The translations under genes and the position numbers were made by a program. The notes under the pieces are model-generated. The model was not told the DNA's origin and ran no database searches. It saw only the letters and a list, made by a program, of their open reading frames with translations. Of a stretch of DNA of 64,000 bases, positions 1-64,000 are shown one piece after another (position 1 is the first letter of the stretch; each line of letters opens with the position of its first letter). Location: NCBI RefSeq assembly GCF_003627955.1, contig NZ_RBWS01000008.1, forward strand, positions 186,001-250,000, in the 5' to 3' direction. The DNA is from Sphingobacterium puteale (GTDB taxonomy: Bacteria > Bacteroidota > Bacteroidia > Sphingobacteriales > Sphingobacteriaceae).

Positions 1-618
1 ATGGATGTGCATACTAAAAATGGCTTTGCAGTAGGTGATTTGGAGCGTTCGGCTGTACCCATGGGTGCTTACTTCACTTGGGTAGGAGCCTTTATGGATA
101 AAAAGATCAATACCAAATGGTCTTATAATATCTCGCAGTTTGCTAAGGGGCATACCAACCACTCGGTCTCCCTGGCCAACAAGTTTAAAACGCCAAAGCA
201 GATGGTTTATTTAGACCTACAATATTCTTATCTGGGTGTTGACCATGCTTTGATCGCTTCATCCGCTATCAATGACTTTTACGGACGCACGGGTACAGCG
301 CGCATTTTGGCAAAGGATGTCAGTTATACCTCCGCAATCCTTCGTTATGATCAATTTTTAAGTGAAAAATGGGAGGTCGCTCTGAAAGGTGGCTATGAGA
401 CTGCCGGATCAAGAGATGACGATCAAGTTGGAAAAAATTTCCGTCAAAACTGGACTTACTTTGCTGCGTTGCAACATAAGCCTTTTCATAATCAGGATTT
501 GCGATTTTACCTAGGGTACGTGGGGAACACGGTAAACTACAAAGGACTCATGAATATGGATAAAAGTCAATATAACCGTGTTGCTTTTGGCGCATATTTT
601 ACCATTCCGGTGCTGTAA
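1..618 (+). CDS. outer-membrane beta-barrel (porin-like) protein, 3' end
   Basis: The frame is open from the first base of the window and stops at 618, so this is probably the C-terminal part of a longer gene; the ATG at base 1 need not be the true start. The 205 visible residues alternate polar and hydrophobic residues in short strands rich in Tyr, Phe and Trp. They end in FGAYFTIPVL, a typical closing strand of an outer-membrane barrel. The gene lies 36 bases upstream of ureA on the same strand, which suggests a channel serving urease (urea or a metal); that role is inference. The exact porin family cannot be fixed from this fragment. Confidence 0.6.
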   Translation: MDVHTKNGFAVGDLERSAVPMGAYFTWVGAFMDKKINTKWSYNISQFAKGHTNHSVSLANKFKTPKQMVYLDLQYSYLGVDHALIASSAINDFYGRTGTARILAKDVSYTSAILRYDQFLSEKWEVALKGGYETAGSRDDDQVGKNFRQNWTYFAALQHKPFHNQDLRFYLGYVGNTVNYKGLMNMDKSQYNRVAFGAYFTIPVL

Positions 619-654
619 TAATTCCTTTAACAAAATAACAAATAATTATTTTTT

Positions 655-957
655 ATGCGTTTAACACCAAGAGAAACAGAAAAGCTGCTATTGCATTTAG
701 CAGGAGAATTGGCAGCAAAGCGACTAAAGCGTGGGGTGAAACTAAATTACCCTGAATGTATTGCCTATATCAGTGCTCAGATTATGGAGGAAGCAAGAGA
801 CGGCAGATCTGTTGCGGACTTAATGTCTTACGGTACGACTTTATTGAAAAGAAGCCAGGTGATGGAAGGTGTTCCTGAAATGATCCATGATGTACAGATT
901 GAGGTTACTTTTCCGGATGGTACCAAGTTGGTCACTGTTCATGATCCTATTCGTTAA
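655..957 (+). CDS. ureA: urease gamma subunit UreA
   Basis: Smallest structural subunit of the nickel enzyme that splits urea into ammonia and carbamate. The product is 100 residues, the usual length for separate gamma subunits. It opens with [20 protein letters not shown] and contains [21 protein letters not shown] and the GTTLL and [20 protein letters not shown] segments typical of UreA. It is first of the cluster ureA-B-C-E-F-G-D-E2, all on the plus strand. The ATG at 655 follows an AT-rich stretch without a clear Shine-Dalgarno, as is common in Bacteroidota. Confidence 0.97.
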
Positions 958-971
958 TAAATCTTAAACAT

Positions 972-1343
972 ATGATTCCAGGAGAATACATTTTAAAAAA
1001 AGAAGAAATCAAAGCTAACGTGGGACGTAGAACCACTAGCCTTGTTGTAAAAAATGAAGGCGATAGACCGATCCAGGTGGGCTCGCACTATCATTTTTTT
1101 GAAGCGAACAAATTGCTTTCGTTTGACCGCGAAAAGGCATTTGGTATGCGCTTGAATATTCCTGCAAGTACGGCTGTACGGTTTGAACCGGGGGAACAGA
1201 AGTCTGTTGTGCTGGTTGAATTTGGCGGAAGTAAAGAAGTTCACGGTTTCAATGGATTGACAAATGGCAAGTTTACAGACCAGAATGTCAAATCGAAAGC
1301 TGTTGAGAAAATGAAAAAATTAAAATTCAGACAATCTAAATAA
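972..1343 (+). CDS. ureB: urease beta subunit UreB
   Basis: Second structural subunit of urease. The 123-residue product starts [13 protein letters not shown] and carries the family hallmarks [21 protein letters not shown] (near residues 27-47) and [16 protein letters not shown]. It begins 14 bases after ureA stops and ends 6 bases before ureC starts, so the three structural genes are surely cotranscribed. The basic tail ([15 protein letters not shown]) is slightly longer than in compact UreB proteins but not remarkable. Confidence 0.97.
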
Positions 1344-1349
1344 GATAGA

Positions 1350-3200
1350 ATGGGAGGATGGAATAGACGCGAATGGATTAAGGTTGTAGGGCTCACTACA
1401 TTGGGAACTACCGTTGGTCTGCATGCGCTTGGTTTAGATAAACTAGGTTTAGACAAATCATCTGTTAAATATATTGATGGGGAGCTTTATATCCCTAGAG
1501 AAAAATATGCTGCTCTTTTTGGCCCTACCACGGGTGATAAGGTGCGTTTAGCTGATACGGAGTTGTTTATAGAAATTGAAAAAGATTTCAACGTATATGG
1601 CGAAGAAAATAAATTCGGTGGCGGTAAGACAATCCGTGATGGTATGGGGCAATCTGCCCGTGCCCTGCGTGATGAGGATGTTTTAGACTTCTGTATTACC
1701 AATGTGATCATTATTGACCACTGGGGTATTGTGAAAGCTGATGTTGGTATTAAGGATGGTAAAATTGTTGGTATCGGAAAAGCAGGTAACCCTGACGTAC
1801 AGGATGGTGTAACCAAAGGAATGGTCATCGGAGCTTCGACAGAAGTGCATGGTGGCGCGGGTTATATCCTTACTGCCGGCGGTATTGATACACATATTCA
1901 CTTTATATCGCCACAACAGATCGAAACTGCGTTATACTCAGGTGTAACTACATTTATCGGCGGTGGTGCCGGTCCGGCAGATGGTACACTGGCAACGACG
2001 GTCACTTCGGGCAAATGGTATATCGAGCGTATGTTTGAAGCGTTTGAAAATTTACCGATCAACGTTGGTTTCTTCGGTAAAGGTAACGTCTCAACAACCA
2101 AACCGATTGAGGAACAAATTGAAGCTGGTGCATTAGGAGTAAAAATCCACGAGGACTGGGGTGCTACGCCTGCGACCATCGATGCAGCGTTAAAAGTTGC
2201 TGATAAATACGATGTACAAGTAGCTATACACACGGATACATTGAATGAAGCTGGTTTCTTGGAAGATACCGTTGCCGCAATCGATGGTCGTGTTATCCAC
2301 ACGTTCCATACAGAAGGAGCTGGTGGTGGACACGCGCCTGATATCATTAAAATTGCAATGTATCCAAACATTCTCCCTGCATCTACCAACCCGACAAAGC
2401 CGTTTACAGTAAATACCGCAGAAGAGCATTTGGATATGTTGATGGTCTGCCATCACTTGGATAAAAATGTAAAAGAAGATGTTGCCTTTGCAGATTCACG
2501 TATCCGTCCACAGACGATCGCCGCTGAAGATATTCTTCAAGATATGGGTGTATTCTCTATTATGAGTTCGGATAGTCAAGCGATGGGACGTGTGGGTGAA
2601 GTTATCTCGCGTACATTCCAGACGGCACATAAAATGAAGATACAACGCGGTCCTTTGGCTGAAGATAAGGGTAAAGATAATGACAACTTCCGTGTAAAAC
2701 GTTATGTGTCCAAATTTACAATCAACCCTGCAAAAGCGCATGGTGTTGATAAATATATTGGATCCATTGAGACGGGTAAATATGCCGATTTGATCTTGTG
2801 GAAACCAGAGTTGTTTGGTGTGAAGCCAGAGTTGATTATCAAAGGCGGTATGATCCTAGGTGCGAAAATGGGGGATGCGAATGCTTCTATCCCTACACCA
2901 CAGCCTATCATCTACAGACCGATGTTCGGAAACTATGGTAAGGCAGTGTCAAAATTGTGTTTCAACTTCGTTTCAAAAATATCCATAGAGAATGGAAATA
3001 TCCAAAAATTGAATTTATCACGTAAATGTTTGCCAGTAGAAGGTTGTCGTACAGTGATGAAAAAGGATATGGTACATAATCATGCCACACCAAATATCGT
3101 GGTCAATCCAGAAACGTATGAAGTAACAGTGGATGGTGTATTAGCTACTTGTGAGCCATTAAAAGAGCTTCCAATGGCACAACGTTACTTCCTGTTCTAA
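1350..3200 (+). CDS. ureC: urease alpha (catalytic) subunit UreC with twin-arginine-like N-terminal extension
   Basis: Catalytic subunit holding the two-nickel site. All key residues are visible: the HIH ligands in GGIDTHIHF, the carbamylated Lys in GVKIHEDWG, His in AIHTDTLNE, the [15 protein letters not shown] loop, the flap His in MVCHHLD, and the Asp ligand in SSDSQAMGR. The product is 616 residues against about 570 for the family. The extra ~45 residues are N-terminal: NRREWIK at residues 5-11, then a hydrophobic run [18 protein letters not shown], before the family start near [17 protein letters not shown]. The next in-frame ATG lies deep inside the conserved core, so the extension cannot be removed by a downstream ATG. 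NRREWIK fits the Tat signal pattern (S/T)RRxFLK. Export is inference. Confidence 0.95.
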
Positions 3201-3210
3201 TTCCGCATAT

Positions 3211-3705
3211 ATGATTTTAGCAAGAGACATTAAAGGCAATATTTGGGCAGATGGCAAGGAGCAGGATGCTGCTGAACTTGATTTTTTAGAGCTTGAATGG
3301 TTTGATACCGAGCGACGTGTCATTCGGGGATTTACCGTTCAAGGCCGGGAGATCGGATTTAAAAATCTGGGTGAAGACTCCTTGTTCGATGGTGATATCC
3401 TTTTCGAAACAGAAGAACTCCGTATCGTTGTCCGAATATTGCCCTGTCCTTGTTTAGTCGTACGGCCAAAAAATAGAATGGATATGGCGAGAGTATGTTT
3501 AGAAATAGGCAATAAGCATATCCCTGTTTTTATAAACGCAGCTCATGAAATCATAGCGGCTTACGAAAATCCGCTGTGGGAACAATTACTGCGGGCGGGA
3601 TTTACACCAACGAAAGAGTCACGGGTAATTGAACGCACGCATACATTGCGCATACATCAGTATGCCGTCGTGCAAAATAAGATCACGCTAGCAAAGGGGG
3701 TATAA
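3211..3705 (+). CDS. ureE: urease accessory protein UreE (nickel metallochaperone)
   Basis: Delivers nickel to the UreD-UreF-UreG complex during urease maturation. The product is 164 residues. The C-terminal metal-binding domain shows VRILPCPCLVV followed by CLEIGNKHIPVF, whose His corresponds to the conserved metal-binding His of UreE. The tail (RTHTLRIHQYAV) has two further His but not the long poly-His tail seen in Klebsiella. It starts 11 bases after ureC. A second UreE-like gene lies at 6187-6666, so the cluster has two. Confidence 0.9.
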   Translation: MILARDIKGNIWADGKEQDAAELDFLELEWFDTERRVIRGFTVQGREIGFKNLGEDSLFDGDILFETEELRIVVRILPCPCLVVRPKNRMDMARVCLEIGNKHIPVFINAAHEIIAAYENPLWEQLLRAGFTPTKESRVIERTHTLRIHQYAVVQNKITLAKGV

Positions 3706-3806
3706 ATCTAATGATCACAAAGTGTGGTCAGGCGATTGCCAGCAAGAGTGATCGAACAAAGTAATCCGGATATTCCATATGACCATTAAAAAAAAATAAT
3801 TTACAT

Positions 3807-4493
3807 ATGAATCCATTGTTGACATTGATGCAGATCAATGATTCCGTTTTTCCGATTGGAGGATTCACACATTCCTATGGATTGGAAACCTATATAACCA
3901 AAGGTCTTGTACACGACTCGAAAACTGCCAAAGAGTACGCGCAGACCTTATTGGAACATAGTTTCTATTACAACGATGCGGCCTTTTTTCATAAGACTTG
4001 GCAATTATGCGAAACAAAGGCAACAAAGAAGAAGGTAGCAGAATTAGATGCCTTGATCACGGCCTTTAAAGCGCCTTATGAAATTCGGGATGCCAGTAAA
4101 AAATTGGGAATACGCTTCTTGAAGCTGACTGAAAAATTGCAGCCGGTTAAACGTTGTTCAGCTTATTTAAAAGCAATAAATACACAAGAATTGCATGGGC
4201 ATTACGCGATGGCATTTGCCATGTTTGCACATGCGCAAGGGATTAGTTATTCAGATGCATTGAGTGCTTTTTATTACAATTCACTCAATGGTATTATGAC
4301 CAACTGCGCGAAACTGGTCCCTATTAGTCAAATGGATGCACAACAGATTCTGTTTAAGTTGCAGCCATTAATCAATAAGTTGGTTATCGCGCAACCAGCG
4401 TTGGAAGAGGATTTAATCGGTAATTGTTGTATCGCACAAGATATCCGTTGTATGCAACATGAAAAGTTATATACACGGATCTATATATCGTAA
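3807..4493 (+). CDS. ureF: urease accessory protein UreF
   Basis: Part of the UreD-UreF-UreG activation complex, thought to tune the UreG GTPase. The 228-residue product starts MNPLLTLMQINDSVFPIGGF and continues THSYGLETYI, the conserved UreF opening; YYNSLNGIMTNCAKLVPISQ matches the C-terminal helical region. About 100 bases separate it from ureE and another 100 from ureG, both larger than the other gaps in the cluster. The gap at 3706-3806 holds no gene I can see. Confidence 0.93.
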   Translation: MNPLLTLMQINDSVFPIGGFTHSYGLETYITKGLVHDSKTAKEYAQTLLEHSFYYNDAAFFHKTWQLCETKATKKKVAELDALITAFKAPYEIRDASKKLGIRFLKLTEKLQPVKRCSAYLKAINTQELHGHYAMAFAMFAHAQGISYSDALSAFYYNSLNGIMTNCAKLVPISQMDAQQILFKLQPLINKLVIAQPALEEDLIGNCCIAQDIRCMQHEKLYTRIYIS

Positions 4494-4595
4494 ATGCAAG
4501 ATTACTGCTATACTTAAAATTTATTTAATCTGATTGAGCAAGGTAAATTTTAAGCATCATAAACTTCATCTAAGCGATGAAATAAATAGTTAGAG

Positions 4596-5225
4596 ATGAA
4601 AAAGACGTCAAAAAGAAATTATGTAAAAATTGGTGTTGCCGGACCTGTTGGATCGGGCAAGACTGCTTTGATCGAACGATTGACACGTTCGATGTCCGCA
4701 GATTACAGCATTTGTGTTGTTACAAATGATATTTACACACGTGAAGATGCGATGTATTTACAGCAAAATTCGGCATTACCAGCAGAACGTATCATTGGTG
4801 TAGAGACTGGTGGATGCCCACATACCGCGATCCGCGAGGATGCATCGATGAATATTGAAGCGGTGGAGGAATTGGCCAACCGTTTTGAGGATGTGGAGCT
4901 TATTTTCGTTGAAAGTGGGGGAGATAACCTGACAGCAACATTCAGCCCGGACTTGGCGGATTTAACCATCTTTGTTCTTGATGTTGCCGAGGGTGAAAAA
5001 ATGCCGCGTAAAGGCGGCCCTGGTATCACACGCTCAGATTTGTTATTGATCAATAAAATTGATTTAGCGCCCTATGTACATGCAGATTTGGAGGTCATGC
5101 GCCGTGATACATTGCGGATGCGTGGAGAACGTCCTTTTATTTTTACGAATCTGATGACATTAGAAGGGTTGGAAGATGTAAAGAAATGGATCAAAGAATA
5201 TGCTTTATTAGAACAAGTAGGTTAA
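4596..5225 (+). CDS. ureG: urease accessory GTPase UreG
   Basis: SIMIBI-class GTPase that powers nickel insertion into urease. The product is 209 residues, the usual length. The P-loop is [17 protein letters not shown] (residues ~13-29). The nickel-binding CPH motif is present in [18 protein letters not shown], followed by [14 protein letters not shown], and the base-recognition motif NKID is in [13 protein letters not shown]. It is followed 12 bases later by ureD. Confidence 0.97.
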
Positions 5226-5237
5226 AAACAACGGGAT

Positions 5238-6194
5238 ATGGATAGTAAGATCGTATTAAATGTAGCCAAAGAGGACGGTAGAAGCAGACTAAAAGAAAGC
5301 TACCATAATGCGCCATATAAATTGACACATTATGGAGCAGCGAATCTAACTGATCATCTGGAAATGATTATCATGAGTGCATCACCCGGTATTATGGATA
5401 CAGATCATCTTCATATTGATGTCCATGTAAAGGAAGAGGCGCAATTAAAGCTGTTTACGCAGTCTTTCAATAAATTACATCCGATGAAAACCGGTGCTAG
5501 CCAGCATACAGATGTACAGGTGGCTTCGGGGGGAATATTGCATTACATTCCGCATCCGGTCACGCCCTTTAAAGACTCCATATTCAAGGCAACCAATCAT
5601 ATTCATTTGGCCGAAGATGCGGTTTTGATGTGGGGTGATATTATCAGTGTCGGACGGATCTATATGAAAGAAGCATTTGAATTTGATCGTTTGCATACAC
5701 AGACTAAGATTTTCAGATCAGGAAAACTGGCCTTCATCGACAATCAGCTGTTGCAACCCAAAAAGCAGCCAATCCAGAAAATGCTCTTCTTTGAAGGTTA
5801 CACCCATCAAGCGACCTTTATATTCTCCGCTCTTTTCGCGCAGGAATTAAAGAATGAACTTGACGAAATATTGACTGTAGAATATAATGACATCTCTTAT
5901 GGATTTACACAGGCATCATCAAATGTCGTTATTTTACGAGCGCTGGGTTCTGATGGTGAATTGCTGTATGATTTTCTGCAAATGTTAGGGCAATTGTGCT
6001 GGGACTTTACCATGCATAAACTGTCGGAGTCGAAAGAAGTTGAAGTCATCGAAAATGAGGCGACCGAGACTTTGCCGGTTGTGACAGAAGCGGTTTTGAC
6101 TGAAGTTGTTGTTGCTGACAAGAAAGACGCAGCCAGTCCGCGGAAAAAGAGGGTAAGCAAGAGTACTACGGAGGAAGGACTGAAATATGCGTAA
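5238..6194 (+). CDS. ureD: urease accessory protein UreD/UreH
   Basis: Scaffold protein that binds apo-urease and links it to UreF and UreG. The 318-residue product has the UreD features YHNAPYKLTHYGA, TQSFNKLHPM, HYIPHPVTPFKDSIF and WGDIISVGRIYMKEAFEFD. The last ~50 residues form a low-complexity tail (Glu/Thr/Val-rich, then SPRKKRVSKS) that I do not associate with UreD, so it is probably disordered. Its 3' end overlaps the next gene by 8 bases, tying the second UreE-like gene to the operon. Confidence 0.9.
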   Translation: MDSKIVLNVAKEDGRSRLKESYHNAPYKLTHYGAANLTDHLEMIIMSASPGIMDTDHLHIDVHVKEEAQLKLFTQSFNKLHPMKTGASQHTDVQVASGGILHYIPHPVTPFKDSIFKATNHIHLAEDAVLMWGDIISVGRIYMKEAFEFDRLHTQTKIFRSGKLAFIDNQLLQPKKQPIQKMLFFEGYTHQATFIFSALFAQELKNELDEILTVEYNDISYGFTQASSNVVILRALGSDGELLYDFLQMLGQLCWDFTMHKLSESKEVEVIENEATETLPVVTEAVLTEVVVADKKDAASPRKKRVSKSTTEEGLKYA

Positions 6195-6666
6195 ACCGAA
6201 AGAGCCTACCGAAATCCTCATTGAGTCCATTCCCAATTTTGAGCATGTTAAATTCAATCGTGAATCGGATATTTTGGATCTTTCCTACTTTGAAGTGAAT
6301 AAACGTGTTATCCACCGCAAAACGCGTAAGGGAAATATGGTAAAGATACAACGGGATGACAGCACGGCCTTACAGTCGGGGCAATGTATCTATCATAGCG
6401 AAGATCTGTTTATACAGGTCAATATCTTGCCCTGCCTTTGTGTATTGCTTGACAGTCAGGATCTTTCTGTGGTCGGAGAATTCTGTTTTGATGTAGGCAA
6501 TCGTCATTTGCCCGTGTATCTGAAAGCTGATGGGCGCTTTGCTGTCTCCTATGACGGACGCTTGTATCAGGCATTAAAAGAAAAATATAATGGTTCCATT
6601 TCCTTGGAAAATGCCATTTTAGAACCAGATGAACAGATTACGTCGCTTCGCAATGCGAAAAAATAA
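6187..6666 (+). CDS. second UreE-like protein
   Basis: 159 residues with the same C-terminal design as the UreE at 3211-3705: VNILPCLCVLL followed by FCFDVGNRHLPVYLKADG, aligned with VRILPCPCLVV and CLEIGNKHIPVF of the first copy. The metal-binding His is kept (GNRH). The N-terminal half is clearly diverged (SIPNFEHVKFNRESDILDLS and ILDLSYFEVNKRVIHRKTRK), and no His-rich tail is present. It overlaps ureD by 8 bases, so it belongs to the urease operon. It may be a specialised second chaperone or a diverging duplicate. Confidence 0.75.
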   Translation: MRKPKEPTEILIESIPNFEHVKFNRESDILDLSYFEVNKRVIHRKTRKGNMVKIQRDDSTALQSGQCIYHSEDLFIQVNILPCLCVLLDSQDLSVVGEFCFDVGNRHLPVYLKADGRFAVSYDGRLYQALKEKYNGSISLENAILEPDEQITSLRNAKK

Positions 6667-6772
6667 GAGCTGAGTATTTGAACGTTTGTTTTAGGTTTTG
6701 ATTTGATAGCGGGAGCCGATCTTTGTTTGTGCGCTGCTTGAAAATGTTGAAAAATTGTGCATTTTTGTTGTT

Positions 6773-7822
6773 ATGACATTTGGTGCGGAATTGCAGGGAT
6801 GGTATCTACAGCATAAGCGTGATTTACCATGGCGGGAAACAAGAGATGCCTATAAAATTTGGCTCTCTGAAATTATCCTGCAGCAGACTCGAGTAGAACA
6901 AGGGCTGCCTTACTATTTACGATTTGTGGAACGGTTTGAGACAGTCGTTGACTTTGCCAACGCAGAGGAAGATGATATTTTACACCTTTGGCAGGGATTA
7001 GGTTATTATTCAAGGGGACGAAATATGCATAAGGCTGCACGAATCGTCCGTGACGAATATAACGGCATTTTTCCTGTAGACTATAAGACCTTGCTAAAGC
7101 TTCCCGGTATAGGTGAATATACCGCTGCCGCAATTTCATCCTTTGCCAATAATGAGGCTCAGGCAGTATTGGATGGGAATGTGTTCCGTGTGCTTTCGAG
7201 ATATTATGGCATAGACACAGCGATTAATTCTACTGAGGGAAAGAAAACTTTTACGGCTATCGCTCAGGAAAATTTGGATCAGGACCATCCGGCATTATAC
7301 AATCAGGCCATTATGGATTTTGGTGCTATTCATTGTAAGCCTAAGCAACCTTTGTGTATTACTTGTATGTTTAATACATCTTGTTACGCCGTGCTACAGG
7401 GAGAGGTTGATCGATTGCCGGTTAAACTTAAAGGCAAAGCAAGCAAAGAACGGTACTTTAATTATTTTATTGTTAAAGATGAAGCGCAAATTTTGATGTC
7501 AAAGCGCGGAGAAGGCGATGTCTGGCAGAATTTATATGAGTTTCCCCTTATCGAGTCCGATCGGACATTAACGATACCGGAGATTCTAATAGATGAGCAA
7601 TTTGTCCGGTATTTCGGGGATAAGGCGGAGATCAAACTTCTGCAAAAACAAACTAAACATATTCTGAGCCATCAGAATATTTATGCGACATTCTTTGAAG
7701 TGCGGTTAAAGGGCGGTCTAAATCAAAAAAAATCCAATTGGGATTATGTATTTTTAAAAGATTTAGATAAATTAGCTAAACACAAGTTGATCTTTACCTT
7801 TTTGGAAAGATCCAATTTTTAA
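6773..7822 (+). CDS. mutY: A/G-specific adenine DNA glycosylase MutY
   Basis: Removes adenine mispaired with 8-oxoguanine. The product is 349 residues from the ATG at 6773. A start six codons earlier (6755) is possible, but MTFGAELQGWYLQHKRDLPW fits the family N-terminus better. WLSEIILQQTRVEQ carries the catalytic Glu, LPGIGEYTAAAISSFA is the helix-hairpin-helix, and DGNVFRVLSRY follows. Four Cys in CKPKQPLCITCMFNTSC (C-x6-C-x2-C-x5-C) bind the [4Fe-4S] cluster. The C-terminal third matches the MutT-like domain that reads 8-oxoG. ssb follows 19 bases later. Confidence 0.96.
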   Translation: MTFGAELQGWYLQHKRDLPWRETRDAYKIWLSEIILQQTRVEQGLPYYLRFVERFETVVDFANAEEDDILHLWQGLGYYSRGRNMHKAARIVRDEYNGIFPVDYKTLLKLPGIGEYTAAAISSFANNEAQAVLDGNVFRVLSRYYGIDTAINSTEGKKTFTAIAQENLDQDHPALYNQAIMDFGAIHCKPKQPLCITCMFNTSCYAVLQGEVDRLPVKLKGKASKERYFNYFIVKDEAQILMSKRGEGDVWQNLYEFPLIESDRTLTIPEILIDEQFVRYFGDKAEIKLLQKQTKHILSHQNIYATFFEVRLKGGLNQKKSNWDYVFLKDLDKLAKHKLIFTFLERSNF

Positions 7823-7841
7823 CCATTTATGCTTTTAAATT

Positions 7842-8300
7842 ATGTCAGGAGTTAACAAAGTTATTTTAGTGGGACATCTTGGAAAAGATCCCGAAATTCG
7901 ATATTTAGAAGGCAATGTCTCCGTTGCCAGTTTCCCATTGGCAACTTCAGAAACGTATAACAAGGACGGAAAACGGGTCGAACAAACCGAGTGGCACAAT
8001 ATTGTCATGTGGCGCGGTTTGGCAGATGTGGCGGTAAAATACCTTACTAAGGGCAAATTGGTCTATATCGAAGGTCGATTACGTACGCGTACCTACGAAG
8101 ATAAAGAGGGGATCAGACGTTATGCTACTGAGGTGGTTGCTGAGACATTTACTCTTTTGGGACGGAAATCGGATTTTGAACCAGCTGGAACTGCTAATGC
8201 GGGAACTGCTGCAAGCACCCCCGCGCAGAAGGCCGAGGATAAAGAAATCGAAGTTGATTTTACCGAAAATGATCAGGAAGATAATCCGCTTCCATTTTAA
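7842..8300 (+). CDS. ssb: single-stranded DNA-binding protein
   Basis: Covers single-stranded DNA in replication and repair. The 152-residue product has one OB fold (residues ~1-110, MSGVNKVILVGHLGKDPEIR, WHNIVMWRGLADVAVKYL, YIEGRLRTRTYED), then a short Ala/Thr/Pro linker and the acidic protein-interaction tip EDNPLPF. It sits directly behind mutY, and a strong terminator follows at 8365-8394. Confidence 0.96.
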   Translation: MSGVNKVILVGHLGKDPEIRYLEGNVSVASFPLATSETYNKDGKRVEQTEWHNIVMWRGLADVAVKYLTKGKLVYIEGRLRTRTYEDKEGIRRYATEVVAETFTLLGRKSDFEPAGTANAGTAASTPAQKAEDKEIEVDFTENDQEDNPLPF

Positions 8301-8364
8301 TCGAACTCGAAAGCAGCTTTGAATATTGAACGGATATTATTTTACATTAATATAGTTATGAGCA

Positions 8365-8394
8365 AAAGAGCAGATGAAAGTCTGCTCTTTTTGA
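8365..8394 (+). terminator. rho-independent terminator after ssb
   Basis: Arms AAAGAGCAGA (8365-8374) and TCTGCTCTTT (8381-8390) pair perfectly around a 6-base loop and run into T-rich sequence. The following 8400-8595 stretch before pheS shows no gene. Confidence 0.85.
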
Positions 8395-8595
8395 TTTTTA
8401 GTATACTCTTGCTTGCTTCTGACAGGGATGAAAAGATCATCTTACCGGTGTTTTTATGCGCAATGAGTTGATAAAAAATAGGTTTATTCTGGTTGATCTA
8501 GATCGAAATTTTGCAGGCAGGGGTGTTTTCGAAGCCGTTTGAGAGATGGCTAAAATTTCTTTTTGGCGGAAATTTTGGCTATGTTTGTCGTAATT

Positions 8596-9636
8596 ATGTT
8601 GCAAGATAAAATTACGCAGTATACTGAAGAAATTAAGGCGTTTGCGCCATCTTCTTCAGCCGATGTAGAAAATTTCAGATTGAAGTTTTTGGTTTCCAAA
8701 GGGATTGTAAAAAATCTTTTTGATGAATTCAAAACAGTTACTCCTGAAGAAAAACGTACTTTGGGGAAAGTACTGAATGAATTTAAGCAGTTGGCGGAAA
8801 ATACCTTCAAGGAAGCACAGGAGAAATTTGGTTCCGGCGAGAAACAGAAGTCTCAGCAAATCGAGGGTGATTTAACATTGCCCGGTAATGGATTTCAGTT
8901 GGGATCCAGACACCCAATCTCATTGGTACGCAAGGAAATCGTTGAGATCTTTAAAAAGCTGGGCTTCATCGTTTCTGAGGGACCAGAGATTGAAGATGAT
9001 TGGCATAATTTCTCCGCGTTGAATTTCCCGCCTGAGCATCCGGCGCGTGATATGCAAGATACATTCTTTATCAAAAAACAGGAAGGTAACGATATTACAC
9101 TCAGAACACATACATCTTCTGTTCAGGTTAGACTCATGGAAGCTGGTAAGCCACCTTTCCGTGCGATTATGCCCGGTCGTGTTTATCGGAATGAAGCTAT
9201 CTCGGCTCGTGCACATTGTTTCTTTCACCAGGTAGAAGGATTATATGTGGATGAAAATGTTTCGTTTGCTGATTTGAAGCAGACTTTATACCATTTTGTT
9301 CAAGAAATGTATGGTGAGGGCACTAAAGTGCGTTTCCGCCCTTCGTATTTCCCATTTACAGAACCTTCTGCTGAGATGGATATTTCTTGTACAATCTGTA
9401 AAGGTGCTGGGTGTAATCTTTGTAAATATTCGGGTTGGGTAGAGATTTTAGGATGCGGCATGGTAGATCCGAATGTACTTGAAAATTGTGGAATCGACAG
9501 TAAAAAGTATTCGGGTTTTGCCTTCGGTATGGGCATCGAACGAATCACAAATCTTAAATATGTGATCAAAGATTTGCGACTTTTCTCTGAAAATGATACG
9601 CGTTTCTTAGCTCAGTTTGAGACTGAATTAATATAA
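8596..9636 (+). CDS. pheS: phenylalanine-tRNA ligase alpha subunit
   Basis: Catalytic subunit of the (alpha-beta)2 phenylalanyl-tRNA synthetase. From the ATG at 8596 (MLQDKITQYTEEIKAF) the product is 346 residues, the family length; upstream in-frame starts would only add a non-conserved tail. Class II motifs are visible: motif 1 around GSRHPISLVRKEIVEIF, motif 2 in FRAIMPGRVYRNEAI, FHQVEGLYVDE, FRPSYFPFTEPSAE, and motif 3 in FAFGMGIERI. Two CxxC pairs (CTICKGAGCNLC) suggest a zinc-type knuckle, as in some other PheS proteins. pheT is not in the window. Confidence 0.96.
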   Translation: MLQDKITQYTEEIKAFAPSSSADVENFRLKFLVSKGIVKNLFDEFKTVTPEEKRTLGKVLNEFKQLAENTFKEAQEKFGSGEKQKSQQIEGDLTLPGNGFQLGSRHPISLVRKEIVEIFKKLGFIVSEGPEIEDDWHNFSALNFPPEHPARDMQDTFFIKKQEGNDITLRTHTSSVQVRLMEAGKPPFRAIMPGRVYRNEAISARAHCFFHQVEGLYVDENVSFADLKQTLYHFVQEMYGEGTKVRFRPSYFPFTEPSAEMDISCTICKGAGCNLCKYSGWVEILGCGMVDPNVLENCGIDSKKYSGFAFGMGIERITNLKYVIKDLRLFSENDTRFLAQFETELI

Positions 9637-9649
9637 ATCAATGCTAATA

Positions 9650-9739
9650 AAGACTATTGAAACCATCACACTATTGCCAAGCCTTAGGTGTGTCTTATTC
9701 GATCCGGGTGTTGGAAATAGTGTGATGTGTGGTAGTCTT
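9650..9739. repeat. 90-base interrupted palindrome between pheS and a tetR gene
   Basis: CATCACACTATT (9664-9675) pairs exactly with AATAGTGTGATG (9716-9727). The stem extends inward through CCAA/TTGG and outward, after a mismatched stretch, through AAGACTA (9650-9656) and TAGTCTT (9733-9739). The ~30-base loop is not self-complementary. There is no T-run, so it is not a simple terminator. It could be a small mobile palindrome (MITE or REP-like) or a structured leader of the regulator that starts at 9751. Confidence 0.6.
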
Positions 9740-9750
9740 ATCTGAAGAAT

Positions 9751-10326
9751 ATGGAACCAGATCATATCATTGAATCCATAAAAAGAACAGCACGGGAACT
9801 CTTTCGTCAAAATGGTTATCATAAAACCAGTGTAAACACGTTGGCCAAAAAAGCTAAGATTGCTAAGGCGACGGTTTATAAATACTTTGATAGTAAGGAA
9901 ATGATCTTGCATGCCATTTTGATGGATTATCTGCGGGCAAGTCTGCTGGATATCTTAAAGACCACAAAATATGAGGATGATATGGCCTCTTTTTTGGCTT
10001 CCACCATTCTTCGTGTCAGCCGACTGACTTATACAGCATGCAATGAATTGATTGGCTGGGAATTTATCCGTGAGTCGGCCAATGCACAGGAATATCTAAA
10101 AACACTATCTGAGGATCTGGAATTCCTGCTTTTGAGTACATTTATCCAGAATGAAAAGATCAATGAAGCGATCAGTGAGGAAAAACTGACATTTCTGATC
10201 AAATCAAGTAAGAGCATTGTATTCTCTTTTGCTTTTACTGCCGTTTCGGATGCCGATGTACGTAAAAACTTTATTTCTTTTCAAAAAGAGATTCTTCCGT
10301 ACCTTGTTCAGGCAACGATTCTCTAA
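9751..10326 (+). CDS. TetR/AcrR-family transcriptional regulator
   Basis: 191 residues. The N-terminal helix-turn-helix is clear: ARELFRQNGYHKTSVNTLAK then AKIAKATVYKYFDSKEMIL, the classic TetR DNA-binding signature. Residues ~60-191 form an all-helical ligand or dimer domain without recognisable specificity. It stands alone: pheS ends 115 bases upstream, and rlmD starts 267 bases downstream with its own promoter. No efflux or metabolic gene lies next to it, so the target is unknown. Confidence 0.88.
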   Translation: MEPDHIIESIKRTARELFRQNGYHKTSVNTLAKKAKIAKATVYKYFDSKEMILHAILMDYLRASLLDILKTTKYEDDMASFLASTILRVSRLTYTACNELIGWEFIRESANAQEYLKTLSEDLEFLLLSTFIQNEKINEAISEEKLTFLIKSSKSIVFSFAFTAVSDADVRKNFISFQKEILPYLVQATIL

Positions 10327-10579
10327 GTGATTATGGGTTCTGTTGTTTATTGCCGCCTATTATCCACCTATTCAATAATCTTCCTTTTGCTAATGTTCTA
10401 ACGTTTACTTTTTTTCAAGGAAGTATGTCTGAATTTAGACCTTTTTATAGGCATTAAACAATGCTGCATATCCGCGAATAATAAAGGAAATTTGCCTGAT
10501 CAAAATCGATTATTGCGCTATATGAAGGGTCTTTTTTCTAAGACAATGTAGGCCAGTGAAAAATCATTATAAAAAATTG

Positions 10580-10587
10580 TATTTTTG
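10580..10587 (+). promoter_or_regulatory. Bacteroidota -7 box upstream of rlmD
   Basis: TATTTTTG matches TAnnTTTG and lies 6 bases before the rlmD ATG at 10594, which would give a nearly leaderless mRNA. A good -33 TTTG partner is not obvious. The rest of 10327-10579 shows only a weak hairpin near 10427-10446. Confidence 0.5.
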
Positions 10588-10593
10588 CGAACT

Positions 10594-12006
10594 ATGAGTA
10601 GAAGAATTCCGCAAGAAAAGAAGTTCTTGAAAGATATCGCAATCATTGATATTGCCGAAGAAGGTAGAGGTGTGGGGAAAACCGATGATCTGGTTTTGTT
10701 TGTCGAAAAAGCTGTCCCGGGTGATGTTGTCGATGTGGAGTTAATGCGCAAGAAGAAGAATTTTGCTGAGGCTCGGGTGACGAGTCTGAAGGAAGCTTCT
10801 ACTTATCGCGTAGATCCTTTTTGTGAGCATTTTGGTGTCTGTGGAGGCTGTAAATGGCAGCACATGAGCTATGAATCCCAATTAAAATTTAAACAACAGT
10901 CTGTTGACAATGCTTTATCCCGGATCGGGAAAGTAGATACTTCCGCCATGGAGGATATTTTGGGATCGGCTCAGACGGAGTATTATAGAAATAAATTAGA
11001 ATATACATTTTCCAATAAGAAATGGTTGACTTCGGTTGATGAGGATGCATCGCAATTGGAAATGAATGCTTTGGGCTTTCACGTACCGGGGCGATTTGAT
11101 AAAATTCTGGATATTGATCATTGTTTTCTTCAGCAAGACCCTTCCAACGAGATTCGGAATACCATACGGGACTTTGCGCTAAGCAAAGGAATGACTTTTT
11201 ATGATCTCCGCGAGCATACTGGGGTATTACGCAATCTGATCATCCGTATTTCGTCTACTGGTGAGATGATGGTGATTGTGGTTTTTGCTTATCCAGAGGA
11301 AGGCCAGGTGGAATTATTGATGAATTTCATCAATGAAAGGTTTCCTCAGATTGCTTCGCTTTTGTATATCGTGAATCAAAAGCGTAATGATACCATCTTT
11401 GATCAGGATATTCATGTATATGCAGGTCGTGATTTTATTTATGAGGAGATGGAAGGTCTTCGCTATAAGGTTGGACCGAAATCCTTCTATCAGACCAATT
11501 CAGCACAAGCATACGAACTCTATAAGATCACGCGCGATTTTGCGGATTTAAAAGGAGATGAGCTCGTGTATGATTTATATACGGGGGCTGGTACAATAGC
11601 AAACTTTGTCGCTAAGAAAGCAAAAGAAGTCATCGGAGTTGAGTATGTCCCTACTGCAATTGAAGACGCGAAGGTAAATTCGGCGATCAATAATATCAAC
11701 AATACGAAGTTTTATGCTGGGGATATGAAAGATGTGTTGATTCCTTCTTTCGTTGTTGAGCATGGTAAACCAGATGTCGTAATTACCGATCCACCACGAG
11801 CAGGTATGCATGCGGATGTTGTGGCCCGTTTATTGGAGATGGAATCCCCTAGAATTGTTTATGTCAGTTGTAATGCTGCGACACAGGCGAGAGATCTAGT
11901 TTTATTGGCTGAGAAGTACGACGTGAAGCGTATTAAACCGGTAGACATGTTTCCGCATACACAGCACGTAGAAAATGTCGTTCTATTGGAACTTAAAAAA
12001 TCATAA
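10594..12006 (+). CDS. rlmD: 23S rRNA (uracil-C5)-methyltransferase, RlmD/RumA type
   Basis: SAM-dependent RNA methyltransferase making 5-methyluridine in rRNA (or tRNA; the exact site cannot be told from sequence). 470 residues from the ATG at 10594. Domains: a TRAM RNA-binding domain (residues ~10-70), an iron-sulfur motif in CEHFGVCGGCKWQHMSYE (C-x5-C-x2-C), and the methyltransferase domain with VYDLYTGAGTIANFVAKKA, VITDPPRAGMH and the catalytic Cys in IVYVSCNAATQARDL. A small gene follows 5 bases later and is probably cotranscribed. Confidence 0.93.
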   Translation: MSRRIPQEKKFLKDIAIIDIAEEGRGVGKTDDLVLFVEKAVPGDVVDVELMRKKKNFAEARVTSLKEASTYRVDPFCEHFGVCGGCKWQHMSYESQLKFKQQSVDNALSRIGKVDTSAMEDILGSAQTEYYRNKLEYTFSNKKWLTSVDEDASQLEMNALGFHVPGRFDKILDIDHCFLQQDPSNEIRNTIRDFALSKGMTFYDLREHTGVLRNLIIRISSTGEMMVIVVFAYPEEGQVELLMNFINERFPQIASLLYIVNQKRNDTIFDQDIHVYAGRDFIYEEMEGLRYKVGPKSFYQTNSAQAYELYKITRDFADLKGDELVYDLYTGAGTIANFVAKKAKEVIGVEYVPTAIEDAKVNSAINNINNTKFYAGDMKDVLIPSFVVEHGKPDVVITDPPRAGMHADVVARLLEMESPRIVYVSCNAATQARDLVLLAEKYDVKRIKPVDMFPHTQHVENVVLLELKKS

Positions 12007-12011
12007 TATAT

Positions 12012-12410
12012 ATGGAAGTAGAGGATTTATTTTCGAGCGGATCCAGAAATGAGGAAGCGCCATCTACTGGGCAGAGTCCATTGAAAAGTTTGCAGGTTGA
12101 TCTTGATTTTTATAGTGAGTCAATCCGTGAGGTTGCGATGGAAATCATTGAGGAAGGCTATTCTTCCTATCCGATTTTTGTGGCACATCAACATGAGGTA
12201 TCGGTAGGAGAGATAATCTTGGACCGTACTGAACTGGAGACAAATTGGACAATCAATGCCTCTACGTTGGAGGAGTTTGTCGAAATGGATATCATTCAGG
12301 AAGACCGTAAAGCTACTTTTATTCAGAATTATAAATCTGCTAAGGATTTTATGTGCCTGTTTGTGGTTGTTGCCGAAGGAGCCAATTTTGTCTTTTATCC
12401 CTATAAATGA
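12012..12410 (+). CDS. conserved hypothetical protein, 132 residues
   Basis: I do not recognise a named family. The protein is acidic, has no signal peptide or membrane segment, and appears globular. A disordered-looking N-terminus (MEVEDLFSSGSRNEEAPSTG) precedes a mixed alpha/beta body with IREVAMEIIEEGYSSYPIFV and ends CLFVVVAEGANFVFYPYK. It starts 5 bases after rlmD, so it is likely cotranscribed. 12411-12562 after it holds no gene. Confidence 0.7.
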   Translation: MEVEDLFSSGSRNEEAPSTGQSPLKSLQVDLDFYSESIREVAMEIIEEGYSSYPIFVAHQHEVSVGEIILDRTELETNWTINASTLEEFVEMDIIQEDRKATFIQNYKSAKDFMCLFVVVAEGANFVFYPYK

Positions 12411-12562
12411 AGAAGTAATATTTAAACTTTTTTAACAATACAATTGTCAAACTATTACTATTTTTAACGAAATAGGCTGGAAGCATGACGCGGAAATAAG
12501 GCCGGAACGCTAAGGGCGGCATGGGGTTGTAAAGCTTGGCGTGATAATAACAATATATTCCA

Positions 12563-13324
12563 ATGAGAAGAATACACATACATATAGGAGGGCTTTTAGG
12601 CGTATTGATGTTGGTTTTGACGGCATTCGGAGCAAAGGCACAACATATACAGCAAGTGTCAGGTATGGTGATGCAGAAGGGGACTGCCAATAGAGTTGGC
12701 GATGTGGTTGTGCTAAATTTGCGGACGAGCAGATCGGCGCTGACAAACTCTTTCGGTGTCTTTACGATTGACGCTTCGGTGGGGGATTCGCTTTCTTTCA
12801 CTAAGGTCGGATTTTCACCGGTAAAGACAGTGTTGACAAACCTGAATGAATTTTATATTGAGATGCAGGAAGGGATAAAGCTTGAGACAGTAATCGTAGA
12901 AAGGAAGTCGAAAGAGGCCGAACTAAATGAGGCGATGGGAAACTACTCCAAAAAAGGAGTTTATAATGGGGGGAAAAATAAATTTGGGACCTATTTAGGA
13001 AGTCCTGCTACCGCACTTTATAATCTTTTTGGACGGGAAGCAAAAAATGCGAAACGTTTTGGACGTTTTATGGACCGGGAAAAAGAAGAATTACAGGTCG
13101 ACCGTATTTTTTCACGCGCGGCGGTCCAGAAATTAACAAAATTGGATAGTGCCGATTTAGATGCTTTTATGGTACGTTATCGTCCTTCATTTGATCTCGC
13201 CGAACACTGGGGACAATATGATTTGATGAATTATGTGCAACAGTCTTTGCAGGATTTCGAAGCAAAGGGCCGCCCAAAAGGGGCGTTGTTGCCAGATATC
13301 GAAGTTAAGACGCAGGAGAAGTAA
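12563..13324 (+). CDS. exported protein with carboxypeptidase-like regulatory (beta-sandwich) domain
   Basis: 253 residues. An N-terminal signal peptide (hydrophobic residues ~8-23, ending AFGAKAQ) precedes a CarboxypepD_reg-type domain at ~28-115: VSGMVMQKGTANRVGDVVV, TNSFGVFTIDASVGDSLSF and KVGFSPVKTVL. The C-terminal half is charged and helical with no known motif. Such proteins are common envelope components in Bacteroidota, where the domain also caps TonB receptors, but here no barrel follows. Role unknown. Confidence 0.75.
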   Translation: MRRIHIHIGGLLGVLMLVLTAFGAKAQHIQQVSGMVMQKGTANRVGDVVVLNLRTSRSALTNSFGVFTIDASVGDSLSFTKVGFSPVKTVLTNLNEFYIEMQEGIKLETVIVERKSKEAELNEAMGNYSKKGVYNGGKNKFGTYLGSPATALYNLFGREAKNAKRFGRFMDREKEELQVDRIFSRAAVQKLTKLDSADLDAFMVRYRPSFDLAEHWGQYDLMNYVQQSLQDFEAKGRPKGALLPDIEVKTQEK

Positions 13325-13524
13325 AACAATTTCCTTTCCATACTGTTAGCTCTTTTGAACATTGGTCATCGGGATTATTTGTAGTGGATCGTCTTCATTT
13401 ATACGTGTTATAATGCTTTTTTGAGCATATCGTTACAAAAAAGTTGAAAATGGTTGCTTTTGGCACTTTGTTTGATTTTAACATGGACAGTATTTAGTTT
13501 GAATATTAAAAGTCTTAGATAGAT

Positions 13525-14214
13525 ATGAAAATGAATAGAAAATTAGCTGTATTTGGTTTGACTGTTGCAACCTCGGCTATGTTATTTGGAAGTTGTTCTA
13601 CAATCCAAAATACAAATAATACGACTAAAGGCGGTGTAATCGGTGGTGTAGCGGGTGGTGCTTTAGGTGCATTAATTGGCGGTAAGGCTGGTAATACGGC
13701 TATTGGTACATTAGCAGGTGCGGCTATTGGCGGTGCAGCCGGTGTATTGATCGGTAAGAAAATGGATAAACAAGCTGCTGAGATTTCTAAAACCGTCGAA
13801 GGTGCTGAAGTAACTCAATCCGCAGAGGGTATTGTTGTGAAATTTGATTCAGGTATTTTATTCGATTTCAACAAATCTGATTTGAAAGCCACTGCAAAAG
13901 ATAATATCGCTAACTTGGTTACCACTTTAAATAAGGAACAAGGGACAGAGATCTTGGTTATCGGACATACAGATAATGTAGGTACGTTAGCGGCGAATGA
14001 CAAAGTTTCTTTGGACCGTGCAAATGCGGTACGTGCGTTTGCTGTATCCAAAGGACTGGCTTCTTCACGTATTAAAACTGAAGGAAGAAACTTCTCGGAG
14101 CCAATTGCAAGTAATGATACAGAAGCAGGACGTGCACAAAATCGTCGTGTGGAGATCGTTATCGTTGCTGGTGATCAAATGAAGAAAGAGGCAAAACAAC
14201 AAGCTGGTCAATAA
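13525..14214 (+). CDS. OmpA-family lipoprotein with glycine-zipper segment
   Basis: 229 residues. The signal peptide ends in a lipobox (MLFGSC, Cys ~24). Residues ~36-80 are a glycine-zipper (GGVIGGVAGGALGALIGGKAG and related repeats), likely membrane-inserting. Residues ~105-215 form an OmpA C-terminal peptidoglycan-binding domain, with FDFNKSDL, VIGHTDNVG, the RANAV segment and GRAQNRRVEIVI. It probably links the envelope to peptidoglycan. It is monocistronic, with a terminator at 14297. The 200 bases before it (13325-13524) hold no gene. Confidence 0.92.
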   Translation: MKMNRKLAVFGLTVATSAMLFGSCSTIQNTNNTTKGGVIGGVAGGALGALIGGKAGNTAIGTLAGAAIGGAAGVLIGKKMDKQAAEISKTVEGAEVTQSAEGIVVKFDSGILFDFNKSDLKATAKDNIANLVTTLNKEQGTEILVIGHTDNVGTLAANDKVSLDRANAVRAFAVSKGLASSRIKTEGRNFSEPIASNDTEAGRAQNRRVEIVIVAGDQMKKEAKQQAGQ

Positions 14215-14296
14215 GCAACTGAATAGCTGGTTCCTGTGGAATCGGTTGTTGTTAGCGTTTCACTAAAAATCGTTTGTTGATTTTCAAAATATACAG

Positions 14297-14323
14297 GCAC
14301 GGAAATTTATCCGTGCTTTTTTT
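14297..14323 (+). terminator. rho-independent terminator after the OmpA-like gene
   Basis: GCACGGA (14297-14303) pairs with TCCGTGC (14310-14316) and is followed by seven T. Confidence 0.85.
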
Positions 14324-14445
14324 GTAAAATCTCCATGCATAGGGATATAGTGCGGTTGGAGCGCAGGAGTATTTAGCGCTAAAATTTGACAAAGCATAAA
14401 CTATATTTCTGGCTGACAAACTGTCATTATATGGATTTTAATTTC

Positions 14446-14453
14446 TAACTTTG
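14446..14453 (+). promoter_or_regulatory. Bacteroidota -7 box upstream of miaB
   Basis: TAACTTTG matches TAnnTTTG and ends 20 bases before the miaB start. The -33 element is weak. Confidence 0.5.
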
Positions 14454-14473
14454 TAGTCTTTGAAAATTGAGCT

Positions 14474-15910
14474 ATGTTAGATTTAACACATACAACTAAG
14501 GAACACGACGAATCTCGTCAGGGTGAGGCATTGTTATTAGAACAGGATCCAAAGATAAGTAATGGACGTAAACTGTATATTGAAAGTTACGGTTGTCAAA
14601 TGAACTTCTCGGATAGTGAGATCGTTGCTTCTATTTTGTTGGATAAAGGTTTTGAGACGACAAAAAATTATCAGGAAGCAGATGTTGTCTTTATTAATAC
14701 CTGTTCAATCCGCGAGAATGCAGAGCAGCGTGTTCGTAATCGACTGAAAGAATTTGAGGCGGCTAAGACCAGGAATCCTGGAATGATCGTCGGTGTGTTG
14801 GGCTGTATGGCTGAGCGTTTAAAATCGAAGTTTCTTGAAGAAGAAAAATTAGTTGATGTTGTGGTAGGTCCTGACGCATATCGTGATCTCCCTAATTTAA
14901 TTGATAAGGTCGATGACGGTGCAAAGGCAGTGAATGTCCTGCTATCACGTGAGGAGACTTATGCCGATATTAATCCGGTTCGATTAAATTCAAATGGTGT
15001 GACAGCCTTTATTTCCATCATGCGCGGTTGTGATAATATGTGTTCGTTCTGTGTGGTTCCATTTACCCGTGGACGTGAGCGCAGCCGTGATCCTCATTCT
15101 ATTGTGAAAGAGGCGCAGGATTTATTCAATGCGGGATATAAAGAAGTGACTCTATTGGGTCAAAACGTGGATTCCTATAAGTATACTGTACCCGTTGCAG
15201 AAGGTGAAGCTCCGGGCGAAACGGTAACGTTTGCCAAGTTATTGACCATGGTGGCTAAGGTGAGCCCGCTTTTACGCGTTCGTTTTTCGACTTCCCACCC
15301 AAAAGATATCACAGATGAGGTTTTATATGCGATTGCCGCGCATGAAAATGTTTGTAACTATATCCATTTGCCAGTACAATCCGGAAATTCCAGGATATTG
15401 GAACTGATGAATCGTACTTACGATCGTGAGTGGTATATGGAACGTGTAGACGCTATCCGCAAGATTATTCCAGATTGTGCGATTTCAACTGATGTTATCA
15501 CGGGTTTCTGTACAGAAACAGAAGCAGAACATCAGGAAACATTATCCATGATGGATTATGTGAAATATGACTTTGCGTATATGTTTGCTTATTCCGAAAG
15601 ACCGGGGACATTAGCTGCGAAGCGCTATGCGGATGATATTCCGGAGGATGTCAAAAAACGTCGTTTGACTGAGGTAATCAACAAACAACGTGACCATAGC
15701 TTATATCGTTATCAACATTTTATTGGAAAGATATGTAAGGTGCTTATAGAAGGTTTTTCAAAAAGATCTGAGTTTGATTTTTGCGGTCGTAACGATCAAA
15801 ATGCCTTGGTTGTATTTCCGATAGACCCTCGGTACAAACAGGGAGATTACGTCAATGTACGTGTAGAATCATGTACATCAGCAACCTTGTTAGGTAAAAT
15901 TGTCGATTAA
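14474..15910 (+). CDS. miaB: tRNA-2-methylthio-N6-dimethylallyladenosine synthase MiaB
   Basis: Radical-SAM methylthiotransferase acting on A37 of tRNAs. 478 residues. The N-terminal MTTase domain has [27 protein letters not shown] and GCMAERLK (three cluster Cys). The radical-SAM motif is in [20 protein letters not shown] (CxxxCxxC), with [12 protein letters not shown] and [14 protein letters not shown] downstream. A C-terminal TRAM domain runs from about residue 415. It is followed 37 bases later by the sigma-54 activator. Confidence 0.96.
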
Positions 15911-15947
15911 GAAAACTTAATATAAATTTATTTCCAACTGGAAATTT

Positions 15948-17225
15948 ATGGATAATCAAGATATAAAAAATAGGTTTGGAATCATCGGTAACTCACCGTT
16001 GCTAAATCGGGCGATAGATATCGCCCGACAGGTGGCTCCAACTGATATTTCTGTATTAATACAAGGTGAGAGCGGTAGTGGTAAAGAAGTTTTTTCGCAT
16101 ATTATCCATCAATTGAGTTCCCGCAAGCATGGGCCGTTTATAGCAGTCAATTGTGGTGCAATACCAGAGGGGACAATAGATTCTGAATTATTTGGGCATG
16201 AGAAAGGTTCCTTTACCGGTGCTCACGAAGCACGTAAAGGTTATTTTGAAGTAGTCGACGGTGGAACAATTTTCTTGGATGAGGTCGGGGAGCTGCCTTT
16301 GGGGACGCAAGCTCGATTACTACGTGTTTTGGAGTCCGGAGAGTACATTCGTGTAGGATCATCGAAAGTTCAGAAAACGAATGTACGTGTGGTTGCCGCG
16401 ACAAACGTCAATATGTTTGAAGCAGTTCAAAAAGGTAAATTTCGGGAAGATTTGTATTACCGTCTGAACACCGTGCCGTTGCGTGTTCCTTCGCTTAGGG
16501 AACGTCCTGAAGACATCAATTTATTATTTCGTAAGTTCATTGTCGATTTTTCGGAAAAATATCGCTCTCCCGGAGTGCAATTGACTGAAGATGCACAAAA
16601 TATGCTGCGCAACTATAATTGGCCGGGCAATGTGCGTCAATTAAAAAATGTGGCCGAACAGATTGCTGTTTTAGAGAAAGAACGTGTTGTTGATGCGCAT
16701 ACCCTGCAAAACTATTTGCCAAATGAATCGCGGACGAGCTTACCGGCCATAGTTTCATCAAATAATAGCGCAAAAGAAGATTTTTCAGAAAGAGATTTAC
16801 TTTATAAGGTTCTTTTCGATATGAAGAAAGATATGGTCGATCTCAAAAAACTCGTTGTTGAGCTGATCCAGAAGGGTGTGGATTCTACTACGTTCGATCA
16901 AAATTCGCCTTATATTAATCAGCTTTATCAGGAAATTGAACCACAGATAAAATCTGATGCCGAAGGATACGGTATTGCGCCAACACTGACGATACATTCG
17001 CCTAATAACAATACGGCAAATGTCTTGAAGAATCCCGCTACCCAGGATGAATATCTGCAAGATGCACAGGAAGTGGAAGAGTCTTTGTCCTTGGTGGACA
17101 AGGAATCTGATCTTATCAAGAAGGCCTTGAAAAAACACCGCGGCAAACGTAAGGCAGCGGCACAAGAATTGGGAATTTCCGAAAGGACTTTGTATAGGAA
17201 AATTAAAGACTTAAATTTAGACTAA
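15948..17225 (+). CDS. sigma-54-dependent transcriptional activator without a receiver domain
   Basis: 425 residues. An AAA+ sigma-54 interaction domain starts almost at the N-terminus: Walker A GESGSGKEVF, the sigma-contact loop GSFTGA (Ser in place of the usual Ala in GAFTGA), Walker B GTIFLDEVGEL, sensor regions FREDLYYRLNTVPL and WPGNVRQLKN. A ~130-residue linker follows, then a Fis-type helix-turn-helix at the C-terminus (RKAAAQELGISERTLYRKI). There is no receiver, GAF or PAS domain, so its control is not evident. lptE follows within 11 bases. Confidence 0.92.
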   Translation: MDNQDIKNRFGIIGNSPLLNRAIDIARQVAPTDISVLIQGESGSGKEVFSHIIHQLSSRKHGPFIAVNCGAIPEGTIDSELFGHEKGSFTGAHEARKGYFEVVDGGTIFLDEVGELPLGTQARLLRVLESGEYIRVGSSKVQKTNVRVVAATNVNMFEAVQKGKFREDLYYRLNTVPLRVPSLRERPEDINLLFRKFIVDFSEKYRSPGVQLTEDAQNMLRNYNWPGNVRQLKNVAEQIAVLEKERVVDAHTLQNYLPNESRTSLPAIVSSNNSAKEDFSERDLLYKVLFDMKKDMVDLKKLVVELIQKGVDSTTFDQNSPYINQLYQEIEPQIKSDAEGYGIAPTLTIHSPNNNTANVLKNPATQDEYLQDAQEVEESLSLVDKESDLIKKALKKHRGKRKAAAQELGISERTLYRKIKDLNLD

Positions 17226-17235
17226 GGTTTTGCAG

Positions 17236-17751
17236 ATGTTGTCAAGAAGAATTTTATATACCTTGCTCACGACCACTTTTCTATTCTTAATGAACAGTTG
17301 TGGTGTGAAATATGGATTTACGGGAGGATCTATTCCAGAAGGGATGAAGACAGTCAATATTCAATATTTCGAAAATATTGCGCCTTTGGTTTATCCGACT
17401 TTAAGCCAGAATTTTACGGAGGCATTAAAGGAGCGTATTCGAAATCAATCCCGATTAAGTCAGGTCAACCAAGATGGTGATGCTACTTTTGAAGGCTTCA
17501 TTACAGATTATACGATCAGCCCAGCAGCTGTTGAAGCAGGGACGGATCGGGCTGCAATGAATAGATTGACCATTACCATTAAAGTTTCTTACCACAATAA
17601 GATTAACCCTAAAGACGACTTTGAGCAGCCTTTTACACGCTTCAAAGAGTTTGCTGGAAATCTTCAGAGTGCACAGGAGGAGAGCTTGGGTAAGGAGGTT
17701 ATCCAGATGTTGACAGAGGATATTTATAATAAGGCGTTTGCCAACTGGTAA
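17236..17751 (+). CDS. lptE: LptE-like LPS-assembly lipoprotein
   Basis: 171 residues from the ATG at 17236. The signal peptide has a lipobox (FLMNSCG), followed by VKYGFTGGSIPEGMKTVNI and YFENIAPLVYPTLSQNFTEALKERI, the pattern of the Bacteroidota LptE family that plugs the LptD barrel and helps place LPS in the outer membrane. It lies between the activator and a TPR gene. The symbol is assigned by family resemblance. Confidence 0.82.
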   Translation: MLSRRILYTLLTTTFLFLMNSCGVKYGFTGGSIPEGMKTVNIQYFENIAPLVYPTLSQNFTEALKERIRNQSRLSQVNQDGDATFEGFITDYTISPAAVEAGTDRAAMNRLTITIKVSYHNKINPKDDFEQPFTRFKEFAGNLQSAQEESLGKEVIQMLTEDIYNKAFANW

Positions 17752-17763
17752 TCCTTTCCCAAG

Positions 17764-18837
17764 ATGAATATGACTATGCCACTATCGAATAATGAACTTT
17801 TTTTTCGAACGATCAATCACCCAGAATCTGTTGATGAAGAAGTGATTTTAGGCTTGATCGAAAAATATCCGTATGCGCAAAGTTTACGATTTATTTATGA
17901 GCGTAAAGTTTTTGGTGAAAGCAAACCTGTTCAGAATTTATCGTCTACATTGCTTTATGCTTCGTCTCCAAACTGGTTGTATGAATTTATGCATAGTAGG
18001 CCAACGGTGGAGAGGGAAGAAATCCAATTGGAGGACATCATAATTCTTGAGGACGACCTTGATGAAGATGTTGAGGCAACAGTCGTGGCTGAGACTGAAG
18101 TTGAGGCGGTGAAAATTGAAGTTGAAAACGTGGTGGAGAAGACAGATGAATTGGACCGTTTGATTCAAGCAGGTGTAGCGCAGGATTATTTTCGTTCGAG
18201 TGAAGCAAAACAACAGGTCACCTCGGTTGAGGAGCCAGAAATAGCTGAACCGGTATCTTCTGAAACAGCTATTCGGTCACTCAAGGATACACAGGAGCGT
18301 GTCTCGGTCTATGATGATGATACCATGCCCTATAGTTTCTTGTGGTGGTTGCACAAAACACGACTTGAATATGCTGAAACCTATCAGCCCTATGTAAAGT
18401 CACCTTTGGGTCCTATGGCACCATCAAATGATGATATTGCCAAGATCCATGAAAAATTGGATAGCCAGCTATTGGATCAACAGATTCGGGAGAATATTTT
18501 CCATCTGCAATCACCGGAGGCAAAACTCAGTGATGAGGTGAAAACAACAATTGCCTTCCAGATTCCGCGCAAAACGGATGAGGTAATCGAGAAATTTATC
18601 CGCGAGGAGCCTATGATCCAACCACTACAGGCTGAAAAGTTGGATTTGGAGAATAAGGCTAGAAAAAGCTCGGAAGATCAGCATTCATTGGTAACGGAGA
18701 CCCTTGCAAAAATATATACCGAACAGGGTTTATATCCTAAAGCAATAGAGGTTTACGAAAAATTAGTTTTGAAATATCCAGAAAAAAATGCTTACTTTGC
18801 GGCACGCATAACAGAATTAGAAAAGAAATTAAATTAA
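17764..18837 (+). CDS. tetratricopeptide-repeat protein
   Basis: 357 residues, no signal peptide. The N-terminus is helical (NNELFFRTINHPESVDEEVI), the middle is very acidic and low in complexity (residues ~85-170), and the C-terminus has one clear TPR unit (SLVTETLAKIYTEQGLYPKA then IEVYEKLVLKYPEKNAYFAA). It is 12 bases downstream of lptE and 12 bases upstream of secG. It is probably an adaptor; function unknown. Confidence 0.75.
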   Translation: MNMTMPLSNNELFFRTINHPESVDEEVILGLIEKYPYAQSLRFIYERKVFGESKPVQNLSSTLLYASSPNWLYEFMHSRPTVEREEIQLEDIIILEDDLDEDVEATVVAETEVEAVKIEVENVVEKTDELDRLIQAGVAQDYFRSSEAKQQVTSVEEPEIAEPVSSETAIRSLKDTQERVSVYDDDTMPYSFLWWLHKTRLEYAETYQPYVKSPLGPMAPSNDDIAKIHEKLDSQLLDQQIRENIFHLQSPEAKLSDEVKTTIAFQIPRKTDEVIEKFIREEPMIQPLQAEKLDLENKARKSSEDQHSLVTETLAKIYTEQGLYPKAIEVYEKLVLKYPEKNAYFAARITELEKKLN

Positions 18838-18849
18838 TTACATAAAGAG

Positions 18850-19269
18850 ATGCAAGGATTATTAATTGGTCTTATCATATTAGCTAGTATTATTTTAGCA
18901 TTTTTGGTTTTAATCCAAAATCCAAAAGGTGGCGGTTTATCATCTGGTTTTTCCGGAGGAACAAACCTAATGGGTGTAAAACGTACAGGAGACTTTTTGG
19001 AAAAAGGTACATGGATCATGGTTATTGCTATTATGATTTTTAGTTTGGGGGTTAACATTATGGGGACAGCGCCAAGTACATCTAAAGGAGGCTTGGGTGG
19101 TCAAATTGAAGCCCCTGCGCAACAACAGGGACCTTTGAACTTGGGTACGCCAGCACAGAAACCTGCAGGTGCTCCAGCAGGACAAGAGCAAGCTGCTCCA
19201 GCGCAATCAGAACAAAAAACTCCGGCGACAACGCCAGCAGCTAAGCCAACTGAAGAAGCTAAGAAATAG
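18850..19269 (+). CDS. secG: preprotein translocase subunit SecG
   Basis: Small membrane subunit of SecYEG. 139 residues: first membrane helix at ~3-23 (LLIGLIILASIILAFLVLIQ), the conserved NPKGGGLSSGFSGGTNLMG loop, second helix at ~53-75, then an Ala/Pro/Gln-rich tail of ~60 residues. The long tail is typical of SecG from this phylum. A terminator follows. Confidence 0.92.
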   Translation: MQGLLIGLIILASIILAFLVLIQNPKGGGLSSGFSGGTNLMGVKRTGDFLEKGTWIMVIAIMIFSLGVNIMGTAPSTSKGGLGGQIEAPAQQQGPLNLGTPAQKPAGAPAGQEQAAPAQSEQKTPATTPAAKPTEEAKK

Positions 19270-19290
19270 TTGCGAAGAAAGAAATTCAAG

Positions 19291-19323
19291 AGGCCTCGTC
19301 TATAATTTAGACGAGGCCTTTTT
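19291..19323 (+). terminator. rho-independent terminator after secG
   Basis: AGGCCTCGTCTA (19291-19302) pairs perfectly with TAGACGAGGCCT (19308-19319) and runs into T residues. 19324-19569 between this and groES holds no gene; I see no CIRCE-type inverted repeat (TTAGCACTC...) in it. Confidence 0.9.
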
Positions 19324-19569
19324 GCTATACACGGGTTTGTCAGTTTGCTTATCAACATGTGGCCGGAATGACGAATACGGTTATGTAAGGATGTCATATA
19401 AACAGTGACAGTGTGACAGCAAAATCCGCTTTTATTTATTGACATGTTAAGTTTTCGGTGAAAAATTGTCTTATACATCACCTTATTTACAATTGGCATA
19501 AAAGATGATGTGTCTATAACGATTATAACATAAAAATAAATTCAATAACAGATAAAAAGTAAATTAATT

Positions 19570-19845
19570 ATGGCATTAAGTATCAAACCTATCGGAGATA
19601 GAGTAGTAGTAGAAGCTGCTCCAGCAGAAGAAAAAACAGCTTCAGGGTTATATATTCCCGATACAGCAAAAGAAAAACCATCTCAAGGTATAGTAGTTGC
19701 TGTAGGTACTGGCAAAGTTGACGAGCCGTTAACTGTAAAAGTAGGTGACAAAGTATTATATGGTAAATATGCAGGTACTGAAATTACTTACGAAGGGAAA
19801 GAGTATTTAATTATGCGTGAGTCAGATATTTACGCTGTTATCTAA
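19570..19845 (+). CDS. groS: co-chaperonin GroES
   Basis: Lid of the GroEL folding chamber. 91 residues starting [20 protein letters not shown], with the mobile-loop region [20 protein letters not shown] and ending [14 protein letters not shown]. groEL starts 113 bases later. Confidence 0.97.
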
Positions 19846-19934
19846 GAGTTCAAAAGTCAAAATTACAAAGTTAAATTTAAAAAATGAGGCGGTTCGTAGC
19901 TGCAGACTTGTCATATTAGAGTCTCACTACCAAG

Positions 19935-19954
19935 ATCTCAATACTCAATACTAA
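19935..19954 (+). repeat. 20-base dispersed repeat in the groES-groEL gap
   Basis: ATCTCAATACTCAATACTAA here is the exact reverse complement of 32489-32508 in the trpG-trpC gap. It lies 4 bases before the groEL ATG. It may be a dispersed intergenic element. Confidence 0.6.
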
Positions 19955-19958
19955 AGAA

Positions 19959-21596
19959 ATGGCAAAACAAGTAAAATATAACGTTGAGGCTCGTGAGGCC
20001 CTTAAAAAAGGTGTAGACACTTTAGCTAATGCTGTTAAAGTAACATTAGGTCCAAAAGGACGTAACGTAATTATTGAGAAAAAATTCGGTGCACCGGTAA
20101 TCACTAAAGATGGTGTTTCAGTTGCGAAGGAAATCGAATTGAAAGATGCTTTAGAAAATATGGGTGCTCAAATGGTAAAAGAGGTTGCTTCCAAAACTGC
20201 TGATCAAGCTGGTGATGGTACAACTACGGCTACTGTATTGGCACAAGCGATCGTTGCTCCGGGTATTAAATCTGTAGCAGCAGGTGCTAATCCAATGGAT
20301 TTAAAACGTGGTATTGACAAAGCTGTGGCAGCTGTTGTTGCCAACTTGAAATCTCAATCTCAAGAAGTTGGTCAAGATAATAACAAAATCAAACAAGTAG
20401 CAGCTATCTCTGCAAATAACGACGAGGTAATTGGTTCTTTGATCGCGCAAGCGATGGAAAAAGTTGGTAACGATGGTGTTATCACTGTTGAAGAAGCAAA
20501 AGGTACTGAAACAGAAGTAAAAACTGTAGAAGGTATGCAATTTGACCGTGGTTATTTGTCACCATACTTTGTTACGAACTCTGACAAAATGGAAGCAGAA
20601 TTAGATAACCCTTACATTTTGATCTACGACAAGAAAATCAGCAACATGAAAGAGTTGTTGCCTATTTTGGAAAAACAAGTTCAAACTGGTAAACCATTAT
20701 TGATCATTGCTGAAGACTTGGACGGTGAAGCTCTTGCGACTTTAGTCGTCAATAAAATCCGTGGTTCACTGAAAGTGGCGGCTGTAAAAGCTCCTGGTTT
20801 TGGTGATCGTCGTAAAGCGATGTTAGAAGATATCGCTATCTTAACTGGTGGTACAGTAATCTCTGAAGAAAGAGGTTTCAAATTGGAGAATGCGGAGTTA
20901 TCTTATTTGGGGCAAGCTGAAAAAGTTCAGGTTGACAAAGATAATACAACAATTATCAACGGTGGCGGTAACGTAGATGACATCAAAGCTCGCGTTGCTC
21001 AAATCCGTTCACAAATCGAAACAACAACTTCTGACTACGACCGTGAGAAATTACAAGAGCGATTGGCAAAATTGTCAGGTGGTGTAGCTGTATTGTACGT
21101 AGGTGCTACTACTGAGGTTGAAATGAAAGAGAAAAAAGACCGTGTTGACGATGCTTTACATGCGACTCGCGCTGCAGTTGAAGAAGGTATCGTTGCTGGT
21201 GGTGGTGTTGCATTTATCCGTGCTACAGAAGCTTTGGTAAACCTTAAAGGTGAGAACGAAGACGAGCAAATCGGTATCGATATCATCAAACGTGCTATTG
21301 AAGAGCCTTTACGTCAAATCTGTAATAACGCAGGTATCGAAGGTGCAGTGATCGTTCAGAAAGTAAAAGAAGGTACAGCTGACTTTGGTTACAATGCGCG
21401 TACTGACCGTTACGAGAACTTAATCGCGGCTGGTGTAATCGACCCAACTAAAGTATCTCGTATTGCTTTAGAAAATGCAGCTTCAGTTGCTTCAATGTTG
21501 TTGACAACAGAATGTGTATTAGCTGATGAGGCTGAAGAAAACCCTGTAGGTGCTGGTGCTCCTCCAATGGGTGGTGGTATGGGTGGCATGATGTAA
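19959..21596 (+). CDS. groL: chaperonin GroEL
   Basis: 60-kDa chaperonin. 545 residues, standard length. [54 protein letters not shown], the ATPase Asp in GDGTT, and the C-terminal GGMGGMM repeat tail are all present. A strong terminator follows. Codon use is strongly biased compared with neighbours (GGT, CGT and AAA preferred), as expected for a highly expressed gene. Confidence 0.98.
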
Positions 21597-21619
21597 GATC
21601 ATCCGAACTATATAATATA

Positions 21620-21655
21620 AAAAAGGCTCATCTGGGATTCCAGATGAGCCTTTTT
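21620..21655. terminator. bidirectional terminator between groEL and ggt
   Basis: GGCTCATCTGG (21625-21635) pairs with CCAGATGAGCC (21640-21650). A-rich sequence on the left and T-rich on the right let it serve both convergent genes. Confidence 0.88.
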
Positions 21656-21664
21656 ATTTGATGA

Positions 21665-23362
21665 TTAATATCCTTTTGCCGTATCGTCTCCACGGGGATC
21701 GGCTCCTGTCTGTAATTTGCCGTTTGGAAGGACAAGAATATTTTCTACACGTCCTATTGCCCCGCGGGGATTTATTGCATAGCCATCCTTTGTCAATTTG
21801 TCTCGCAATGTTATATCAATCGCACCTTGCTCCACATCGATGCGGTCAGGTAACCACTGGTGATGGAATCGGGGTGAACTGACAGCGGATTGTGCATTTT
21901 GACCAAAGTCGATTACATTTAATATGGTCTGGAAAACGGAGGTAATAATCGTTGATCCGCCCGGTGTTCCTACCACCATAAATAGCTTGCCATCTTTTTC
22001 TAAAATGGTCGGTGTCATGGAACTCAGCATTCTTTTTCCGGGCTGAATTTCATTTGCTTTTTCTCCTGTCAAGCCATACATATTGGGTACGCCGGTCTTT
22101 ACCGAGAAATCATCCATTTCGTTGTTCAATAAAAATCCTGCACCATTCACGATGACCCCAGAGCCATAGGAATCATTGAGTGTTGTGGTAATGGCAACAG
22201 CATTTCCCTGCTCATCAACAATATTGAAATGAGTTGTCTGCTCACTCTCATAACCCGGAATGACATCCGCATTGACGTTTTTGCTTAAAGTCGCCTGACG
22301 AAAATTAAACGGATTCAGTTTAGCTGCATTTTTCGAGGAATCTATCAGTTGCTGCACAGGGACATTGATAAAATCGGGGTCTCCTAAATACTTTGCCCTA
22401 TTTGCATACACATAACGTTCTGCTTCAACGATGACACGTATTGCGGAGTCTGTCTGAAAACCCCAGCGTTGAAGGGGGAATTGCTCCACAGACTTTAATA
22501 AAGCCAGTAGGGAAGTTCCGCCGCTCGATGGCGGTGGCATAGAAACAACCTTGTGACCTCTATAACTTGATGCAATGGGGGTACGCCAAAGTGCCTTGTA
22601 GCCTGTGAGGTCCTCATGGGTAATGATTCCTTTGCCTCTGTTCATCTCGGCAATAAGCAAATCAGCCGTTTTTCCTTTATAGAAGCCGTCGCGTCCCTCA
22701 TTGGCGATTCGTTCGATGGTATTGGCAAGATCTTCCTGTACAAATAGGTCACCGGTTTGCCATGTTGTATTTTTGATAATTGCTGCTCCCGTAGGATTCA
22801 GCTTGACAAAACGTTCCTTATGACTCTCAAATTCGTTGGCTTGTCTTTCACTGATTTTAAAACCATTTTTGGCAAGTTCAATCGCTGGGGCAAGAAGCTC
22901 TTTCCACGTCAGTTTTCCATATTTCTGATGTGCTTCCCACATGCCGGCAACAGAACCGGGAACACCGGATGCTAACTGACTGTATAAGCTCAAATTGGGA
23001 ATAACATTCTTTTGTGCATCAAGATACATATCCCGGTGCGCCTTTCTGGGAGCAGTTTCCCGGAAGTCCAAGGCATCGTATTGACCTTGGCTATTGCGAT
23101 ATAGCATAAATCCACCACCACCGATATTGCCTGCATTGGGATAAACAACAGCAAGAGCAAACTGCACAGCGACAGCAGCATCAATTGCATTGCCGCCCTT
23201 TTTCAAAATCATCACTCCGACTTCGGAGGCCAGAGGGTGGGCAGTGACCACAGCAGCTTTGTTGAAGGTGGCAGGGCTGGTCCTATGTGAACCAAACTGC
23301 CTGCTGGAACACGAAGCGAATAGTAAACTCCCCACTAACGAATAAATAAATAGTTTATTCAT
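21665..23362 (-). CDS. ggt: gamma-glutamyltransferase (lipoprotein)
   Basis: Hydrolyses or transfers the gamma-glutamyl group of glutathione and related peptides in the periplasm. 565 residues with a lipoprotein signal (LLFASCSS). The autoprocessing site lies in EQTTHFNIVDEQGNAVAITT, where the Thr of TTHF becomes the N-terminal nucleophile of the small subunit. LNDSYGSGVIVNGAGFLLNN, PGKRMLSSMTPTI and GTPGGSTIITSVFQ are also family motifs. It is last in the minus-strand series dtd-mazG-ggt. Confidence 0.95.
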   Translation of the reverse strand: MNKLFIYSLVGSLLFASCSSRQFGSHRTSPATFNKAAVVTAHPLASEVGVMILKKGGNAIDAAVAVQFALAVVYPNAGNIGGGGFMLYRNSQGQYDALDFRETAPRKAHRDMYLDAQKNVIPNLSLYSQLASGVPGSVAGMWEAHQKYGKLTWKELLAPAIELAKNGFKISERQANEFESHKERFVKLNPTGAAIIKNTTWQTGDLFVQEDLANTIERIANEGRDGFYKGKTADLLIAEMNRGKGIITHEDLTGYKALWRTPIASSYRGHKVVSMPPPSSGGTSLLALLKSVEQFPLQRWGFQTDSAIRVIVEAERYVYANRAKYLGDPDFINVPVQQLIDSSKNAAKLNPFNFRQATLSKNVNADVIPGYESEQTTHFNIVDEQGNAVAITTTLNDSYGSGVIVNGAGFLLNNEMDDFSVKTGVPNMYGLTGEKANEIQPGKRMLSSMTPTILEKDGKLFMVVGTPGGSTIITSVFQTILNVIDFGQNAQSAVSSPRFHHQWLPDRIDVEQGAIDITLRDKLTKDGYAINPRGAIGRVENILVLPNGKLQTGADPRGDDTAKGY

Positions 23363-23429
23363 AATATCTGCTCTAAAATTGTGCGTAAGATTAATATTAA
23401 ACCTTGGACACCGATGGAATACAAAGGTG

Positions 23430-23756
23430 TTATTTTAATTTTTCATTGTTTTTATGACGGTCTGCATCCCGAATGGATTTCTTTTGAAGGTTCTTTTCCA
23501 GTGCATCGGTCAGATCTATACCCGTTTGATTTGCAAGACACATTAAGACAAACAATACATCGGCCATTTCATCTGCCAGGTTAACTTCTCTATCGGATTT
23601 TTTGAACGATTGCTCGCCGTACTGTCTGGCCATAATCCGGGCGACTTCACCAACTTCTTCCATGAGCATGGCTGTATTTGTCAGCTCATTGAAATAACGT
23701 ATTCCTGTTGTATTGATCCATTTATCAATTACTTCCTGTGCTTCTTTAATTGTCAT
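23430..23756 (-). CDS. MazG-like nucleotide pyrophosphohydrolase
   Basis: 108 residues, all helical. EEVGEVARIMARQYGEQ and NLADEMADVLFVLMCLAN give the ExxE...ExxD metal-binding pattern of the MazG/dUTPase-2 fold. Likely removes non-canonical NTPs. It begins 18 bases after dtd stops, so the two are cotranscribed. ggt starts 67 bases further on. Confidence 0.88.
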   Translation of the reverse strand: MTIKEAQEVIDKWINTTGIRYFNELTNTAMLMEEVGEVARIMARQYGEQSFKKSDREVNLADEMADVLFVLMCLANQTGIDLTDALEKNLQKKSIRDADRHKNNEKLK

Positions 23757-23774
23757 TTTTTCGGATTTAGTAGT

Positions 23775-24233
23775 TTAAAAATTGTCCTTATCTTTTGTAT
23801 CCATAACGATGGTAACGGGACCATCGTTCAATAGATTGATTTTCATGTCCGCCCCAAATAAGCCGAGCTGAACCGGCTGATCAATCAGTTTGGAAAGCAA
23901 TTTGGCCATTTCTTCATAAAGGGGTTTGGCGGTATCAGGTTTGGCTGCCCGAATAAACGAAGGCCGATTTCCCTTTTTTGTCTGAGCGAATAAGGTGAAC
24001 TGGGAAATCAGTAAGATATTACCGCCGATATCCTGTATGGATTTATTCATTAGTCCCTGCTCGTCTTCAAAAATCCGTAGGTTAACGAACTTTTGCCCCA
24101 GCCATTTTAAGTCTTCAATTGTATCGGCTTCTTCTATTCCCAATAGGATCACCAAACCTTTTTGAATCTGCCCAGTGATCTGTTCGTCCACTGTACAGGA
24201 AGCATGTTTTACCCGTTGTATTACTGCACGCAT
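23775..24233 (-). CDS. dtd: D-aminoacyl-tRNA deacylase
   Basis: Frees tRNA from D-amino acids. 152 residues from the ATG at 24233 (MRAVIQRVKHASC); an upstream in-frame start would add a hydrophobic 14-residue tail foreign to the family. The catalytic motifs ISQFTLFA and NDGPVT are intact. Confidence 0.95.
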   Translation of the reverse strand: MRAVIQRVKHASCTVDEQITGQIQKGLVILLGIEEADTIEDLKWLGQKFVNLRIFEDEQGLMNKSIQDIGGNILLISQFTLFAQTKKGNRPSFIRAAKPDTAKPLYEEMAKLLSKLIDQPVQLGLFGADMKINLLNDGPVTIVMDTKDKDNF

Positions 24234-24305
24234 AATAAAAAGTATAAAACCAAAGTTAAAAATTCCCATCGTCAAACACGATCCAATCTAACATTTATTG
24301 CTGCC

Positions 24306-24345
24306 AAAATAAAAAGCCGCCTTATTTTGAATAGATAAGGCGGCT
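24306..24345 (-). terminator. terminator after the TonB receptor gene
   Basis: On the minus strand AGCCGCCTTAT and ATAAGGCGGCT (24315-24325 and 24335-24345) pair around a 9-base loop and are followed by a T-run. Confidence 0.85.
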
Positions 24346-24368
24346 CTTGATATATAGAATCTTAACTG

Positions 24369-26825
24369 TTAGAATTTGATATTCAGGCCTAACATAAAAT
24401 TTGCAGGTGCCTGTGGAAAGTAGAAATTATAATATTTTCTGGTATCACTGTCCATTCCACCAAAGGTGTAGCCATTGGTTTCATACTTCTCGTTGAGGAT
24501 ATTGTTGACCAGTAAAGTCGCACTAATATTTTTGATGCCTAACGCCGTAAAATTATAGTTTGCCAGCAAATTGTTGACGAAATAAGAGGAAATGCTTCTT
24601 TCTTCTGTGGATGAGTTGTCGAGGTATTGTCGTCCTACATATTTTGACAGCAACGAAAATGTAAGCGGCTCAATAGGGCTATAGGAAAAATTGCTGGATA
24701 TAATCGTATTTGGAGACAGGGCAATATCTGTCTTTGGATAGAAAATTTTGGTATCTGGGCTGACACCGTTTATATCTTTCACAATTTCTTCAAAATTCTT
24801 AATTCTGTTTTGACTGAAGCTGGCTGTCGCCTTCCAGTTCAATTGCTTACTGATGTTCCAGGCTCCGTCAAATTCCAGTCCGATTCGATAGCTGTCTTTT
24901 ACATTTTGTCGGATAGGAGCACCCGTATCACTGATCTCGCCTGTTGGAATCAACTGGTCTTTATAAAACATCCCGTATCCATTTAATCCAATATTGAATT
25001 TGGTATTGGTGAATCTATATCCAATTTCAATGTCCTGCATTTTTTCTGGCGTAGGATCCGGAAGTTTGCTGTTCTTCTCTATGAAATCTTTTCGGACGGG
25101 TTCTTTTTGAGCGAAAGCGTAGGAAGCATAGATGTTTGCATGATCATTTAACAGATAGGTTGCTCCGGCTTTGGGATTTAGAAAATTGAATTTTGGGTGG
25201 TAATTATAATTTTTGACCTTATCATCATCCCCATACATGTGATAGTCTACATTTCTGTACTGGACGTCGGCCATTAAGATCCATTTATCCAATTTGTAAT
25301 CTACCTTTAGGAAGTTGCTGAAATCATTTTTCTGCGATTTTCCGAAGTAATATCTATCATCTATAAATCCGTTGGAAGCATACTGTGCCCAGATTACTTC
25401 ACCGTAATGTTTTCCCCGATATTGATTGTATGCTCCACCCCAGGTAATTTCAAGTTGGTCATTCGGTTTGTAATTCAATGCGTAGGTCATGCCATAGAAA
25501 TAATTATCTAACCATCTTCTGCGGATCAGATCTGTTTTTTTTATGGTATCACTACCGAGGATGACATCGGGCAAACCATATTTACTTAATTTATCACCGG
25601 GTCTCATCTCTTCATAGTAGCCATAACCTCGTGTATAATGTAAGGCTGTATTAAGTGTTAATTTTTCGCTTAGAATGTTGGTGTAATGAAGTTGATGATG
25701 TTTTTGCGTATAGTTGTCCGTCTGATTTCGATAAGTATACAGATTATAGTTTCGGCCGGCGTTCATAAATCGGTCTTTTTCTGTGCCTGATACGTATAAT
25801 CCATTGTCAGCGTAATCATCCATGCGAGATCTATCACCCGTGATCAAAGGTTCCGGTACGCCGTTCCAGGCTTGGTAGGTCTTTTCCTTTCCCCAGAATA
25901 CGATTCCTTTTAAAGTCTGTTTTTTGCCATAATAACCTCCATCAATATAGAAGGACTGCAGGTCTGAGGAGCCTCTTTCGATATAACCATTACTGCTGAT
26001 CCTGGATAAGCGGGCATTGAAAGCAAACTTGTCATTGATCAAACCGGTTCCGAGTTTTACCGTATTTTTCCAGGTATTATAAGACCCGAATGAATTATTG
26101 AGTTCGGCATAAGGTTTCTCCGCTAATGTATTGGATTGAATATTCAGGGAAGCTCCGAAGGATCCGGCCCCGTTGGCAGATGTTCCGATTCCCCGCTGTA
26201 CCTGGATGCTTTCCGTGGATGAGGCGAAGTCAGGAAGGTTGACAAAGAAAGAACCCATGCTTTCGGCGTCATTTAATGGAATACCATTCAGGGTTACATT
26301 GATCCGCTGGTTGTCAGATCCACGGATCGTCATGTTTGTATATCCTATGCCGGCTCCTGCATCGGAGTTTACCTGAACAGAAGGTGTCTGATTCAAGAGA
26401 TAGGGAATGTCCTGTCCCAGATTATTCCTAGAAATCTCTTCTTTTGAGATGTTCCTGAATGTGGTCGGTGAATTCTTTTTAGCTCTGGTGGATACCACAA
26501 GAGCCTCTTCGGTACGAATTGTTTTTGGATCGAGCTGAACGGTCAATTCCATATCCCGTTGGAGGTTTAGGTTTTGAGTCCAGGTTTGATATCCGACAAA
26601 CGAGACTTGAATGGTATGTTTTCCATCTGCGATATTATATAATTTGATCAAGCCATCTTTGTCCGAATTGGTTGTAAATGAAGCCTGTCCGTCTATGTAT
26701 ATCGTTGCATTGTGTAGTGGCCTTTGTGTATCCTTATCTACGGTTTTAATCGTCAAATTGTGCTGGGCAACAGCAATTTGGCTTAAAGTAGTAGCTAAAA
26801 CGCTACAAATCAAAAATTTGATCAT
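24369..26825 (-). CDS. TonB-dependent outer-membrane receptor, probably for thiamine
   Basis: 818 residues. Signal peptide (to ~AVAQ), a carboxypeptidase-like domain at ~23-105 (IYIDGQASFTTNSDKDGLIK, VSFVGYQTWTQNL), a plug domain at ~120-230 (IPYLLNQTPSVQV, NMTIRGSDNQRINVTLNGIP, VQRGIGTSANGAGSFGASLN), then a 22-strand-type barrel ending FMLGLNIKF. A TPP riboswitch lies in its leader (26891-26996), so the gene should be turned off when thiamine pyrophosphate is plentiful. TPP-controlled outer-membrane receptors are known in Bacteroidota as predicted thiamine importers; that substrate is inferred from the riboswitch, not from the protein. Confidence 0.88.
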   Translation of the reverse strand: MIKFLICSVLATTLSQIAVAQHNLTIKTVDKDTQRPLHNATIYIDGQASFTTNSDKDGLIKLYNIADGKHTIQVSFVGYQTWTQNLNLQRDMELTVQLDPKTIRTEEALVVSTRAKKNSPTTFRNISKEEISRNNLGQDIPYLLNQTPSVQVNSDAGAGIGYTNMTIRGSDNQRINVTLNGIPLNDAESMGSFFVNLPDFASSTESIQVQRGIGTSANGAGSFGASLNIQSNTLAEKPYAELNNSFGSYNTWKNTVKLGTGLINDKFAFNARLSRISSNGYIERGSSDLQSFYIDGGYYGKKQTLKGIVFWGKEKTYQAWNGVPEPLITGDRSRMDDYADNGLYVSGTEKDRFMNAGRNYNLYTYRNQTDNYTQKHHQLHYTNILSEKLTLNTALHYTRGYGYYEEMRPGDKLSKYGLPDVILGSDTIKKTDLIRRRWLDNYFYGMTYALNYKPNDQLEITWGGAYNQYRGKHYGEVIWAQYASNGFIDDRYYFGKSQKNDFSNFLKVDYKLDKWILMADVQYRNVDYHMYGDDDKVKNYNYHPKFNFLNPKAGATYLLNDHANIYASYAFAQKEPVRKDFIEKNSKLPDPTPEKMQDIEIGYRFTNTKFNIGLNGYGMFYKDQLIPTGEISDTGAPIRQNVKDSYRIGLEFDGAWNISKQLNWKATASFSQNRIKNFEEIVKDINGVSPDTKIFYPKTDIALSPNTIISSNFSYSPIEPLTFSLLSKYVGRQYLDNSSTEERSISSYFVNNLLANYNFTALGIKNISATLLVNNILNEKYETNGYTFGGMDSDTRKYYNFYFPQAPANFMLGLNIKF

Positions 26826-26890
26826 GTTGATGTATTTTGTTTAAGTTAAACAAATCATAGCAAGGGGTCACTATGACCGTTTTATTTAAC

Positions 26891-26996
26891 TAACCTCTCC
26901 CTCCGCCAGCATTACCTGGATCAGGTGCACAGAACTTAATCTGTTGGGTATGATCTCAGCCTTTATTTGTGTTTCTGACAAAACAAGGCACCCCTA
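26891..26996 (-). ncRNA. TPP riboswitch (THI element)
   Basis: Read on the minus strand the leader shows the THI-box core: GGGGTGCC, then GGCTGAGATCATACCC, then ACCTGATC and GCTGGCGGAGGGA, in the right order and spacing. It ends about 65 bases before the receptor start at 26825. The variable P3 arm is short to moderate. No strong terminator follows it, so control of translation start is as likely as attenuation. Confidence 0.95.
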
Positions 26997-27238
26997 ATCG
27001 ACGTTGCGAATATATAAATTAAAATCGGAATGGTATATAAAGATGGTGTTTTTTACAAAAAGTATACTTCTTGGAAAATATGTGGTAATTTCCTTATGGT
27101 TTAAAATTTTACGTTTAGGCTTGTTTTTGGTGTTTATTGTTCTTTTTAGGTACCTTGGTATAGAATTTTCTACTGTTAGTATGTATTCATATTCAGTCAA
27201 AAATTTTTTAGTTACTAATTTGAGAGTGAGGAGATAAA

Positions 27239-28414
27239 ATGTTAAAGTATTTAAGCGCAAATTATATTCTACCGATTACCTCAATGCCAATAAAAGATGG
27301 TATTGTAGCGGTAGACGAGGAGGGGGTAATTCAAGGCATCTATGACCCTGCTTCATTCACACAGACTGATAAAGTCGAAATCGAGAGGTATGGGGGAATA
27401 ATTATTCCGGGTTTTATCAATGCCCATTGCCATCTTGAATTGTCACATATGAAAGGCGTGGTAGCTAAAGGTACCGGTCTTCCAAATTTCCTTAGCCAGG
27501 TAATGACTTCACGTAGTGCGTCTATGAAGAAAATGGATGATGCAATGGCGAAAGCGGATAAAGAGATGTATGAAAATGGGATCGTAGCGGTGGGAGACCA
27601 TGCGAATACGGACAATTCTTCTAAGCAGAAGGAAGATTCAAAAATACTTTATCATACCTTTGTGGAGGTCATTGGGGTTGAACCCGAAGAAGCTGATTTT
27701 AAACTAAAAGAAGCCAAGTCTTTAACACAAGAATTTAGAAATGGTCATGTGTCCATTACGCCACATGCACCTTATTCGTGTTCGAAAGTTCTTTTTAAGA
27801 AATTTAAAAAATCGGTGCCTGAGACTAATATCATTAGTATTCATAATCAGGAGAGCGACGAAGAGAATAAATTGTTTAGATACAAAACAGGTGAATTTCT
27901 GGATTTCTATAAGAGTATCGGAAAGAATGCGGATTCTATAAAAGCGCAAGCCCGAAACTCCATCCAGTCTTATTTACCTTACTTGCCTTATCCGAATAAG
28001 TTGTTGTTGGTCCATAATACCTATACTTCATTAAAAGATCTCGATTTTGTAGAACGAATGGACCGTGATGTTGTATGGTGCCTGTGCCCAAAGGCAAATT
28101 TATATATTGAGGGGAACCTTCCTAAGGTTCAGAACTTTATAAACGCGGGACAACGGTTAGTGATTGGTACGGATAGCCTAGCGTCGAATGATACACTTTC
28201 GGTATTGGAAGAACTGAAGGTATTGCATGAACATTTCGAAGATTTGGATTTCTTGCAAACAATCCAATGGGCAACGATCAACGGAGCTGTTGCATTGAAT
28301 ATTGAGGATGAATATGGATCTTTGGAAATCGGCAAAAAACCGGGGATTGTCCTGCTTGAGGGTATGGAAAACTTTCGTTTAACAGATAAAGTTAAAATCA
28401 AACGTTTAGCGTAG
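27239..28414 (+). CDS. amidohydrolase-superfamily deaminase/hydrolase
   Basis: 391 residues. Metal-binding motif NAHCHLELS (HxH), later His in ITPHAPYSC, SIHNQESDEEN and LLVHNTYTS, and the catalytic Asp in IGTDSLASND place it with the TRZ/ATZ-type aminohydrolases (chlorohydrolase, SAH/aminofutalosine deaminase relatives). The substrate is not predictable. The ATG at 27239 has an unusually good Shine-Dalgarno (AGGAG) for this phylum. 27001-27238 upstream shows no convincing gene. Confidence 0.82.
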   Translation: MLKYLSANYILPITSMPIKDGIVAVDEEGVIQGIYDPASFTQTDKVEIERYGGIIIPGFINAHCHLELSHMKGVVAKGTGLPNFLSQVMTSRSASMKKMDDAMAKADKEMYENGIVAVGDHANTDNSSKQKEDSKILYHTFVEVIGVEPEEADFKLKEAKSLTQEFRNGHVSITPHAPYSCSKVLFKKFKKSVPETNIISIHNQESDEENKLFRYKTGEFLDFYKSIGKNADSIKAQARNSIQSYLPYLPYPNKLLLVHNTYTSLKDLDFVERMDRDVVWCLCPKANLYIEGNLPKVQNFINAGQRLVIGTDSLASNDTLSVLEELKVLHEHFEDLDFLQTIQWATINGAVALNIEDEYGSLEIGKKPGIVLLEGMENFRLTDKVKIKRLA

Positions 28415-28438
28415 TATTTAATTCCACAAAAACTTCTG

Positions 28439-28446
28439 TACTTTTG
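28439..28446 (+). promoter_or_regulatory. Bacteroidota -7 box upstream of the acylphosphatase gene
   Basis: TACTTTTG matches TAnnTTTG, 5 bases before the ATG at 28452. TTTA at 28417-28420, 18 bases upstream, may serve as the -33 element. Confidence 0.5.
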
Positions 28447-28451
28447 CTCTT

Positions 28452-28733
28452 ATGAAACATTTGAATATTTCAATAAGAGGTAAAGTACAAGGAGTCTTTT
28501 TTCGATTGACGGCCAAAGCTGTTGCGGATCAGGTCGGTGTGAAAGGCTTTGTACTCAATCAAAAGGATGGGGCTGTCTATATGGAGGCCGAAGGGGACGA
28601 TTTTGCACTTGATTCATTGTTGGACTTCTGCCAGGAAGGTCCGGAGGATGCAAATGTTGAAGCTGTTGAAGTTACGGAAGGCGAACTGAAAGGCTTTTCT
28701 AATTTTGAAGTGATTAAAAGAGTTCAATCCTAA
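28452..28733 (+). CDS. acyP: acylphosphatase
   Basis: Hydrolyses carboxyl-phosphate bonds. 93 residues, standard size. GKVQGVFFRLTAKAVA holds the catalytic Arg and the phosphate cradle, and GFVLNQKDGAVYMEAEG holds the catalytic Asn. The flippase gene begins 6 bases later. Confidence 0.94.
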   Translation: MKHLNISIRGKVQGVFFRLTAKAVADQVGVKGFVLNQKDGAVYMEAEGDDFALDSLLDFCQEGPEDANVEAVEVTEGELKGFSNFEVIKRVQS

Positions 28734-28739
28734 AGCCTA

Positions 28740-30242
28740 GTGTCGACAATTAAGAAATTTCTCAGCGATACCGTTATTTATGGTGTGACTACTATCGTTT
28801 CAAGAATGATAGGATTCCTGATGACCCCACTCTATCTCCGTAAATTTAAGGATGCAGGGGTCTATGGAGTTTATTCTAATTTTTATGCTTGGATGTCCAT
28901 GCTAAATGCTATTCTGGCATTTGGAATGGAAACAACTTATTTCCGTTATTTACAGAAAGTTGAACCACAGAATAAGAATAAAGTTTACAACAATAGCTTC
29001 TTTGTAACTTTATTTACTTCAGGATTATTATTGTTGTCTGTATTTGTTTTCACAAGACCTATCGCTTCCTGGTTTGCGGATGGGGGGGATGTGGATCTAT
29101 ATGAACAGTACATTAAGTATTTTGCTTTTATCCTTGTTGCTGATGCGCTAGCTGTTGTCCCGTTTACAAAGCTACGGGCAGAGGGCAGACCTTATAAATA
29201 CAGTGCATTGAAATTTGTTAATATCGGTATTACCGTGATTTCAAATCTATTTTTTATTTTGTTCTTGCCGGATTGGGTACATAAGTATACATTTTGGGCG
29301 GATTTTGCTGGAACATGGTTCAAAGAGGGTTGGATTGGTTATGTCTTTATCTCCAATCTTTTTGCAAGTATTGTCACATTAATTCTATTGCTACCTGAAC
29401 TGTTAACTTTCAGATTCAGCCTAGATAGAAAATTAATGAATGAAATGTTAAAGTATAGCTTCCCAATTTTAGTCGCTAATATTTCATTTATTATTAACGA
29501 GAATCTAGACAAAATGTTCTTTCTGAAATTGATCCCTGGAAAGACGGGGAAAGATGAGTTAGGTATTTATGGCGCAGTTGCTAAATTGTCCGTATTTCTA
29601 AGCTTATTTGTGACAGCTTTTAGATTGGGGGCAGAACCGTTCTTCTTTTCATATTCAAAAAACCAGAACGCATCGAAAACCTATGCCCTAATCATGGAGT
29701 ATTTTGTTATCCTTATGGTTATTGCAATGGTCGGATTGACAGTGAATCTGGATTGGCTGAAGTATTTTATTGAAGGCAATGAAAAAGAGGTCGCAACATA
29801 TTGGACTGGGCTTAAAATTGTCCCCATTCTTTTATTCAATTATGTGCTACTTGGAATATATATGAATCTATCGATTTGGTATAAATTGACTGATCATACA
29901 CGATATGCTATTTACATTTCGGGAATAGGGGCGCTAATTACAATTATGCTCAATGTGTGGCTTATCCCAACTTATTCCTATGTTGGAGCTGTTTTATCAA
30001 CAACAGTAGTATATCTGGTCATGATCGCTTTTTCACTTTACTGGGGCCAGAAGTATTATCCCATACCATATAAGATGATCAAGATCGCTGTCTATCTTGG
30101 AGCAGGGCTGTTGATTTCGTGGTTGAGCTTTCAGGTTTTCCATAGTAATATTTGGATAGGAAACACCATGTTATTACTGCTGCTCGGTGTTACTTTTTTC
30201 TTTGAGAAGAATGGGCTGATGAAATTAATACGAAGAAGATAA
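28740..30242 (+). CDS. polysaccharide/lipid flippase of the MOP (Wzx/MurJ-like) superfamily
   Basis: 500 residues with about 14 hydrophobic segments. The N-terminus (TIKKFLSDTVIYGVTTIVSR and MIGFLMTPLYLRKF) is typical of oligosaccharide flippases, and the body keeps the two-bundle pattern. The start is GTG at 28740, 6 bases after acyP. No glycosyltransferases are adjacent, so the cargo is unknown; the gene seems to be a stand-alone copy in this phylum's core genome. Confidence 0.85.
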   Translation: MSTIKKFLSDTVIYGVTTIVSRMIGFLMTPLYLRKFKDAGVYGVYSNFYAWMSMLNAILAFGMETTYFRYLQKVEPQNKNKVYNNSFFVTLFTSGLLLLSVFVFTRPIASWFADGGDVDLYEQYIKYFAFILVADALAVVPFTKLRAEGRPYKYSALKFVNIGITVISNLFFILFLPDWVHKYTFWADFAGTWFKEGWIGYVFISNLFASIVTLILLLPELLTFRFSLDRKLMNEMLKYSFPILVANISFIINENLDKMFFLKLIPGKTGKDELGIYGAVAKLSVFLSLFVTAFRLGAEPFFFSYSKNQNASKTYALIMEYFVILMVIAMVGLTVNLDWLKYFIEGNEKEVATYWTGLKIVPILLFNYVLLGIYMNLSIWYKLTDHTRYAIYISGIGALITIMLNVWLIPTYSYVGAVLSTTVVYLVMIAFSLYWGQKYYPIPYKMIKIAVYLGAGLLISWLSFQVFHSNIWIGNTMLLLLLGVTFFFEKNGLMKLIRRR

Positions 30243-30253
30243 TTTCATATTAA

Positions 30254-30294
30254 AACAAATGCGGTAACTGTTAGGTTATCGCATTTGTTATTTT
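30254..30294. terminator. bidirectional terminator between flippase and dusB
   Basis: AACAAATGCGGTAAC (30254-30268) pairs with GTTATCGCATTTGTT (30275-30289) with one wobble. T-rich flanks on both strands suit the convergent genes. Confidence 0.85.
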
Positions 30295-31289
30295 TAGATG
30301 AATTCAGGCATGAACGAATGTTCAATCTCATGAAGAACTTCAAGTATATCTGCTTGATTTTGAAGACTAACCAGTTTCATCCTGTATTCTTTGAAATTCG
30401 GAATTCCTTTAAAATAATTGGCGTAATGTCTCCGCATTTCAAAGATCCCTAATTTATCACCTTTCCATTCAATGGATTTGTTTAAGTGTGTTCTACAAAC
30501 CTCAACGCGTTCAGCAATTGTAGGCCCCTCCAAGCGCTGGCCTGTTTGGAAGAAATGCTTGATCTCTCTAAAGATCCAAGGGTAACCAATAGCCGCACGG
30601 CCGATCATAATGCCATCCACTTCGTATTCCTGCCTCCAGGCTGCTGCTTTTTCGACTGAATCCACATCACCGTTACCAAAAATTGGAATCTGAATGCGCG
30701 GATTACGTTTGATATCACGGATCATGGACCAGTCAGCTTGACCTTTGTACAATTGTGCACGTGTACGTCCATGAATTGCGAGTGCTTTGATACCGACGTC
30801 TTGCAACCTTTCAGCTACTTCGTATACATTTTTGGTATTATCATCCCAGCCAAGCCGTGTTTTTACTGTCACAGGGAGATGAGTTGCTTCAACAACAGCT
30901 TTAGTCATCGCAACCATTTTATCAATGTCTTGCAATAAGGAAGAGCCGGCTCCCTTACAGACCACTTTTTTAACTGGACAACCGTAATTGATATCGATGA
31001 GATTCGGATTTGCTTTTGTGCAGATTTCAGCTGATTGACGCATACTTTCAATATCTCCACCGAATATCTGGATACCGATAGGTCGTTCATATTCAAAAAT
31101 ATCAAGCTTTTGAACAGATTTAGCTGCGTCACGGATTAGTCCTTCTGAAGAAATAAATTCAGTATACATTAAATCAACACCATTCTGTTTGCATACATAG
31201 CGAAACGGTGGATCGCTTACATCCTCCATAGGAGCTAATAATAAAGGGAATTCACCCAAATCAATATTTTCACCAATCTTGACCGACAT
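30294..31289 (-). CDS. dusB: tRNA-dihydrouridine synthase
   Basis: FMN enzyme reducing uridines in the tRNA D-loop. 331 residues from the ATG at 31289 (MSVKIGENIDLGEFPLLLAP). LAPMEDVSDPPFR, the catalytic Cys in INYGCPVKKVVCKGAGSSLL, VTVKTRLGWDD, ALAIHGRTRAQLYKGQADW and the GIMIGRAAIGYPWIF phosphate site are all intact. An earlier in-frame start would run into the promoter. Confidence 0.94.
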   Translation of the reverse strand: MSVKIGENIDLGEFPLLLAPMEDVSDPPFRYVCKQNGVDLMYTEFISSEGLIRDAAKSVQKLDIFEYERPIGIQIFGGDIESMRQSAEICTKANPNLIDINYGCPVKKVVCKGAGSSLLQDIDKMVAMTKAVVEATHLPVTVKTRLGWDDNTKNVYEVAERLQDVGIKALAIHGRTRAQLYKGQADWSMIRDIKRNPRIQIPIFGNGDVDSVEKAAAWRQEYEVDGIMIGRAAIGYPWIFREIKHFFQTGQRLEGPTIAERVEVCRTHLNKSIEWKGDKLGIFEMRRHYANYFKGIPNFKEYRMKLVSLQNQADILEVLHEIEHSFMPEFI

Positions 31290-31305
31290 CTTCGATAATT
31301 TTTTA

Positions 31306-31313
31306 CAAAGGTA
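31306..31313 (-). promoter_or_regulatory. Bacteroidota -7 box upstream of dusB
   Basis: On the minus strand TACCTTTG matches TAnnTTTG and ends 16 bases before the dusB ATG. Confidence 0.5.
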
Positions 31314-31355
31314 CAAAATTTGGTATTAGAATAAAGTTAGCTAACTGTCATGAGT

Positions 31356-31466
31356 TTAGAGGCGATTTTTTATGTCTTCAGAATGCATAGCGCGTAGCGC
31401 TGGTGTATTCCGCGAACCACCGAAACGGTAGCTGAAAGATAGGGCTGTTGTCGGGATTGAATTTTC
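31356..31466 (-). pseudogene. C-terminal remnant of an outer-membrane beta-barrel (TonB receptor type) gene
   Basis: Minus-strand frame of 36 codons with no start, reading ENSIPTTALSFSYRFGGSRN, then a polar tail ending SEDIKNRL. LSFSYRFG followed by a short charged tail is how outer-membrane beta-barrel and SusC-type proteins of this phylum end. An in-frame stop lies immediately upstream (31467-31469), so the rest of the gene has been lost. It lies between dusB and trpC. Confidence 0.55.
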
Positions 31467-31474
31467 CTATGAAA

Positions 31475-31510
31475 GCAAATATACCTTCCCAGTATTGAAG
31501 GTATATTTGC
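31475..31510. repeat. perfect 14-base inverted repeat
   Basis: GCAAATATACCTTC (31475-31488) and GAAGGTATATTTGC (31497-31510) pair perfectly around 8 bases. There is no T-run on either side, so a terminator is doubtful. It lies next to gene debris. Confidence 0.65.
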
Positions 31511-31557
31511 TGAGAACTGGCTTTATCTATGCATAACCTCTTTTTTTGAAAGAGCCT

Positions 31558-31689
31558 CTATTGGTCAGAAAGAACCATCAGTTGATTTTCATCGCTGGTC
31601 GTGCGTCTGGTCATGAAGGTTTTTTCAAGATGTCTTTCTTGCATATAATCAGCAAGGACACTTTTATCCAGATTTGTTTTTGAATAAAA
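31558..31689 (-). other. 43-codon reading frame continuing in frame behind the trpC stop
   Basis: Right after the TGA of trpC the same frame stays open for 43 codons and has a protein-like composition (TNLDKSVLADYMQERHLEKT, then MTRRTTSDENQLMVLSDQ, TAG). trpC is already full length, so this is not its missing end. It may be a fused gene tail or remnant; I do not recognise it. Confidence 0.3.
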
Positions 31690-32472
31690 TCAAATTTCTT
31701 TTACGAAATCTTTGATTGCTTTCCCTGGGTCTGTGGTTTTCATAAAATTTTCACCGATCAGAAAACTTTGGAAACCAGCCTTTTTCAATGCTTTAATTGT
31801 CTTGGGATCAGAAATGCCACTTTCGGATACTTTGATGTATTCGGATGGAATCTTATCCAAAAGATCATACGAATGTTGTATATCGACAGTGAAATCTTTT
31901 AGGTTTCTATTGTTGACACCAATGGCATCAATATCATCGAAAAGATTGTCCAACAGTTCCTGCTCATTATGTACTTCAAGCAATACATTGAGCCCGATCT
32001 GATGGGCGTAGGCGGCAAACTCCTGAACTTCTTCCTTTTTGAGGCAGGCTGCTATTAAGAGGATGACATCGGCACCATACGCTTTGGCTTCGGTAATCTG
32101 ATATTTGTCCACAATGAACTCTTTGCGCAAAATTGGAATGCTAATAACTGCCCGAGCTTTGGAGAGGTCTTCCAAATGGCCCTTGAAAAATTCGCCGTCC
32201 GTCAGAACGGATACAGCCGAAGCGCCAGCTTCTTCATAGGCCTTGACAACATCTTCAACTTTTGCTGTACTATTGATATCCCCTTTTGAGGGAGATGCTC
32301 GTTTATATTCAGCAATAATCCCTGTTTTTTCAGGGTCTAAAATAGATTCCCGTAACGAAAGACAGGCTACGTTGAAATAGGGATAGTTCAACAGTTCCTC
32401 GAATGGAACTAAGGCCTTCGCCTTTTCTACTTCTATTCTTTTTCGTTCAATGATTTTATCGAGTATTGTCAT
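31690..32472 (-). CDS. trpC: indole-3-glycerol-phosphate synthase
   Basis: Ring-closing step of tryptophan synthesis. 260 residues, a complete TIM barrel: IIAEYKRASPSKGDI (catalytic Lys, Ser), VSVLTDGEFFKGHLEDL, LRKEFIVDKYQI, VNNRNLKDF, SESGISDPKTI and FLIGENFMKT. It is the last trp gene in this window; trpF, trpB and trpA do not follow, and dusB lies downstream. 266 bases with repeats separate it from trpG, where trpD is normally found. Confidence 0.95.
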   Translation of the reverse strand: MTILDKIIERKRIEVEKAKALVPFEELLNYPYFNVACLSLRESILDPEKTGIIAEYKRASPSKGDINSTAKVEDVVKAYEEAGASAVSVLTDGEFFKGHLEDLSKARAVISIPILRKEFIVDKYQITEAKAYGADVILLIAACLKKEEVQEFAAYAHQIGLNVLLEVHNEQELLDNLFDDIDAIGVNNRNLKDFTVDIQHSYDLLDKIPSEYIKVSESGISDPKTIKALKKAGFQSFLIGENFMKTTDPGKAIKDFVKEI

Positions 32473-32488
32473 TTGTAGTAGTAAGATA

Positions 32489-32609
32489 TTAGTATTGAGT
32501 ATTGAGATTTTAGTACTTTAAGCCTTCGGCTGACATATTTTCTCTATTTTAATTTTTTAGTATTGCAGTTTAAGTATTGAGACTTTGGTGCTTCAAGCCT
32601 TGGGCGGAC
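32489..32609. repeat. repeats in the trpG-trpC gap
   Basis: 32489-32508 is the reverse complement of 19935-19954. Two 37-base units, 32498-32534 and 32573-32609, both of the form AGTATTGAGA...AAGCCTT..GGC.GAC, agree at about 31 of 37 positions and are spaced 75 bases apart. The remaining 32610-32738 shows no gene. Confidence 0.65.
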
Positions 32610-32738
32610 GCGAAATCTCTATTACGCTTATACGCTTTTCATTGCTGTGTTCCTGTACATAGGTGATCATTTACACGACTCAGTGAGACGTAGCCTCGTA
32701 AAAGTAATGTCTAAAGACTCCTATCTCAATATGCTATA

Positions 32739-33311
32739 CTAAGATAACCAGTTTTCAATTAATTTTTTCCCATTTGTTGTTAGTACAGATTCTGGATGGA
32801 ACTGCATGCCTCGCACATCATACTCCGTATGTGTCAGTGCCATGATGATACCATTTTCATCTACAGCCGTAACTTTGAGCGTGTTTGGCAAGGTATCTTT
32901 GTTTACTGCCCATGAATGGTAGCGACCTATTTTCGAATCTTTCGGAAAATCCTGAAATAGCTTTTCGGATTCATCGGTTACGATAATGCCCGTTGCAACA
33001 CCATGCAGGGGTTTTTCCATGTTAAATAATGTACCGCCAAATACTTCAGCGATTGCTTGTTGACCAAGGCAGATGCCCAATATACTTTTGTGCGGCGCAT
33101 AGGTGCGGATCACGTCAAGCAATAGACCTGCCTCTTCCGGAATCCCGGGACCTGGGGAAAGAAGTATTTTATCGAATGCTTCCAGCTCTTCCAGTTTGAA
33201 TTTATCATTTCTCAATACCACATAGTCCTGTCCCAACTCCTGTAGCAAATGAACCAAATTATAGGTGAATGAATCGTAATTGTCAATGACAACGATTTTA
33301 TTGTTGCTCAT
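32739..33311 (-). CDS. trpG: anthranilate synthase glutamine amidotransferase subunit
   Basis: Supplies ammonia from glutamine to TrpE. 190 residues, class I amidotransferase: IDNYDSFTYNLVHLLQELG, ILLSPGPGIPEEAG, catalytic Cys in GICLGQQAIAEVFGG, and His-Glu in GMQFHPESVL. Its start overlaps the chorismate mutase gene by 14 bases. Confidence 0.95.
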   Translation of the reverse strand: MSNNKIVVIDNYDSFTYNLVHLLQELGQDYVVLRNDKFKLEELEAFDKILLSPGPGIPEEAGLLLDVIRTYAPHKSILGICLGQQAIAEVFGGTLFNMEKPLHGVATGIIVTDESEKLFQDFPKDSKIGRYHSWAVNKDTLPNTLKVTAVDENGIIMALTHTEYDVRGMQFHPESVLTTNGKKLIENWLS

Positions 33312-33591
33312 AACCTCTTGTTGTATAGTCCTGATTAAAGTAATTATCTATTTCCTGAAATATCGCCCGGACAAATTCTACGGGCAGATCAAATCTCTTT
33401 GCCAATGTTGCCTGATTGCTGCTGATATTTTTTATCCTATTCTGTTCATTATCTGTATCATCCTGCAATACTTTTGCCTTATTGAGATAGGTCTTCCGTA
33501 AGGCTAGCAATTCAACGATGCGGTTGTCGATGGTATCTATCGAAGCATTAATATGCTGGGTATTGACACAATATTCTAATGGTCTAATCAT
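33298..33591 (-). CDS. chorismate mutase-like protein (AroQ/PchB type)
   Basis: 97 residues, all helical: INASIDTIDNRIVELLALRK, TYLNKAK, NEQNRIKNI and FVRAIFQEIDNYFNQ follow the three-helix AroQ fold, with a closer look to PchB-type lyases/mutases than to the fused P-protein. The likely reaction is chorismate to prephenate, which competes with TrpE. It overlaps trpE by 4 bases (ATGA) and trpG by 14, so it is translationally coupled inside the trp operon. Confidence 0.78.
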   Translation of the reverse strand: MIRPLEYCVNTQHINASIDTIDNRIVELLALRKTYLNKAKVLQDDTDNEQNRIKNISSNQATLAKRFDLPVEFVRAIFQEIDNYFNQDYTTRGYEQQ

Positions 33592-34991
33592 AACGTTTCT
33601 GCTAATTGTAATGCTTTTCGCAAAGCAGCTATTTTATTGTTCACTTCCTGGAGTTCCATTTCCGGATCAGAATCCAGTACGATTCCGCCGCCGGCCTGAT
33701 AATGTAAGGTGTTTTGCTTGCTCAAGAACGAGCGAATCATGATGGCATGATTGAAATCCCCATTGAAACCCATAAAGCCAATTGCTCCAGAGTAGAACGA
33801 GCGTTGCAATCCTTCGTAGCGGTCAATGAGTGTCAATGCCATGTGCTTAGGAGCTCCCGAGAGTGTTCCGGCAGGGTAGGTATCTCCCACAATATCGAAT
33901 GGATTGATATTATCCTTTAATACCCCTGTTACCTTCGAGACCAAGTGGATAATATGCGAGTAGTATTGTGGTTCCATATACGATTCTACTTTAACCTGGG
34001 TACAGTGTCTGCTCAGATCATTACGGGCAAGGTCTACCAACATCACGTGCTCGGAGGTTTCTTTTGGATCCTGCTTTAGCCTAGAGGCAATTTTTTGGTC
34101 TTCTTCCATGTTCCCGGTTCTCTTGAATGTTCCGGCAATTGGGAAGATCGTAGCCTGCTTGCCATGGATGCGCAATTGTGCCTCGGGAGATGAACCGAAT
34201 AGTTTAAAGTCACCATAATCAAAATAGAATAGGTAAGGCGAGGGGTTAATGGAACGTAATGCGCGGTAGACATTAAATTCATCGCCCGAGAATGGGGTCC
34301 GGAAACCACGGGAGGGAACGATCTGAAAGACATCGCCACGTTGGATATGTTCCTTCATCTTCTTGACCAGTTGACGGTGTTCCTCATCGCTACGATTGGA
34401 ACTTTCCTCTCCCGCTAACTTGAATGTGTACTCTGGAAAGTTTTTGTTCTGGATCAGAAATTGCATGCGTTCCAGCTCGGACTCCTCATCTTCCAAAAGG
34501 TGTTCGAAGATATAAAGCTGATTACGGAAATGGTCGATGGCGATCACATATTTGTAGACGTGATACTGCATAAACGGTATTTTCCGTGCCGGATCGATAG
34601 CTGTTGTCAGTTTGATATCCTCAAAATGTTCGATGCAGTCAAATGTAAAGTACCCGAATAGCCCGTTTGAGATTAGGTTTAATTCGGCTACCGTCGAATC
34701 TTCAAAGGAATTCCTAAAGTCGGAGACTTCCTGACGCAATTCGATTTCTTGTGCTTTTTTGACAATCCGTTCATTGCCGGGATAGGTTAATGTTAACTCG
34801 CGCTCATCTAGTTGAATCCCAGCAATGGGCTGGCAACAAATATAGCTGATATTGTTGTCACGACTATGGTAGTCGGAACTTTCCAATAGCAGTGAATTTG
34901 GAAAGATATCCCGTAATCGAAGATAAATACTCACCGGTGTTGTTGTGTCGGCGAGCAACTTTCTGCTCTGTGTTTTGAATTTATACTTCAT
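33588..34991 (-). CDS. trpE: anthranilate synthase component I
   Basis: Makes anthranilate from chorismate. 467 residues. LLESSDYHSRDNN is the tryptophan-feedback LLES motif. The catalytic region has PSPYLFYFDYGDF, LFGSSPEAQLRI, GAPKHMALTLID and AGGGIVLDSDPEMELQEVNN. First structural gene after the leader at 35097-35174; expression is probably controlled by attenuation as well as by feedback. Confidence 0.95.
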   Translation of the reverse strand: MKYKFKTQSRKLLADTTTPVSIYLRLRDIFPNSLLLESSDYHSRDNNISYICCQPIAGIQLDERELTLTYPGNERIVKKAQEIELRQEVSDFRNSFEDSTVAELNLISNGLFGYFTFDCIEHFEDIKLTTAIDPARKIPFMQYHVYKYVIAIDHFRNQLYIFEHLLEDEESELERMQFLIQNKNFPEYTFKLAGEESSNRSDEEHRQLVKKMKEHIQRGDVFQIVPSRGFRTPFSGDEFNVYRALRSINPSPYLFYFDYGDFKLFGSSPEAQLRIHGKQATIFPIAGTFKRTGNMEEDQKIASRLKQDPKETSEHVMLVDLARNDLSRHCTQVKVESYMEPQYYSHIIHLVSKVTGVLKDNINPFDIVGDTYPAGTLSGAPKHMALTLIDRYEGLQRSFYSGAIGFMGFNGDFNHAIMIRSFLSKQNTLHYQAGGGIVLDSDPEMELQEVNNKIAALRKALQLAETL

Positions 34992-35026
34992 TTTATTCTT
35001 TTATTCGCTTTGATAAATTTTATACA

Positions 35027-35059
35027 TAAAAAAACCCGATACTGGTTAGCATCGGGTTT
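35027..35059 (-). terminator. trp attenuator: intrinsic terminator between trpL and trpE
   Basis: On the minus strand AAACCCGAT (35059-35051) pairs with ATCGGGTTT (35040-35032) around a 10-base loop, followed by a T-run. The 5' arm, as CCCGATGCT (35056-35048), can instead pair perfectly over 9 bases with AGCATCGGG at 35126-35118 inside the leader peptide gene, forming an antiterminator. Confidence 0.88.
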
Positions 35060-35096
35060 GGAATTTCCATAAATGGTTTTGGTTGATTATGAAATA

Positions 35097-35174
35097 TTAT
35101 GACAATACCAATTGATTCCCGATGCTTATTGCTCCAGGCCACCACCAATTTGTATTTGTATATCTTCGTGTCAT
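35097..35174 (-). CDS. trpL: trp operon leader peptide with three consecutive Trp codons
   Basis: ATG at 35174, TAA at 35099-35097, 25 residues. The peptide opens MTRRYTNTNWWWPGAISIG; codons 10-12 are TGG TGG TGG (35147-35139). The antiterminator strand AGCATCGGG begins 12 bases downstream of the Trp codons, still inside the reading frame. A ribosome stalled for lack of charged tRNA-Trp would leave it free, while one that reaches the stop would cover it. It starts about 8 bases after a good -7 box, so its mRNA is nearly leaderless. Mechanism inferred from sequence; the parts are seen directly. Confidence 0.87.
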   Translation of the reverse strand: MTRRYTNTNWWWPGAISIGNQLVLS

Positions 35175-35181
35175 TATTACA

Positions 35182-35211
35182 CAAATTTATAAAAAAAAAT
35201 AAATAAGCAAA
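35182..35211 (-). promoter_or_regulatory. trp operon promoter
   Basis: On the minus strand TTTG (35211-35208) and TAAATTTG (35189-35182), 18 bases apart, match the Bacteroidota -33/-7 consensus. The trpL ATG follows at 35174. Confidence 0.7.
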
Positions 35212-35248
35212 CTTTTTGTGATAAAAAAACAAAAATTCACCGTATTTC

Positions 35249-35926
35249 TTAATCATTTAATAAATCGGGACGTCTTTCCTGTGTTCTTTTTAGCTGTTGT
35301 TCATGCTTCCAGGAAGCGATGTTTGCTTCATGTCCACTGAGTAGAATGTCGGGTACTTTGTGCCCTTTCCAGTCTGCGGGGCGTGTATAGATCGGTGCAT
35401 CGAGCAATCCGTCCTGAAAAGAATCCGAAAGTGCGGAGGTTTCATCGGACAAAACTCCGGGGATCAGACGGATAATCGCGTCTGTAACAATTGCTGCCGG
35501 AAGTTCACCGCCAGACAGCACATAATCACCCACCGAGATTTCCTTTGTCACATATATATCCCGGATGCGTTGGTCTATACCTTTGTAGTGGCCACAGAGA
35601 ATCATCATGTTACTTTTGGTCGAGAGCCCGTTGGCAATATCCTGATTGAACGTTTCACCATCGGGAGTCATATAGATGATTTCATCGTATGTCCGTTCGG
35701 CCTGTAATTGTTCAATGCACTTGGCGAAAGGTTCGATCTGTAGCACCATGCCGGAACTACCCCCATAGGGGTAATCGTCCACACTTTTGTGCTTATTTGT
35801 TGAGTAATCTCTTAAATTGTGTACATATATCTCCGCGAGGCCTTTATTCTTTGCACGTTGCAAAATAGAGTGTGCAAATGGACTTTCCAAAAGGTCTGGT
35901 AAGACCGTAATAATATCAAAACGCAT
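35249..35926 (-). CDS. trmD: tRNA (guanine-N1)-methyltransferase TrmD
   Basis: Methylates G37 of tRNA, guarding the reading frame. 225 residues from the ATG at 35926 ([13 protein letters not shown]). The knotted SPOUT core shows [24 protein letters not shown] and [16 protein letters not shown], all diagnostic. Confidence 0.96.
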
Positions 35927-35930
35927 GGCG

Positions 35931-35938
35931 CAAAGATA
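35931..35938 (-). promoter_or_regulatory. -7 box upstream of trmD
   Basis: TATCTTTG on the minus strand, 4 bases before the trmD ATG. Divergent to the box at 35980. Confidence 0.5.
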
Positions 35939-35979
35939 CACAAAAATGATCCATTGTCTATTTATAAGATTGATTCGCT

Positions 35980-35987
35980 TATCTTTG
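35980..35987 (+). promoter_or_regulatory. -7 box upstream of the ABC-F gene
   Basis: TATCTTTG on the plus strand. It overlaps an upstream extension of the ABC-F frame, which argues that translation starts later, at GTG 36011. Confidence 0.5.
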
Positions 35988-36010
35988 TGGCAAATTTAAG
36001 TGTACATACA

Positions 36011-37642
36011 GTGATTGACGTAAATAATATTTCTGTTTCCTTTGGGGGAACGACTCTTTTTTCGGATGTATCTTTCTCGATCAATGAGAATGACAAGATT
36101 GCATTGATGGGTAAGAACGGCGCGGGCAAATCTACCCTGCTAAAAATTATCGCTGGCGTGGGCAAGCCTACAACGGGTAATGTCGCGGGCCCAAAAGACG
36201 CAATTATTGCATACCTGCCGCAGCATTTGCTGACCGAGGATAATGTAACAGTCTTTGAGGAGACCTCGAAAGCTTTCGAGGAGGTCTACGGCATGCGGGA
36301 TGAATTGGAGCAGCTGAACGAGCAGCTGAATATCCGTACGGATTATGAGTCGGATGATTATATGCAATTGATTGAGCGGGTGTCGGAGCTGAGCGAGAAG
36401 TTTTATTCGATCGAAGAGGTCAATTACGATGCGGAGGTGGAAAAGGTGCTGAAAGGGCTTGGTTTTGAACGATCGGATTTTAGCAGACAGACCTCGGAAT
36501 TTTCCGGAGGATGGCGTATGCGTATCGAACTAGCTAAAATATTATTAAAAAAACCGGATCTGATTTTATTGGATGAGCCGACCAACCATATGGATATCGA
36601 AAGTATCCAATGGCTGGAGGATTTCCTTGTCAATTCGGCCAAAGCAGTTATTGTTATTTCACACGATAGGGCCTTTGTCGATAATATCACCAACCGTACT
36701 ATTGAGGTGACGATGGGGCGTATTTATGACTATAGAGCCAAGTATAGTCATTACTTGGAACTGCGTCAGGAAAGACGTCAGCATCAATTGAAAGCTTATG
36801 AGGAGCAGCAACGTTTTATTGCTGACAATCAGGAATTCATTGACCGTTTTAGAGGTACTTATTCGAAAACCTTGCAGGTACAGTCACGTGTTAAGATGTT
36901 GGAAAAGTTGGAAATTATCGAAATTGACGAAGTAGACACTTCAGCCTTGCGTCTGAAATTTCCCCCTTCACCGCGCTCGGGCCAATATCCTGTGATTGTG
37001 GAAGATCTTAGCAAAGCATATGACGATCATGTCGTATTCCAAAAAGCCAATATGGTGATTGAACGCGGGGAAAAAGTTGCTTTTGTAGGTAAGAACGGTG
37101 AGGGTAAATCAACCATGATCAAAGCGATTATGGGCGAAATAGATTTTGAAGGTACGCTAAAGATAGGTCATAATGCCAAAATCGGTTACTTTGCGCAGAA
37201 TCAGGCCGCTTTATTGGATGGCGAACTGACTGTTTTTGATACCATCGACCAAATCGCTGTAGGCGATGTACGCGTAAAAATGAAAGATCTTCTGGGGGCT
37301 TTTATGTTCAGCGGGGATGACACAACGAAAAAGGTTAAAGTGTTATCCGGTGGCGAGCGAACCCGTCTAGCGATGATAAAACTGCTTTTGGAGCCCGTGA
37401 ATGTGTTGATTCTCGATGAGCCGACCAACCATTTGGACATGAAGACCAAGGACATTATCAAAGATGCCTTAAAGGATTTTGATGGTACATTGATCCTTGT
37501 TTCACACGACCGTGACTTTTTGGACGGCTTAGCGGAGAAAGTATTTGAGTTTGGAAATAAGCGTGTCCGTGAACATTTTGAAGATATCAAAGGATTCCTG
37601 GAATATAAGAAAATGAACAGTTTGAAGGATATTGAACGATAG
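36011..37642 (+). CDS. ABC-F family ATPase (ribosome-associated)
   Basis: 543 residues from GTG 36011; earlier starts are unlikely because a promoter box lies inside that extension, and this length fits the family. Two ATP-binding halves without membrane segments: Walker A MGKNGAGKST and VGKNGEGKST, signatures SGGWRMRIELAKILL and SGGERTRLAMIKLLL, Walker B LILLDEPTNHMD and LILDEPTNHLD. The charged linker (RQERRQHQLKAYEEQQRF) is the P-site interaction motif. Likely an Uup/EttA-like translation factor; an antibiotic-resistance role is not indicated. Confidence 0.92.
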   Translation: MIDVNNISVSFGGTTLFSDVSFSINENDKIALMGKNGAGKSTLLKIIAGVGKPTTGNVAGPKDAIIAYLPQHLLTEDNVTVFEETSKAFEEVYGMRDELEQLNEQLNIRTDYESDDYMQLIERVSELSEKFYSIEEVNYDAEVEKVLKGLGFERSDFSRQTSEFSGGWRMRIELAKILLKKPDLILLDEPTNHMDIESIQWLEDFLVNSAKAVIVISHDRAFVDNITNRTIEVTMGRIYDYRAKYSHYLELRQERRQHQLKAYEEQQRFIADNQEFIDRFRGTYSKTLQVQSRVKMLEKLEIIEIDEVDTSALRLKFPPSPRSGQYPVIVEDLSKAYDDHVVFQKANMVIERGEKVAFVGKNGEGKSTMIKAIMGEIDFEGTLKIGHNAKIGYFAQNQAALLDGELTVFDTIDQIAVGDVRVKMKDLLGAFMFSGDDTTKKVKVLSGGERTRLAMIKLLLEPVNVLILDEPTNHLDMKTKDIIKDALKDFDGTLILVSHDRDFLDGLAEKVFEFGNKRVREHFEDIKGFLEYKKMNSLKDIER

Positions 37643-37723
37643 CTTCTAAATCATCGAAGTGTAAATGTAGGCGGTGGTCCAATCCCGATATTTGCAGTAC
37701 AGAAATCAGAAACTTTATCTGTA

Positions 37724-37794
37724 GTCTCTTGAGCTCAGCTGGTAGAGCAAATGACTTGTAGCAAGTAGGTCATTGGTTCATCTCGATAGGAGAA
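37724..37794 (+). pseudogene. degenerate tRNA-like sequence (tRNA-Thr-like)
   Basis: TCTCTT (37725-37730) can pair with AGGAGA (37788-37793) as an acceptor stem. The D-arm GAGCTCAGCTGGTAGAGCA is perfect. ACTTGTAG with AGTAGGTC and GGTTC follow at the right spacing, as in a threonine tRNA with anticodon TGT. The anticodon stem (AATGA against CAAGT) and the T-arm stem (ATTGG against CGATA) do not pair, so a working tRNA is unlikely. It may be the scar of an integration or rearrangement. 37643-37723 before it holds no gene. Confidence 0.6.
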
Positions 37795-37802
37795 TCAGTT
37801 AT

Positions 37803-37835
37803 AAAAAGCGGCTTTTTTATATAAAGCCGCTTTTT
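37803..37835. terminator. strong bidirectional terminator
   Basis: AAAAAGCGGCTTT (37803-37815) pairs with AAAGCCGCTTTTT (37823-37835) around 7 bases. It follows the tRNA-like remnant on the plus strand and the gnd remnant on the minus strand. Confidence 0.85.
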
Positions 37836-37879
37836 AGCGTTTAAAACAAAGATTAAATCGAATATTCAAGCTTTTTCCC

Positions 37880-38074
37880 TTAATCCCAAAGTGTGTGAAA
37901 GATACTTTCCTGATCAATACGTTCATAGGTATGTGCGCCAAAATAGTCACGTTGTGCCTGTATAATATTTGTAGGTAATTTTTTGGGTCGGTAAGCATCA
38001 AAATAAGAGAGTGCGTTTACGTATCCAGATACGGGTATCCCGTTTGCGATGGCATCTTTCAATACCTCGCGAAG
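37880..38074 (-). pseudogene. gnd: C-terminal fragment of 6-phosphogluconate dehydrogenase
   Basis: The minus-strand frame reads LREVLKDAIANGIPV, NALSYFDAYRPKKLPTNI and IQAQRDYFGAHTYERIDQES, ending FHTLWD. This is the last ~64 residues of Gnd, which is normally about 470 residues. Sequence upstream in the frame (MKREKRLIHRRQR) is not Gnd, so the break is near 38074. It lies back to back with gluconate kinase and permease genes, whose product feeds Gnd. A full gnd must be elsewhere or the pathway is incomplete. Confidence 0.85.
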
Positions 38075-38194
38075 CCGTTGTCGGCGATGTATGAGGCGCT
38101 TTTCTCGCTTCAATTACTTCGCTGGTATTGAGTGTTTTGTTGTAAACTAACAGATAATCCGTATATTGAACTCTCCTAAACATCAATTTTATTT

Positions 38195-39706
38195 ATGATC
38201 ATTGGATTAGACATTGGGACATCATCTGCGAAGGCTGTTGCATTTGACTACGAAGGTAACATCTTGTCGCAGCATAGTATACCCTATCCCATATTAAACC
38301 CCTCAGAAGGCTGGTACGAGCAAGATCCGGAGATTGTTTATGCTGCATGTATTGAGTCTATTAGGTATGTCATGATTAGCTTAAAGCAATCTAGTGCCGA
38401 GATACCGAAACCCGTATGCATTTCGGTGAGCAGTGCTATGCACGGACTGATCGCTGTTGACTCAGCTGGAAAGCCACTTAGCCATTGCATGATATGGGCA
38501 GATCGCAGAAGCGAGGATATTGCGGTAGCCTTGGAGGCAAGTGAGACTGGCAGGCTGCTTTATCAACAAACGGGTACACCAATACATCCCATGTCTTTGC
38601 TCTGCAAATTAATGTGGATAAAGTCTAATGATCAAAAATTATTTGCGCAGTCGTACAAGTTTATCGGTATCAAAGAGTTTCTTTTTTACCGGCTTTTTGG
38701 CGTTTATGTGGTCGATCATTCCATTGCATCTGCAACAGGGCTTTTCGACATACATCAATTAACATGGTCTGATCAGGCGTTAAGATTGACGGGCATATCG
38801 GAAGAGCAACTAGCATTGCCAGTTCCGGTCAATTATATTTTAAATATGCCTAGCCGAGAAATTGCGGCCTTGATGCACATCCCTCAAGATACACCTTTTG
38901 TAATAGGTGGTAGCGATGGTTGTTTGGCTAATCTCGGGGTAGGGGCTATACGTCCTGGGGTAGCTTCTATAACTATTGGTACCAGTGGAGCTATTCGCGT
39001 GGCAAGTTCGCAGGCAAATAGAGAAAAAAAACAAAGGCTATTTACCTACCTACTGAGACCAAATGAATATATAATTGGTGGCGCGGTTAACAATGGGGGA
39101 GTATTACGCAACTGGTTTCGAGATAATTTTTTGCATGAATTTACCCAAACGGAAACGGATGGAGATTCTTCTGCCGCGTTAAATGCTTTGGTCGACTCCG
39201 TCGTTCCCGGGGCAGAGGGCTTAATATTCTTGCCCTATTTGACCGGTGAACGGGCTCCACATTGGAATTCCAATGCAAAAGGAGTTTATTTTGGAATACA
39301 GCTGCATCACGGCAGGGCGCACTTTGCACGGGCTATGATGGAAGGGATGTTGTTTGCGATTTACAGTGTAGGGATCGCATTAGAGGAGAACACCGGCCCC
39401 ATTCATACAATTTATGCAAGCGGCGGCTTAGCACGTTCATCGTTGTTGGTGCAAATGCTTGCAGACATTTTCAATAAACCTGTATTCATTAAAAATACGG
39501 TAGAAAGCTCTGCATGGGGAGCAGCATTGATAGGCTTGGAAGCATTGGGTATACAGGCGGGTGAGCCTACAGTAAAAAACAAGCAAGCGGCGGGAACACA
39601 AGATACCGAGCACTATTACAAACCGAGTGAAGAGAACCACGCCGTATATATTAAAAACTTCCAGAAATTTGAACACCTGTACCACATATTGGAAGGTGAG
39701 TTTTAA
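38195..39706 (+). CDS. gntK: gluconokinase (FGGY family)
   Basis: 503 residues of the FGGY sugar-kinase fold: phosphate-binding LDIGTSSAKAVAFDYEGN, SVSSAMHGLIAVD, MIWADRRSEDI, VIGGSDGCLANLGVGAIRPG, GTSGAIRVAS, FLPYLTGERAPHWN and IYASGGLARSSLLVQMLADI. The specificity for gluconate is inferred from the GntP permease 16 bases downstream and from FGGY gluconate kinases of this design; xylulose or glycerol cannot be excluded by motifs alone. Confidence 0.85.
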   Translation: MIIGLDIGTSSAKAVAFDYEGNILSQHSIPYPILNPSEGWYEQDPEIVYAACIESIRYVMISLKQSSAEIPKPVCISVSSAMHGLIAVDSAGKPLSHCMIWADRRSEDIAVALEASETGRLLYQQTGTPIHPMSLLCKLMWIKSNDQKLFAQSYKFIGIKEFLFYRLFGVYVVDHSIASATGLFDIHQLTWSDQALRLTGISEEQLALPVPVNYILNMPSREIAALMHIPQDTPFVIGGSDGCLANLGVGAIRPGVASITIGTSGAIRVASSQANREKKQRLFTYLLRPNEYIIGGAVNNGGVLRNWFRDNFLHEFTQTETDGDSSAALNALVDSVVPGAEGLIFLPYLTGERAPHWNSNAKGVYFGIQLHHGRAHFARAMMEGMLFAIYSVGIALEENTGPIHTIYASGGLARSSLLVQMLADIFNKPVFIKNTVESSAWGAALIGLEALGIQAGEPTVKNKQAAGTQDTEHYYKPSEENHAVYIKNFQKFEHLYHILEGEF

Positions 39707-39722
39707 CTAGTTGTAAATTATT

Positions 39723-41045
39723 ATGCCTCTAATCATCGTTATTTTGGGAGTAGCTTTACTACTTCTTTTAGTCACTGTCGTCAGGTTAAACACGATATTT
39801 TCATTACTGATTACATCTGTTGCGGTCGGTTTTGCTATGAATATGAATGCCGTCGATATCCTTAAATCTGTTGAAACCGGAGTGAGTAGTACTATGGGCC
39901 AGTTGGCGCTTTTGTTGGCCTTCGGGTCTTTACTGGGTAAATTGATGGCGGAGGGGGGCGCTGCAGAAAAGATTACAACGAAACTAACGGCAGTATTTGG
40001 CAGAAAGAACTTACCTTGGGCAATGGTTCTCACGGGCTTTTTAGTAGGAATTCCTTTATTTTACAATGTCGGCTTTATCGTATTGGTACCGTTTGTTTTC
40101 ATGGTATGTGCTTCCAATAAGATGCCCTTGCTTTACGTAGCTATTCCACTGCTGGCAGCGCTGTCCGTGACGCACGGTTATTTGCCACCGCATCCGGGAG
40201 CTACAGCCATAGCGGTTACTTACAATGCGGATATAGGGTTGACAATGGCCTATGGCATTGTGGTGGCAATCCCTGCCATAATTATCGGTGGACCACTCTT
40301 TGGCAGGATGCTTAAGCGTATTCCGACCAACCCACCTGCCGAGTTTTTTCCTGAGCACAATCAAGCAGATAAGAAAGAGCTTCCCGGATTTGCAATTAGT
40401 ATATTTACGGGACTGTTTCCAATAATTTTAATTGCTTTTGGTTCATTTGCACATCTAATATTCCCAGAAGGCTCCGCTTGGCTGACGACACTCCGTTTCT
40501 TGGGTGACCCGGTGGTGGCTTTAATGATTGCATCTCTGGTGGCGATGTACACGATGGGAATCCGCCAAGGTAAAAGTTTGCGGGAGCAGTCAGAAAGTGT
40601 GGAAGAAGCAATCCGTGGGATAATGATGATCCTTTTTATCATTGCAGCATCAGGTGCCTTCAAGCAAATTTTGGTAGATAGTGGTGTCGCGAACTACATC
40701 GCTGACTTAACCGCAGACCTTAGCCTGTCGCCTCTTGTGCTTGCCTGGTTAATAGCCGGTATCATTCGCCTCGTTATCGGTTCGGCAAGCGTTGCTGGAC
40801 TCACGGCAGCGGGCATTATGCTCCCCATTGTGCAAGCGGGAGAGGTTACTCCTGAATTAATGGTGCTAGCGACCGGAGCGGGCAGTCTCATGTTCTCACA
40901 CGTCAACGATCCAGGGTTTTGGATGTTTAAATCTTATTTTGGAGTGAGCGTGAAGGATACGTTTCGCTCTTGGACGGTGATGGAAACGCTTGTTTCTGTT
41001 ATTGGATTGATCGGTGTCTTGATTTTACACTGGCTTGGTCATTGA
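39723..41045 (+). CDS. gntP: gluconate:H+ symporter, GntP family
   Basis: 440 residues with about 12 membrane helices. GFLVGIPLFYNVGFIVLVPF, SVTHGYLPPHPGATAIA, and GLTAAGIMLPI with MFSHVNDPGFWMFKSYF are GntP hallmarks. It follows gntK by 16 bases, giving a two-gene gluconate uptake and phosphorylation operon. Confidence 0.93.
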   Translation: MPLIIVILGVALLLLLVTVVRLNTIFSLLITSVAVGFAMNMNAVDILKSVETGVSSTMGQLALLLAFGSLLGKLMAEGGAAEKITTKLTAVFGRKNLPWAMVLTGFLVGIPLFYNVGFIVLVPFVFMVCASNKMPLLYVAIPLLAALSVTHGYLPPHPGATAIAVTYNADIGLTMAYGIVVAIPAIIIGGPLFGRMLKRIPTNPPAEFFPEHNQADKKELPGFAISIFTGLFPIILIAFGSFAHLIFPEGSAWLTTLRFLGDPVVALMIASLVAMYTMGIRQGKSLREQSESVEEAIRGIMMILFIIAASGAFKQILVDSGVANYIADLTADLSLSPLVLAWLIAGIIRLVIGSASVAGLTAAGIMLPIVQAGEVTPELMVLATGAGSLMFSHVNDPGFWMFKSYFGVSVKDTFRSWTVMETLVSVIGLIGVLILHWLGH

Positions 41046-41067
41046 CAGCGAAGGAGAAAATAATTTT

Positions 41068-41276
41068 TAAAGTTGCCGCAAGACCAGCTCCATTGACCAT
41101 CGCTATAAAATAAATATGGTTCATTTTGAGGGCTGCTTGGTTTTAGATTCGCCACCGGGAAGGAATAAGTCACCCACCTTTAAATCGGCTTTTGTACCAT
41201 GATAAAACTGTCCCTTATCAGAAGGTGGCTGTCGAAACCGCAAGGCGAACCCCGCATTCTCGATTGCCTTTTTCAT
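41068..41276 (-). pseudogene. broken rifampin ADP-ribosyltransferase-like (arr) gene
   Basis: A minus-strand ORF from ATG 41276 to TGA 41121 (51 codons) contains GQFYHGTKADLKVGDLFLPG, matching the N-terminal NAD-binding FYHGTKA.L..GDL motif of Arr enzymes. Beyond the stop, another frame (41118-41068) reads HIYFIAMVNGAGLAATL, resembling the next conserved Arr strand (HIYFTAT...). The two halves are therefore out of frame and the catalytic remainder is absent. Similarity judged by eye. Confidence 0.55.
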
Positions 41277-41300
41277 CAAACGAATATTGAATTATATAGA

Positions 41301-41331
41301 CCCATAATCGGTTGATTATGGGCTTTTTTTT
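41301..41331 (+). terminator. rho-independent terminator downstream of gntP
   Basis: CCCATAATC (41301-41309) pairs with GATTATGGG (41314-41322), followed by a long T-run. Confidence 0.85.
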
Positions 41332-41413
41332 GATGAAAACCTTTGTTTGATTTTTTTTTCTTAATATCGTGACAATGAACCAAATTTTTGTTGTTTGAGT
41401 TATTCTGACAAAT

Positions 41414-42889
41414 ATGCATAGATCACAACCGCTTTATCTATATATCTTATTTTGCCTGAGTTGCTGCTTGGGTGGCGGGCCTGTTTTTGGCCAATATACA
41501 GTTGATAATATACCTAGCCCAAAGCAGAAAGGACAGGACTATTTTGTCTCCAATCCTGATGGGATTCTGTCTTCGGGTACTGTGGCTGAATTGGATGGTT
41601 TATCCACACAGATTGAAGCAGCTACCAAAAGTGAGTATGCCATTGTATTGGTCAATGACTATGTGGGTGAGAGCGATTTTGAATTTGCGTTGAAGCTATT
41701 TAATACCTGGGGTATCGGTAAGAAGGAAAGCAATAATGGTCTATTATTGTTTATTGCCAAAGACCGGCGGGAATATCGCTTTATTACAGGTTATGGCATG
41801 GAAAGCACCTTGCCTGACGCCTATCTAAAACGAATCGGCGAAAAATATCTGGTACCTAATTTTCGAAATGGGGATTATGATCAAGGCGTGCTGGAGGCTT
41901 CGCGGTTTATCAAAACCATTCTGACATCACCTGACAGTAGGGCCGAACTGGAACGTTTGATGCCTGAAGCAACTCCAATTTGGAGTTTAAGAAGTCCTAT
42001 CTTAAGAAATTCGCTTTTGGTACTGGCTTTATTTGTCATCTGCTATATCTGGCTGGGTGAGGTGACCCGTGCGATCAAGGGAAAGCTGACAAAAAAAAGT
42101 AAGTATTTTCCACCACTGGTGAGCGGTTGCGGTTGTATGGGAATGCTGATGTTTGCCAGTGTATTTATATGTGCTTTTGCGCTGAACAACTTCGAAGTTG
42201 TTTATCAATGGAAGAACCTACCTTATTTTGTTTTTATATTTGGCAGCATTACGCTGGCGATGAAATATAATGCGAGCCGCACAGAGATTGTCAATTCCTA
42301 CCGTGATGAAGAGAATATCCAACAGGCTTTGCGTAAGTTTCGCGTTTGGGGACTTGTCCCTTTATTGTTAAGTCCTTTGGCACTGTTTGATCTTTTTGGA
42401 ATAAATAAACGTATCCGAAGGAATGAACTTCGGCTGACTCCTCCGGATGGCTCGGGGCGTTGGTTGCGCATGAATAAGGATGATGTGGCTACCCGGGAAA
42501 GCGTATACTTGGATCAAGGACAGCTCTTGGAAGAAAAAATCGGCAGCAGGTCTTATGAGATCTGGGTGGATCAGACAAGCAATGAGACTAAGTTGGTTCC
42601 TTGGGATGAAAATGTAGGGTATATAGATTGTCCACAATGTCATTACCGTACGTTTGAAACGGGACTTACACATACGATCCGTTCCGCAACTTACAGTTCG
42701 CAGGGGTTGGAGGAACGTTTTGATAAATGTAAGAACTGTGGTCACCGTGTGTCCCATGGCGAGCACAGCATACCTGTTAAAGTACGCTCTTCATCAAGCA
42801 GATCTGGTGGGGGAGGTTCCAGCGGTGGCGGCGGCGGAAGTTTTGGTGGCGGTTCGTCCGGTGGCGGTGGGGCTGGCGGAAGATGGTAA
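41414..42889 (+). CDS. membrane protein with TPM domain and glycine-rich tail
   Basis: 491 residues. Signal peptide (to ~VFGQ), TPM domain at ~25-170 (YFVSNPDGILSSGTVAELDG, YAIVLVNDYVGESDFEFALK, WGIGKKESNNGLLLFIAKDR, FITGYGMESTLPDAYLKRIG), then three hydrophobic segments, a region with two CxxC pairs (CPQCH and CKNCGH, ~residues 405-445) and a Gly/Ser-rich tail ending GGAGGRW. TPM proteins (YgcG/Psb32-like) are envelope proteins of poorly known role. The paired Cys suggest a cytoplasmic zinc ribbon. Confidence 0.82.
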   Translation: MHRSQPLYLYILFCLSCCLGGGPVFGQYTVDNIPSPKQKGQDYFVSNPDGILSSGTVAELDGLSTQIEAATKSEYAIVLVNDYVGESDFEFALKLFNTWGIGKKESNNGLLLFIAKDRREYRFITGYGMESTLPDAYLKRIGEKYLVPNFRNGDYDQGVLEASRFIKTILTSPDSRAELERLMPEATPIWSLRSPILRNSLLVLALFVICYIWLGEVTRAIKGKLTKKSKYFPPLVSGCGCMGMLMFASVFICAFALNNFEVVYQWKNLPYFVFIFGSITLAMKYNASRTEIVNSYRDEENIQQALRKFRVWGLVPLLLSPLALFDLFGINKRIRRNELRLTPPDGSGRWLRMNKDDVATRESVYLDQGQLLEEKIGSRSYEIWVDQTSNETKLVPWDENVGYIDCPQCHYRTFETGLTHTIRSATYSSQGLEERFDKCKNCGHRVSHGEHSIPVKVRSSSSRSGGGGSSGGGGGSFGGGSSGGGGAGGRW

Positions 42890-42905
42890 TTGCTCATTTA
42901 GGTGC

Positions 42906-42942
42906 AAAAAAAAGGTTTTCAAACGGGGAGAATGAAAACCTT
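42906..42942 (-). terminator. orphan hairpin with T-run on the minus strand
   Basis: AAGGTTTTC (42912-42920) pairs with GAAAACCTT (42934-42942). On the minus strand it is followed by eight T, which would be an intrinsic terminator, yet no minus-strand gene lies to its right. On the plus strand there is no T-run after it. Confidence 0.4.
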
Positions 42943-42981
42943 AAATAACCAATTATAAACCTAAATTATGATGATACAAAT

Positions 42982-43014
42982 ATAGTGTATTTTTTACACT
43001 ATCAAAATTTTTTT
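42982..43014 (+). terminator. AT-rich hairpin followed by a T-tract
   Basis: ATAGTGTA (42982-42989) pairs with TACACTAT (42995-43002), followed a few bases later by a T-tract. It may end transcription before the lipid operon that starts at 43053. Confidence 0.5.
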
Positions 43015-43052
43015 TTAAAAAAAATAAAAAAAGTAAGTTACATAGCGCATAT

Positions 43053-43658
43053 ATGATTTCTGTTTATAAATTAAAACCAAAGTTCCAGCAGTTATTGATG
43101 CCGGTTCTGAGCTTTTTGAATCGAAAAAAGATAACGGCCAATCAGATTACGGTTGGCTCGGTGGTCTTGTCTCTGGTCATTGCGATCTTGTTCTGGAATG
43201 CAGACTGCAGCTCAATTTTATTTCTGGCATTACCGATTGGTTTATTATTGCGCATGGCTCTCAATGCACTGGACGGGATGATGGCCCGTCTTTTCAATCA
43301 GACGAGTAAAATGGGGGAAGTCCTGAACGAGGTAGGTGATATTGTTTCTGATGTCCTGATCTTTTTTCCCTTGCTGAAATTTCATCCCGAGAGTTTATAT
43401 TTGGTAGTAGGCTTTATTGTTTTGAGTGTCATCAACGAATTTTGCGGTGTGATCGGAAAGGTTATTGCCAATGATCGTCGTTATGATGGACCTATGGGTA
43501 AAAGCGACCGTGCACTGCTGCTGGGGGTATACGGGATTTTAAGTTTGTTGCATATTTCGATAACTGCTTTTTCGAGTTATATTTTTGCTGTGCTATGTTT
43601 GTTATTGGTCTTGAGTTCCATGACGCGATTGAGAAAGGCATTGGTGGTACATGAGTGA
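43053..43658 (+). CDS. CDP-alcohol phosphatidyltransferase (YnbA-like)
   Basis: 201 residues, about six membrane helices. The CDP-alcohol phosphotransferase motif is clear but altered: NALDGMMAR, eight residues, G, three, N, three, D. Compared with D..DG..AR.{8}G...D...D, the first and third Asp are Asn, while the second and fourth are kept. It would join a CDP-activated lipid to an alcohol. First gene of an operon matching E. coli ynbABCD in content; it overlaps the CdsA-like gene by 8 bases. Confidence 0.85.
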   Translation: MISVYKLKPKFQQLLMPVLSFLNRKKITANQITVGSVVLSLVIAILFWNADCSSILFLALPIGLLLRMALNALDGMMARLFNQTSKMGEVLNEVGDIVSDVLIFFPLLKFHPESLYLVVGFIVLSVINEFCGVIGKVIANDRRYDGPMGKSDRALLLGVYGILSLLHISITAFSSYIFAVLCLLLVLSSMTRLRKALVVHE

Positions 43659-44496
43659 AGTATCCAATCCGAAAGACAAGTTTGCTGACGTACCTGTCCG
43701 AGTCAGAAGCTGGGGCTATATTGTGCTTGTACTGGCGATTGCCTTCGTTCCGCAAATAACATCATGGTTGTTTGTTTGCTGGCTTACTTTTCAGGGCATG
43801 CGCGAATTTATGAAGATGTTTGTGCCCAATTTTAGTCTTGCATTGCCCTTTGCTATTGTACTTGCTCTATTGCAGTTGATCCTTTTAACCTACTGTTCAT
43901 ATAGCGGCTATCTATTCTGGGCGACACTATTGTGCTTAGGGATTGGGTTGTTTTTCTGGCTGGGACAGAAAACAGCGATGGGTGCTGCTATCGGAATGAC
44001 CTTTGGAACGGCTGCCTGCCTACTAGCATTCAGCCAGCTGGCTTTTGTCCGGGCAGTAGAAATTCATCAGAATGAGTGGATGGGATTGCGGCTTGTGGCC
44101 TATATCATCGTTTTAACGGAGCTGAACGACGTATTCCAATACCTCATGGGTAAATTCTTTGGCAAACGAAAGATTGTTCCGCGCATCAGTCCAAATAAAA
44201 CTGTTGCCGGATGTATCGGCGGTATCGGGCTGACGGTAATGTTGAGTAATATCTTGGGCTATCTGCTATTGCCATTTGGAGATTTTATCCGCTTTTCGTT
44301 GCTAGGTCTGCTCTTCGGTGTTTTAGGATTTTGCGGTGATGTGCTTTTATCCTTTTTGAAACGCAGGACGGGAGTCAAGGATACGGGGACATTAATCCCC
44401 GGACATGGTGGCTTATTGGATCGGATAGATAGCCTGCTGTTTAATGCACCTGTTTTCTATGGTTTGATTTGTTGGATAGAAATGACGAATTTGTAA
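43651..44496 (+). CDS. phosphatidate cytidylyltransferase-like protein (CdsA family, YnbB-like)
   Basis: 281 residues, about eight membrane helices. The C-terminal CdsA signature is intact: DVLLSFLKRRTGVKDTGTLI, then PGHGGLLDRIDSLL. It would make a CDP-activated lipid from CTP, the donor for the preceding phosphotransferase. The gene is translationally coupled to it (8-base overlap). A housekeeping cdsA is expected elsewhere, so this is probably a dedicated copy. Confidence 0.88.
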   Translation: MSEVSNPKDKFADVPVRVRSWGYIVLVLAIAFVPQITSWLFVCWLTFQGMREFMKMFVPNFSLALPFAIVLALLQLILLTYCSYSGYLFWATLLCLGIGLFFWLGQKTAMGAAIGMTFGTAACLLAFSQLAFVRAVEIHQNEWMGLRLVAYIIVLTELNDVFQYLMGKFFGKRKIVPRISPNKTVAGCIGGIGLTVMLSNILGYLLLPFGDFIRFSLLGLLFGVLGFCGDVLLSFLKRRTGVKDTGTLIPGHGGLLDRIDSLLFNAPVFYGLICWIEMTNL

Positions 44497-44531
44497 GTAA
44501 AATCAGAATCTCATATCTAATATATCGCGAA

Positions 44532-45563
44532 ATGAATTATCAACGGGCAGTTTTATTTTCAGGAGGCGGTACTCGCTTTGGCTTGTACCTGGGTATGTAT
44601 GCCGCGTTGGAAGAACTGGGACTAAAACCAGACCTACTAATTGCTAGCTGTGGTGGATCATTGGCTGCTGCGATTATTCAGGCTTTTGCAAGGGATGCAG
44701 AGCGGAAATCCTATCTCCAGTCCGAAGAGTTTTATCGCTTCTTCTGTGGACATCAGCTTACGGAGCAGCGTCATCTTGGCAAATTGGGTTGGTATGTGCT
44801 AAAAAAGCAGTGGGAAAAAGGCTCCGCTCCTTATCTGGAAGATGTCTTTGATCGTTATCTGGTCAAGATGAATCATGATCTTTCGCCCTTATTACCGACT
44901 TTGAACCGACCATTTTCGGAGGAAATACCGTCGATTATTATTGGTTCGAAAATGCTTTTTGACCGCTCAGCAGTTGGGGAGAGACGCGGCGAACGTAAGC
45001 TTTATCAGAAAATCCTGATGGGGAATACAATTGCACTATCAAACGTAAATATAGATAGCATCCAAATCCAAGGTGTAAATTATGATAAAAGTGCCGTTGC
45101 GTCAACAATAGGGATAAATTCGGCGGTAACTTTGTTGGAGGCTGTTCGTATTTCGATGTCCGATATGTTTTATATTGAGCCTGTACAGCGGAAGGGGGAA
45201 TATTATGCCGGCGGAGCCATTGATCTGGTGCCTGTGGAGCTAGCGCAGTCATTGGCGGCGGAAGTGATCTGTGAGCGGAAGCAGCCATATAAACTGCAGG
45301 AAGAAGGATTGGTCAGAGCGGTATTGGGCTTTAGCGGGAACCAACGCCTGCGGGATATTGATCAGCAATTCCAGGAAATCCGATGGATCGATACAAGGGA
45401 TGCTGCAGAGCAGCTGGCAGGAAACTATTGCAAAAAAGGTATAGATTGGCGTAGATTTGAAATAACATTGTCACTTCCGACAGATCTGGATGAATTTGCG
45501 GCTGCCATGGAAGCACAATGGAACTATGGATATCGTAAGACGATGGAGCTGCGCATGACCTAG
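44532..45563 (+). CDS. patatin-fold protein lacking the usual catalytic dyad
   Basis: 343 residues from ATG 44532. The oxyanion loop LFSGGGTRFGLYLG and the following AALEELGLKPDLL match patatin-like phospholipases. Where the family has GxSxG (GTSAG), this protein has ASCGG: Cys replaces the nucleophilic Ser. Where the family has the Asp of DGG or DGA, it has YYAGGAIDLVPVE: Ala replaces Asp. The fold appears kept while classical lipase chemistry should be lost or changed. It is 35 bases after the CdsA-like gene, within the lipid operon. Confidence 0.78.
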   Translation: MNYQRAVLFSGGGTRFGLYLGMYAALEELGLKPDLLIASCGGSLAAAIIQAFARDAERKSYLQSEEFYRFFCGHQLTEQRHLGKLGWYVLKKQWEKGSAPYLEDVFDRYLVKMNHDLSPLLPTLNRPFSEEIPSIIIGSKMLFDRSAVGERRGERKLYQKILMGNTIALSNVNIDSIQIQGVNYDKSAVASTIGINSAVTLLEAVRISMSDMFYIEPVQRKGEYYAGGAIDLVPVELAQSLAAEVICERKQPYKLQEEGLVRAVLGFSGNQRLRDIDQQFQEIRWIDTRDAAEQLAGNYCKKGIDWRRFEITLSLPTDLDEFAAAMEAQWNYGYRKTMELRMT

Positions 45564-45774
45564 TACACAATGTTTCGAAATACGAGGAGTTAAGAAGACA
45601 TTGTACAAGTGGAGCGATCATACACGCTGTACATAAATTATAAAGTTCAGTGGAGTTTGGAAATGTTTATCATTTAATACTGGACTGTTTTAGAATTTAG
45701 TTGACAGAAATAGAAGGATTATTTGTTTGCAAGATAGCCCGGACAGCGGGTAATATTAGCACTATTTTTTTAAT

Positions 45775-46530
45775 ATGAAGGTATTTATCGCAGGCGGAAC
45801 AAGCGGAATAGGTTTGACACTAGCACAAAGCTACCTCCAACAGGGGACTGAAGTTGCGGTATGTGGTCGGAACCTGTCAAAGTTATCTCATCATCCAGCA
45901 TACGATGCGCTCATCAAGTTTGAAGTGGATGTATGTGATCGGGATGCTTTGGCTGATGCCGTTCATTCCTTCTGTCATCAGGGGACATTGGATCTTTTTA
46001 TCAATTGTACAGGAAGCTATGCCGATGACGTGGCACAACGCATCAGTTACGAAGAGGCAAGTGCAATGCTCCAGGTTAATATGCTCGGGACGATCAATTG
46101 TTTTGAAGTCGCCCGCGAAGCCATGCGCGGACAATCAACAGGGCAGATCGCAACCATAGCATCCATCTCGGGGACGCTGGATTTTCCGAATTCAAGTTTG
46201 TACAGCAAAACAAAGCGGGCAGCAATCCAAGTGGCTGATGCTTATCGGCGGGCATTGCTTCCGTATGGGATTGCCGTGACAGTCATCGCACCGGGGTATG
46301 TGGATACAACCAAGCTCCGTCAACTTAATCAGCAGGATCTCTCCAAAAAGCCCTTTTTGATCAGCGTAGACGATGCCGCACAACGCATTTTAAAAGCCAT
46401 ACAGCAAAAGAAAGAAATCGTGATTTTTCCGAAGCGTATGAAATGGCTGATGGGATTTTTAGGCCTGCTCCCCCATGTATTATTAAGTAAAATCATGTTT
46501 AGGAAAGCCAAATGGATGAAAAACGATTAA
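45775..46530 (+). CDS. short-chain dehydrogenase/reductase
   Basis: 251 residues. Rossmann motif AGGTSGIGLTLAQSY, NCTGSY in place of NNAG, catalytic Ser in ASISGT and YSKTK (Tyr-Lys). The last ~25 residues are hydrophobic and basic (MKWLMGFLGLLPHVLLSKIM), suggesting membrane contact and a lipid-type substrate. It overlaps the next gene by 19 bases. The 211-base gap before it (45564-45774) contains a hairpin from GTACACAATGT and ACATTGTAC and may hold a promoter. Confidence 0.88.
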   Translation: MKVFIAGGTSGIGLTLAQSYLQQGTEVAVCGRNLSKLSHHPAYDALIKFEVDVCDRDALADAVHSFCHQGTLDLFINCTGSYADDVAQRISYEEASAMLQVNMLGTINCFEVAREAMRGQSTGQIATIASISGTLDFPNSSLYSKTKRAAIQVADAYRRALLPYGIAVTVIAPGYVDTTKLRQLNQQDLSKKPFLISVDDAAQRILKAIQQKKEIVIFPKRMKWLMGFLGLLPHVLLSKIMFRKAKWMKND

Positions 46531-47897
46531 AGAAAGTGGGTAGGCAGCTCCTTGTTGCCATCTATTGCCTGTTACTTTTTCAACTTACCTATTCTTATAC
46601 AGCAGCCTACGCCTCTAGTTTAGCTGCGGTACCTTCCTTTGTATTCGATTTTGAACAGCATATTCCGTTCATTCCCTGGATGATCTTGCCTTATATGAGC
46701 AGTGGACTGTTTTTTTGCCTCGTGCCGTTTTACTGTCGACAAAAAGGGGAGCTCCTGTGCTATGCAAAGCGATTTACGTTTGTCACCCTGATTGCTGTAC
46801 TATGTTTTCTTCTTTTTCCGCTGCGGTTTTCTTTTGACCGACCGCAGGTCGAAAATCTTTTATTTACCAATTTCTTTTCCTTCTTAGAGAAATATGATTC
46901 ACCTTTTAATCAGGCGCCCTCCCTGCATGTCGCTTATGCCTGTCTTTTTTGGTCGGTGCTGCGCTGGAAGTTCAACGGATGGAAGAAAATAATCTTGGGC
47001 ATCTGGCTCTTGATGATGGGACTAGGGACATTGACGGTATATCAGCACCATGTGATCGACCTATTGACAGCTTGCCTACTGGTTCAGGTCAGTTTTATCC
47101 TCTTTCCGAACGTCATTGAACAGCAACATAATTCACCGCAGAAATCAGGTTTTTATACCCAAAAACTTGATAGTCGTCTTCCGGCGATCCGGAACCAACA
47201 AGTAACGAATAGTTATTACCTCATTGGGTGGCTATTCATGCTACTGGCACTGCTCTGCGAGGGATATTTATTGCTGCTGATTGCTTTTGCTTGGGTAGCC
47301 TTCGACTGTTTTGCAGTTGGTTACAATTACCTATGCGGTAATACAGGTTTTTTGAAGGATAATCGGGGTCGAATCCCGTTGATAAAGAAAGTATTTTACG
47401 CTCCTTACCAAATTGCATACTGGTTGATGTGGCGTTTTTTTAGAAAGAGAAATAATCCACCGCTGATGGAGTTACTGCCACGCTGTTATGTGGGGCCAAG
47501 GTTGGACGCTTCGGAACTAATAGCTTTGGGACTGGATCACAATCTGGTGGTTTTTGACCTCGCAGCTGAGCTGGAGGACGTAAAACTCTTAGGGACCATG
47601 GAAAAGTATTATTCTTTTCCTTTGCTGGATATCGCGAAGGTCGATGTGGAAGATGCCCATGTGATCATAGACGCCATGCTATCTGCTTACCGGAACTTGG
47701 ATGAGCATGAAAATATGGTCATTCATTGTACGATGGGCTATAGTAGAAGTATGATTTTTGCTATTCTGATAATGCAGGAATTATTATCTTTAGATTTAAA
47801 TAAAGCTATTGATCGAGTGAAGTCGATCAATAGGCATATGGTACTGCGGGCTCATGCGATCCAGTTGATGAAAATTATCGTCGCTGGCCGATCCTGA
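46512..47897 (+). CDS. PAP2 / dual-specificity phosphatase fusion (YnbD-like)
   Basis: 461 residues. N-terminal membrane half (about six helices) with the PAP2 motifs APSLHVAYA and TVYQHHVIDLL. After more helices, the C-terminal ~130 residues are a cytosolic dual-specificity phosphatase domain with the catalytic loop VIHCTMGYSRSM (HCx5R). PAP2 parts normally remove phosphate from lipid phosphates, so two phosphatase centres sit in one protein. The same fusion defines E. coli YnbD. Confidence 0.85.
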   Translation: MDEKRLKKVGRQLLVAIYCLLLFQLTYSYTAAYASSLAAVPSFVFDFEQHIPFIPWMILPYMSSGLFFCLVPFYCRQKGELLCYAKRFTFVTLIAVLCFLLFPLRFSFDRPQVENLLFTNFFSFLEKYDSPFNQAPSLHVAYACLFWSVLRWKFNGWKKIILGIWLLMMGLGTLTVYQHHVIDLLTACLLVQVSFILFPNVIEQQHNSPQKSGFYTQKLDSRLPAIRNQQVTNSYYLIGWLFMLLALLCEGYLLLLIAFAWVAFDCFAVGYNYLCGNTGFLKDNRGRIPLIKKVFYAPYQIAYWLMWRFFRKRNNPPLMELLPRCYVGPRLDASELIALGLDHNLVVFDLAAELEDVKLLGTMEKYYSFPLLDIAKVDVEDAHVIIDAMLSAYRNLDEHENMVIHCTMGYSRSMIFAILIMQELLSLDLNKAIDRVKSINRHMVLRAHAIQLMKIIVAGRS

Positions 47898-47992
47898 TCA
47901 AAAAGGTGGCTTGGTCTTTGTTTTTAATAGCGACAGCTGAATAGATACAGAAATTACATGCCCATTGTATAGATGGAATAAATTATAAAAAG

Positions 47993-49699
47993 ATGAAATC
48001 AGGTTATTTTAAGAGTTTCGATCAAGGGGAACTGCTATATCGTGTTTGGAATTATCAAAAGGGACAAAAGACTTTGGTTGTATTGCACCGTGGGCATGAA
48101 CATTCGGGACGCCTGCAGGAGATGGCTACCGATCCACAGTTTGCCGATTATTCCATCTTTGCATTTGACCTGCGCGGACATGGTTATACCAAAGTACCGG
48201 TATCGCCCGTTTTCATGGATAATGTGCGCGATCTGGATTGTTTTGTGTCCTATATCCGCCTGGAATATGCGGTTGAGACAAAGGATGTTTTCGTCATCGC
48301 CAATAGTATTGCTGGGGTCATTGTGAGTGCTTGGGTACATGATTTTGCTCCTCCGATTGCAGGTATGGCTTTATTGGCCCCTGCCTTTGAGATTAAACTG
48401 TATGTACCATTGGCCAACCAGATGATTGCGCTTGGAACCAAGCTGAAAAAGGACCTTGTTATCCAAAGCTATGTCAAGGCGAAGGTCCTGACCCATGATG
48501 TCGAGCAACAACAGGCTTATGACTCTGATCCCCTAATCTCAAAATCCATTAACGGCGCTTTATTGGTCGACCTATTGAAAGCCGGTGAGCGTATCGTTGA
48601 GGATGCTGCCGCAATCGATATTCCCGTGATTGTGCTATCCGCCGAAAAGGACTATGTGGTTAAAAACTCGGTGCAAAAGCAATTCTTCGTGTCCATTGCT
48701 TCTAAGCTGAAGACATTTATTACCCTACGTAATTTTTATCATGGTATCCTGTTTGAATCCAACAGGCAGAAAGTCTATACCTATTTAAAAGATTTTATTA
48801 CGAAAGCCTATGCAAGGCAAAAGCCTGAACAGGGGCTGGAGCCTGACGAGTTTTCGGTAAAAGAATATGAAAAATTGTATCATAAGGTGATGCCTGCGGC
48901 TGAGAAGCTAAACTATGCTTTTCAGAAATGGACTTTAGGCAAGATCGGATCATTGAGTCATGGGATGAACTTAGGGCTTCAGTTTGGTTTTGATTCAGGA
49001 ATTTCATTGGATTACGTCTATCGCAATGAGCCGAAGGGTAGGTTGGGGTTAGGGAAAATCATTGATAAAGGGTACTTGGAAGCGATCGGCTGGAAAGGGA
49101 TCCGTATACGTAAACAGCATCTATTACGCCTATTGGAAGAGAATATCGCGCAGGTCAAGTCTACGGGGCGACCTGTGAAAATCTTGGATATCGCTGGTGG
49201 CACGGGAAATTATCTATTTGATATCAAAGAAAAATATCCCGAAGTGGAGATTGTGATCAACGAGTTTCTATTGCCCAATATTGCAGTGGGGGAGAAAATC
49301 ATCAAGAAGAAAGGGCTCCAGGGAATACGTTTCACTAATTACGATTGTTTTGATACGGAGACTTACGGCAAACTGGAATTTGAACCTAATATTGTGGTAA
49401 TCTCCGGTATTTTCGAATTATTTGGCAACAATGACATGGCCAGCAGGGCGGTACATGGTGCGACTTCCATTTGTGAGGAAAACAGCCATCTGGTCTATAC
49501 CGGACAGCCATGGCATCCACAATTGAAAATGATCGCTTATGTGTTGAACAGTCATCAGAAGAAAGACTGGGTCATGCGCCGACGTTCGCAGAAAGAACTG
49601 GACCGGATTATGGCTTATAACGGGGTAGCCAAGGAGCGGATGCTTATTGACGATTACGGAATATTTACCGTTTCTTCGGGAGCTGTGAAGGTCGGATAA
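47993..49699 (+). CDS. alpha/beta hydrolase - SAM methyltransferase fusion (YnbC-like)
   Basis: 568 residues. Residues ~1-270 are an alpha/beta hydrolase of the monoacylglycerol lipase kind: VVLHRGHEHSGRLQEMA, FAFDLRGHGYT, nucleophile in ANSIAGV, Asp in LSAEKDYVV and His in NFYHGILFE. Residues ~300-568 form a class I methyltransferase with KILDIAGGTGNYLFDIKEKY and NIVVISGIFELFGN. The same two-domain fusion defines E. coli YnbC. Last gene of the lipid operon, 95 bases after the phosphatase. Confidence 0.87.
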   Translation: MKSGYFKSFDQGELLYRVWNYQKGQKTLVVLHRGHEHSGRLQEMATDPQFADYSIFAFDLRGHGYTKVPVSPVFMDNVRDLDCFVSYIRLEYAVETKDVFVIANSIAGVIVSAWVHDFAPPIAGMALLAPAFEIKLYVPLANQMIALGTKLKKDLVIQSYVKAKVLTHDVEQQQAYDSDPLISKSINGALLVDLLKAGERIVEDAAAIDIPVIVLSAEKDYVVKNSVQKQFFVSIASKLKTFITLRNFYHGILFESNRQKVYTYLKDFITKAYARQKPEQGLEPDEFSVKEYEKLYHKVMPAAEKLNYAFQKWTLGKIGSLSHGMNLGLQFGFDSGISLDYVYRNEPKGRLGLGKIIDKGYLEAIGWKGIRIRKQHLLRLLEENIAQVKSTGRPVKILDIAGGTGNYLFDIKEKYPEVEIVINEFLLPNIAVGEKIIKKKGLQGIRFTNYDCFDTETYGKLEFEPNIVVISGIFELFGNNDMASRAVHGATSICEENSHLVYTGQPWHPQLKMIAYVLNSHQKKDWVMRRRSQKELDRIMAYNGVAKERMLIDDYGIFTVSSGAVKVG

Positions 49700-49777
49700 T
49701 CGTATTTTCGAATGATCTGTAGACAGAACCGTAGCCAAGTAAGTTGTTGAATTTCTTTTAGTTGTGTTAAATAGGAT

Positions 49778-49839
49778 GGGGGTCAAATTGCGCCAAATTT
49801 ATAGCTTTCAGGTTATGGATTTGGCGCAATTTGATCCCC
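49778..49839. repeat. 62-base palindromic element with 21-base arms
   Basis: GGGGGTCAAATTGCGCCAAAT (49778-49798, arm of 21) pairs with 49819-49839 with a single wobble, around a 20-base loop. No T-run follows. The arms resemble terminal inverted repeats of a very small non-coding mobile element. No transposase is near. Confidence 0.65.
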
Positions 49840-49869
49840 TGTTTATTGTTCTTATTGCAGATATGATGA

Positions 49870-50022
49870 TATAATGGTAGTACTGAGGGTCCTGATCACC
49901 GCTTGAGGCTGAGATATAGGATTGTATATAATGAGTTTCTTAAAATTACTGTTGAAACTTTTGAAGATGAAGTTTGTAAAACATTGAGCATAAACTGGAA
50001 GAAAATTGCTAAATTTGAATAG
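49870..50022 (+). pseudogene. 50-codon open fragment without start
   Basis: After a TGA the frame runs YNGSTEGPDHRLRLRYRIVY, then NEFLKITVETFEDEVCKTLS and INWKKIAKFE to a TAG at 50022. It has no Met and looks protein-like, so it may be the tail of a lost gene. Family not recognised. Confidence 0.3.
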
Positions 50023-50037
50023 TAAGTGTTAAAAGTT

Positions 50038-50271
50038 ATGAATGCACAGACCTTAAATAAAAAATTAGAATTAATTCAATGGTTAGCGACGTTGGAAGAT
50101 AGTTCTATTATCGAAAAACTACTAAAGTTTAGGGAAGAGGAGGTAAAAGACTGGTGGGATTCGGCTTCTGAGGCAGAGAAGATTTCAATTGAAAAGGGCG
50201 TTCGCGAGGCAGATAATAAAGATCTAAAAAATCATTCTTCAGCTCGAAAGATCTATGAAAAGTGGTTATAA
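50038..50271 (+). CDS. probable antitoxin of a ParE/RelE-type module
   Basis: 77 residues from ATG 50038. Helical, acidic: TLNKKLELIQWLATLEDSSI, then EEVKDWWDSASEAEKISIEK. It overlaps the toxin gene by 17 bases, the usual antitoxin-first order. Small antitoxins of this kind (single helical strand wrapping the toxin) are common in Bacteroidota. The DNA-binding part is not obvious. Confidence 0.65.
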   Translation: MNAQTLNKKLELIQWLATLEDSSIIEKLLKFREEEVKDWWDSASEAEKISIEKGVREADNKDLKNHSSARKIYEKWL

Positions 50272-50554
50272 TATTCTATGGACTCCAAATGCATTAAACG
50301 AGCTAGAGAAGACAATAGAATATCTTGAAGAGAACTTTAGCGAAAAAGAGATCAGAAAATTAGCTCAAAAGATTGAAAAGATCGCAGTATTGATTTCTCA
50401 AAATCCTTATATTTTCCCTAAATCTGAGCGTCAAAATATCTATAAAGCAGTTATTCTGAAATTTAATACGATGTATTATCGTGTGCGAAATGATAACGTA
50501 GAGATTATTTCATTCTTTTCAAATAGACAAAGCTTGACAAGAAGAAAGATATAG
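50255..50554 (+). CDS. ParE/RelE-family toxin
   Basis: 99 residues: ILWTPNALNELEKTIEYLEE, RKLAQKIEKIAVLISQNPYI, KAVILKFNTMYYRV and VEIISFFSNRQ give the beta-alpha-alpha-beta layout of the RelE/ParE superfamily. The C-terminal strand and basic tail (SLTRRKI) fit. Whether it cuts mRNA or acts on gyrase cannot be told. Confidence 0.8.
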   Translation: MKSGYNILWTPNALNELEKTIEYLEENFSEKEIRKLAQKIEKIAVLISQNPYIFPKSERQNIYKAVILKFNTMYYRVRNDNVEIISFFSNRQSLTRRKI

Positions 50555-50617
50555 CAGTTATATACAATAGGCTTCACCTAACCTATATTACTTTTTTTAT
50601 AAATCCTAATTCAACTT

Positions 50618-50886
50618 TTATTTCCGGCGGAAATGTTTTTCCTTAAAAAATTCCAAAGAAATGGAATTTCCTGCACTGAATTGATCCATACTTTCTTCAA
50701 TACATCTTTCGATATGCTTTGGAATACGAATTCCCTTAGATTCGAAGGCTCCTTTAAAGCTTAAAAAATTGCTTTGACCGTTTCGGGCTGTACCTGATAT
50801 TCAGTATGTGTTGTAGAAGCTTCCATAATGATGATATTGACTTTAACAAAGCTGCTGAAATTATTGGTCTCTTCTTTTCTATTCAT
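50618..50886 (-). pseudogene. small gene broken by a one-base shift in a T-tract
   Basis: The first part, ATG 50886 to TAA 50761, gives 41 codons (MNRKEETNNFSSF...VQPETVKAIF). The second frame, ending TAA 50618, continues LSFKGAFESKGIRIPKHIER and CIEESMDQFSAGNSISLEFF. One more T in the run at 50763-50768 would join them into an 89-residue protein (or 69 from the Met at 50826). It could be an antitoxin-like or regulatory protein. Sequencing error, real decay or slippage are all possible. Confidence 0.55.
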
Positions 50887-51054
50887 CAGCAATCATAGAA
50901 TAATTTATTTAAAAATTTTATAATTGTATAGATTATCTTTATTTTTGTTTTGAAATATCAAATAATGGTTAGAGTAGTGCTTCATGGTACAAGTCAACCT
51001 AGTGATGTTTCGAACGAGTGATAAAATTATAAACCAATATAAATTTTTAAGATT

Positions 51055-52017
51055 ATGAATAATGTTGTGAATGGTAGCGGCGGGTTAAGAATTGAAAATA
51101 ATGGGCCAGTTACCAAAAATGAAAATCAGAAAACAACGAACCATATCTATCTCCATCCTGGAGAACGAAGTGGTGAATTTGAACGATGGATGCGTGAAAT
51201 TGGCGGATTGCTCCAAATAGATCGAGAGTATTCGGCGTTAAAACCACTTTTAGATCTTATTGTTGCAGTTTTGGAACCTGACCGGATTTTTCTGATACCG
51301 CATCCTGCTATTGAAAAGTGTGATGTCAAAGCCTGTATGGAGATTATCTTGATACTTGATGGCTGGGAATATGATTTAAATCGGAACGAGCCAATTGTAA
51401 GAAGTATCCTTGAGCTCGTTTGCTTGAGGCAAAGTATTATTGTGTTTAATCTATTTGCAAAGAAAGAATGGGAGAAAAAACTGGAGAAAGAATATTATTA
51501 CTATATGGCGCATTGTCGATCTAAATTTCTGGTGTTTTCGGGCAATCCATATCGTTTGATCGATTCAGAGGATAGCTCGATAGAAAATTCAAAAGAAATC
51601 TTTTCCGGTAAATTTAATAACCAAATTACGAAAACAGAGCGGTTTCTGGAAAAATGTAAAACACTGTTATCGGACGATGAAGTTATTCCAGATCTAGCCT
51701 ATGCCCTTATATCATCATGTCTAAAACAGATCTACAGCCTAGTCATTAGTACTTTTTCGTTAGATATTCCAGTTTTAAGCGGAACCTGTAAAGAACTCGA
51801 GGAAATGGCTGCCAGAGTGCTGCCACAATTGCGGGGGCAGATCAAGAAAAATATTGATAATTATCCAACGTTAGATGTGCTTGATTTCGAGAATTTTGAA
51901 GATGATAAATTGCGCATGAAGAGTCGCATTCCCGATATGGTGGAACTTGAACGTTTATTAGACATTGCTAAAATTGCTTTTGAGCAGAAGATGGTCGTAT
52001 TATTTGGTCGTGAATAA
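51055..52017 (+). CDS. uncharacterised protein, possible degenerate nucleotidyltransferase-HEPN
   Basis: 320 residues, no signal peptide. Residues ~60-165 (LKPLLDLIVAVLEPDRIFLI, later EIILILDGWEYDLNRN and SIIVFNLFAKKEWEKKL) recall the layout of minimal nucleotidyltransferases, but the GSxARG and DxD residues are missing. Residues ~190-285 (FLEKCKTLLSDDEVIPDLAY, ALISSCLKQIYSLVI) look HEPN-like. The N-terminal ~35 residues are polar and probably disordered. Similarity is by eye and weak. It may form a pair with the gene at 52188. The 480-base gap before it holds the broken gene at 50618-50886; 52018-52187 after it holds nothing seen. Confidence 0.55.
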   Translation: MNNVVNGSGGLRIENNGPVTKNENQKTTNHIYLHPGERSGEFERWMREIGGLLQIDREYSALKPLLDLIVAVLEPDRIFLIPHPAIEKCDVKACMEIILILDGWEYDLNRNEPIVRSILELVCLRQSIIVFNLFAKKEWEKKLEKEYYYYMAHCRSKFLVFSGNPYRLIDSEDSSIENSKEIFSGKFNNQITKTERFLEKCKTLLSDDEVIPDLAYALISSCLKQIYSLVISTFSLDIPVLSGTCKELEEMAARVLPQLRGQIKKNIDNYPTLDVLDFENFEDDKLRMKSRIPDMVELERLLDIAKIAFEQKMVVLFGRE

Positions 52018-52187
52018 ACTTTGTAGTAGATAATAAGGCTGTAGTATCAAAGCTGTATAAATTCATGGGTGACATATTAAGCTTTTCACCACTTATCGTG
52101 GCGATCCTAAAATAAGAATTCTACAGATTAATAAAGGATCTGCGCTAAAGCAGATAAATACGTCGACAGTTAAATAAAATCAGCATT

Positions 52188-53429
52188 ATGGAAAATCAAT
52201 ATTTAAGAAATCCTGAGGATGAATATGAAATCCCATGGTTTTTAGTAGGAGGGGGGATTTTCGAGTCTATTCAAGATGATACTTTTGAATCCTTTAACGA
52301 GAAATTATGGAATATATTGATCGCTTTAACATCAAAAAATAAAAAAGATGAAGAGGAACGAAAGCAATTAGTTGCGCATCTAGATAAGGTTATATTGATG
52401 GTCAAGGGCTGTCATTATTTTTTACACCATAAAAAGCGGTTAAATTATGAGGAAGAATGGATCGATATAAAATGGTATAAAAACCCATATAGGTGCAGTA
52501 AGAATTATCGGCCAAAAAGGGATAAAAAACTCAATCATCATTTGGCCCATTTTGAATACCCGTTTACAAAACTCTCCAGAAAAGAGATCCAAAACTTCCC
52601 AAAGGCCTTTAAGAATTTTTTTTCGAAAATGGATCTATCCTCTTGGCTTAATCTCCTTGGTGATTGGAAAAACTGTTTACTGTACGACGAAAGCTTAGTT
52701 GAGTGGATGGTAGATGATGCCCCACTAGAAACCTATGAACAATTGTTAAAACTACATGAGGCAAGCATTGTGGCATACAATTGGGCTGAAGCTGATTATC
52801 CTCCACCCAATAAGCATTTAATTATAGATTATTTGCTATCCAATTATGTCGATAGCTATCGCAGTGCAAGTCCCTATAAACGGATTGAGCAAATTTTTTA
52901 TGAGAAGAATTATACAGATCTCCGTGAAGGTATCGTGAGTTTATATCCATTACAATCTTCTGAAAATAAACCGCCCAATATAGAGATTGATGATCTACGA
53001 TACACATTGAGATGGTTATTGGAGACTGGTTGGTTACTGTTGCAAACAGACTATTTTCCGGAGGACTGGTTGGATCCGGATGCAGCTAACTTTTTACGAT
53101 GTCCAATCAACAAAGAGGAATTATATTTCTGGAGGCCTAAATCGCTGAGTAGTAAAGAACAGAAAAATCTGAGAAAAACATTGTCCAAATTATATTATGG
53201 AATTGATGTGCGGAAAAATATTTCCGTCGTAGATGGGCGAATCATTTTCCAATATGAGCGTGGATGGTCGGCAGGAATGGTGGAAGAAGAGCTAGAAACT
53301 CGTAATCGACTTCTGAAGACATTGGATATATTAACGTTGGTTTTATTGGATTTATGCAAGCGTAGAACAAAGCCCGAAGGTATTTGCTATCCACCTGAGA
53401 AAACTGAGAAAGTTGAAGAAAAAGAATGA
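52188..53429 (+). CDS. uncharacterised 413-residue protein
   Basis: No family recognised. A soluble protein rich in Trp, Tyr, Lys and Glu (YEEEWIDIKWYKNPYRCSKN, HHLAHFEYPFTKLSRKEI, LRWLLETGWLLLQTDYFPED). No membrane helices or clear catalytic motif. AT-rich compared with the neighbouring lipid operon, and same strand as the gene at 51055, so possibly part of an accessory pair. It ends directly at a hairpin. Confidence 0.6.
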   Translation: MENQYLRNPEDEYEIPWFLVGGGIFESIQDDTFESFNEKLWNILIALTSKNKKDEEERKQLVAHLDKVILMVKGCHYFLHHKKRLNYEEEWIDIKWYKNPYRCSKNYRPKRDKKLNHHLAHFEYPFTKLSRKEIQNFPKAFKNFFSKMDLSSWLNLLGDWKNCLLYDESLVEWMVDDAPLETYEQLLKLHEASIVAYNWAEADYPPPNKHLIIDYLLSNYVDSYRSASPYKRIEQIFYEKNYTDLREGIVSLYPLQSSENKPPNIEIDDLRYTLRWLLETGWLLLQTDYFPEDWLDPDAANFLRCPINKEELYFWRPKSLSSKEQKNLRKTLSKLYYGIDVRKNISVVDGRIIFQYERGWSAGMVEEELETRNRLLKTLDILTLVLLDLCKRRTKPEGICYPPEKTEKVEEKE

Positions 53430-53454
53430 TGATAGTATCAAATGATACTATCAT
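53429..53454 (+). terminator. hairpin at the end of the 52188-53429 gene
   Basis: ATGATAGTATCA (53429-53440) pairs with TGATACTATCAT (53443-53454) with a 2-base gap. The T-run is weak, so terminator function is uncertain. Confidence 0.45.
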
Positions 53455-53502
53455 TAATCAGCCTAAAAGTAGTTAATGCTTAAAAAATTTTGATAGTAAT
53501 CG

Positions 53503-53560
53503 TATCAAAAATACTGCTATCCCAGCTGAACAAACAAGAAAGTCAGCTGGAATAGCAGTA
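53503..53560 (-). terminator. terminator of the minus-strand PspA/flotillin/ATPase locus
   Basis: TACTGCTATcCCAGCTGA (53512-53529) pairs with 53543-53560 with one mismatch. On the minus strand the stem is followed by TTTTT, 8 bases after the ATPase stop. Confidence 0.8.
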
Positions 53561-53567
53561 AAAAGTT

Positions 53568-56500
53568 TTAATTCCTATACTCCCGAATTGCCTGAATAAT
53601 ACCTTCCAGATTTTCATTGAAGTCCAGTAGCTGACCGAATACTTTATCGTCTTTGGCCAGTCCACCATGTTTATTGTTCTTGCGGAAGATTTCCTTGATC
53701 GTTTCCCAACGTTCCTGTTCAACAGGATTTAACAGCTCGGCAAGCTCTTTTAGTTTTAAGAGGTTACTTTCAGTATCCGCTGTCAGTGTCTGCGATTCGC
53801 TCTCATAGTGCGCGAGAAGAACCTGATCAATTTCCTGCTCATTCATCATCGGTACCACCTGCGCCACCAGCTTGCTCATATTCCGATAGGATCCCTGCAT
53901 TTTGAATGGTGGTTCGGTACGGTAATTATCCTGCATCGCTGCACTCTGAATATAATTCTGATTGACCTTGATCACGACATTTCTGATTTTCAGTACATGT
54001 CGCAGCACCGCTATAAAGTCATCAATATCCTGTTTCAGATAGTTGCCCTCTAAATCGGGCAGTTGATCCATAACAGACTGCGCATAATTGACCAGGGCAT
54101 AAAAGTCATTAAACGATTTGCTTGCAATCTTTTCGAGGTAGCTGTTTTCAATTGCCGCATTTTCGATCAGACTGAGGTTGAATAATGCTTCGGTATCACC
54201 GATCACATCGCCGAGATTGTACACATCGGCCCGGTTGGCAAGCATGTCGGGGATCTGAAACTTAGAGCCGCTCTCTGTGTATGGGTTTCCAGCCATCACG
54301 ATGCAGAAGCGCTTGCCACGGAGGTCATAGGTCTTGCTCTCGCCCTCAAAAATACCATCAATCTTACGTTGACCATCGGCTAGGGAAATAAACTTCTGTA
54401 AAAACTCCGGGTTTAAGTGCTGGATATCGTCCAGATACAGCATGACATTGTCAGCCATCTCAAATGCAAGATTGATCTTTTTGAGTTCTTCCCGTTCTCC
54501 GGATGTTTTCGCTTCAATCGGGTCAATGGATGTAATCGAATGACCAATGGTCGGGCCATTGATTTTGACGAAATGTAAGCCCATCGTTTTGGCAAGATAT
54601 TCCATTAAGGTGGTCTTACCGTAACCCGGAGGCGAGATTAATAGAAGCATTCCCATACGGGCCGTACGCTTGTTGTCGCCTGCGGCTCCCAGCTGTTTGG
54701 CGAGGTTGTTTCCGATCAATGGGAAGTAAACTTCATTGATCAGCTTATTACGGACAAAGGAAGTCAGTACTTTGGGCTCAAACTCACCGATCTTTAGTTC
54801 TTTGGCATAGGACTTCGCAAGCTGTTCCTTCAATGTGGAGAATGCCACAAAACGGGGTACATTATAATCAGCGAATTGCGCCAGACGTGCTAAAAATTCG
54901 TGATATTGGATATACTCCTCTCCATTGTTCAGGATTGGATGGTTGCCTTTTAATCCGCTGATATGTGCCTGGTCTTTTGCGATGATCAGGTGATACGTAT
55001 GGGTCGGATAAAGCAACATGATGGCTGCTTCCTCAATATATTTGCGTAGCGTAAGATATTCCGGATGCTCGTCTACAAAGGAATTGAGCCAGTTCAAAGT
55101 CAGGTAAAAACGATCTGCCAGGCTAAATTGCTCATTCTGAATATCCGCTTCAAATAGCTTGAAACTTTTCTTGGATTCCAGCAATCGAATAAAAGCCTTT
55201 TTCAGTTCATCGGATTGTTCACTGACGACAAAGGTATTGTAGCTTGTAAACGTCTGAAAAAGGTAAGTCGCGAGGTCACGGCCATGAATGGTGGAGCGAT
55301 CCAAATGTGTCTCCCATGCATTGAATAACTTGGTCAGTTCATCAATGACAGACTGATAACGATTTGAATTTGGAAACGTTTTTAATATCGTGTAAGTCGA
55401 GTGTATCAGTGCCAGCTGCTTTGCCCGTTGATCATCCGAAAGAGATTGCCAAAATAACTGAGCCATCGTACGCAATAAGGGATCATAGCGAAGCAGATCC
55501 AATTTAGTATCCAACTGTTTGACCGTATCATAGATCAACAGTGCATCCACATTGTGAACTCCCTTGACATAGCCTTCCGAATAACTTTGCTCCACAGTCT
55601 GTGTGATAAATGAGGAGGCATCAAAATCTTGTTGTCCTTTCGAAGCAAGGAATGCTTTGTAGGCGAGGTATTCTGCACGATAGACTTCCTTATTTTCAGA
55701 GACAAGTTCCTGATCCCAGATGTCCTTAAAACTGTTGATTTCCTCGGTCTGCACCTTTTGATAGAAACTTGTCCCAGTCAGGTGGAAATACAGTTCATCA
55801 TTTCTGCGCAGCAAGGTAAGGCTGAGGGATTGACTATTGACCGCAAACTTATGCTTGCCCAGTGCAATGATATTTTCGCCATCTACAAAGAGATCATTTT
55901 TATCGCGTAAAACCCGTAAGGCATCTTCCTGTGATTTCTTTAACAGATTTTCAAGGTTTTCTGCTTTTGAGACATCCTGCAGTGTTTTTAGCTCCTGTAC
56001 CAACTGTCTGATCTTGTCGATCATCAGATCCGAGGCAAAGAAGCTGAGGATCTCTTCCCGTGTTGCAAATGTCTTGGATTTGTTCTCAATGTTCTTTAAT
56101 ACACGAAGACCGATCTGTTCGAGCGAGGACGTACGCTTGTTGATCTGTTCAACAATTTGTTCCCTGCGAGAATTAAAAGCCTTGATAACCTCATCACGTT
56201 TGTCCGCGATCTTTAAAGCAAAATCTTCAAATTCAGAAAATTTACTTTCAAGTTCCTCCAGTTGAACAATGACTTTTGTGTAATATTCGTCTACCTTTTC
56301 GGTTGTCGTTGACAGTTCGAGGTAGTTGGTCACGGATTGCTCCAACAGAGTCAGCTGTGCTGAGAATTCCGCTATCGCTTCTGTACTTTTTAATGAATTG
56401 AGTTTTCGCGTAAGCTGTGCGCGAACCTCATTTAATGAGGAGAAAATAACCGAAATCTTCTCAATGATTTTGGTTGTCTGTGTGGAGTCGTCAATTTTTA

Positions 56501-58412
56501 GACTATTGAGGATATCAATCAATAGTTCCAGTTCGCTTGAAATGGCTGAATTGGCTTCCTCGATTGCTTTGGCATCATAGACCTTCACGATGGCCTCCAC
56601 ATTTTTCTTCTGCTGTTCCACCTTTTGTTCGTAAGGAAGCAGGGCTTCATCGCGTAGGAGGAAAGCAATGGTTTTTTCAGCCAGTTCGGAGGTGATACGC
56701 TGCAGTTTTTCCAATAGACTATCTATCCTGACCGTATCAATATATTTTACATTTTTAAGGTCGATGATTTCACCCTGAATACGGCGAGCATCGGCCAATT
56801 GATGGACGAGCTGATCGAGTTTGTCCACAACGGTACTATTGATGGTGAAGGTGAGTCCTTCCATCTTCTTTTCTGCTGCTAGATTTAATTCTGCGGCATG
56901 TTTGCGTTGTGCCTGTACTTTGACAAACTCATCGATAGCGGTATTGGCGACTTCCTTGATCTGTGTTAATGGCTGGCCAAGATTTGATAAGGCGTCATCT
57001 TTGATCCAGAAATAAGAATCCAATAAAACCGTGGACTTTTTGAGGATATCTTCGTATAAACCTTCGTAGCTGTCCTCTTTGTTGATCAGTTGTATAACCT
57101 CCTGCGCCTCGGCCATCGCCTGCACGATCTGTTTATTGCCCACTTTATAAAGGGGATCATCTTTTTTCTGCTCATTTTCTTTGAGCATGGCCATATAAGG
57201 TGTTTCCCAGATCTGCACCTGATGGTGTCTGGTGGCTTCCGCCTCGGTACGGAAATAAATTAGGCTTCCATCTTTGAACAGGGTAAATCCGTTGCAGATA
57301 ATCGGGGTCTCAACATGCTGCTGAATAATGTTATAGGACAGTAGGATATAGGTATTGGTTTCCTCCTGACAGAATATATACAGAAAATCTTCGCCATTTG
57401 GGGAGGCTATCCTGCGTAGGAATGATACCTGTTCAAACTGGGCGTCAAAAACCTTATGTGTGCCATTTTGTAAGTAGTATCCATTGGAAAAAATAATCCC
57501 TTGATTGTCCGGTAACAATATTGCTGATTCATTCAGTGATTTTAGATTGACGACTTCCTTTGTCCGCTGGTTGTAGACGAAGGCCCTGAAATCTTCCTGG
57601 TACGGCTTGATACGTACCGCAATAAGGTTTCCGAGATCCGCGTAGTAATAATCGGCATCGTCCAATTGTTGGTCGGCATTGATGACTTTTTCGGAATAGA
57701 TCCCTTTGCCGCTGTCTGTATTGTTTTCGATCTTGAAGGTGATATCGCCATTGATCGCCTCAATAAAGATCTTATCCATGATGGATATATGGGGATACTT
57801 TCCGAGCCGACGGTCTTCGAGCGTGGTTTTCGTCCAGTCAAATTCAAATTGGTTGGGCAATTTGACTTCGTGGATGCTGCGGTCATCCTGATACTGGAGC
57901 TTACCATCTTTGATTAGCCATTTGAATGCTTTGAGGTCAGCGGGATTTTTGCTGGTCTGAAAGATCATGTACAAATAGTTCTCTGTCCTACGAAATTTGG
58001 AGAATATGGAGTCCCTATAGTATTTGTATAGGTTTTGATAATCTGAGATGAAATTTTGATCGTTGATCAGGTCGAGGGACTGCGGAATAAATTGATTATT
58101 CTCAAATGCATAAACACTGAAAACATCTTCCAGCTTGATCTCGGTACGCAGTCCAAAATGCACGTTATATCCAAAAATACATTGATTATCCAAGGCCAGA
58201 ATGCCGCGGGCAACACAGTTGTTTTCTGTGGTGATCCGTTGATTGGCTTTGAGGACAAAGCTCGTTGAATTGAAGACTTCTTTCCGGGCTTCATTCAACT
58301 GCTGGAGCTTGTTCGCTAGTTCTTCTTTTTGTGTAAGAAGTCGCTTTCGGATAATTTCATATGCACCTTGGTCAAGGCTGTCGTTCTGATTTATTACGTT
58401 TTCTTCTGGCAT
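53568..58412 (-). CDS. giant coiled-coil AAA ATPase ('DNA repair ATPase' family)
   Basis: 1614 residues. A helical start (RLLTQKEELANKLQQLNEAR), then a beta-rich N-terminal region (~40-430) with repeated strand pairs, long coiled coils at ~440-900, and a C-terminal AAA+ domain near ~1240-1450: Walker A LLISPPGYGKTTLMEYLAKT, Walker B VMLYLDDIQHL, and sensor FCIVMAGNPYTESG. Database names of this family mention DNA repair, but I know of no proof. Its neighbours (PspA, flotillin, NfeD-like) suggest a membrane role. Last gene of the locus, 20 bases after the serine hydrolase. Confidence 0.78.
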   Translation of the reverse strand: MPEENVINQNDSLDQGAYEIIRKRLLTQKEELANKLQQLNEARKEVFNSTSFVLKANQRITTENNCVARGILALDNQCIFGYNVHFGLRTEIKLEDVFSVYAFENNQFIPQSLDLINDQNFISDYQNLYKYYRDSIFSKFRRTENYLYMIFQTSKNPADLKAFKWLIKDGKLQYQDDRSIHEVKLPNQFEFDWTKTTLEDRRLGKYPHISIMDKIFIEAINGDITFKIENNTDSGKGIYSEKVINADQQLDDADYYYADLGNLIAVRIKPYQEDFRAFVYNQRTKEVVNLKSLNESAILLPDNQGIIFSNGYYLQNGTHKVFDAQFEQVSFLRRIASPNGEDFLYIFCQEETNTYILLSYNIIQQHVETPIICNGFTLFKDGSLIYFRTEAEATRHHQVQIWETPYMAMLKENEQKKDDPLYKVGNKQIVQAMAEAQEVIQLINKEDSYEGLYEDILKKSTVLLDSYFWIKDDALSNLGQPLTQIKEVANTAIDEFVKVQAQRKHAAELNLAAEKKMEGLTFTINSTVVDKLDQLVHQLADARRIQGEIIDLKNVKYIDTVRIDSLLEKLQRITSELAEKTIAFLLRDEALLPYEQKVEQQKKNVEAIVKVYDAKAIEEANSAISSELELLIDILNSLKIDDSTQTTKIIEKISVIFSSLNEVRAQLTRKLNSLKSTEAIAEFSAQLTLLEQSVTNYLELSTTTEKVDEYYTKVIVQLEELESKFSEFEDFALKIADKRDEVIKAFNSRREQIVEQINKRTSSLEQIGLRVLKNIENKSKTFATREEILSFFASDLMIDKIRQLVQELKTLQDVSKAENLENLLKKSQEDALRVLRDKNDLFVDGENIIALGKHKFAVNSQSLSLTLLRRNDELYFHLTGTSFYQKVQTEEINSFKDIWDQELVSENKEVYRAEYLAYKAFLASKGQQDFDASSFITQTVEQSYSEGYVKGVHNVDALLIYDTVKQLDTKLDLLRYDPLLRTMAQLFWQSLSDDQRAKQLALIHSTYTILKTFPNSNRYQSVIDELTKLFNAWETHLDRSTIHGRDLATYLFQTFTSYNTFVVSEQSDELKKAFIRLLESKKSFKLFEADIQNEQFSLADRFYLTLNWLNSFVDEHPEYLTLRKYIEEAAIMLLYPTHTYHLIIAKDQAHISGLKGNHPILNNGEEYIQYHEFLARLAQFADYNVPRFVAFSTLKEQLAKSYAKELKIGEFEPKVLTSFVRNKLINEVYFPLIGNNLAKQLGAAGDNKRTARMGMLLLISPPGYGKTTLMEYLAKTMGLHFVKINGPTIGHSITSIDPIEAKTSGEREELKKINLAFEMADNVMLYLDDIQHLNPEFLQKFISLADGQRKIDGIFEGESKTYDLRGKRFCIVMAGNPYTESGSKFQIPDMLANRADVYNLGDVIGDTEALFNLSLIENAAIENSYLEKIASKSFNDFYALVNYAQSVMDQLPDLEGNYLKQDIDDFIAVLRHVLKIRNVVIKVNQNYIQSAAMQDNYRTEPPFKMQGSYRNMSKLVAQVVPMMNEQEIDQVLLAHYESESQTLTADTESNLLKLKELAELLNPVEQERWETIKEIFRKNNKHGGLAKDDKVFGQLLDFNENLEGIIQAIREYRN

Positions 58413-58432
58413 AAGTTCCGCTAGTTCTTGAC

Positions 58433-59869
58433 TTATTTAACTTTATTGAATTTTAATTCCTGACCATTTTGATACAGCGTCAGCGCTGTGATCTGATCAT
58501 TTTCTTTGCTGAATTTCAGCTCGGCTTGCACAGCCGTATAAAATAACTCTAAATCGCTTTTAGCGTATACTTTGACGGCTTGCTGTCCGGATAACTTAGC
58601 TTGTAAGCCTTCATCTTTATCCATTATAATCTTATATTCTAGTTCCGGCTGTTGGTTACAGCTATAGGTGCCTAGGAGCTGATTTAATTGGAATTCAACG
58701 AGCGTAATATTTCCGGTAAATCTTTCCCTTTCTATCGAGGGAATAACATCGTTCTTCTCGAGAATTGCCACTATAGCCATAGTTAGGGGAAAGACACCTA
58801 TAGTATTTGGCTTATTAATTAAAGCCATAAAACACCGTTGATTTTCTGGATTTCTTACAAATATACTTTGATATCCAGGATAGCTTCCTGTATGAAAATG
58901 CATTTTATTTTCATTATTGGTACTATCTGTAAACTCCCAGCCAAATCCCTGATACATCTGATGTTTACTAATTAGTTTTCCATTCGTAAGTGTGTCGGTA
59001 GAAATGGCTTTTATAAAATTATTTCGTTTTAATAGGGTGAAATTCTGAAGGGCCCGGTTCCACTTTAGTAGATCCTCCGTTGTACTACTTATTCCATATG
59101 GACCACTGACTCCATCAAAATACGTAGCATATTTGTATGTTTCAAAATCATCTACGTCTATAAAGCTTTTAGTCTGAATATTATAGATCATTCCCTTTGC
59201 ATAGTTTTTTAAATCAGCATTGGGAGAGCGAGCCGAAAATACAGCTGTATTTTTCATTCCAGCTGGCTTGAATATATGTTGTCGCATATATGTTGCGAAA
59301 GATTGGCCCGCTACTTTTTCTACAATCAAAGCTAACAGCAGGTAATTTGTGTTTGAATAAGAACATCGTTCGCCGGGCATGAATTCAGCGGAATCTATTC
59401 GTTCTTCAAGAGTTTTGAGTATATCTCTATCATTATTTATTTTCTTAGTATCAAACCATTTTTCTGGAAAACCAAAAAAATCTGGAATTCCCGAGGTATG
59501 ACGCAATAGATTTTTGATACGGACATTTTTGAATTTTATATGCGGGAAATATGTGGTAATATCATCCTCATAGGAGAGCTTGCCCTGTTCTTCCAATTGC
59601 ATAATGGCCATCGCCGTAAACTGCTTGCTGACTGAAGCGAGTTCAAAACGACTGTTGTTAGTTATCTTTTTTCCCTTCTCTGCGGTTTCGAAACCCATAT
59701 ATTTTTCAAAAACAACTTTACCACTGTCGACTACCAAGAATGCTCCACTCAATTCACCGTCTTGATTCAAGGACTGGAATAGTGAATCCAATCGTTGCTG
59801 AACCGTCTGGGCCGTTAGAGACAGGGTGTTTAAGCACAGGAAAACAGAAAAAAGGGTAAAACGTATCAT
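58433..59869 (-). CDS. serine hydrolase of the beta-lactamase/PBP4* superfamily
   Basis: 478 residues with a signal peptide (to ~LTAQ). Active-site motifs: SVSKQF (SxxK), YSNTNY (YxN) and HTGSYPG (HxG, third motif). A C-terminal ~100-residue domain follows. Probably acts on peptides or esters in the periplasm; true beta-lactamase activity is not implied. It sits between the flotillin and ATPase genes, which I would expect to be adjacent, and looks like an insertion into that set. Confidence 0.87.
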   Translation of the reverse strand: MIRFTLFSVFLCLNTLSLTAQTVQQRLDSLFQSLNQDGELSGAFLVVDSGKVVFEKYMGFETAEKGKKITNNSRFELASVSKQFTAMAIMQLEEQGKLSYEDDITTYFPHIKFKNVRIKNLLRHTSGIPDFFGFPEKWFDTKKINNDRDILKTLEERIDSAEFMPGERCSYSNTNYLLLALIVEKVAGQSFATYMRQHIFKPAGMKNTAVFSARSPNADLKNYAKGMIYNIQTKSFIDVDDFETYKYATYFDGVSGPYGISSTTEDLLKWNRALQNFTLLKRNNFIKAISTDTLTNGKLISKHQMYQGFGWEFTDSTNNENKMHFHTGSYPGYQSIFVRNPENQRCFMALINKPNTIGVFPLTMAIVAILEKNDVIPSIERERFTGNITLVEFQLNQLLGTYSCNQQPELEYKIIMDKDEGLQAKLSGQQAVKVYAKSDLELFYTAVQAELKFSKENDQITALTLYQNGQELKFNKVK

Positions 59870-59949
59870 GTGATTGCTTTGGTTTTTAAGATATTATCTT
59901 GAGCCTGTTAAGATTTGAATCTTTCCAAGGCTCAAGATAATGGATGTGG

Positions 59950-62064
59950 TTACAGCTTTTTATTGGAAATGCCTAAGTTTTTTGCCAATCCAAACAGGGA
60001 ATTGATAAAACCTGCATCTTCACCGTTCTCGGCATCTGTGGCTGCCTGCTGTAATTTGATCAAGGCTGCAGAAACTGTTAAGTTCTTGATATCATTGGAT
60101 GAGATGCCATATTTATCTGCGAGTCCACGCACTTTTTCAGCGAGATCACCTTTTCCGTCCGGGCCCAATAGTGAATTCTTAATATCAGTCGCATGTTTGG
60201 AATTGTCAATCAGCTGGTCAAAACCTTTGGCGTTGGACACCTGACGTACAATGTTTTCGAAGAACATTGTTTCACCGCCGACAATGTCAATCTTCGCTGT
60301 TTTAAGTGCTTCGGACAATACCCCAGCCTGTGCTTGGGCAATATCTTTTTGGATGTTGATCTGTGCAAGTTCGATGTCACGTTCTTTCTGTAACTGTAAT
60401 TTGAACTCCTCGTGGTCTTTACCCACACCATCCAGTTTTTTCATGGCCTCGGCTTTCTCTTCGATACCTTTTGCCTCCGCAAGTGCTTTTTCACGAACAA
60501 CTTCTGCCTGTGCTAAACCTTCTTTGCGCATGGCCTCGGCTTTTTTCTCGATCACAGTGGCCTGTACAGTACCTTGCTTTTCTTCGGCTTCGGCTTTTGC
60601 AACCATTACTTCGGCTTCCGATAAACCTATTGCGGCTTCTTCTTTCGCCTGCGCTTCGGCTATGATCTTACGGCTTTCAGCCTCTTTGAGGGACGCTTCT
60701 TTTTTCGCTTCGGCGTCTATTAATAATTCCTGTGCACGTTTTTCAGCGATCTTACGTGCTGCTTCAGCGTCGATTACTTTTTTCTCAGCCTCTTGTTCTG
60801 CCGCAATTTTTGCTGCTTCAGCGGCTTTAACTGTAGAAATTAATTTCTCTTCGGCTTCTTGTGATGCTGCGATAACGCCCGCTTGTTTCTTCCGTTCTAC
60901 TTCGCGGAATACTTCAATATCTTTGACTCCTTGTTGTTCCTCAATAACACCTTTTTCCAATTGGACGCGTTCTTTGATCACCCCCTGGATACTTTTCTTT
61001 TCTGTCTCAATCGAACGTTCTTTGTCAATCTGAGCCAAAGTGACTATACGCTCACGTTCGGTTTGTTCCAGCGCGCGGTCTTTTTCCACACGTTCTGCTT
61101 CCACAGCATCTGTACGCTGCTTGTTCTTCTCGGCAATGATTATCTGACGTAGTTTATTTTCTTCCTGTACGGCCAGTTGCTCTTCGGTCGAAATGCGGAC
61201 GCTTTCATATTTCAAACGCTCTTCTTCACGTACCTTTGCGATCTCTGCTTCTTCACGGGCTTTGATATTATCAATTTCACGCTTTTGCTTTTCTTCTTTT
61301 TCAGCAAGCTGACGATCCAATTCTAAAATCGCTTCGCGAGCTTCGACGTTTTGCTTTTTGATCAATTTCTCTTCGTCTCGACGGATAAAGTTGGCATTAA
61401 TATTTTGTTTTGCTGTCAGTTCAGTGATTTTCTTGATACCTTCACTATCCAGGATATTGCTGGGATTCAAATGTTCGATATCTGTCTGCTCCAGATAGTC
61501 AATTGCACAGTCATCAAGGATATAACCGTTCAGGTCTGTGCCAATGATGTCGAGGATTTCATCGCGAAACTCTCGCCGGGCTTCATACAATTCGATGAAA
61601 TCAAATTTCTTACCTACAGTCTTGAGCGCTTCAGAAAATTTGGATTCAAAAATGCTCTTTAAAGTTTCGGGTTCGCTGGCACGGTCACAACCCAGATTCT
61701 GGGCAACATTGATCACATCGTCCACATTTTTGTTGACACGGACAAAGAAGGCCACCTTAATATCAGCACGGATATTGTCTTTACAGATCAGTCCTTCGCC
61801 TTGCATACGGGCAATCTCAATTTTTTTGATGGAGATGTCCATGATCTCCATCTTGTGGAAAACCGGGACCACATACATACCCTTGTTGAAGGCGACTTTT
61901 GTCCCACCAACACCTGTTCGGACAATCGCCTTTCCTTGCGGAATTTTTTTATAGAAGGCACTCAGTACAACAAAGAATGCAAAGATTAAAAAGACAGCTA
62001 AACCGACAATCAGCAATATAATTCCGTTTAAGCCGCTTAAAAATAAAAGAGGTTGATATAGCAT
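59950..62064 (-). CDS. flotillin-like (SPFH/band-7) membrane protein
   Basis: 704 residues. One N-terminal membrane helix (GIILLIVGLAVFLIFAFFVV), SPFH domain at ~45-210 (IPQGKAIVRTGVGGTKVAFN, GMYVVPVFHKMEIMDISIK, GYILDDCAIDYLEQTDIEHL), then ~330 residues of charged Glu/Ala/Lys coiled coil, and a C-terminal region with PDGKGDLAEKVRGLADKYGI. Closest in design to YqiK/FloA-type flotillins that organise membrane domains. Follows the NfeD-like gene by 88 bases. Confidence 0.9.
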   Translation of the reverse strand: MLYQPLLFLSGLNGIILLIVGLAVFLIFAFFVVLSAFYKKIPQGKAIVRTGVGGTKVAFNKGMYVVPVFHKMEIMDISIKKIEIARMQGEGLICKDNIRADIKVAFFVRVNKNVDDVINVAQNLGCDRASEPETLKSIFESKFSEALKTVGKKFDFIELYEARREFRDEILDIIGTDLNGYILDDCAIDYLEQTDIEHLNPSNILDSEGIKKITELTAKQNINANFIRRDEEKLIKKQNVEAREAILELDRQLAEKEEKQKREIDNIKAREEAEIAKVREEERLKYESVRISTEEQLAVQEENKLRQIIIAEKNKQRTDAVEAERVEKDRALEQTERERIVTLAQIDKERSIETEKKSIQGVIKERVQLEKGVIEEQQGVKDIEVFREVERKKQAGVIAASQEAEEKLISTVKAAEAAKIAAEQEAEKKVIDAEAARKIAEKRAQELLIDAEAKKEASLKEAESRKIIAEAQAKEEAAIGLSEAEVMVAKAEAEEKQGTVQATVIEKKAEAMRKEGLAQAEVVREKALAEAKGIEEKAEAMKKLDGVGKDHEEFKLQLQKERDIELAQINIQKDIAQAQAGVLSEALKTAKIDIVGGETMFFENIVRQVSNAKGFDQLIDNSKHATDIKNSLLGPDGKGDLAEKVRGLADKYGISSNDIKNLTVSAALIKLQQAATDAENGEDAGFINSLFGLAKNLGISNKKL

Positions 62065-62152
62065 ATGATTAGTATTTATTTAGATTTTTGTATTTAGATT
62101 TTGCTTGCGCAAGCTTATGGTTGACAAGGCGATTCTGTTTTGCGCATCAATT

Positions 62153-62875
62153 TTAAATATTGTCTATGGTGATTTCCTTTGTGACATAATAATATTTCTT
62201 GTCCTTGGATTCGTCCACGATAATGACATCATCCCCATAACCAATCTTTTCGCCATTATGGCTCACGACATTGAGACGAATTGGATCCTGCTGGATGATA
62301 AATTCAGCAGAACCAATTTTTTTACCTTCAATGCTTGCGCGCATTTTGCCCATGCGACCAAGGAAATCATGGCTTTCTTCGCCATTGTAGCCAATATTCT
62401 TGAACATTCTTGCTAAGGGTTTGGTCAGAAAATGCATAAAGAAAAACGTAACGATGAAAACAGGAATTAGGATCAATACAGATTTTATCCCCCAGGAAGC
62501 GACATCAATAAATAATGAGGATACAATGGTGATCACCCAGCCAATAAACTTAAACATGGTTACAATAAGCATAATCGGAACTTTACCAACGTTGATATAA
62601 TCCATAGCTTTCGCAAAAAAGCCCGGTTCGGAATGTGTATCGGAGTCTGTATGCTGGTGTGGATGATCGGGCCCGTCGGCATCAATATCATGTGAGCCAT
62701 CTACGTCGCTGACGTCGGGGGTAGGGTGTAAATCCACATCGGCATCCGCATCAAATAGATGTAAGCCATCGCCCATAAGGAACATAAATAACCAATACAC
62801 TACAGACAGGCCTGTCAGGACAGTCATGATACCATTTGATAATGGGTTGAATAAGATATTGATTAATTCTGTCAT
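62153..62875 (-). CDS. membrane protein with Asp/His-rich loop and NfeD-like OB domain
   Basis: 240 residues from ATG 62875 (MTELINILFNPLSNG). First helix at ~16-34, then a strongly acidic, His-rich stretch (~36-83: DADADVDLHPTPDVSDVDGS and HDIDADGPDHPHQHTDSDTH), further helices at ~95-145, and a C-terminal beta-rich domain (~170-240; GKMRASIEGKKIGSAEFIIQ, GYGDDVIIVDE). NfeD/OB proteins usually partner with flotillins, as here. The loop may bind a metal; inference. Confidence 0.8.
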   Translation of the reverse strand: MTELINILFNPLSNGIMTVLTGLSVVYWLFMFLMGDGLHLFDADADVDLHPTPDVSDVDGSHDIDADGPDHPHQHTDSDTHSEPGFFAKAMDYINVGKVPIMLIVTMFKFIGWVITIVSSLFIDVASWGIKSVLILIPVFIVTFFFMHFLTKPLARMFKNIGYNGEESHDFLGRMGKMRASIEGKKIGSAEFIIQQDPIRLNVVSHNGEKIGYGDDVIIVDESKDKKYYYVTKEITIDNI

Positions 62876-62886
62876 CGTGTTTTCTT

Positions 62887-63087
62887 TTAAATTTTTTCTC
62901 TTTTGAAGGTGTAATGAAAAGACCATGAGCTACCATTGAGTTCAAGATCCTGCATTGCGACCAATTCCCAGCCCTGATTTCCTAAGTCGTTAAGAATCTC
63001 GTCGATTTTCTCCGGATCCAATTTGGTTCCCCAGAAACCTTTGGGCTCGATTTTAACGGTTTTATACTCAAATCTCCGCATCGCCAT
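62887..63087 (-). CDS. small DUF4177-like protein
   Basis: 66 residues (or 64 from the Met at 63081): FEYKTVKIEPKGFWGTKLDP, then LNDLGNQGWELVAMQDLELN and a closing strand FHYTFKREKI. The FEYKtv...LN.lG..GWELV pattern is that of DUF4177 domains. It overlaps the pspA stop, so it is coupled to pspA. Function unknown. Confidence 0.8.
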   Translation of the reverse strand: MAMRRFEYKTVKIEPKGFWGTKLDPEKIDEILNDLGNQGWELVAMQDLELNGSSWSFHYTFKREKI

Positions 63088-63775
63088 TTAATTTTCTTTT
63101 TAATTCTTCCAGTTCTCTGTTGACGGAATCCGAACCACCAATGGATTCATTAATTTCATCTACTTTGCTTTTGTTGCCCATTGCGATCTCACCATAAGCT
63201 TTGGCGAGAGCCTCGTCCTCTTCGACCTTTTCTTTCATGCGCTCCAGCATGGAAATGGTACTGTTGGAGTCAATGTTGGCTAGTTGTCGGTTGACCATTT
63301 TTGCCGCATTGGATACTTTAACTCTTGCTTTCAAGGTTGATAATTCACTTTCCCATTTAGATATATTGAATTTAAGTATATCTACATTCTTGTGCAACTC
63401 CTCTGCAGAACTCTGATGAATTGTCGCCTGTTTTTCCAGCTCAGTGGCTTCGATCAACAATTGCTTTTTCAGTAGTAAGGCCTCTTTAGCTAGACTTTCT
63501 GCTTTTTCAGCAGAAAGTTCCCCTTTTTGAGCCTTCTGCAATAATAAAATAGCTTTGTTTTCAAATTCATTGGCTTCTTCTTTTTTCTTTTCACAGTTAT
63601 TCTGTGTACGTATGGCCAAGGCCTTTACTTTTGCATACGCTTCTAACGACTGCTCCAGGTCTTCTTTCATCTCACGGATACCTTGTTCCGTCATTTTGAT
63701 GGGGTCTTCCATTTTATCCACTACAGCGTGGATTTCTGCTTGACCGATTCTGAAAATTCTCTTAAAAATATTCAT
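63068..63775 (-). CDS. pspA: PspA/IM30 family protein
   Basis: 235 residues, almost entirely helical coiled coil: MNIFKRIFRIGQAEIHAVVD, EDPIKMTEQGIREMKEDLEQ, AKVKALAIRTQNNCEKKKEE. This is the PspA/Vipp1 fold that forms ESCRT-III-like assemblies on stressed membranes. No PspB, PspC or PspF lies nearby; instead the partners are flotillin, NfeD-like and AAA ATPase genes. It starts 4 bases after the CesT/YbjN-like gene. Confidence 0.9.
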   Translation of the reverse strand: MNIFKRIFRIGQAEIHAVVDKMEDPIKMTEQGIREMKEDLEQSLEAYAKVKALAIRTQNNCEKKKEEANEFENKAILLLQKAQKGELSAEKAESLAKEALLLKKQLLIEATELEKQATIHQSSAEELHKNVDILKFNISKWESELSTLKARVKVSNAAKMVNRQLANIDSNSTISMLERMKEKVEEDEALAKAYGEIAMGNKSKVDEINESIGGSDSVNRELEELKRKLNGDAEI

Positions 63776-63779
63776 TATT

Positions 63780-64000
63780 CTATAATTTTGAAAAACTAAT
63801 TAACTGATTATAATACTCGCTGATCAAAAGACTGAGCGAATTGATGGCGGCATCAAATTCATTCTGATCGAGATTATGTAGCTGCAGCGTATATCGGAAT
63901 ATGACTTTTCTGCCATCCTCTGTCAAAGCAAACCCGCCATGGATAATATCTCTATTTTTGATAAGTAACGATTTGAACATATCCATGTTTTCGTTGTTGA
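63780..64000 (-). CDS. CesT/YbjN-like protein, C-terminal part
   Basis: The minus-strand frame is still open at the window edge, so the N-terminus is missing. The visible 73 residues (NNENMDMFKSLLIKNRDIIH, FALTEDGRKVIFRYTLQL, NLDQNEFDAAINSLSLLI) fit the C-terminal half of the small CesT/YbjN chaperone-like fold. It sits 4 bases upstream of pspA, in keeping with such proteins heading PspA loci. Confidence 0.55.
   Translation of the reverse strand, partial: NNENMDMFKSLLIKNRDIIHGGFALTEDGRKVIFRYTLQLHNLDQNEFDAAINSLSLLISEYYNQLISFSKL

Follow-up and report, generated by a model that had tools for sequence, protein, structure and literature searches.

What does an operon make in which relatives of all four E. 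coli ynbABCD products are encoded together with a patatin and an SDR oxidoreductase? The question is raised by the window (the whole stretch of 64,000 nucleotides of Sphingobacterium puteale DNA that was analysed), where six open reading frames, all on the plus strand, occupy positions 43053-49699, just as a preliminary description had placed them. The first encodes a YnbA-like CDP-alcohol phosphotransferase (43053..43658; PF01066, CDP-OH_P_transf) and the second a YnbB-like CdsA paralogue of the CDP-diacylglycerol synthase family (43651..44496; PF01148, CTP_transf_1, E 2e-53). A Cys-patatin (PAT; 44532..45563; PF01734, Patatin) and the SDR oxidoreductase (45775..46530; PF00106, adh_short) follow, the latter with GGTSGIG, Ser and YxxxK, which we take to be the functional SDR motifs. 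The last two genes encode fusions: a YnbD-like protein in which a PAP2/PAP2_3 membrane domain precedes a DSP phosphatase (46512..47897; PAP2/PAP2_3 plus DSPc; PSLH ... HxxxD, then C406 and R412), and a YnbC-like protein joining a hydrolase to a Methyltransf_20 domain (47993..49699; PF12146, Hydrolase_4, and PF12147). A 26-nt inverted repeat 3' of the operon (49778..49839) possibly marks the transcript end. Two of the gene overlaps described earlier stand (8 bp between YnbA and YnbB, 19 bp between SDR and YnbD), whereas the one between the CdsA-like gene and the patatin is lost, because the most likely start of the patatin is ATG 44532, the point at which the frames of several relatives open too. 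The 211-bp gap between PAT and SDR is common only to close relatives; in 16 of 30 rows the two genes instead overlap, by 4 bp. That the four ynbABCD partners occur together is borne out by E. coli MG1655, whose YnbA, B, C and D match with 39.5, 36.4, 40.1 and 27.8% identity, respectively.

Is the set of six a local accident? A patatin-based search returned 37 loci (L047-L056, which partly repeat the genomes of L065-L077, were kept out of this number), and ynb genes adjoin the patatin in 28. At these 28 loci the SDR and YnbA are present throughout, YnbC and YnbD in 27 each and YnbB in 21, where presence means an ORF of at least 50 or at least 60 residues inside the fetched stretch and genes beyond the stretch would be missed. 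Patatin and SDR thus recur beside the ynb fusions and are no local decoration. All six families stand together in 19 of the 37 fetched patatin loci, more than expected by chance, so that the proposed conservation in relatives is upheld; 14 of the 19 belong to Sphingobacterium and the 19 are therefore not independent. Patatin-type ynb loci span Bacteroidota and Pseudomonadota and include human-associated genera, e.g. Prevotella and Capnocytophaga. The partners had also been called rare, which is true of Bacteroidota, with a strong Methyltransf_20 match in 1 of 395 genomes (the window's own), and less so of Pseudomonadota, with a full-length YnbC in 27 of 398 evenly drawn genomes (about 7%, Solimicrobium as the centre of the drawing being counted). 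Methyltransf_20 matches in 25 further Bacteroidota genomes were all weak (18.7-33.4 bits); they were taken as general methyltransferases and dropped. In nine loci (Collimonas, Massilia) the Cys-patatin has no ynb neighbour at all; in eight of these genomes the YnbC profile found lone hydrolases only, and in the ninth nothing.

The operon had first been viewed as an E. coli ynb set enlarged by two genes, a view that our comparison does not support. In the commoner version from Pseudomonadota a PlsC-like acyltransferase (PLSC) is present in 23 of 26 loci and patatin and SDR in none; conversely, PLSC occurs in 0 of the 37 patatin loci, and no stretch of either sample combines PLSC with PAT plus SDR. 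The pair and the acyltransferase sit in alternative versions, and E. coli K-12 has neither. PLSC and YnbB are absent from the stretch at the same three Pseudomonadota loci and at no others of the 26, which ties acylation to CDP activation. Some Pseudomonadota loci encode a small protein between YnbD and PLSC, with related ORFs in the gap there; the one copy scanned had no Pfam match. In the YnbC tree the alternation of PAT and PLSC appears as one split, with no repeated replacement seen, in a single build of 59 rows, all longer than 480 residues, where long branches meet and which omits Moraxella, L070, L087, Pseudanabaena and Kosakonia. For Capnocytophaga L082, whose stretch holds no YnbC, tree row L174 is the YnbC from elsewhere in the same genome.

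Could such a distribution reflect an anti-phage or mobile-element defence locus? PlsC-type copies are found on plasmids, the Prevotella and Hoylesella copies are about 94-95% identical across genera, and the PAT fold resembles those of the CBASS effectors CapV and CapE (Z about 16). In contrast, the operon keeps a single chromosomal place across Sphingobacterium, PADLOC gave for the six proteins one weak match to a methyltransferase model (E 4e-4) and no other, a nucleotide cyclase was not recognised in the operon, and pattern scans of viral contigs found no relative of the patatin or of YnbC. A role in defence is, in our judgement, extremely improbable.

The patatin itself had been labelled a pseudo-patatin. 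It adopts the patatin fold (AlphaFold2 pLDDT 88.6; Z 19.0 to PlpD), and alignment to PlpD places Cys40 at the nucleophilic Ser and Ala226 at the dyad Asp; the Ser-Asp dyad is missing from 39 of 39 rows. The label is correct to this extent, but it may undersell the protein, since the Cys and a nearby Asp (Asp211) are invariant in the same 39 rows. With the dyad Asp lost, PAT may be catalytically dead, and a non-catalytic pseudoenzyme, acting as lipid binder or complex scaffold while the SDR acts elsewhere and the rest of the pathway is unchanged, is doubtful though far from negligible. The replacement of both dyad residues in every row would agree with it. Drift, however, is not expected to fix the Cys, D211, R206 and the GGG loop (presumably the oxyanion loop) in all members, drawn from two phyla, as is the case here with search patterns that did not contain the Cys. 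Furthermore, enzymes of acyl transfer can use cysteine as a competent nucleophile. The invariant replacement Cys together with the nearby Asp therefore makes the site look re-purposed rather than dead. A literature search for a patatin with a Cys nucleophile found none.

A second altered active site lies in YnbA. Its assignment to the CDP-alcohol phosphotransferases holds at the level of the family (PF01066), but the changed metal site had been missed. N71, D74, N92, D96, R153 and R192 are common to all 63 relatives, and R153 lies within a GPxGKSDRA box at residues 146-154. Aligned to PIP synthase, all 63 carry Asn at two of the four metal-binding Asp positions (D1 and D3), and none keeps the PIP synthase motif DX2DGX2AR...GX3DX3D with its four aspartates. 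As two metal ligands are changed, the activity of YnbA is not certain. R153 aligns with PIP synthase residue 155, which is described as binding the acceptor's phosphate as part of the Arg pair R155 and R195 (PMC4634129); the invariant R192 is paired with R195 by alignment range only. Among solved structures the archaeal CDP-alcohol phosphotransferase AF2299 and the bacterial PIP synthase match the YnbA profile about equally well. In Moraxella, YnbA and the YnbC hydrolase are encoded in one frame.

These residues also bear on the question whether the operon makes an inositol lipid, as BT_1522/23/25 of Bacteroides thetaiotaomicron does. The logic of that system, with a CDP-alcohol transferase, a phosphatase and an AUR1-like enzyme, is similar (PMC9246714), and inositol-phosphate-type synthases are the NCBIfam models that YnbA matches best, albeit far below cut-off. 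We rejected this scenario, which we consider very improbable, on three grounds. R94, the Arg after D4, is reported as conserved in inositol-phosphate users (PMC6506517), whereas YnbA has V, I, M, L or Q in its place in 63 of 63 relatives; D1 and D3 are Asn; and the one inositol-phosphate synthase of the window's genome is encoded on another contig, where a different CDP-alcohol transferase lies at a distance of about 2 kb. The E. coli control genome, too, has ynbA-D and no inositol-phosphate synthase match. The window's genome yielded five CDP-alcohol transferase matches, and the motif comparison covered three of them, YnbA included (L176 and L179 were left out).

In YnbB, HGGLLDRIDS-type and SPNKT-type boxes are found in all rows covering them, the former, C-terminal box being what we take to be the CdsA family signature. 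E. coli YnbB is reported to make CDP-DAG in vitro (PMC7018664). The absence of YnbB from the stretch at 7 of the 28 ynb-linked patatin loci is what one would expect if CDP-DAG can also come from the ordinary CdsA. An operon leading to a GlcNAc-PP-diacylglycerol glycolipid precursor of the MPIase type, with YnbB as the key enzyme and the others supporting, might be suggested by reports of more MPIase in E. coli that overproduces YnbB, and by the description of YnbB as an MPIase-dedicated paralogue of CdsA (PMC6362211, PMC7018664). Yet MPIase is described as not significantly changed in a ynbB knockout and the same chemistry as being done by CdsA itself (PMC6362211), and ECA-PG reportedly does not need ynbB (PMC8609368). 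Also, YnbB is missing from the stretch at the seven patatin loci just mentioned and at three Pseudomonadota loci, and no role would be left for YnbA, the methyltransferase and the DSP. We therefore regard this explanation as unlikely.

In the window's YnbD the PAP2, PAP2_3 and DSPc matches are all below the curated Pfam cut-offs; the membrane domain scores about the same against PAP2 as against PAP2_3, the AUR1-type model, in each case by a small margin too low, while both exceed the cut-offs in the Moraxella relative. When YnbD was searched by fold, matches to the DSP domain took up the list, with Z 18.5 for Tk-PTP and 17.4 for PTPMT1; many protein phosphatases tie with PTPMT1, and the match is to be read as one to the family at large, in which protein phosphatases prevail. 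The DSP loop C(x)5R is intact in all 31 rows covering it. If the acceptor of YnbA is phosphorylated, a phosphatase would be needed afterwards, and the DSP domain of YnbD is a candidate. YnbD is absent, however, at 2 of 26 Pseudomonadota loci and from the stretch of Capnocytophaga L081, and the YnbD of Capnocytophaga L082 has only 199 aa and no DSP part; dephosphorylation by YnbD is therefore not obligatory. The hydrolase domain of YnbC resembles monoacylglycerol lipases by sequence, with S105, D220 and H250 as the likely triad from alignment.

We give an even chance to the reading that the operon is a dedicated phospholipid-assembly pathway, in which the ynb family takes its patatin-SDR form. 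A scheme in which a lipid is activated, built, dephosphorylated and methylated agrees with the gene families. PAT, as a thiol acyltransferase or acyl remodeller, would make ready, with the SDR, an acylated glycerophosphate backbone of a special kind, a task that in the Pseudomonadota version would fall to the PlsC-like acyltransferase. YnbB would turn this backbone into a CDP-activated lipid, YnbA would swap CMP for a phosphorylated alcohol other than inositol phosphate, the head group would lose its phosphate through the DSP domain of YnbD, and the lipid would be methylated by the Methyltransf_20 domain of YnbC; the YnbC hydrolase and YnbD PAP2 domains may serve in later trimming or moving of groups. 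Our own results establish which genes are present, how far they are conserved, their active-site residues and the folds of the patatin and the DSP domain; apart from CDP-diacylglycerol synthesis, which is published for E. coli YnbB, we infer the steps, their order and the product. Lipid salvage or degradation might be read from the four domains of hydrolase-type families, but YnbA and CdsA belong to biosynthetic families and an acyltransferase takes the patatin's place in the alternative version, which makes that explanation quite improbable. If assembly is correct, the product could be a new class of bacterial phospholipid with a methylated, non-inositol head, made by a complete private route whose enzymes include a Cys-patatin acyltransferase that stands with the SDR for PlsC and a CDP-alcohol phosphotransferase with an Asn/Asn site, a proposal we hold only tentatively and rather doubt. 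Our literature searches found no lipid product of the operon, and we found no record of a thiol patatin acyltransferase or of a CDP-alcohol phosphotransferase with two Asn in the dinuclear metal site.

How does the operon compare with known systems? E. coli K-12 ynbABCD shares the four adjacent homologues, the same two fusions and the Asn/Asn signature of YnbA; it differs in having no patatin, SDR or PlsC and in its gene order (A-B-C-D versus A-B-PAT-SDR-D-C in the window). The K-12 annotation calls ynbA-D putative or domain-containing proteins only, and the sole biochemical role that the available parts of the literature gave for them concerns YnbB alone. BglJ-RcsB is cited as an activator of ynbA (PMC12871917). 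The PlsC-type operons of Pseudomonadota and plasmids (Citrobacter, Rhizobium, Burkholderia) have YnbA, B, C and D in common with the window, while a lysophospholipid acyltransferase, in some with a small membrane protein, replaces patatin and SDR. BT_1522/23/25 shares the enzyme types named above; its phosphatase, in contrast, is PgpA-type, an inositol-phosphate synthase adjoins it where none lies beside the window's operon, and the available text mentions no methyltransferase (PMC9246714). The bacterial patatin-like phospholipase PlpD, CapV and CapE share the fold and the GGG loop with PAT, which unlike them has Cys for Ser, no dyad Asp and no PADLOC defence-model match. The comparison narrows the questions about the operon to the choice of phosphorylated alcohol by YnbA, to whether an acyl group is bound at Cys40, and to whether the patatin and SDR together can take the place of PlsC. 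If our reading is true, a lipid pathway in about 7% of the sampled Pseudomonadota and in human-associated genera awaits its product, and the conserved but re-cut active sites of two enzymes, PAT and YnbA, make this product worth finding.

The six genes of the operon lie on one strand at 43053-49699 of the window, in a genome of 6.7 Mb, and encode in order a YnbA-like CDP-alcohol phosphotransferase, a YnbB-like cytidylyltransferase related to CdsA, a patatin, an SDR, a YnbD-like fusion of PAP2 and DSP domains and a YnbC-like fusion of a hydrolase with a methyltransferase. The patatin has its closest named carriers in species of Sphingobacterium. YnbC was (almost) full-length in 9 of 35 same-genus genomes searched, with a piece at a contig end in a tenth, and matches to all six families lie in the stretch fetched from every one of the ten. 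Upstream of the operon lies a gene for a TPM-domain protein with a glycine-rich tail (41414-42889). Since this gene is kept near the operon at 14 Sphingobacterium loci (13/13 nearest loci and, on the opposite side of the operon, S. faecium L088), the chromosomal place of the operon looks stable within the genus. A 26-nt inverted repeat (88% complementary, 10-nt loop) follows just after the operon at 49778-49839, and its core has no second match anywhere in the window. Further downstream (50026-50554) a small gene without Pfam match precedes a ParE-family toxin gene.

Recurrence was assessed by searching named genomes with the patatin alignment, leaving the other genes free to be absent and excluding the Cys that replaces the nucleophilic Ser from the search patterns. 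The search yielded 37 loci, 28 of them with ynb genes beside the patatin, and at these the SDR and YnbA are always present (28/28), YnbC and YnbD nearly so (27/28 each) and YnbB at 21/28. The preliminary description had the four ynb partners occurring together with a patatin and an SDR. This holds in relatives, with all six families at 19 of the 28 ynb-linked (19 of all 37) loci: 14 in Sphingobacterium, three in Flavobacterium or Flavobacteriaceae, and one each in Solimicrobium and Aliivibrio. Among these, YnbC is truncated by the contig end at L070 and YnbB is split over two frames at L073. Capnocytophaga, Prevotella, Hoylesella and Dysgonomonas have five families each; YnbB is absent in Prevotella, and the Capnocytophaga YnbD is either absent from the stretch or shortened to 199 aa. 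In Capnocytophaga oral taxon 338 (L082, with five families, and L174) YnbD is of this short form and the operon is split, YnbC lying about 0.6 Mb off on the same contig. Fusobacterium vincentii shows YnbC, A and B only, within the stretch seen. A Moraxella osloensis plasmid carries fragments of all six genes in a different order, with a stop within YnbC, a transposase gene interrupting YnbD and a single frame joining YnbA to the YnbC hydrolase domain (L058, 7281-8579). The nine exceptions (L090-L097, L101), from Collimonas and Massilia, have the Cys-patatin alone with no ynb gene in the stretch; the YnbC profile found the hydrolase half only in eight of these genomes and nothing in the ninth.

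The predicted fold of the Cys-patatin is clearly that of a patatin: the structure model is confident (pLDDT 88.6) and matches PlpD with Z 19.0 and rmsd 3.6 over 233 residues. When it is aligned to PlpD, Cys40 takes the place of the Ser in the GTSMG motif and Ala226 that of the Asp in the DGG motif, the two residues of the catalytic dyad. The Cys is kept in 39/39 rows, the Asp position holds A, T, M, I or V, and D211 and R206 are invariant (39/39). YnbD retains the phosphatase C and R in all 31 covered rows, and PSLH in 33/33. Of the 35 rows that cover the YnbC hydrolase Ser, 34 retain it. The remaining one, a Methyltransf_20 protein of a Kosakonia plasmid (L062, 3430-9155), has a hydrolase half without its Ser and stands in a different, fatty-acid-type cluster with ACP, ketosynthase, MaoC and FabG genes.

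YnbA was aligned to the PIP synthase chain 6h53, presumably, to judge by the matching numbering, the M. tuberculosis enzyme. The first and third aspartates of the CDP-alcohol phosphotransferase signature are N71 and N92 in YnbA, and the second and the catalytic-base (fourth) positions are retained; this holds for 63/63 YnbA relatives, among them a Fusobacterium copy and one from a cyanobacterial plasmid. R153 aligns with R155, the invariant R192 lies at about the place of R195, and R94 is replaced. Excerpts of published work report that activity and the use of inositol phosphate suffer when R155 or a second arginine is mutated (PMC4634129), and that R94 is conserved among inositol-phosphate users (PMC6506517). 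These residues therefore suggest that the YnbA acceptor would be phosphorylated, but other than inositol phosphate. Elsewhere in the same genome (C45:108201-111057), a match to inositol-phosphate synthase and one to a CDP-alcohol transferase lie about 2 kb apart and likely mark a separate inositol-lipid locus.

In the proposed pathway, a backbone would be acylated by patatin and SDR (or by the PlsC-like acyltransferase in another version of the operon), activated with CDP via YnbB or housekeeping CdsA, and supplied with a head group by YnbA; the DSP domain would dephosphorylate and the Methyltransf_20 domain methylate the product, and the hydrolase and PAP2 domains would come into play at a later stage. 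Published support was found only for YnbB, and we infer every other step: excerpts report CDP-DAG made in vitro by YnbB (PMC7018664), and an effect of its overproduction on MPIase with no significant effect of its deletion (PMC6362211). At loci short of a part, such as YnbD in Capnocytophaga or YnbB in Prevotella, either other enzymes of the cell must substitute or the product must differ. Searches of the literature on the ynb genes, the Pfam family and the operon found no paper on the product of the ynb operon. Excerpts on E. coli list ynbA with the insertions that were enriched for reduced c-di-GMP (PMC13031359), report it as the sole down-regulated gene after plutonium exposure for 15 days (PMC10134817) and describe it as raised in acid-tolerant cells, citing BglJ-RcsB activation (PMC12871917); a ynbC substitution appears in a persistence study (PMC13313352).

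The operon is transferred between species: five further Prevotella and Hoylesella species have copies that share 93.7-94.9% DNA identity with that of L083 over lengths of 5.6 to 9.8 kb, and PlsC-type copies are carried by plasmids. Such movement argues for a lipid of conditional benefit rather than a housekeeping one. On a Pseudanabaena plasmid (L063, 5637-8792), YnbA, YnbB and PlsC accompany a methyltransferase that lacks the hydrolase half, adjoined by nif genes.

The PlsC version was surveyed in an even draw of 398 Pseudomonadota genomes, 27 of them positive; 26 loci were kept, Solimicrobium (the centre of the draw) being left out as a patatin locus. YnbA and YnbC occur at all 26, YnbD at 24, and YnbB and PlsC at 23 each, the same three loci lacking both. 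Patatin and SDR were found at 0/26 of these loci, and a PlsC match at 0/37 patatin loci. All 31 non-patatin Pseudomonadota rows of the YnbC tree share the same side of a single branch, and the split between PlsC and patatin plus SDR thus probably goes back to one evolutionary event. We infer that patatin and SDR fill the role of PlsC. The ynb operon of E. coli MG1655 differs from both versions, having neither patatin and SDR nor PlsC.
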